29,252 nt of DNA from NCBI GenBank assembly GCA_017535125.1, contig JAFXUS010000021.1, positions 1 to 29,252 on the forward strand, in the 5' to 3' direction. The notes beneath the pieces were generated by a model. The model made no database searches. It saw only the letters and a list, made by a program, of their open reading frames with translations, and was not told the origin of the DNA. The translations under genes and the position numbers were made by a program. The stretch is from Bacteroidales bacterium (lineage in GTDB: Bacteria > Bacteroidota > Bacteroidia > Bacteroidales > UBA932). Shown here in pieces: positions 1 through 29,252 of the stretch (the first letter of the stretch is position 1; every line of letters starts with the position of its first letter).

Positions 1-425
1 AGCGTCTCCATGTCGTAGCCCTTGCGGGGATAGACGACCACGCCGTACTCGCTCAGGATGCGCGGCGCATCGCGCCATTTGTGGATGTTCTGCAGGTTGT
101 CCGCCCCGATCACGAGCGTGAAATCATTCTCCGGCTCACGCTTTTTCAGCGCATCCAGCGTCCGGATCGTGTAGGTCGGCGCGGGCATCTCCAGCTCGAT
201 GTTGTCCACCCACACGTGCAACTCGGGATGGCGCCGGACGGCGTCGATGGCCGCCCGGTAACGCCGCTCCGCGGAAAGCGCCTTGGACGGATCCTTGAGC
301 GGGTTCTGAGGAGAGATGACCAGGTAAACCCAGTCGAATTCGCGCGTGGAAGTGAGCCGCTCCATGATGGCCTGGTGGCCGATGTGGAGCGGATCGAAGG
401 AGCCGGAGTAAACGGCTATCCGCAT
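1..425 (-). CDS. nadD: Nicotinate-nucleotide adenylyltransferase NadD (C-terminus cut by window edge)
   Basis: The first 141 codons are visible and the rest lies left of the window. NadD transfers AMP from ATP to nicotinate mononucleotide in NAD synthesis in the cytoplasm. The N-terminus reads MRIAVYSGSFDPLHIGHQAI. This holds the GSFDPxHxGH nucleotidyltransferase signature with the HIGH-type motif near residues 14-17. Further on, VISPQNPLKD and FTLVIGADNLQNIHKW match the family's substrate-binding and GADN segments. The ATG at 423-425 was chosen because it lies directly before the signature and overlaps the gmk stop by 10 bases, which indicates translational coupling in a gmk-nadD operon. Members are usually about 190-200 residues, so roughly a quarter is missing here. 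It is missing because of the window edge, not because of a mutation. Confidence 0.93.
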   Translation of the reverse strand, partial: MRIAVYSGSFDPLHIGHQAIMERLTSTREFDWVYLVISPQNPLKDPSKALSAERRYRAAIDAVRRHPELHVWVDNIELEMPAPTYTIRTLDALKKREPENDFTLVIGADNLQNIHKWRDAPRILSEYGVVVYPRKGYDMET

Positions 426-985
426 AAGAAATCGTTTACGAGGGCCTCCGCCTCGGCGAAGGTGTCCTCCAGTTTGTCATTGACCAGGTCGCGGTCGAAC
501 TTGCCTTCGGCGAAATCCAGCTCCCACCCGGCCTTGGCCAGGCGCTCGCGGATGGCCTCCTCGCTGTCGGTGCCGCGGCCGCGCAGACGCTGCTCCAGCA
601 CCTCCATGCTGGGCGGCACGATCAGGATGGACAACGCGGCGTCGCCGAAATATTTCTTCAGGCTCACCCCGCCCTTGACGTCCACGTCGAAGACGATGAC
701 GTGGCCCTTGGCCCAGATCCGCTCCACTTCGCTCTTCAGGGTGCCGTAGAAGCGGTCCTGATAGACCTCCTCGTATTCGACGAAGGCGTCCTTCTTGATC
801 AGCTGGCGGAAACGCCGGGCGCTCATGAAGTAATATTCGACGCCGTCCTTCTCCTCGCCTCGCGGGGCGCGCGAGGTGGCGGAAATGGAAAATTCGAACT
901 CAGGATGAAGCCCCAGCAAGTGACCCACGACAGTACTCTTGCCGGCGCCGGAAGGTGCAGAAAAGATGATGACTTTGCCTGACAT
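416..985 (-). CDS. gmk: Guanylate kinase
   Basis: A 189-residue cytoplasmic kinase that phosphorylates GMP to GDP with ATP. It has a P-loop near the N-terminus (FSAPSGAGKSTVV, residues about 8-20), the GMP-binding segment with SATSRAPRGEEKDGVEYYF (residues about 35-53), and the YGTLKSEVE and DVDVKGGVSLKKYF stretches typical of Gmk. Length is normal for the family (about 185-205). The start at 983-985 is the first ATG, and it lies about 10 bases downstream of the start site predicted from the symmetrical promoter at 1002-1021. The 3' end overlaps nadD. Gmk feeds GDP/GTP synthesis and so acts downstream of the guaB-guaA operon at the other end of the window, though the two are not linked transcriptionally. 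Confidence 0.96.
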   Translation of the reverse strand: MSGKVIIFSAPSGAGKSTVVGHLLGLHPEFEFSISATSRAPRGEEKDGVEYYFMSARRFRQLIKKDAFVEYEEVYQDRFYGTLKSEVERIWAKGHVIVFDVDVKGGVSLKKYFGDAALSILIVPPSMEVLEQRLRGRGTDSEEAIRERLAKAGWELDFAEGKFDRDLVNDKLEDTFAEAEALVNDFLCG

Positions 986-1001
986 TTATGCGGTGTTTTC
1001 C

Positions 1002-1021
1002 GCAAAAATAATTATTTTTGC
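1002..1021. promoter_or_regulatory. Symmetrical divergent promoter between gmk and fba
   Basis: The sequence GCAAAAATAATTATTTTTGC is a perfect 20-base palindrome. On the plus strand it gives a Bacteroidetes -7 box TATTTTTG at 1013-1020. On the minus strand it gives the same box at 1010-1003. One element can therefore serve fba (ATG at 1062) and gmk (ATG at 985) in opposite directions. No convincing -33 TTTG is seen on either side, so the two promoters may compete or depend on an activator. Confidence 0.6.
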
Positions 1022-1061
1022 ACGATTTACTGAATCTAAGTCACAAAACATCGTAATATTT

Positions 1062-2066
1062 ATGAAAGTTTCCTTCAAAGAACTGGGTCTGGTGAACACT
1101 CGTGAAATGTTCGCCAAGGCCGTCAAGGGCGGTTACGCCATCCCCGCTTTCAACTTCAACAATATGGAGCAGCTCCAGGCCATCGTGCAGGCCGCCGTCG
1201 AGACCAAGTCTCCGGTGATCCTCCAGGTCTCCAAGGGCGCCCGCAACTATGCCAACCAGACACTCCTCCGCTACATGGCGCAGGGTGCTGTCGAGTATGC
1301 CAAGGAACTGGGCTGGAAGAAGCCGCAGATCGTCCTTCACCTGGACCACGGCGACAGCTACGAGCTCTGCAAGAGCTGCGTGGACTTCGGTTTCTCTTCC
1401 GTCATGATCGACGCCTCCTCCCTCCCCTACGAGGAGAACGTGAAGCTGACCCGCAAGGTCGTCAACTACGCCCACAAATATGATGTGACCGTCGAGGCTG
1501 AGCTCGGTGTGCTCGCCGGCGTCGAGGACGAGGTGTCCTCCGCGGTGTCCCACTACACCAAGCCCGAGGAAGTGATCGACTTCGTCAAGAAGACCAAGTG
1601 CGACTCCCTCGCCATCTCCATCGGTACCTCCCACGGTGCTTACAAGTTCACCCCGGAGCAGTGCACCCGCGACCCGAAGACCGGCAAGCTCGTTCCGCCG
1701 CCCCTCGCGTTCGACGTGCTGAAGGCCATCGAGAAGAAGCTCCCCGGCTTCCCCATCGTCCTCCACGGTTCCTCCTCCGTCCCGCAGGAGTATGTTGACA
1801 TGTGCAACCAGTTCGGCGGCAACCTGCCCAACGCCATCGGCATCCCTGAGGAGCAGCTCCGCAAGGCCGCCAAGAGCGCCGTCTGCAAGATCAACATCGA
1901 CTCCGACAGCCGTCTCGCGATGACCGGTGCCATCCGCAAGCACCTCGCCGAGAATCCGGGTCACTTCGATCCTCGCCAGTACCTCAAGCCGGCCCGTGAG
2001 GAGATGAAGAAGATGTACGAGCACAAGATTATCAACGTCCTCGGTTCCAACGGCAAGGCCCGCTAG
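1062..2066 (+). CDS. fba: Class II fructose-bisphosphate aldolase
   Basis: A 334-residue zinc-dependent aldolase that interconverts fructose 1,6-bisphosphate with dihydroxyacetone phosphate and glyceraldehyde 3-phosphate in glycolysis and gluconeogenesis. Family landmarks are AIPAFNFNNMEQLQA near residue 26, LHLDHGDS with the catalytic Asp95 and zinc ligand His96, VEAELGVLAGVEDE near 144-157, GTSHGAYK (zinc ligand His191) and HGSSSVP (His235). The open frame extends upstream to 939, but the residues before MKVSFKELGL have no family match and run back over the promoter and into gmk. The ATG at 1062 is therefore preferred. Length equals that of Bacteroides aldolases (about 334). The gene is monocistronic and ends in a strong hairpin at 2088-2126. 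Confidence 0.96.
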   Translation: MKVSFKELGLVNTREMFAKAVKGGYAIPAFNFNNMEQLQAIVQAAVETKSPVILQVSKGARNYANQTLLRYMAQGAVEYAKELGWKKPQIVLHLDHGDSYELCKSCVDFGFSSVMIDASSLPYEENVKLTRKVVNYAHKYDVTVEAELGVLAGVEDEVSSAVSHYTKPEEVIDFVKKTKCDSLAISIGTSHGAYKFTPEQCTRDPKTGKLVPPPLAFDVLKAIEKKLPGFPIVLHGSSSVPQEYVDMCNQFGGNLPNAIGIPEEQLRKAAKSAVCKINIDSDSRLAMTGAIRKHLAENPGHFDPRQYLKPAREEMKKMYEHKIINVLGSNGKAR

Positions 2067-2087
2067 GGTAAATCGCCAACGCAAGCC

Positions 2088-2126
2088 AAAGGCCTCCGGA
2101 AGCGTTTTTTGCTTCCGGAGGCCTTT
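2088..2126. terminator. Bidirectional hairpin between convergent fba and beta-galactosidase genes
   Basis: AAAGGCCTCCGGAAGC (2088-2103) pairs perfectly over 16 bp with 2111-2126 around a T-rich 7-base loop. The A/T ends of the stem give U-rich tails in either direction, so it can terminate both convergent genes. The remaining 128 bases to the beta-galactosidase stop (2127-2254) hold nothing that I recognise. Confidence 0.85.
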
Positions 2127-2254
2127 ATCTTTCGTCTTGGCTATTCTTGCTGGCAGCAGCCGTTTCTCACGCACCTGACCCACGGCCCCCGACGGCACAG
2201 GCTACCGTCCACAGGCTTGCGCGCGGCCGTCGCACCGGCTGCTGCGGAAAACAA

Positions 2255-5236
<2,982 letters not shown>

Positions 5237-5246
5237 CTAAATATAC

Positions 5247-5296
5247 AAAAAAAGCGGTTCCCATCTTCAAAAACATACCGATTTGAGGACGGGAAC
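5247..5296 (-). terminator. Probable intrinsic terminator of the fatty-acid operon
   Basis: Read on the minus strand, arms at 5296-5282 and 5271-5257 pair over 15 bases with two weak positions around a 10-base loop. They are followed by CGC and a run of seven T (5253-5247). It lies downstream of fabI and upstream of the beta-galactosidase start, so it would separate the two transcripts. Confidence 0.65.
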
Positions 5297-5310
5297 GACA
5301 ATTCTGGCTT

Positions 5311-5344
5311 TCCATCCTCGCCAGGGGGCCGATTTGAGGATGGA
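5311..5344. repeat. Second hairpin of the fabI downstream spacer
   Basis: TCCATCCTC (5311-5319) pairs perfectly with GAGGATGGA (5336-5344). Its right half, CCGATTTGAGGATGG, repeats the right half of the preceding hairpin (CCGATTTGAGGACGG at 5278-5292) with one difference. The spacer therefore carries two tandem diverged copies of one hairpin unit. Confidence 0.6.
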
Positions 5345-5372
5345 GATTCGCCGGTCAAGCCGGCGAATGACG
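5342..5372. repeat. Dispersed palindromic (REP-like) repeat, copy 1
   Basis: A 31-base element containing ATTCGCCGG-TCAAG-CCGGCGAAT, a perfect 9-bp stem. A copy with one difference (30/31) occurs at 19926-19956. This copy begins two bases after the fabI stop codon on the minus strand. No transposase is nearby. It resembles the short palindromic intergenic elements common in bacterial genomes. Confidence 0.7.
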
Positions 5373-5374
5373 GA

Positions 5375-6184
5375 TTATTCCTTCGGGAAAGTTTCGACTT
5401 CTCTGGCGGTGAGGCCGACGGAGGAGAAGCCGCCGTCATGGTAGAGATTCTGCATCGTGACCTTGCGGGTGTAGTCCGAGAACAGGGTGACGATGTAGTC
5501 GGCGCAGTCGTCGGCCGTGGCGTTGCCCAGCGGCGACATGCGGTCGGCGTACTTCAGCATTTCCTCCATGCCGGCGATCCCCTGTCCCGCGGTCGTCGCG
5601 GTCGGCGACTGGGACACGGTATTCACGCGCACGTGCTTTGCCTGGCCATAGATGGCGCCGAAGCTGCGGGTGATCGACTGCAGGAGCGCCTTGGCGTCCG
5701 CCATGTCGTTGTAGCCCACGAAGGTGCGCTCGGCGGCGATGTAGGTCAGCGCCACCACGGAACCCCATTCCTTCAGCGCATCCTTTTCATAAAGGGTATG
5801 CAGCAGCTTGTGGAACGAGAGCGCGGAAATGTCCAGGGTCTTGGACATGAAATTGTAGTCCAGCGCCTCGTAGGGACGGCCCTTGCGCACGTTCGGCGAC
5901 ATGCCGATGGAGTGCAGCACGAAGTCGAAGGGGCCGCCGAAGTGCTCCATCGCGCCGTCCACCAGCGCGCCGAGGTCCTCGAGCGAGGTGGCGTCGGCGG
6001 CGATCAGCTTGCAGCCGTGCGCTTCGGCGAATGAATTCAGGGTGCCCATCCGGAGCGACAGCTCCGTGTTGGTGAGCACGATCTCGGCGCCCTCGGCGAT
6101 GGCGCGCTCGGCCACCTTCCAGGCGATCGACTTGTCATTGAGGGCACCGGTGATGATGCCTTTCTTTCCTTTCAGCAGTTCCAT
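5375..6184 (-). CDS. fabI: Enoyl-[acyl-carrier-protein] reductase FabI
   Basis: A 269-residue NAD(P)H-dependent reductase that catalyses the last step of each fatty-acid elongation cycle, reducing trans-2-enoyl-ACP. It is a short-chain dehydrogenase/reductase fold protein with an N-terminal glycine-rich segment (KKGIITGALNDKSIAWKVAE, residues 7-26) and the FabI-specific catalytic pair Tyr158-x6-Lys165 in YNDMADAKALLQS. The HSIGMSPNVRKGRPYEALDY segment (91-110) is of the Bacteroidota FabI type. The FabI Tyr-x6-Lys spacing separates it from FabG-like reductases (Tyr-x3-Lys). Its ATG shares one base with the fabZ stop (TAATG), so translation is coupled. It is the last gene of the operon, followed by the repeat and the terminator. 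Confidence 0.95.
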   Translation of the reverse strand: MELLKGKKGIITGALNDKSIAWKVAERAIAEGAEIVLTNTELSLRMGTLNSFAEAHGCKLIAADATSLEDLGALVDGAMEHFGGPFDFVLHSIGMSPNVRKGRPYEALDYNFMSKTLDISALSFHKLLHTLYEKDALKEWGSVVALTYIAAERTFVGYNDMADAKALLQSITRSFGAIYGQAKHVRVNTVSQSPTATTAGQGIAGMEEMLKYADRMSPLGNATADDCADYIVTLFSDYTRKVTMQNLYHDGGFSSVGLTAREVETFPKE

Positions 6185-6615
6185 TATTTCTTCAGGTCTT
6201 TAGAATCCATCAGATAGAAAGTGAGTTCACCCTTGCAGGCGAGCTGCCCTTCCACACGGGCCTCGGCCTCGATGATGAAGAGCGGGCCGCGGGTGGCCTT
6301 CATGCGGGCGCTGGTCTCGATGGTGTCGCCGGGGCGCACCATGCGCTTGAAGCGGACCTTGTCCAGGCCGCCGTAGAACGGCGTATGGCCCACGAGGTCC
6401 TCGCCGAGGAGCAGAGTGCAGGACTGCGCCATGATTTCGCAGATCACCACGCCCGGCACCACCGGGAAATCCGGGAAATGGCCCTTCAGGAACCATTCTT
6501 CGCCGGTCACATTGTAGGTTGCGCGGATGCTGCCGTCTTCCTGTTTTTCGGTCCAGTCCACCAGCAGCATCGGCTCGCGGTGCGGAAGGAGTTTCTTGAT
6601 TTCTTCTCTGTTCAT
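6184..6615 (-). CDS. fabZ: 3-hydroxyacyl-ACP dehydratase, FabZ family
   Basis: A 143-residue hot-dog-fold dehydratase that converts 3-hydroxyacyl-ACP to enoyl-ACP. The N-terminus has LLPHREPMLLVD (residues 9-20). The catalytic His46 lies in KGHFPDFPVVPGV and the catalytic Glu60 in VICEIMAQS. Length is that of free-standing FabZ. In Bacteroidetes the housekeeping FabZ is usually fused to LpxC (known for the group). This unfused copy inside a synthetase-fabF-fabI operon may therefore be an additional dehydratase; that is an inference, since the rest of the genome is not visible. It lies 16 bases downstream of fabF. Confidence 0.92.
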   Translation of the reverse strand: MNREEIKKLLPHREPMLLVDWTEKQEDGSIRATYNVTGEEWFLKGHFPDFPVVPGVVICEIMAQSCTLLLGEDLVGHTPFYGGLDKVRFKRMVRPGDTIETSARMKATRGPLFIIEAEARVEGQLACKGELTFYLMDSKDLKK

Positions 6616-6631
6616 GTTATCTGGTCAGGTT

Positions 6632-7876
6632 TTAGATCTTACGGAGGGCGACGCTGGCGTCATGGCCGCCGAAGCCCAGGGAATTGGAAACGGCCACGCG
6701 GACCGGGCGCTTCACCGCCTCCAGCGGCGTGTAGTCCAAGTCGCAGGCCGGATCGGGATGGATGAGGCCGATGGTCGGCGGAATGATGCCGTCGCGCAGC
6801 GCCAGCGCGGAGGCCAGCAGTTCCACGGCGCCGGCGGCACCGATCATGTGGCCGGTCATCGACTTGGTGCTGCTGATCGACGCGCGGTGCGCATCCGTCT
6901 CGCCGAGGGCGAGCTTGATGGCCGCCGTCTCCGCCGAATCATTGAGCTGCGTACCCGTACCGTGCGCGTTGATGTAGAGGTCCTCGCCGGACTGGTAGCC
7001 GGACTGGACCAGCGCGTCGCGGATGGCCCGGGAGGCCGGAACGCCGTCCGGGCGCGGCGCCGTGGCGTGATGCGCGTCGCAGTAATTGCCGTAACCAGTC
7101 ACCTCCGCGAGGATATTCGCCCCGCGTTCGCGGGCATGGTTGTATTCTTCGAGAACGAGCATCGCGGCACCCTCCGCCATCACGAACCCGCCGCGGTCTG
7201 CGCTGAACGGCAGCGAGGCGCGGAGCGGATCGGCGGCGAGCGTCAGGGCGTGCGCGCTGACGAATCCGCCGAAGGCCAGCGGGTTGAGTACCGCCTCCGT
7301 GCCGCCCGCGATAATCGCGTCGGCAAAGCCGAACTTGACTGTGCGGAAGGCCTCGCCGACGGACTGCGTGCTGGATGCGCACGCGGCCGCCGTGGTGAGG
7401 TTCGCGCCCTGGGCGCCATAGCGGATGGCGATGTTGCCCGCGGCGATGTTGCCGATCATCTTGGGGATGAACAGCGGGGAAATGCGGTCCTCGCCCTCCT
7501 CGAGCAGCACGGTCGTCTGCTCGATGAAGGTCTGCATGCCGCCGATGCCGGTGCCCACATAGACGCCGAGCCGCTCGGGCGCGACGTTCGTACCGGCCTC
7601 CAGGCCGCTCTCCTCCATCGCCTGCGCGGCCGCCGCCTGCGCAAACAGGCAGAAGCGGTCGTTTCGCTTCGTATCCTTGACGCTCACGCCGTAGGCGGTC
7701 GCGTCGAAATCCTGCACCGTGCCAGCCACCTTGACCGGCAGTTTCCATTCCCCCGACAGGGGGTACGGACGGATGCCGCAGCGGCCCGCCTGCAGGGCGG
7801 ACCAGAAGGCTGCGGTGCCGTTTCCGACCGGCGAAATGACGCCGGTTCCGGTTATCACTACTCTCCTTTCTTCCAT
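6632..7876 (-). CDS. fabF: 3-oxoacyl-ACP synthase II (KAS II)
   Basis: A 414-residue condensing enzyme that extends acyl-ACP with malonyl-ACP. The Cys-His-His triad is complete: Cys166 in TTAAACASSTQ, His305 in INAHGTGTQ and His343 in SMTGHMIGAAG, with Lys338 just before. The N-terminus (RRVVITGTGVISPVGNG) and C-terminus (SNSLGFGGHDASVALRK) are those of FabF/FabB. Its ATG shares a base with the stop of the upstream synthetase gene (TAATG). In many Bacteroidetes the main fabF sits next to acpP and rnc (known), and neither is here. This may be a second KAS dedicated to the product of this operon. Confidence 0.93.
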   Translation of the reverse strand: MEERRVVITGTGVISPVGNGTAAFWSALQAGRCGIRPYPLSGEWKLPVKVAGTVQDFDATAYGVSVKDTKRNDRFCLFAQAAAAQAMEESGLEAGTNVAPERLGVYVGTGIGGMQTFIEQTTVLLEEGEDRISPLFIPKMIGNIAAGNIAIRYGAQGANLTTAAACASSTQSVGEAFRTVKFGFADAIIAGGTEAVLNPLAFGGFVSAHALTLAADPLRASLPFSADRGGFVMAEGAAMLVLEEYNHARERGANILAEVTGYGNYCDAHHATAPRPDGVPASRAIRDALVQSGYQSGEDLYINAHGTGTQLNDSAETAAIKLALGETDAHRASISSTKSMTGHMIGAAGAVELLASALALRDGIIPPTIGLIHPDPACDLDYTPLEAVKRPVRVAVSNSLGFGGHDASVALRKI

Positions 7877-9528
7877 TATTTGTACATAAATCGGCGGATG
7901 CTGCCCTTCGGCGTCTTCGCGAACGGTTCGAAGCGGAGTTCGTAGTCGTTGACGGCGGAGTAGCCGGGCAGTTTATTGTTCAGGGCCACCAGGTTCTGAC
8001 GCATGATGGCGTCGAGGCCGTCGGCGCCGAGTCCCGCCTTGTCGAGCGCGTCCATGTTCGGCACGATCAGGGCCACGATCTTGTGTTCGCGCTGGAGCAC
8101 GATGGATTCCGCCACATAAGGCAACTCGTTGAGAATCACCTCGATCTCCTCGGGATAGACATTCTGTCCGTTCTCGGCGAGAATCATGTTCTTGCAGCGA
8201 CCCAGCAGGAAGACGTTGCGGTTCTCATCCACGGTGCCGATGTCGCCGGTGCGGAACCAGCCGTCCTGCAGCACCTCGGCCGTAGCATCGGGATTCTTGT
8301 AATAGCCCTTGAAGACGACGTCGCCCTTGACGGACAGCTCGCCGGCAATGTGCTGCGGATCCGGAGAATCGATGCGGATCTCCATGATCTCGGGCAGGTA
8401 TTCGCCGCAGGACTTCGGGATGTATTTGCCCACCTTGCCGTAGGACACGATCGGGGCGAGCTCGGTCAGGCCGTAGCCCGTGATGAACGGGACCTTGAGC
8501 TTGTAAACCAGCAGGGCCTCGACTTCGGACGGGATGGCGGAACCGCCGGTGGCGAACACCTCGATGTTGCCGCCCATGGAGGCCATCAGCTTGTCGTGCA
8601 GCATCTGGCAGTAGTCTGCATTATTCTCATAGTCAGCCAGTTTCGCCTTGCCCTCCGGGCTGTTGATCTCGGCGCCGAGCACATACTCGGCGAATTTCAC
8701 GAAGATGAGCGGCACGCCGTAGAAGATGCGCGGGCGCACCTCCACCAGGGCCTCCTGGACGTTCTTCGGAATCGGCGGCAAGCCGAGCACGGTCACATGC
8801 ATGCCCATGGTCATCGGGATGACCACGTCGCAGGTCAGGCCGAAGCTGTGGGCGTGCGGCAGCAGGCTCAGATAGTTCTCGCCCTCGTGGAACGGGAAGC
8901 CCGGGCGGATGCCCTGGACGTTGGCCGTATAGTTGCGGTAGGTCAGCATCACGCCCTTGGGATTGCCGGTGGAGCCGGACGTGTAGAGGATGGCGCAGAC
9001 CTCGTCGAGGTCGGGATGGATGACCTGGAAGTCGGCCGGCTGCATGCCGGCGGGATAGCGCTCCGAGAGCAGTTTCGCGCCGGCGGCATAGATCTCGCCC
9101 ACGCCGTTTCGGCTGGCGAGCACCTCGCCGGTGGCGGAATCGATGGCGCAGAGGACCTCGGGCATCTGCTGGAAATCCATCGCGTCGAAGGTCCGCTTCT
9201 CCGTGTAGAGAATCTTGCTGTCGGAATGGTTGACCAGCCGCTGCGTATCGGCCGGAGTGAAGGCGTTATAGAGATGGACGGCCACGTAGCCCTTGCTGAC
9301 CGCCGCCATGAAGACGGAGGCACCGAGGGCGCAGCTCTTGGTGTTGATGGCTATCTTGTCGCCCGGCTTCAGGCCGGCTTTCTTCCAGATCAGGTCCAGG
9401 GTTTCGATCCGCTCCGCGAGCTCACGGTAAGTGATGGTGGACTTGCGGAAGTCGCTCAGCGCGGGACGCTCCCAGCTGTTGCGGACGGCGCCTTCGAAAA
9501 GGCTGATGAAGTTGTCGATTTTGATCAT
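7876..9528 (-). CDS. AMP-binding long-chain acyl-CoA/acyl-ACP synthetase (paralogue 1)
   Basis: A 550-residue ANL-superfamily adenylate-forming enzyme that should activate a fatty acid as acyl-AMP and pass it to CoA or ACP. The phosphate-binding motif YTSGSTGNPKG is at residues 182-192, followed by a GYGLTELAP (A5) motif, DGWFRTGDIG (A7) and GRCKNMILAENGQNVYPEEIE (A8 hinge region). The tail is KTPKGSIRRFMYK. It shows a serine where many relatives have the lysine preceding the Ile, while a lysine lies two residues earlier. It is the promoter-proximal gene of synthetase-fabF-fabZ-fabI, which suggests that exogenous or recycled acyl chains enter FAS-II here. CoA versus ACP as acceptor cannot be decided. 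A clear paralogue is at 16335-17981. Confidence 0.88.
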   Translation of the reverse strand: MIKIDNFISLFEGAVRNSWERPALSDFRKSTITYRELAERIETLDLIWKKAGLKPGDKIAINTKSCALGASVFMAAVSKGYVAVHLYNAFTPADTQRLVNHSDSKILYTEKRTFDAMDFQQMPEVLCAIDSATGEVLASRNGVGEIYAAGAKLLSERYPAGMQPADFQVIHPDLDEVCAILYTSGSTGNPKGVMLTYRNYTANVQGIRPGFPFHEGENYLSLLPHAHSFGLTCDVVIPMTMGMHVTVLGLPPIPKNVQEALVEVRPRIFYGVPLIFVKFAEYVLGAEINSPEGKAKLADYENNADYCQMLHDKLMASMGGNIEVFATGGSAIPSEVEALLVYKLKVPFITGYGLTELAPIVSYGKVGKYIPKSCGEYLPEIMEIRIDSPDPQHIAGELSVKGDVVFKGYYKNPDATAEVLQDGWFRTGDIGTVDENRNVFLLGRCKNMILAENGQNVYPEEIEVILNELPYVAESIVLQREHKIVALIVPNMDALDKAGLGADGLDAIMRQNLVALNNKLPGYSAVNDYELRFEPFAKTPKGSIRRFMYK

Positions 9529-9661
9529 TTTTCAGTTGTTTTCAAAAACCGGCTGCGAAGATACCCCGAAAAAAACGCTTCCGAAAACGGCAGCACGGAC
9601 TTTGTGGTCAATTCCGCCGCCATTGTGGACAAATGCCGCCTGCGGGGGCGAAATGACGGTG

Positions 9662-9693
9662 CAAAGTTACTTTCACCCGCGCGGACGAACAAA
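9662..9693 (-). promoter_or_regulatory. Promoter of the synthetase-fabF-fabZ-fabI operon
   Basis: On the minus strand TTTG (9693-9690) is followed after 20 bp by TAACTTTG (9669-9662), an exact match to the TAnnTTTG -7 consensus. Transcription would start near 9655 and leave a leader of about 125 bases before the synthetase ATG at 9528. I see no recognisable riboswitch or attenuator in that leader. Confidence 0.75.
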
Positions 9694-9730
9694 TAATAGA
9701 AACCAGCGGGCGAAAAAAGTGACGAAACAA

Positions 9731-9760
9731 TTGTTTTGCGGGAAAAAGGCCGTATCTTTG
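9731..9760 (+). promoter_or_regulatory. Promoter of LytTR regulator 1 and manC
   Basis: TTG at 9731-9733, a 19-bp spacer, then TATCTTTG at 9753-9760, an exact match to the Bacteroidetes consensus. Start near 9766, leader about 60 bases. A GTGAC motif lies just upstream at 9719-9723. The 298-base spacer 9529-9826 holds this promoter and the opposite-strand promoter, with no other gene visible. Confidence 0.78.
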
Positions 9761-9826
9761 GGACGAATTCCAGCGCACCGATGCTTCGTCCCTGACGCTG
9801 AAACAGAATGAAAAATACGATTGACT

Positions 9827-10630
9827 ATGAACTCCAGACTCCGCATCGGCAAAAGCTATCTGTCGCAACTGCTGTACATTCTGCTGATTCCGGCTTTCTT
9901 CGTCGGGTTCTGCTTCCTGTACGATCCCTTCGGCATGAAGGACTACTATCAGGTAGGCGGCATGGGCTTCGGTTTCCATTTCATCATCCTGGCCACCATC
10001 CTGATGGCCATCCTGGCCCTCACCCGACTGATATTCAACGCGCTATACAAACACATCCCGTTCAAGTGGTGGCACTACATGATCTGGTGCGTCGGAGAAG
10101 TATTCGTGTTCTCCTTCTTCATGGCCATGTACACGACCTTGTTCTATAACGGGCAGTACAGCTATTTCGTCGTCCTGTCCCTCTGTTTCAAGTTCGCGTA
10201 CCTGATCCTGGTCTATCCGTACCTCTTCCTGGTGCTCATCCAGATCATCCTCAACAAGGAAACGGACCTCAACGCCGAGCCGGTCGAGACCCTCGTGAAG
10301 TTCTACGACGAGCACAAGCGGCTCAAGCTCACCATCGACCCGGCGGCCGTCATCTGCATCCAGGCCGACGCCAACTACGTGATCATCCGCTACATGGACG
10401 CCGACCGCGTCAAGGAGTTCATGCTCCGGGCCTCCATGAAGAGCGTGGAGAACACCGTCGCCAACCACGGGCTGATCCGCTGCCACCGCTCCTATTTCGT
10501 CAATCCCAAGTTCGTCAAGCTCCTGCGCAAGAACCGGGAAGGCATGATTTCGGCCGAGCTGCTGCACCCCGAGGTGCCGTCCATCCCGGTCAGCAAACAG
10601 TTCTACAAGCAACTTTCAGAGCTTCTGTAA
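9827..10630 (+). CDS. Membrane-anchored LytTR-family transcription regulator (paralogue 1)
   Basis: A 267-residue protein with about four hydrophobic segments (roughly residues 13-33, 49-70, 85-104 and 113-142) and a C-terminal LytTR DNA-binding domain (about 165-267). The LytTR hallmarks are ICIQADANYVIIRY (177-188) and RCHRSYFVNP (218-227). There is no receiver or kinase domain, so the signal is either sensed in the membrane part or passed on by a partner. The ATG at 9827 is preferred over a TTG two codons upstream. It is transcribed divergently from the fatty-acid operon and is 4 bases upstream of manC, with which it must be co-transcribed. The protein at 25580-26365 has the same architecture. 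The target genes are not shown by the sequence; the divergent operon is a natural candidate. Confidence 0.85.
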   Translation: MNSRLRIGKSYLSQLLYILLIPAFFVGFCFLYDPFGMKDYYQVGGMGFGFHFIILATILMAILALTRLIFNALYKHIPFKWWHYMIWCVGEVFVFSFFMAMYTTLFYNGQYSYFVVLSLCFKFAYLILVYPYLFLVLIQIILNKETDLNAEPVETLVKFYDEHKRLKLTIDPAAVICIQADANYVIIRYMDADRVKEFMLRASMKSVENTVANHGLIRCHRSYFVNPKFVKLLRKNREGMISAELLHPEVPSIPVSKQFYKQLSELL

Positions 10631-10634
10631 CAAT

Positions 10635-11495
10635 ATGAAAAACAACCACATAGTTATCATGGCCGGCGGCGTCGGCAGCCGGCTCTACCCCGTCAGCACG
10701 CCCGAACACCCCAAGCAGTTCCTCGACCTGCTCGACTGCGGCAAGACCCTCATCCAGTTGACCTACGAGCGTTTCCTGGAAGTCGATTCCAAGGCGCAGT
10801 TCTGGGTGGTCACTTCCGGCCGTTATACCCATTTCATCCGGGAGCAGCTGCCCGACATCCCGGAGGACCAGATCCTCGCCGAGCCGGAGGCCCGCAACAC
10901 AGCTCCCTGCATCGCGTACGCCTGCTGGAAGATCCGCCGCAAGGATCCGAATGCCAATATCGTCGTGACGCCGGCCGACGCCTTCGTGCCCGACTGCGCG
11001 GCTTTCGCCGCCACCATGCGCACCGCCCTCGATTTCACGGCCGACCGGCCGGCCATCGTGTGCGTAGGCATCCAGCCCGACTCGCCGCACACCGGCTACG
11101 GCTACATCCATGCCCCGGGCGCCACGGACGGCATCGTCAAAGTCGGAGCCTTCAAGGAAAAACCGGCCCTGGAGGTCGCGGAGCGCTATCTCGCCGAGGG
11201 CGGCTATTTCTGGAACGCCGGCATCTTCGTATGGAACCTCGACACCATCGAAACTGAGTTGCGCGCCCACGCCCCGCAGATCTGCGGCGTGATGGACGAG
11301 CTCGCCCCGGCCCTCTGCACCCCGGCGGAGGAAGCAGAGCTTGCCCGCCTCTTCCCCACCTGCGAGAAGATCTCGATCGACTACGCCGTCATGGAGAAGT
11401 CCGCCGAAGTCTATATGATTCCCGGCCGGTGGGCCTGGAGCGATCTGGGCAGTTTCGAGGCCATCGAGAAAATAACCGGAAAAAAATTGAAATAA
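10635..11495 (+). CDS. manC: Mannose-1-phosphate guanylyltransferase, short form
   Basis: A 286-residue nucleotidyltransferase predicted to make GDP-mannose from mannose 1-phosphate and GTP, a precursor of surface glycans and GDP-fucose. The N-terminal signature is IVIMAGGVGSRLYPVSTPEH with PKQFLDLL after it. EARNTAPCIAYA, VVTPADAFV, GYGYIHAP, FKEKPALEVAERYL, YFWNAGIFVW and WAWSDLGSF follow in the usual order. Bacteroidetes ManC proteins are usually about 350-360 residues with a C-terminal beta-helix. This one ends about 18 residues after WSDLGS, so that domain is absent. Only about 50 bases, occupied by the tRNA promoter, separate the stop from the tRNA genes. A simple frameshift therefore does not explain the loss. 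Catalytic motifs are intact, so activity is plausible. Confidence 0.88.
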   Translation: MKNNHIVIMAGGVGSRLYPVSTPEHPKQFLDLLDCGKTLIQLTYERFLEVDSKAQFWVVTSGRYTHFIREQLPDIPEDQILAEPEARNTAPCIAYACWKIRRKDPNANIVVTPADAFVPDCAAFAATMRTALDFTADRPAIVCVGIQPDSPHTGYGYIHAPGATDGIVKVGAFKEKPALEVAERYLAEGGYFWNAGIFVWNLDTIETELRAHAPQICGVMDELAPALCTPAEEAELARLFPTCEKISIDYAVMEKSAEVYMIPGRWAWSDLGSFEAIEKITGKKLK

Positions 11496-11496
11496 A

Positions 11497-11528
11497 TTTG
11501 GAGAATTCCACAGAAAGGTATACCTTTG
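11497..11528 (+). promoter_or_regulatory. Promoter of the tRNA-Lys pair
   Basis: TTTG at 11497-11500, overlapping the end of the manC frame by a few bases of context, then a 20-bp spacer and TACCTTTG at 11521-11528. Both elements match the Bacteroidetes consensus. The start falls near 11535, ten bases before the first tRNA. Confidence 0.75.
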
Positions 11529-11544
11529 CAATCCCAAAACGGAG

Positions 11545-11617
11545 GACTCGTTAGCTCAGTTGGTAGAGCACAACACTTTTAATGTTGGGGTCTCGGGTTC
11601 GAGCCCCGAACGGGTCA
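11545..11617 (+). tRNA. tRNA-Lys, anticodon TTT
   Basis: A complete 73-base cloverleaf. The acceptor stem is GACTCGT/ACGGGTC with one G-T pair, the D arm GCTC-AGTTGGTA-GAGC, the anticodon stem CAACA/TGTTG with loop CTTTTAA, and the T arm TCGGG-TTCGAGC-CCCGA. The discriminator is A and CCA is not encoded. The anticodon TTT reads AAA and, by wobble, AAG lysine codons. Confidence 0.97.
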
Positions 11618-11650
11618 CAAAAAGTGAACGAGCTTTCGTTTGACAATATT

Positions 11651-11723
11651 GCTTCCTTAGCTCAGTTGGTAGAGCACCTGACTCTTAATCAGGGTGTCTA
11701 GGGTTCGAGCCCCTAAGGGAGCA
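11651..11723 (+). tRNA. tRNA-Lys, anticodon CTT
   Basis: A complete 73-base cloverleaf. The acceptor stem is GCTTCCT/AGGGAGC, the D arm GCTC-AGTTGGTA-GAGC, the anticodon stem CCTGA/TCAGG with loop CTCTTAA, and the T arm TAGGG-TTCGAGC-CCCTA. CCA is not encoded. It reads AAG, the dominant lysine codon in this GC-rich genome. The gene lies 33 bases after the TTT isoacceptor and probably shares its transcript. Confidence 0.97.
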
Positions 11724-11725
11724 CT

Positions 11726-11761
11726 AAAAAGGCCTTGCAGCGATGCTGCAAGGCCTTTTTT
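11726..11761. terminator. Terminator of the tRNA operon (bidirectional)
   Basis: AAAAAGGCCTTGCAGC (11726-11741) pairs perfectly with 11745-11760 around the loop GAT and ends in a run of T. It also lies 15 bases past the stop of the convergent lipoprotein gene, so it can serve both. Confidence 0.9.
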
Positions 11762-11776
11762 ATTGCTTGTCAAAGA

Positions 11777-12526
11777 TTATTTCAGGAAGGGTTTCAGGTC
11801 GGCCCAGGAGACCGTCAGGTCGAAGATGCCCATCGAATAGGGAGCGATCTCGTAGGGGTTGTAGGTCCAGGTGATTCCCTCCTCCGACACGGCGAAGTTG
11901 CCGTTCGGCTCGGGCATGCTGAACATCATCTCCGGACTTTCTTCGATTTCCGCGAGATACTCCTCCAGCGAGGCGGCCAGCAACTCGGAGACGCCTTCCT
12001 CATAGCCCTCGGCGAAGAGGTCCGCCTCGGTGACGATCTCGCCCGTGGTCAGGTCGAATACGTCGTGGCCGATGCCGGTGTAGCCGTGGGCGCCGCCGGT
12101 ATAGTCGTAGTCGCTGCCCGTATAGGTCTGCAGGTGGCGGGATTTGCAGGCGCCGGCGAACTCGCCGCTGCGGCTGAATTCAAAATTGTACATCCACGCG
12201 TCTTCCTCGTCCACGTCTTCCCCTTCGCCCGAGTAGCCGTTCGCCGTCTGCTCGACCCAGGTCTTGCAGGCTTCCACGACGTCCGTGCAGCCGTCGGCTT
12301 CTTCGAACAGGATGTGGTTGGCGACGATGCTGCCGTTAATCATGTCCATGATCTCCGGTTTCACGCCACCGGTGACGTATTCGAAGCTGCAGGAGATTTC
12401 GCAGCTGGCGTCGATGTTCTCGGCCGGGACGGATTCTTCCAGCGCGATGGTTCGGGTCTGGAGTTCATGGGTGCAGGCGGCGAGAAGGATGGCCGCCAGG
12501 GGGAGAAAAAGTTTTACTGCTTTCAT
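11777..12526 (-). CDS. RsiV/DUF3298-like lipoprotein (paralogue A)
   Basis: A 249-residue predicted lipoprotein of unknown function. The signal peptide MKAVKLFLPLAAILLAAC ends in a lipobox with Cys18. Near the middle, YTGGAHGYTGIGHDVFDLTT and TEADLFAEG, and near the C-terminus FAVSEEGITWTYNPYEIAPY, are the hallmarks of the DUF4163/DUF3298 fold seen in RsiV anti-sigma factors and PdaC-like deacetylase accessory domains. Here no transmembrane anti-sigma or catalytic domain is attached. It is 19 bases downstream of a paralogue (12546-13316) with the same layout, so the two arose by tandem duplication and are transcribed together. In RsiV the fold binds lysozyme. Whether these surface lipoproteins do anything similar is only a guess. 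Confidence 0.82.
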   Translation of the reverse strand: MKAVKLFLPLAAILLAACTHELQTRTIALEESVPAENIDASCEISCSFEYVTGGVKPEIMDMINGSIVANHILFEEADGCTDVVEACKTWVEQTANGYSGEGEDVDEEDAWMYNFEFSRSGEFAGACKSRHLQTYTGSDYDYTGGAHGYTGIGHDVFDLTTGEIVTEADLFAEGYEEGVSELLAASLEEYLAEIEESPEMMFSMPEPNGNFAVSEEGITWTYNPYEIAPYSMGIFDLTVSWADLKPFLK

Positions 12527-12545
12527 ATTCGACGTTGATTAATTA

Positions 12546-13316
12546 CTATTTGAGATAGGGCTCGAGCTCCGCCCAGGTAAAAGAAGCGATCTGCGGTCCG
12601 AGCACGTAGGGGCCGATCTCGTAGGTGTTGAACAGCCAGGTCAGGCCTTCCTCGCTCACGGAGAAGTTGCCGTTCGGCATCGGGACCTCATAGATGGCAT
12701 CCCACAATTCCTCGTCCAGCCCTTCCAGTATTTTATCATAGAGCGGCTCGGCGATATCCGCCTCGAAACCCTCGCGGAAGAGGTCGGATTCCGTGACCAG
12801 TTCACCCGTGGTCAGGTCGAAAACCAGGTAGGCGACGTAGTTGCTGCCGTGGGCGCCGCCGGTATAGCTGTCGCTCGCCGAGGAATAGGTAATCAGTTTG
12901 CGCGCCTTGCAACCGGTGGTGAAGGATCCGTCCACGGCGTAGCTCCAGTTGAGCATCCAGGGCGAATCATCCTCGGCCAGGTTCGCGAGGATTTCCCCCG
13001 AGTACTCGGAGTATTCGGCATCAATGCCGTCGACCCACTGCAGGCAGGAAGCAGGCACGTCGGTGGACGTGTCGTCCACGTCGCTCCCGGTCGCGCTCTG
13101 GATGATCGCCAGGTTCATCTTGTCCATCACCTCCCGGCTCACGCCGCCCGTGACGTAATCCATCGAATAGGTCCAGTTGCAGCCGGTGTCCTCATAGCCC
13201 TCCAGGGCGATCACGCCCTCGTCGGCCACCCGGGCGGTCTTGATCTCCCGGGTGCAGGCCGCAGCCAGCAGAAGGACGGCTGCGGGCAGAAGAAAATTGC
13301 AAATAGTCTTTTTCAT
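12546..13316 (-). CDS. RsiV/DUF3298-like lipoprotein (paralogue B)
   Basis: A 256-residue predicted lipoprotein with lipobox LLLAAAC (Cys21). It shares with its downstream neighbour the segments YVTGGVSREVMDKMN, SYTGGAHGSNYVAYLVFDLT, TESDLFREGFE, MPNGNFSVSEEGLTW and NTYEIGPYVLG, and both end in W-A-x-L-x-P-x-LK. This is the first gene of the two-gene operon. Its promoter is a -7 box at 13340-13347, and it is divergent from the GH97 gene at 13384. The function is unknown, and the DUF3298/RsiV-type assignment is by motif recognition only. The N-terminal thirds of the two paralogues have diverged more than the C-terminal halves. Confidence 0.82.
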   Translation of the reverse strand: MKKTICNFLLPAAVLLLAAACTREIKTARVADEGVIALEGYEDTGCNWTYSMDYVTGGVSREVMDKMNLAIIQSATGSDVDDTSTDVPASCLQWVDGIDAEYSEYSGEILANLAEDDSPWMLNWSYAVDGSFTTGCKARKLITYSSASDSYTGGAHGSNYVAYLVFDLTTGELVTESDLFREGFEADIAEPLYDKILEGLDEELWDAIYEVPMPNGNFSVSEEGLTWLFNTYEIGPYVLGPQIASFTWAELEPYLK

Positions 13317-13339
13317 GGGATTGATAAACTAACCGTTCG

Positions 13340-13347
13340 CAAAGATA
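13340..13347 (-). promoter_or_regulatory. -7 box for the lipoprotein pair
   Basis: The minus strand reads TATCTTTG (13347-13340), an exact consensus match, with a leader of about 20 bases to the ATG at 13316. No clear -33 element is seen. On the plus strand TATATTTA at 13359-13366 could be a weak -7 box for the GH97 gene. Confidence 0.6.
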
Positions 13348-13383
13348 GCAATTATTCGTATATTTACGGAAAATAGCACGCTA

Positions 13384-15387
13384 ATGAGAACCAGACTCTT
13401 CCTTGCAGCCGCCTGCCTGCTGCTCCCCTTTTGCCTTGCGGCCGCGCCGCGCCATTATGAACTCCGTTCGCCCGACGGGCGTCTCTGCGTGGGCATCGAC
13501 GCCACGCCGGAGCTCCGCTACGCCCTCTCTTATGACGGCGTCGCCGTCCTCGCCCCCTCCGCGGTGGAGCTGGCGCTGGTCGATGCGCCCGACTACGACG
13601 CCTCGGCACGCTTCGAGAAGGCCATCCGCAGTTCCGTGGACGCGACCATCCCCGCGCCCGTGTACAAGCGCGCGCAGGTGCGCGACCATTACAACCAGCT
13701 GATACTCAGATACAAGACCTTCGACCTCGTGTTCCGCGCCTACGACGCAGGCATGGCCTGGCGCTTCGTCTCGCGCAGCAAGAAACCCTTCCTCGTCGAG
13801 GACGAGACGGCCGAATTCCGCTTCGCGGAAGACGTCGAGGCCACGGTCCCCTACGTCAAGCCGGACTCCCCGCGCGACCCCTTCCTCAACAGCTTCGAGG
13901 CCTACTACGACATCCACCCGCTGAGCGCGTGGAAAGAGGACCAGAAGGCCTTCCTGCCTGTCGGCTTCAAGCTGCGGAACGGCTGGCGGGTCAACATCAC
14001 CGAATCCGACCTGCTGGACTACCCCGGCATGTACCTCGAGCATGACGGCGGCACCGCCGTCAAAGGCCTCTATCCGCCCTACCCCAAGCTCATCGAGCAG
14101 GACGGCTACAACAAGCTGCAGGGCATCGTCCGCACCACGGAGGATTACATCGCCAAGCAGCCCGCCGGCGCTTCCCTGCCCTGGCGCATCGTCGCCGTGG
14201 CCACGGACGACAGTCAGCTGCTCGACAGCGACCTTGTATGGCTCCTGAGCCGCCCGGCTGCCGATATCGACTGGAGCTGGGTCAAGCCCGGCAAGGTGGC
14301 CTGGGACTGGTGGAACGACTGGAACATCACCGGCGTTCCCTTCCGCGCCGGCGTCAACACCGAGACCTATAAGTATTATATCGATTTCGCCGCGGCCCAC
14401 GGCATCGAATACGTGATCCTGGACGAGGGCTGGTCCGTCAACCTCAAGGCCGACCTCTTCCAGATCGTCCCCGCCATCGACATGAAGGCCATCGTGGACC
14501 ATGCCAACGCCAAGGGCGTGGGCATCATCCTCTGGGCGGGCTACTGGGCCATGCAGCGCGATATCGAGGGTATCTGCCGCCACTACGCCGCCATGGGCGT
14601 CAAGGGCTTCAAGATCGATTTCATGAACCGCGACGACCAGCTCATGGTGGACTTCTACACCGAGGTGGCCGAGACCGCGGCCCGCTACCACCTGCTCGTC
14701 GATTTCCACGGCGCCTTCAAGCCCTGCGGCCTGCAGCGCCCCTACCCGAACGTCATCAACCACGAGGGCGTGGCCGGCCTGGAGCAGATGAAATGGGCGC
14801 AGCCCTCGGTGGACCAGGTCACCTACGACGTCCAGATCCCCTTCCTGCGCATGTTCGCCGGCCCGATGGATTACACGCAGGGCGCCATGCACAACAGCAC
14901 GCGCCGCAGTTACCGCCCCGTCAACTCCGAGCCGATGAGCCAGGGCACGCGCTGCCGCCAGCTGGCGGAATACGTCATCTTCGAGGCGCCGCTGACGATG
15001 CTCTGCGACAGCCCGACCAACTACCTCGCCGAGCCGGAATGCCTGAAATGGATGGCGGCCGTGCCGACCGTCTGGGACGAGACGGTAGCGCTGGGCGGGC
15101 GCGTGGGCGACTACGCGGCCATCGCCCGCCGCAAGGGCGGCGACTGGTACGTGGGCGCGATGACCGATTGGGACGCCCGCGAGCTGGAGATCGACCTGGC
15201 GCGTTTCCTGCCGGAAGGCAGCTACAGCGTGGAAATTTTCCGCGACGGCATCAACGCCGACCGCAACGCGCGTGACTACGCGCGTGAAATGAAGACCGTC
15301 ACCGTCAGCGCCGCAGCGCACACGATGACGGTCCACATGGCCCCCGGCGGAGGCTGGACGGCGAAATTTACTTTGATAAACGACTGA
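13384..15387 (+). CDS. GH97 glycosidase, probably a retaining alpha-galactosidase
   Basis: A 667-residue secreted or periplasmic glycoside hydrolase of family 97. A signal peptide (MRTRLFLAAACLLLPFCLAA) is followed by the N-terminal beta-sandwich, the catalytic barrel (about 290-570) and a C-terminal beta-domain. WDWWNDWN (307-314), YVILDEGW (343-350), GFKIDFMNRDDQ (408-419) and NHEGVAGLE (459-467) are family signatures. GH97 has inverting alpha-glucosidases (SusB type) and retaining alpha-galactosidases. The Asp in KIDFM (Asp412) and Glu467 are 55 residues apart, the same spacing as the nucleophile and acid/base pair I recall for the retaining B. thetaiotaomicron enzyme (415 and 470). I therefore favour alpha-galactosidase. 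The 3' end overlaps the convergent HAD gene by 20 bases. No SusC/D genes are nearby. Confidence 0.9.
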   Translation: MRTRLFLAAACLLLPFCLAAAPRHYELRSPDGRLCVGIDATPELRYALSYDGVAVLAPSAVELALVDAPDYDASARFEKAIRSSVDATIPAPVYKRAQVRDHYNQLILRYKTFDLVFRAYDAGMAWRFVSRSKKPFLVEDETAEFRFAEDVEATVPYVKPDSPRDPFLNSFEAYYDIHPLSAWKEDQKAFLPVGFKLRNGWRVNITESDLLDYPGMYLEHDGGTAVKGLYPPYPKLIEQDGYNKLQGIVRTTEDYIAKQPAGASLPWRIVAVATDDSQLLDSDLVWLLSRPAADIDWSWVKPGKVAWDWWNDWNITGVPFRAGVNTETYKYYIDFAAAHGIEYVILDEGWSVNLKADLFQIVPAIDMKAIVDHANAKGVGIILWAGYWAMQRDIEGICRHYAAMGVKGFKIDFMNRDDQLMVDFYTEVAETAARYHLLVDFHGAFKPCGLQRPYPNVINHEGVAGLEQMKWAQPSVDQVTYDVQIPFLRMFAGPMDYTQGAMHNSTRRSYRPVNSEPMSQGTRCRQLAEYVIFEAPLTMLCDSPTNYLAEPECLKWMAAVPTVWDETVALGGRVGDYAAIARRKGGDWYVGAMTDWDARELEIDLARFLPEGSYSVEIFRDGINADRNARDYAREMKTVTVSAAAHTMTVHMAPGGGWTAKFTLIND

Positions 15388-16204
15388 GGACCCAGTCGGC
15401 CTTAATCTTGTCGATGATGGCGGTGACGACCTGGTAGGCCGGGGCGTCCTGCGTATAGACGGCCGGCACGGCGAACGCCACGCGCCCCTGGCGCTTGAGC
15501 TTCGCGGCCGTGGCCTTCTTTCGCTCGTTCTGCGGATCATAGACCGCGATGGAGTGGCCGCCGAACATGCCTACAATCTTCATGCAGGGCACGTCCGTGT
15601 CGCCGTCGCCGAAATAGATCATGTGCGAGAAGGGTATCCGTTTCTGGTCCTCGGACATGGATTCGTTGACCTGCTTGTTGTCGCGGGCGCTGAAGATACC
15701 CTTGCTGATTTTGAAGAGGAACTGCGTCTTGGCCGTGTAGTCCACCGCGATGCCGGGCCATTCCGCCTCGCCGTTGGCGTCGTAGATGAAGGTGCCGGCG
15801 AAGACGTGCTTGAACTCCCGGGCGATGGGGCTGCCCTCGATGATCTCCTTGAGGCCGGAGGAATTGATGTAGTGCTCGATCACGACGCCGTGCGCCTTGC
15901 CGTATTCGTTGATGAGACGGAACCACTCGCGCACACCGTCGAAGAGCTGGATGTCCCGGCCGAAGCGCAGGAAATCCTCGCGGCGGAGCTTGATCCCGTG
16001 ACGTTTGGCTTCGTCGAACATCAACTTCATGTAGGCCAGCACGTTGGACGCATCCTGCCCGATGGCGATGCTGTCACTCATCTTCCAGAACTCTTCCGGC
16101 GTGGAGCCGACGGCCTGGATAAAGCCGAATTCCTGCATGTTGCCCGGGGAGAGCGTCCCGTCGTAGTCGTAGATCAGCGCGATGATCGGTTTCTTCTGCC
16201 TCAT
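15368..16204 (-). CDS. HAD-superfamily phosphatase
   Basis: A 278-residue haloacid-dehalogenase-like hydrolase. Motif I is YDYDGTLSPGN (nucleophile Asp13, acid/base Asp15), and motif IV is HMIYFGDGDTDVPCM. The segment between (EHYINSSGLKEIIEGS, then FAGTFIYDANGEAEWPGIAV) carries the motif II Ser. Size and cap resemble the phosphoserine-phosphatase-like HAD proteins common in Bacteroidetes, but the substrate is not evident. The frame is open up to 16285, and the ATG at 16202-16204 (MRQKKPIIALIYDYDGT) was chosen because it puts motif I at the usual distance from the N-terminus. It is divergent from the acyl-CoA synthetase gene at 16335 and tail-to-tail with GH97. Confidence 0.85.
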   Translation of the reverse strand: MRQKKPIIALIYDYDGTLSPGNMQEFGFIQAVGSTPEEFWKMSDSIAIGQDASNVLAYMKLMFDEAKRHGIKLRREDFLRFGRDIQLFDGVREWFRLINEYGKAHGVVIEHYINSSGLKEIIEGSPIAREFKHVFAGTFIYDANGEAEWPGIAVDYTAKTQFLFKISKGIFSARDNKQVNESMSEDQKRIPFSHMIYFGDGDTDVPCMKIVGMFGGHSIAVYDPQNERKKATAAKLKRQGRVAFAVPAVYTQDAPAYQVVTAIIDKIKADWVLSRLSK

Positions 16205-16259
16205 AATTCGCCACGTATTAATGGATTTCGCCCCAAATATCGTAATAATTCGCCACATA
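16204..16259. repeat. Phased TTCGCC repeats upstream of the HAD gene
   Basis: TAATTCGCCACGTA (16204-16217) recurs as TAATTCGCCACATA (16246-16259). A partial copy, ATTTCGCCCC, lies midway. The three TTCGCC cores begin at 16207, 16227 and 16249, i.e. 20 and 22 bp apart, about two helical turns. A possible minus-strand -7 box GATATTTG lies at 16241-16234 between them. The spacing is what an operator for a dimeric regulator would show; no regulator can be assigned. Confidence 0.45.
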
Positions 16260-16272
16260 CGCACGCGTGAGG

Positions 16273-16303
16273 TTGGAAAAAACACCCGGCCCGGTTATTT
16301 TTG
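16273..16303 (+). promoter_or_regulatory. Promoter of acyl-CoA synthetase 2
   Basis: TTG at 16273-16275, a 20-bp spacer, then TATTTTTG at 16296-16303. Transcription would start near 16309, leaving about 26 bases of leader before the ATG at 16335. Confidence 0.7.
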
Positions 16304-16334
16304 TACAGTTGACACGAAACACAAAACCCAAAAT

Positions 16335-17981
16335 ATGGAGAAATATCCGCATTATCTGGAGCGTCTGCAGGATGCAACGCGCAAGTACTGGGACAAAGCC
16401 GCGCTCAACAGCATCGGCGGCGAGTCCTTCACCTATGGCCAGATGGCCACGCAAATTGAAAAATTTCACCTCGTCTTCGAGAAACTGGGCATCAAGAAGG
16501 GCGAAAAGATCGCGCTCTGGGCCCGCAACGGCGCCCGCTGGGGCATGTCCTACCTGGCCGTCAATACATACGAGACCGTGATCGTCCCGCTGCTCGCCGA
16601 CTTCACCGCCGACAACGCCGCCTTCCTGGTGACCCACTCGGAAAGCATCGCCCTCTTCACCAACGAGGACAAGTTCAAGCAGATGGACATCGCCAAGATG
16701 CCCGGCGTCCGCTTCGTGGTCGATGTGGACACCTGGGGTCTGCTCTACGCCCGTGACGCCAAGGACGGTGACATCTACGGCGAGATGGACGCCCTCTTCG
16801 CCGCCAAGTGGCCGAACGGCTACGGCGCCGAAGACGTGGTCTTCCCCACCGACAACTGGGACAACCTGTCCACCATCAACTACACCTCCGGCTCCACCGG
16901 CGACCCGAAGGGCGTCATGCTGACCTACCGGAACTTCTGTGCCAACGTCGATTTCAGCCAGCGCCACGTTCCGGCCGGCGACAAGATGGTCTCCATGCTC
17001 CCGATGGCCCACATGTACGGCCTCGTGATCGAGTTCATTTACCCGCTCTGCAACGGTACCGCCATCTACTGGCTCGGCAAGGCTCCGACCCCGGCCACGC
17101 TCCTCAAGGCGTTCGCCGACGTCAAGCCCTACCTGCTCATCACCGTGCCCCTCGTGATGGAGAAGATCTACAAGTCCAAGATCAAACCCACCCTCGACAA
17201 GCCCCTCGTTAAGTTCCTCCTGAAGGTCCCCGGCGTCAACCAGATCATCTACAAGAAGGTCAAGGACGGCCTCGTGCAGGCCTTCGGCGGCAACGTACAG
17301 GAATTCATCATGGGCGGCGCCGCCCTCAACCCCGAAGTCGAGAAGATCTTCAAGAAGATCAAGTTCCCGTACCTCGTCGGCTACGGCATGACCGAGGCCT
17401 GCCCGCTGCTGGCCTATGAGCACTGGACCAAGTATGTCCCGGGCTCCTGCGGCAAGGCCGTGGACTGCGCTACCGTACGCATCGACTCCGAGGATCCCCA
17501 GCACATCGCCGGCGAGATCCAGGCCAAGGGCGAGAACATCACCATCGGCTACTTCAAGAACCCCGAGGCGTCCGCCAACGCGTTCACCGAGGACGGTTAT
17601 CTCCGCACCGGCGACCTCGGCATCATGGACAAGAACGGCAACATCTTCATCAAGGGCCGCTCCAAGAGCATGATCCTGACCGCCAATGGCCAGAACGTCT
17701 ATCCCGAGGAACTCGAGGCCATCGTGAACAACCAGCCGTTCGTCGCCGAGTCCGTGGTCGTGGACCGCGCGGGCAAGATCGTCGCCCTGGTCTATCTGGA
17801 CCAGGATGGCATCAAGAAGTCCGGCCTCGACGAAGAAGCCGTCTCCGACCTGCCTGAGAAGATCCGCACCGGCGCCAACCGCCAGCTGCCGAACTACAGC
17901 CAGATCACCAAGGTGGAGCCCGTGCTCGTCCCCTTCGAGAAGACGCCGAAGATGAGCATCAAGCGCTTCCTCTACAAATAG
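16335..17981 (+). CDS. AMP-binding long-chain acyl-CoA/acyl-ACP synthetase (paralogue 2)
   Basis: A 548-residue adenylate-forming enzyme, paralogous along its length to the protein at 7876-9528. The motif YTSGSTGDPKG is at 183-193, GYGMTEACPLL is the A5 region, DGYLRTGDLG is A7, and GRSKSMILTANGQNVYPEEL is A8. The tail KTPKMSIKRFLYK has the same Ser before Ile as paralogue 1. The frame is open back to 16182, but the upstream residues overlap the promoter. The ATG at 16335 (MEKYPHYLERLQ) is at the right distance from the first conserved block (FTYGQMA). The gene is monocistronic, with a hairpin after it. It probably serves general fatty-acid activation, whereas paralogue 1 is tied to FAS-II genes. 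Confidence 0.88.
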   Translation: MEKYPHYLERLQDATRKYWDKAALNSIGGESFTYGQMATQIEKFHLVFEKLGIKKGEKIALWARNGARWGMSYLAVNTYETVIVPLLADFTADNAAFLVTHSESIALFTNEDKFKQMDIAKMPGVRFVVDVDTWGLLYARDAKDGDIYGEMDALFAAKWPNGYGAEDVVFPTDNWDNLSTINYTSGSTGDPKGVMLTYRNFCANVDFSQRHVPAGDKMVSMLPMAHMYGLVIEFIYPLCNGTAIYWLGKAPTPATLLKAFADVKPYLLITVPLVMEKIYKSKIKPTLDKPLVKFLLKVPGVNQIIYKKVKDGLVQAFGGNVQEFIMGGAALNPEVEKIFKKIKFPYLVGYGMTEACPLLAYEHWTKYVPGSCGKAVDCATVRIDSEDPQHIAGEIQAKGENITIGYFKNPEASANAFTEDGYLRTGDLGIMDKNGNIFIKGRSKSMILTANGQNVYPEELEAIVNNQPFVAESVVVDRAGKIVALVYLDQDGIKKSGLDEEAVSDLPEKIRTGANRQLPNYSQITKVEPVLVPFEKTPKMSIKRFLYK

Positions 17982-17996
17982 TGACAAATTGTCACT
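17980..17996. promoter_or_regulatory. Perfect palindrome AGTGACAAATTGTCACT at the synthetase stop codon
   Basis: Eight-base arms are separated by a single A, and the palindrome overlaps the TAG stop of synthetase 2. It resembles a CRP/FNR-family operator half-site pair and contains the GTGAC/GTCAC words seen in the promoters at 26378 and 27871. It could act on htpG, 70 bases downstream. It could equally be a small transcript-end hairpin. Confidence 0.4.
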
Positions 17997-18015
17997 GGAA
18001 CAGCATTTGAATCCT

Positions 18016-18050
18016 ACAGGGTCGGCCGCAAGGTCGGCCCTGTTTGATTT
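18016..18050 (+). terminator. Terminator of acyl-CoA synthetase 2
   Basis: ACAGGGTCGGCC (18016-18027) pairs with GGTCGGCCCTGT (18032-18043) around a GCAA tetraloop, with two G-T pairs, followed by TTGATTT. The T-run is short, so read-through into htpG is possible. I find no good -7 box between this hairpin and the htpG ATG. Confidence 0.6.
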
Positions 18051-18065
18051 CAAATACACAAAGAT

Positions 18066-19925
18066 ATGGCAACCAAGACGCTTAAAGGCAAAATCGGCGT
18101 GACCACCGAGAACATCTTCCCGGTGATCAAGCAATTCCTCTATTCTGACCACGAAATCTTCCTGCGCGAGCTGGTCGCGAACGCAGTCGATGCCACCCAG
18201 AAAATGAAGGCGCTCGCTTCCAGCGGCGATTTCAAGGGAGAGCTGGGCGAGCTGAAAGTCAGCGTGGAGCTCGACGAGAAGAAGAAAATCCTGAAGATCA
18301 TCGACCGCGGCATCGGCATGACCGAGGAAGAGGTGGACCGCTACATCAACCAGATCGCTTTCTCCTCCGCCGGCGAATTCCTCGAGAAATACAAGGACCA
18401 GCTCGGCTCCATCATCGGCCACTTCGGCCTCGGCTTCTATTCCGCCTTCATGGTCAGCAAGAAGGTCACCATCGACACCCTCAGCTGGAAAGAAGGCGCC
18501 CAGCCCGTCACCTGGTCCTGCGACGGTTCGCCGGAGTACTCCATGGGCATCGGCAAGAAGGAGGACCGCGGTACTGTGATCACCCTGCACCTCGACGACG
18601 ACTCCGAGGAGTTCGCCGCCAAGGGCCGCATCTCCCAGCTGCTGGGCAAATACTGCAAGTTCATGCCCGTTCCGGTCGTCTTCGGCAAGAAGACCGAATG
18701 GAAAGACGGCAAGAGCGTGGAGACCGACGAGGACAACGTCATCAACAGCATCGAGCCCATCTGGACCAAGGCCCCGTCCGAGCTCAAGGACGAGGACTAC
18801 CTCAAATTCTACAAGGAACTCTACCCGATGGAGGAAGAGCCGATGTTCTGGATCCACCTGAACGTCGATTACCCCTTCACCCTGACCGGCGTGCTCTATT
18901 TCCCGAAGATCAAGGAGCGCATGGCCATCGACAAGAACAAGATCCAGCTCTACTGCAACCAGATGTTCGTCACGGACCACGTGGACAACATCGTCCCCGA
19001 CTTCCTGACCCTGCTGCACGGCGTCATCGACTCGCCGGACATCCCGCTGAACGTCAGCCGCAGTTACCTGCAGAGCGACGCCAACGTCAAGAAGATCAGC
19101 ACCTACATCACCAAGAAGGTGGCCGATCGGCTGGAGGAGATCTTCAAGGAGCAGCGCGAGCAGTTCGAGCAGAAATGGGACAACATCAAGCTGTTCATCG
19201 AGTACGGCATGCTCTCCGACGAGAAATTCTGCGAGCGCGCCCTCAAGTTCGCCCTGCTCAAGAACACCGACGGCAAGTACTTCAGCCTGGAGGATTACCG
19301 TACGGCCGTCGAGCCGGCCCAGACCGACAAGGACAAGACCGTGGTCTATCTCTACGCCACCAAGCCGGCCGAGCAGTACAGCTGGATCGAAGCCGCCAGG
19401 AACCAGGGCTACGACGTCCTGCTGATGGACTGCGAACTGGACAGCCACTTCGTGAACCTGCTCGAGGCCAAGATCGAGCACACCCGCTTCGCCCGCGTGG
19501 ACAGCGACTCCGTCGATAACCTCATCCCGAAGGAGGAGAAGGTGAAGCCGGAGATGAGCGAGGAGGACAAGAAGGCGCTCGACGAGCTCTTCAAGGGCGT
19601 CCTGCCGGAGGGCAACGACTACATGGTGGACGCGCAGAACCTCGGCGAGGACGCCGCGCCGGTGCTGATCACCCAGAGCGAATTCATGCGCCGCTACCGC
19701 GAAATGAGCGCCCTCGGCGGCGGCATGAACTTCTACGGCACCATGCCCGAGGCCTACAACATCATCGTCAACATGCAGAATCCGCTCATCGCGAAGATCT
19801 GGGAAGAGCGGAAGGAAAGCGAGCTGCTGCACCAGGTCGTTGACCTGGCCCTGCTGGGCAACGGCATGTTGAAGGGCAAGGCCCTCGCAGACTTCATTGC
19901 CCGCAGCGAGAAGCTGCTGAAGTAA
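18066..19925 (+). CDS. htpG: Molecular chaperone HtpG (Hsp90 family)
   Basis: A 619-residue cytoplasmic ATP-dependent chaperone. The GHKL ATPase domain occupies about residues 1-220: LRELVANAVDATQKM (33-47) carries the catalytic Glu35 and ATP/Mg-binding Asn39, DRGIGMTEEEV is the second motif, and GHFGLGFYSAF forms the lid region. The middle domain contains NVSRSYLQSD with the family's conserved Arg. The C-terminal dimerisation domain follows. The length is on the short side for bacterial HtpG (about 620-680) but typical of the compact Bacteroidota form. No heat-shock inverted repeat of the CIRCE type is visible upstream. The stop is immediately followed by the second copy of the palindromic repeat. 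Confidence 0.96.
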   Translation: MATKTLKGKIGVTTENIFPVIKQFLYSDHEIFLRELVANAVDATQKMKALASSGDFKGELGELKVSVELDEKKKILKIIDRGIGMTEEEVDRYINQIAFSSAGEFLEKYKDQLGSIIGHFGLGFYSAFMVSKKVTIDTLSWKEGAQPVTWSCDGSPEYSMGIGKKEDRGTVITLHLDDDSEEFAAKGRISQLLGKYCKFMPVPVVFGKKTEWKDGKSVETDEDNVINSIEPIWTKAPSELKDEDYLKFYKELYPMEEEPMFWIHLNVDYPFTLTGVLYFPKIKERMAIDKNKIQLYCNQMFVTDHVDNIVPDFLTLLHGVIDSPDIPLNVSRSYLQSDANVKKISTYITKKVADRLEEIFKEQREQFEQKWDNIKLFIEYGMLSDEKFCERALKFALLKNTDGKYFSLEDYRTAVEPAQTDKDKTVVYLYATKPAEQYSWIEAARNQGYDVLLMDCELDSHFVNLLEAKIEHTRFARVDSDSVDNLIPKEEKVKPEMSEEDKKALDELFKGVLPEGNDYMVDAQNLGEDAAPVLITQSEFMRRYREMSALGGGMNFYGTMPEAYNIIVNMQNPLIAKIWEERKESELLHQVVDLALLGNGMLKGKALADFIARSEKLLK

Positions 19926-19956
19926 GGAGATTCGCTGGTCAAGCCGGCGAATGACG
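19926..19956. repeat. Dispersed palindromic (REP-like) repeat, copy 2
   Basis: Starts on the base after the htpG stop codon. It differs from copy 1 (5342-5372) at one position, which turns a G-C pair of the 9-bp stem into G-T. Relative to the upstream gene it is inverted compared with the fabI copy. Confidence 0.7.
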
Positions 19957-19974
19957 AAAAACTGCGGACAGCGC

Positions 19975-20037
19975 AAAAATATCCCCCGGCAAGCTTTTAC
20001 CGAATGGTATGTTTTCAGCTTGCCGGGGGATATTTTT
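19975..20037. terminator. Bidirectional terminator between htpG and the permease gene
   Basis: AAAAATATCCCCCGGCAAGC (19975-19994) pairs perfectly over 20 bp with 20018-20037, with a 23-base loop. The A-rich foot gives a U-rich tail in both directions, which suits two convergent genes. Confidence 0.88.
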
Positions 20038-20054
20038 GGCTGGACGCCGACAGA

Positions 20055-21428
20055 TTATTTCTTCTGGTTTTCTACCTCTTCCTCCGTGCGGGGGCCGAAG
20101 TTGACGGAGATGTCACCGGCGCCGCCCTTGCCGAACTCATAGTCGTTGCCAGGCAGCACGGCGTTCAGGAAGATACCCACGAGAGCCGCGACGGCCAGGC
20201 CGCTCAGCGAAGTGAAGCCCAGGTCGATGGCATCGTTCGCACCGTACTTGATACCGATGGCGAGCACGAGGATGAGCGCCGCGATGATGAGGTTGCGCGA
20301 AGAGGTGAAGTCCACCTGGTTCTCGACCACGTTGCGCACACCGACCGCGGAGATCATACCGTAGAGTACCAGCGACACGCCGCCGATGGTTGCGGCCGGC
20401 ATCACGCCGATGAGCGCCGCGAACTTCGGGCAGAAAGCCAGCACGATGGCGAAGCAGGCGGCGATGCGGATCACGCGCGGGTCGAAGACCTTGGTGATGT
20501 TGAGCACGCCCGTATTCTCGCCGTAGGTCGTATTGGCCGGCGCGCCGAACAGGGAGGCCAGGGCGGTGGCAAGACCGTCACCCATCAGGGTGCGGTGCAG
20601 GCCCGGATCCTCGAGGTAGTTGATCTCGGTCGTGGAGGAAATGGCGCACATATCGCCGATGTGCTCGACCATCGTGGCGAGCGAGATCGGCAGGATGGCG
20701 ATGATGGCGGCGACCACCAGGCCCCAGTCAGGATTCCGGAACACGGCGAAGGCCGTATTTTCCCACTTGAACGGCAGCCCCACCCAGGCGGCTTCCTTCA
20801 CCTGCGTGAAGTCCACCTGGCCGAAGCAGGCGGCCACAAGGTAGGAGCCCAGCACACCCAGCAGGATGGGCACGATCTTGATCATGCCACGACCCCAGAT
20901 GTTGCAGATAATCACGATCACGACGGCCAGGGCGGCGATCCACCAGTTCTGGCTGCAGTTCTGGATGGCGGAGCCGGACAGCGTCAGACCGATCGCGATG
21001 ATGATCGGGCCCGTCACGATGGGCGGGAAGAAACGAAGCACCTTCTTGGCGCCGTAGGCGGCGAACAGGCCTGCCAGCACGAAATACAAAAGTCCCGCGC
21101 AGAAAACGCCGATGCAGGCGTACGGCAGCGAATGCGCCAGGTCGAGACCCTTGTCGGCACCCATCTGCGCCACGGCGGCGTAACCGCCGAGGAAGGCGAA
21201 CGAGGAGCCGAGGAAGGCCGGAACCTTCATCTTGGTCAGCAGGTGGAAGAGGAGCGTGCCAAGGCCCGCGAAAAGCAGGGTCGCGGAGACGGAAAGTCCG
21301 GTGATTACCGGAACGAGGACGGTAGCCCCGAACATCGCGAAGAGATGCTGGAGGCCAAGGACGGTCATCTTGCCCTTACCGAGCGTACGGGCATCATAAA
21401 CAGCCTGGTTTTTTTGTACTTGAGCCAT
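20055..21428 (-). CDS. NCS2 uracil/xanthine permease
   Basis: A 457-residue inner-membrane nucleobase:proton symporter with about 14 predicted hydrophobic segments. The UraA-like N-terminal motif LQHLFAMFGATVLVPVITGL (27-46) and KVPAFLGSSFAF are clear. In the middle, LASLFGAPANTTYGENTGVL holds the NCS2 signature with its conserved Glu and Asn. The motifs are closest to uracil permeases (UraA). The gene, however, is the last of a guanine-nucleotide operon, 21 bases after the second guaA, which argues for a purine such as xanthine or guanine. The substrate is therefore left open. It ends at the bidirectional terminator shared with htpG. Confidence 0.9.
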   Translation of the reverse strand: MAQVQKNQAVYDARTLGKGKMTVLGLQHLFAMFGATVLVPVITGLSVSATLLFAGLGTLLFHLLTKMKVPAFLGSSFAFLGGYAAVAQMGADKGLDLAHSLPYACIGVFCAGLLYFVLAGLFAAYGAKKVLRFFPPIVTGPIIIAIGLTLSGSAIQNCSQNWWIAALAVVIVIICNIWGRGMIKIVPILLGVLGSYLVAACFGQVDFTQVKEAAWVGLPFKWENTAFAVFRNPDWGLVVAAIIAILPISLATMVEHIGDMCAISSTTEINYLEDPGLHRTLMGDGLATALASLFGAPANTTYGENTGVLNITKVFDPRVIRIAACFAIVLAFCPKFAALIGVMPAATIGGVSLVLYGMISAVGVRNVVENQVDFTSSRNLIIAALILVLAIGIKYGANDAIDLGFTSLSGLAVAALVGIFLNAVLPGNDYEFGKGGAGDISVNFGPRTEEEVENQKK

Positions 21429-21449
21429 AGTGCTATAGTAGTGATTGAT

Positions 21450-22433
21450 TTATTCCCATTCGATGGTTCCCGTCGGCTTCGGGGTCAGGTCGTAGAGCAC
21501 ACGGTTAACGCCCGGAACCTCGGTCACGATGCGCTGCGTGATGTGGTGCAGGAGCTTATAGGGGATCTCTTCGATGGTGGCGGTCATGGCGTCGCGGGTA
21601 TTGACGGCACGGATAATCACCGGCCAGTCCCAGCTGCGCTTGCCTTCCTTGACGCCCGTGGACTTATAGTCGGGCACCACGGTGAAATACTGCCACACCT
21701 TGCCCTCCAGGCCGTTTTTCGCGAACTCCTCGCGCAGGATGGCGTCACTCTCGCGCAGCGCCTCGAGGCGGTCGCGCGTGATGGCGCCGGTGCAGCGCAC
21801 ACCCAGGCCGGGGCCGGGGAACGGCTGGCGGAACACCATGTTGTCAGGCAGCCCCAGCTCCTTGCCAACCACGCGGACTTCGTCCTTGAAGAGCAGCTTG
21901 ATGGGCTCCACGAGCTCGAACTGCAGGTCCTCGGGCAGACCGCCCACGTTGTGGTGCGACTTGACGGGACCGGACTCGATGATGTCCGGATAAATGGTGC
22001 CCTGCGCCAAGAAGCTGATGCCGTCCAGCTTGCGCGCCTCCTCCTCGAACACGCGGATGAACTCCGCGCCGATGATCTTGCGCTTCTGCTCGGGATCGGC
22101 GACGCCGGCCAGCTTGTCCAGGAAACGGTCGACCGCGTCGACATAGACCAGGTTGGCGTTCAGCTCGTCGCGGAACACGCGCACCACCTGCTCGGGCTCG
22201 CCCTTGCGCAGGAGGCCGTGGTTGACGTGGACGGACACCAGCTGCTTGCCGACGGCCTTGATCAGCAGCGCGGCCACCACCGACGAATCGACGCCGCCGG
22301 ACAGCGCCAGCAGCACCTTCTTGTCACCGATCTGGGCGCGGAGCTCCTTAATCTGTTCTTCAATGAATTTCTGGGCCAGCGCCGGAGTCGTGATGCGCTC
22401 CATATTCGCCGGGCGGACGTTACCTGTTGCCAT
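21450..22433 (-). CDS. Stand-alone GMP synthase ATP-pyrophosphatase subunit (second guaA, lacks glutaminase domain)
   Basis: A 327-residue protein matching only the C-terminal two-thirds of GuaA. The PP-loop SGGVDSSV is at 45-52, followed by [64 protein letters not shown] and [10 protein letters not shown]. The C-terminal dimerisation domain ends in [16 protein letters not shown]. It has no GATase domain, and the start is placed just before the PPase domain, 20 bases after the stop of the full-length guaA. It has diverged strongly from its neighbour. It lacks an insertion next to IES and is shorter in the dimerisation domain, so it is not a recent copy. Split GMP synthetases (GuaAa/GuaAb) are known in archaea, but here a complete GuaA is adjacent. 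It may use ammonia, borrow the neighbour's glutaminase, or act on another nucleotide. Confidence 0.88.
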
Positions 22434-22453
22434 AGTGTATGATAATTAATATG

Positions 22454-25562
<3,109 letters not shown>

Positions 25563-25579
25563 AAAAGTTTTCAACAATC

Positions 25580-26365
25580 CTACAACTTCTGCGCAATCTC
25601 GTGATAGACGCGCTTGGAGATGGGCAGGACGGTCCCGGGAACGTCCAGCTCCGCGCTGAACGCATCGTCGCGGTCGCGGCGCAGGGCCACGATGTGCGAA
25701 GGATTCACGAAGTAGGAACGGTGGCAGCGGTAGAAGCCGTAATGCTCCAGCAGCGGGGAGATGGCACGCATCGTCGAGCGCATCGCGTAATCCTTCACGT
25801 TGCCGTTGTCCAGGTAGAAGATCCGGACGTAATTCTCCTGCGCCTTTACATATAATATGGCATCCTTGAGCAGGACCAGGCGGACCTGGCGGCTGCCGTC
25901 CGCAAAGCGAACCAGATCCCGCTCACGCGCCGGCGTCTGGTACGCGGCGACGAGCGCGCACACGCCCGTGACAGCCAGATAGGGAAAGATCAGCACCAGA
26001 AAGCTGTATTCCAGGCAGCGCGGAAGCCAGCGGAAATACGGGATGGAGGAATCCATCAGATAGAGGTAGAGCGCCAGGAAATAGGTGATCACCGTCAGCT
26101 CCAGGGCGCACCAGGCGAACAGCTGCCACCAGCTTCGGTTGACGAGATTGCCGAGCAGGTAGCGGAGCGTCCGGGACAGCAGCAGGGTGACGAGGATGAT
26201 GCACATCATCATCGTGACGTTGAAGATGAACAGCGAGCGCCCCATGTCCAGATCCGTCTCGCTGTGGAAAGGCTGCCAGACCACCATGAAGACAAAGAAG
26301 AAAAAAGGGATGTGGAAGATATACCAGAGCTCGTTGGTATAGCGACGGAACAGGTTCGGAAGCAT
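25580..26365 (-). CDS. Membrane-anchored LytTR-family transcription regulator (paralogue 2)
   Basis: A 261-residue protein with four hydrophobic segments (about residues 14-31, 44-63, 82-104 and 117-142) and a LytTR DNA-binding domain (about 158-261) marked by ILYVKAQENYVRIFYL (170-185) and RCHRSYFVNP (213-222). No receiver domain is present. It has the architecture of the regulator at 9827-10630. It is transcribed away from the condensation-like gene at 26525. Its minus-strand -7 box TATATTTG (26438-26431) shares bases with a GTCAC motif, and other GTCAC/GTGAC motifs fall in its leader. This is what autoregulation would look like. The nearest plausible targets are the two paralogous promoters of the locus to its right. 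Confidence 0.86.
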   Translation of the reverse strand: MLPNLFRRYTNELWYIFHIPFFFFVFMVVWQPFHSETDLDMGRSLFIFNVTMMMCIILVTLLLSRTLRYLLGNLVNRSWWQLFAWCALELTVITYFLALYLYLMDSSIPYFRWLPRCLEYSFLVLIFPYLAVTGVCALVAAYQTPARERDLVRFADGSRQVRLVLLKDAILYVKAQENYVRIFYLDNGNVKDYAMRSTMRAISPLLEHYGFYRCHRSYFVNPSHIVALRRDRDDAFSAELDVPGTVLPISKRVYHEIAQKL

Positions 26366-26377
26366 ACTTACATCATG

Positions 26378-26507
26378 TGTGACAAAAAAAACAGGCGGCA
26401 GATTCTGTCACAATACACACTGCGCCGTCACAAATATAGCATTTATATCAAAAAACGCGATTATTCAACCCGAAATTAATCCCGTATTTCCCGATTTGGT
26501 AACTTTG
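26378..26507. promoter_or_regulatory. Regulatory module X: GTCAC-type motif array with divergent promoters
   Basis: Contains TGTGAC (26378-26383), TGTCACA (26406-26412), GTCACAAATA (26427-26436) and ATCAA (26447-26451). The last three start 20 bp apart (26407, 26427, 26447). The plus-strand -7 box TAACTTTG (26500-26507) starts 73 bp after the second GTCAC. The LytTR gene's -7 box (26438-26431) overlaps that motif. Module Y at 27871-28001 repeats the arrangement. Direct repeats at about two helical turns are what LytTR dimers are known to bind. Confidence 0.65.
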
Positions 26508-26524
26508 CACCGAAAAATCTCGCC

Positions 26525-27868
26525 ATGAACCTCTACCATTTTACTTATTCGCAGGATGTCATCCGGCTGCAAAGCAAATACGCGCTCTTCAAGCGAGTCC
26601 TGAACATCCTTTTCACCCTCACCTTCGACGAGGGATTCGACGAGACACTGATGAGACAGGCGTTCGAAAAACTCTATGAGCGCAACGACTGCCTCAGGCT
26701 CCGCTTCGTCAAGCAGGGCAAGGAGACGATGCAATATTTTGAGCCGGAGCGCAAGCCCGGCGAGATCCCTTCCCTGCACTTCAAGACGAACGGACAGTAC
26801 GAAGCCTTTTTCCGCCGCTTCCGGCGCAAGCCCACCGATCTTGCCAAGGGCGACGCCCTCCGCGTAGTCTTCGCCGTGAATCCGGAAGGCAAGCAGATGG
26901 TGATCTGCAAAATCAGCCATTATTCCGCCGACACCTACGGCATTGGCATCCTGGCGAACGACCTGATGGTCATCTATACCGCCCTGCGCGACGGAAAGGA
27001 ACTTCCGCCCGCGCCCGGCAGCTTCGAAGACATCATCCGCAAAGACAACGAATATCGGCTGGATACCGCCGCGACGGAGCGGGACCGGGCATATCTCCAT
27101 GATTATTTCTTCAAGATTCACCCCGACCATCCCGTCTATTGCGGCACGCACGGCAACAAGAACGACCGCTGGCTCAAATGCAAGCGAAAGGGAAAATTCT
27201 CCATCCCCATGTTGATGGTCCGCTGCGACACCTACCCATTCCAGTTCGCGGTACCGGCCGCCGTCACCCTCCGGGCGGAAGAATGGTGCAAGGAACACGA
27301 CATCTCCCTGAACACCCTGTTCTTCATGGGATTCACGCTCACGCTCTCCCTGCTCAATGATCGTGAAACGCGGCTGTGCAACGTGGAAATCCTCAACTGT
27401 CGCGGCTCCCTGGCAGACCGCAGGACCGCCGGCACCAAGGCGCAGGGCATGGCCGTCTGCACCGAGATCGACTACGGAAAGGGCTTCCTCGCCAATACGA
27501 CCGTCCTGTCGGAGGAGCAGAAGGAGCTCTACCGCCACACCCGCCTCAGCTACCTGGAAGGCGAGATCATGCAGCACGAATCCTGGAAATTCTCCATGCT
27601 CGACATGCTCAACAGCTCCGGATTCTCCTATATCCCCTTCGCCTCCCACGAGGGCGTCCGGCTCGAACTCCAAAGCAACGGCAAGGGCGCGCTGATCACC
27701 TACGTGGCCCTGATGCACGATCTTACGAACAATGAGATCTTCGTCAACTACGACGTCCAGAAGCTGCGGGTCACGCCCAAGCAGCTCACCGACTTCCAAA
27801 ACCGCTACCTTCGCGTCATGGAGACCGTGCTGGCGGATTCCGAGACGCCGCTGGAACAGCTTTTCTAG
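26525..27868 (+). CDS. Stand-alone condensation-domain-like acyltransferase (copy 1)
   Basis: A 447-residue protein that I place in the condensation/chloramphenicol-acetyltransferase-fold superfamily. Its N-terminal half resembles the entry lobe of an NRPS C domain, with FDETLMRQAFEKLYERNDCLRLRF leading in (residues about 38-61). The motif ISHYSADTYG follows at 130-139. In it His132 and Asp136 occupy the second-His and Asp positions of HHxxxDG, with the first His replaced by Ser and the Gly by Thr. The DFGWG motif is not evident. There is no signal peptide, adenylation or carrier domain. It would join an acyl or aminoacyl group to an acceptor, but the substrates are unknown. Its promoter is module X, shared divergently with the LytTR regulator. 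A related protein starts at 28861. Confidence 0.72.
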   Translation: MNLYHFTYSQDVIRLQSKYALFKRVLNILFTLTFDEGFDETLMRQAFEKLYERNDCLRLRFVKQGKETMQYFEPERKPGEIPSLHFKTNGQYEAFFRRFRRKPTDLAKGDALRVVFAVNPEGKQMVICKISHYSADTYGIGILANDLMVIYTALRDGKELPPAPGSFEDIIRKDNEYRLDTAATERDRAYLHDYFFKIHPDHPVYCGTHGNKNDRWLKCKRKGKFSIPMLMVRCDTYPFQFAVPAAVTLRAEEWCKEHDISLNTLFFMGFTLTLSLLNDRETRLCNVEILNCRGSLADRRTAGTKAQGMAVCTEIDYGKGFLANTTVLSEEQKELYRHTRLSYLEGEIMQHESWKFSMLDMLNSSGFSYIPFASHEGVRLELQSNGKGALITYVALMHDLTNNEIFVNYDVQKLRVTPKQLTDFQNRYLRVMETVLADSETPLEQLF

Positions 27869-27870
27869 CG

Positions 27871-28001
27871 TGTGACGAAAATATCCGGAAGGCAAATTCC
27901 GTCACTAAACGGGAATTACGGTCACAAATACAAAGTATTTGTCAAAACGTCATAATATTCGGCACGATATTAGTCACGTATTTCCCGAATTAGTAAATTT
28001 G
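27871..28001 (+). promoter_or_regulatory. Regulatory module Y, a diverged duplicate of module X
   Basis: TGTGAC (27871-27876), GTCAC (27901-27905), GTCACAAATA (27921-27930) and GTCAA (27941-27945) lie 20 bp apart for the last three. The -7 box TAAATTTG (27994-28001) starts 73 bp after the second GTCAC, exactly as in module X. Gap-free alignment of 27921-28004 with 26427-26510 gives about 60 of 84 matches by hand count, including CGTATTTCCCGA in both. The start would be near 28007, almost at the ATG of the next gene (28010). The leader is therefore extremely short, or translation begins at a later ATG. Confidence 0.65.
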
Positions 28002-28009
28002 CATGATTT

Positions 28010-28858
28010 ATGATTAAGACATTACTCCTGATTCCCCTGCTTGTCCTGCAGTTCCAATCTGTGGACAAGTCTTTTGCAGACAGCGATTACCGTGCTTGTG
28101 AGCAGTCCCTGCTGCAGATGCTCCCGCAAGCCGAAAATGGCGCCGAGAAGGCCTCCGTGCTATGGCGTCTCGCCCGGGTGAACTACATGCTGGGCGACGC
28201 CCAGAAGGAGAAACTCGCCCGCCGCGAACGCTTCAACCAGGGCATCGCCTATGCCGAACAGGGAATTAAAGAGAATTCCCGCGACGCCCAGTGCTACATG
28301 TGGCATTGCGCCAATACGGGCGGCGAGTGCCAGACGCATTCCCTCATGGAGCAGGCAAAGGCCGTCCCCGCGATGACGAAGGACCTGACCAAGATCCTCA
28401 ACGGGTTGAACCCCCGCATGTCCGAGGCCTGGCAGGCCCTCTCGGAGATGTACTACCACCACCCCATGAAGTCCAACGACAGCGCGATCAACTTCGCCCG
28501 CACGGCCGCGTCGAACGCACCGGCCGGCGAACCCCGCGTCACGACCTTCCTGTATGTCGCCAACCTGCTGTACGAGCGCAACTGGAGCGCGGACAAGCGC
28601 GCCGCCCAGATCGCCGACCACAAGGCCAAGCTGGAGAAGATGAACGGCAGCACTAATATCGACCGCTTCGCCCTCTCCGACGGCATGCAGCAGGCCCGTC
28701 CCTGGACGTCCAAAGCCCTCGGCGAACTGTCCGACCGCGAGGAAGCGCTGGCGCTGGCCGAATACGCCGTGCTGCGCTACCGCGCCTGCCAGGATCCCGC
28801 CGCCGTCGAGCGCCGGGACTTCCAGACCCTCCAACAATGGATGCAAAAACACAAATGA
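28010..28858 (+). CDS. Secreted TPR-like protein of the condensation-like locus
   Basis: A 282-residue protein with an N-terminal hydrophobic signal (MIKTLLLIPLLVLQFQSVDK) and no lipobox Cys, so it is probably periplasmic. The rest is helical and repeat-like: ASVLWRLARVNYMLGDAQ, RFNQGIAYAEQGIKENSRDA, SEAWQALSEMYYHHP and NFARTAASNAPAGEP resemble TPR units. The first two with QCYMWHCANTGGE recall the RMD/TRAP-T-component type of TPR protein. It is driven by module Y. The following condensation-like gene starts at the stop codon (ATGA overlap if 28855 is used), so the two are an operon. A role as scaffold or partner of that locus is inferred from position only. Confidence 0.72.
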   Translation: MIKTLLLIPLLVLQFQSVDKSFADSDYRACEQSLLQMLPQAENGAEKASVLWRLARVNYMLGDAQKEKLARRERFNQGIAYAEQGIKENSRDAQCYMWHCANTGGECQTHSLMEQAKAVPAMTKDLTKILNGLNPRMSEAWQALSEMYYHHPMKSNDSAINFARTAASNAPAGEPRVTTFLYVANLLYERNWSADKRAAQIADHKAKLEKMNGSTNIDRFALSDGMQQARPWTSKALGELSDREEALALAEYAVLRYRACQDPAAVERRDFQTLQQWMQKHK

Positions 28859-28860
28859 TA

Positions 28861-29252
28861 ATGGAACCTAAACGTTATTCATTCAATTACTCGCAGGACA
28901 TCATTCACCTGCAGACCAAGTACGCGCTGTTCAAGCGGGTCGCCAACATCCTTTTCTCCGTCACCTTCGATAACGGATTCGACGAAGGGCGCATGCTTGA
29001 CGCCCTCCAGCTGCTCATCGACCGCAACGACTGCCTCCGCCTGACCTTCGTCAAGGAAGGCAAGCAGATGCGCCAGTTCTTCGAGCCGGCACGCAAGCTG
29101 GGCAAGGTCCCGACCGTCCGCTTCGAGACCACGGCACAGATGGAGGCCTGGATCCGCCGCTTCCGCCGCAAGGGCCTGGACATGACGAAAGGCCAGACCT
29201 TCAAGGCAGTCTTCGCCGTCAACGCCTCCGGCGAGCAGATGGTCTTCATCAA
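28861..29252 (+). CDS. Condensation-domain-like acyltransferase (copy 2, cut by window edge)
   Basis: The first 130 codons of a second condensation-like protein. The frame runs open off the window. YSQDIIHLQTKYALFKRVAN near the N-terminus, RNDCLRLTFVKEGKQ, QFFEPARKLGKVP, RRFRRKG and FKAVFAVNASGEQMVFI line up without large gaps with copy 1, and more than half of the positions look identical by eye. The sequence ends a few residues before the expected HHxxxDG-type motif, so catalytic competence cannot be judged. The start could also be the ATG at 28855, which overlaps the previous stop as ATGA and adds two residues. Confidence 0.75.
   Translation, partial: MEPKRYSFNYSQDIIHLQTKYALFKRVANILFSVTFDNGFDEGRMLDALQLLIDRNDCLRLTFVKEGKQMRQFFEPARKLGKVPTVRFETTAQMEAWIRRFRRKGLDMTKGQTFKAVFAVNASGEQMVFI

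Follow-up and report, generated by a model that had tools for sequence, protein, structure and literature searches.

The window, the whole 29,252-nucleotide stretch of DNA that was analysed, closes at its right end with four genes that are probably the left part of a small Bacteroidales operon joining fatty acids to small amines. The preliminary description had placed here a LytTR regulator, a first condensation-like protein, a TPR-like protein and a second condensation-like protein cut by the edge, and all four genes were confirmed at these positions, with Pfam matches for the regulator (PF04397) and for both condensation (C) proteins (PF00668). The features of the locus are as follows.

25580 to 26365, minus strand: membrane LytTR regulator of 261 aa, divergent from the operon (PF04397, E = 8.5e-16)
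26407 to 26432, plus strand: operator-like repeat, GTCACA at 26407 and 26427, 20 bp apart, with a weaker third copy at about 26447
26500 to 26507, plus strand: putative promoter element TAACTTTG, which fits TAnnTTTG
26525 to 27868, plus strand: C1, a stand-alone C protein of 447 aa with the motif SHYSADT (PF00668, E = 8e-23)
27870 to 28003, plus strand: second promoter/operator copy, with GTCACT at 27901, GTCACA at 27921, GTCAAA at 27941 and TAAATTTG at 27994-28001
28010 to 28858, plus strand: exported TPR-like protein of 282 aa (family A2, 18 sequences)
28861 to 29252, plus strand: C2, the first 130 residues of a second C protein cut by the edge (PF00668, E = 1.2e-8)

The start of C2 is most likely the ATG at 28861, immediately past the TPR stop, and not 28837. 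The C2 piece showed 93% identity with C2 of the nearest related locus (L001) and 94% identity with P0044, a protein of 449 aa, over the first 130 residues of the latter. Comparison of the window genes with L001 gave dN/dS values of 0.12 for C1, 0.15 for LytTR, 0.35 for TPR and 0.11 for the C2 piece, and this range of 0.11-0.35 indicated that the genes are more than chance.

The motif of C1 was found to be S131-H132-Y-S-A-D136-T. It had been called a degenerate HHxxxDG, which holds for the changed first His and Gly but not for the catalytic second His and Asp, as H132 and D136 were invariant in all 21 aligned C proteins, C1 included. The first motif residue was Ser in these proteins, with the exception of Cys in two of the 21, and the last residue was Thr in 21 of the 25 rows of the tree set. 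In C1 we did not find the combination that marks a canonical NRPS condensation protein, namely HHxxxDG together with carrier domains on the same chain. The best match of C1 among solved structures was OaaC (PDB 12KH), with an E-value of 4.1e-19, or 5.1e-31 with the profile. The C profile aligned with 12KH over nearly the full length (positions 25-448) and showed a score of 110.9 bits, compared with 68.5 bits for the runner-up among solved structures.

Comparison of the Bacteroidales C set by hhalign revealed an E-value of 4.6e-28 over 438 columns with the OaaC set, 3.3e-14 with six canonical HHxxxDG domains and 0.0035 with seven HHxxxDH domains, groups that omit three of the 16 canonical rows. 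With phmmer, for which those rows were retained, the OaaC set was the top match outside the Bacteroidales set for 25 of 25 rows; the identity between the two sets was only about 21%. In the tree, built after removal of one of the 17 canonical pieces for its short length, the Bacteroidales C proteins and the OaaC set were separate from the 16 canonical C domains with a support of 100/99, and the Bacteroidales C proteins formed a single clade apart from OaaC with a support of only 76/89; very long branches, of 2.7-3.0 changes per column, could have produced the deep grouping artificially.

The window ends inside C2, before A and ACP. In the related loci, the genes for the TPR protein, C and A, a free-standing acyl-adenylating ligase, shared a strand and were consecutive in all 24 cases, and ACP, the acyl carrier protein, came next after A in 22, the remaining two contigs ending inside A; gene content was determined by tblastn with named queries, by which further conserved neighbours could be missed. 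The trans-acting condensation system with partners to the right that was proposed in the preliminary description is therefore borne out in the relatives, as is the conservation of gene order that was to be checked, whereas the carrier-independent acylation proposed beside it is disfavoured by the recurrent ACP. The organism of the window would be expected, from these relatives, to carry its own A and ACP.

In L002, A matched PF00501 (1.1e-54) and ACP matched PF00550 (2.4e-13). For the two A proteins that were scanned, the top model was long-chain-fatty-acid-CoA ligase (199.6 and 206.4 bits), compared with 109.6 and 140.5 bits for the amino-acid adenylation model, all model scores lying below the curated cut-offs. 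The best solved match of A was 2-succinylbenzoate-CoA ligase (1.1e-29), slightly above FadD5 (6.1e-28). The LFTSGTTGANK-type and YGITECGP motifs were retained in 16 of 16 aligned A copies, and the Ser of ACP in all 17 copies, in an alignment that omitted the A gene of L001, which is split over two frames, and did not include seven other loci. An HHATE-type sequence was present in 15 of the 16 A copies, with HHGIE in L028, at the position where amino-acid A domains carry FDxS. An amino-acid-type A domain is disfavoured by this sequence and by the model scores. A PPTase (PF01648) was present in all four genomes checked for it, and these showed no PF00668 match outside the cassette. We also observed a symporter-like gene on the opposite strand in L001-L004.

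By itself, the TPR-like protein matched no Pfam family significantly (best 0.091). It begins with a short hydrophobic segment, and the signal peptides of some distant family members are clearer, as judged by eye. The TPR profile matched the TPR domain of RMDN3/PTPIP51 (7cc7) with an E-value of 3.6e-5 over 87 of 281 positions, the sole solved match below 1e-3, and Pfam RMD1-3 fell just below the cut-off in one family member. In vitro, the RMDN3/PTPIP51 TPR domain reportedly binds phospholipid and transfers it (PMC9239997); in contrast to the window protein, it is eukaryotic, and the match is partial. The TPR partner was found in 15 of 299 family genomes, namely the 14 C carriers, each of which has the TPR gene, and one contig end.

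Cassette C was present in one of 395 Bacteroidota genomes (G001), and five others contained just weak matches, inside frames of 1348 to 2198 aa or of 1346 aa; phylum-wide spread was thus not seen. The carriers amounted to one of 393 genomes in the order sample, 14 of 299 in the family sample and nine of 101 in the genus sample; the samples overlap. Two old C lineages sit beside closely related A genes, which suggests that acceptor choice is exchangeable. Between L002 and L003, dS was 0.70 for C1, 0.26 for A and 0.82 for LytTR, a comparison that gives no clean test for an exchange of C because the LytTR value is high as well as that of C1.

The LytTR protein contains four hydrophobic stretches (TM-like windows) and a C-terminal LytTR domain, and a divergent LytTR gene was present in 13 of the 24 related loci. 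LytTR proteins bind direct repeats with a spacing of about two helical turns, and the GTCACA repeats 20 bp apart are a candidate LytTR operator; the exact pattern was also found in L001-L004. TAnnTTTG, which we take to be the Bacteroidetes -7 promoter element and to which TAACTTTG conforms, was read by eye in 12 of 12 aligned upstream regions (the window and 11 loci). The second promoter/operator copy showed 72% identity over 83 nt to 26427-26509. With at most one mismatch, the repeat pattern, which was picked after viewing the alignment, had three matches in the whole window, two of them overlapping in the 27870-28003 array, against 0.10 expected, and at least three matches occurred in 0 of 100 shuffles. 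A direct-repeat scan with a minimum length of 8 revealed none in either promoter alone. The GTCACA pattern had no match upstream of the other LytTR gene, at 9827; a different repeat, of 10 nt with 21 bp spacing, is found there.

With moderate confidence, we interpret the locus as a compact NRPS-like operon for fatty-acid amides (N-acyl amines), with A and ACP past the window edge. In this operon, A would use ATP to activate a carboxylic acid, most probably a fatty one, and would load it onto the phosphopantetheine arm of ACP; from the loaded acyl group and a small free amine, a C protein would then form an N-acyl amide by means of His132. C1 and C2 probably serve different amines or acyl groups from one A-ACP supply, and outside the cytoplasm the exported TPR protein may handle the product lipid or the substrate. 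The membrane LytTR protein is predicted to sense a signal and to control the operon via the GTCACA repeats, of which one array lies upstream of C1 and one upstream of TPR-C2. A bolder proposal, quite unlikely as a whole, would be a lipid-amide signalling system of the Bacteroidales' own, in which A-ACP stays constant, the amine changes through gain, duplication and exchange of the C gene, the amide is carried outward by a periplasmic RMDN3-like lipid-binding TPR protein, and LytTR exerts control, possibly in an autoinducer loop.

The same core chemistry could instead act on an alcohol or on a large or surface molecule (a lipid head group, a glycan or an envelope component), with C as an acyl-ACP-dependent O- or N-acyltransferase of the envelope and the TPR protein as an envelope factor. 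The TPR gene is indeed tied to the cassette (14/14 C-positive family genomes) and looks exported, and PapA-type relatives of C domains make esters. However, OaaC, the nearest characterised kin, is amide-forming on free small amines (PMC13142362), and neither a transporter nor a glycosyl enzyme is encoded among the four conserved genes. We regard such an envelope role as unlikely. It appears distinctly improbable that the acid loaded by A is an aryl or some other non-fatty one, coupled by C to a polyamine or amine to yield a siderophore- or signal-like amide; the VibE/VibB/VibH layout likewise consists of stand-alone A, carrier and C, and among solved structures A is closest to a succinylbenzoate-CoA ligase, but the C kin is OaaC and, of the family models, that for long-chain fatty-acid ligases scores highest with A. 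It is scarcely credible that the C proteins are non-catalytic and bind acyl-ACP for regulation or sensing, the A-ACP pair being a fatty-acid sensor: the first motif residue and Gly are replaced and a membrane regulator adjoins the cassette in 13/24 loci, yet the catalytic His and Asp are invariant (21/21), and OaaC is active notwithstanding its changed motif (PMC13142362).

Host receptors are targets of the fatty-acid amides that gut Clostridia produce (PMC13142362). If the fatty-acid amide reading is true, a second gut phylum would have a similar core, with a new partner, a new regulator and C-gene exchange, and the chemistry would be widened to rumen-type Bacteroidales, with a clean four-gene set to test. 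The cassette was not found described in the open-licence literature searched; a rumen survey reports many Bacteroidota NRPS clusters, 934 of them in Bacteroidaceae, and loci of this sort may therefore already be listed under some generic heading.

Upon comparison with known systems, the C domains of PvdL and ObiF1 were the second-best solved matches of the C profile; they differ in being parts of large multidomain synthetases, and the canonical C domains examined carry HHxxxDG or HHxxxDH. VibH, which acts with VibE and VibB in vibriobactin synthesis, shares the free-standing C, A and carrier and the free amine acceptor of our Bacteroidales reading, but its aryl acid and siderophore setting are different, and we know of no TPR or LytTR partner there. 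In the OaaA/OaaACP/OaaC pathway of gut Clostridia (Coprococcus eutactus; Chang 2021, according to PMC13142362), stand-alone A, ACP and C are likewise encoded together, and OaaC couples acyl-ACP to a free amine. This resemblance of the C-A-ACP core corrects the initial description, in which the gene set was not recognised as a described system. The two share the C family, the catalytic His and Asp, altered first and last motif residues and a single carrier in the cassette. With its 447 aa, C1 also falls within the range of 300-520 aa taken for stand-alone C proteins of the fatty-acid-amide (FAA) type. In contrast, the Bacteroidales set lies in another phylum at the low identity given above, contains the TPR partner, the LytTR regulator and the repeats, and carries a second C protein in the window, in L001 and in L002. 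The motif also differs, being SHxxADT compared with the (D/H)HxxxDS type of FAA C domains, whose first and last positions vary in stand-alone members (PMC13142362); the residue after Asp, mostly Thr in the Bacteroidales proteins, falls outside those listed as frequent in FAA C domains. Judged by sequence, the Bacteroidales locus appears to be a relative of the OaaABC pathway, to which it would add the TPR partner, the LytTR gene, the repeats and the SHxxADT motif.

The gene set given in the preliminary description was confirmed, as the LytTR regulator, the first stand-alone condensation (C) protein, the TPR-like protein and the start of the second C protein were all present in the window:

25580-26365, minus strand: LytTR regulator
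26525-27868, plus strand: C1, first C protein
28010-28858, plus strand: TPR-like exported protein (TPR; export predicted)
from 28861, plus strand: C2, second C protein, initial 130 residues

The same genes were obtained from a codon-usage gene call, which was trained partly on these same window genes, and guaB-guaA was seen on the left side. The window genes showed dN/dS values of 0.11-0.35 against L001, a related locus, indicating that they are under purifying selection. A partial second GMP synthase gene containing only the ATPase and C-terminal part was found beside the full guaA (window 21450-22403); it was also present in L001 and was not seen in L002-L004.

Four related loci (L001-L004) were found in Bacteroidales by one scan of named genomes; yak omasum was the source of one, and the other three came from RUG metagenome genomes. 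In all four, an AMP-binding ligase (A) and, after it, a carrier protein (ACP) were encoded rightward of the C gene; the Pfam check of ligase and carrier was performed on L001 and L002. The C family was found in 14 of 299 family genomes, including G001, the genome of L001, and in 9 of 101 genus genomes, including G001 and G002. L001-L004 and the stretches from the other 13 family and other 7 genus genomes gave 24 loci, in all of which TPR, C and A were contiguous and on the same strand. ACP followed A in 22 of these loci, and the contigs of L048 and L049 ended within A. The order C1-TPR-C2-A-ACP in L001 matched the window as far as the window reaches, L002 had the order TPR-C1-C2-A-ACP, and the remaining 22 loci contained a single C. 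Among 17 loci compared, guaB and purD flanked this cassette only in L001-L004, and the listed neighbours looked different in the other loci; the cassette is thus probably present at several genomic places.

A divergent LytTR gene was detected in 13 of the 24 loci; none was detected beside the cassette in L027-L032 and L048-L052, some of whose contigs are short. All of L001-L004 contained a membrane protein gene of the sodium/bile-acid symporter family between ACP and purD on the opposite strand (PF01758, over the cut-off in L001 and just below it in L002), which had no match in the other 20 loci. Additionally, a phospholipase A1-like gene directly followed ACP on the same strand in L025 (5624-6328) and L026 (5150-5854; PF02253, 1.4e-19), whereas none was detected in the remaining 22 loci; its product could be a fatty-acid supplier.

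The best solved relative of the C proteins was 12KH, which is OaaC according to the data statement of PMC13142362. The available text of that paper describes OaaC as joining ACP-bound fatty acids and small free amines, and its family as conserving the second His and the Asp of the motif, with a variable residue after the Asp. His132 and Asp136 of C1 were invariant across 21 aligned C proteins. The first motif residue was Ser (Cys in 2 of the 21), and Thr followed the Asp in 21 of the 25 Bacteroidales rows of a tree built with canonical C domains. In profile-profile comparisons, the Bacteroidales C set matched the OaaC set with an E of 4.6e-28 over 438 columns, versus 3.3e-14 for six canonical HHxxxDG domains and 0.0035 for seven HHxxxDH domains, and in one-against-one comparison the OaaC set was best for all 25 Bacteroidales rows. 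The tree with canonical domains agreed with the OaaC kinship (100/99), but its branches are long and it is not to be leaned on. Given these scores and the long branches, we hold the suggestion that the Bacteroidales C proteins work like OaaC more firmly than their membership of the fatty-acid-amide clade.

For the two scanned A proteins, the top model was a long-chain fatty-acid ligase with a score under the curated cut-off, and comparison with solved structures placed 2-succinylbenzoate-CoA ligase first and FadD5 a close second. Two core A motifs were retained in 16/16 aligned copies and the ACP serine in 17/17, and a phosphopantetheinyl transferase was present in 4/4 genomes. PF00668 (condensation domain) gave no match outside the cassette in the four genomes searched, the completeness of which is not stated. 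The L001 A gene (13588-15302) was split over two frames with ~11 residues missing, and intact 581-residue relatives were present in the protein database.

C1 of the window, L001 and L002 clustered with L025/L026 in the C tree (100/99), as did the only C of L003 and of L004; C2 clustered instead with L020 (99/97). The A tree placed L002-L004 beside L020/L027, weakly (87/93), and in L003 and L004 the C1-type gene adjoined an A sharing 94% identity with the A of L002. These groupings fit C genes having been gained, exchanged or differentially lost beside a stable A. Support for exchange from the synonymous distances between L002 and L003 was mixed (dS: C1 0.70, A 0.26, TPR 0.39, ACP 0.46, LytTR 0.82), since LytTR was also distant and C1 was not alone. 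By analogy with OaaC, for which selectivity is reported in the available text of PMC13142362, the choice of C may set the amine.

The window and 11 loci had two upstream elements in common, AAATATA and, ahead of the first gene, TAnnTTTG, and GTCACA occurred twice, 20 bp apart, in the window and L001-L004. The repeat pattern, picked after inspection of the alignment, matched the window three times (two of these matches overlap), versus 0.10 expected. A diverged second copy of the promoter region (72% over 83 nt) lay between C1 and TPR in the window, suggesting that C1 was probably inserted ahead of TPR along with its promoter, or that the promoter was copied. The C1-TPR gap of L001 was 15 nt, without this copy.

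A minus-strand fatty-acid-synthesis-like set was also found in the window (5375-10630; enoyl reductase, FabA/FabZ-like dehydratase, ketoacyl synthase and AMP-ligase); another membrane LytTR regulator, 31% identical to the first, was encoded divergently from this set. The layout was similar to that of the cassette, and a 10-nt direct repeat with 21 bp spacing (9602-9632) lay ahead of the second LytTR gene.

A profile of 18 TPR proteins from these loci (threshold E 1e-8) matched 15 of 299 family genomes, namely the 14 C-positive genomes and G602, and TPR is thus a fixed cassette partner within the family. The G602 match, the sole one without a C match, was at a contig end (C142:3-449). The one solved match under 1e-3 was the TPR domain of RMDN3/PTPIP51, for which phospholipid binding and transfer in vitro are reported in the available text of PMC9239997. 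Pfam RMD1-3 scored 26.1 bits in the L027 TPR (cut-off 26.7) and was detected in 5 of the 18 members when E values up to 1 were allowed; kinship to the RMDN3 type may be taken as a lead, not as membership.

No description of the locus was found in the searchable literature. The locus does not represent an entirely novel type of system. It appears to be a variant, in Bacteroidales, of the amide synthases with stand-alone A, ACP and C proteins, joined here by new partners; this reading is directly testable. The Clostridia cluster consists of three proteins in the available text of PMC13142362, which does not mention a TPR protein.
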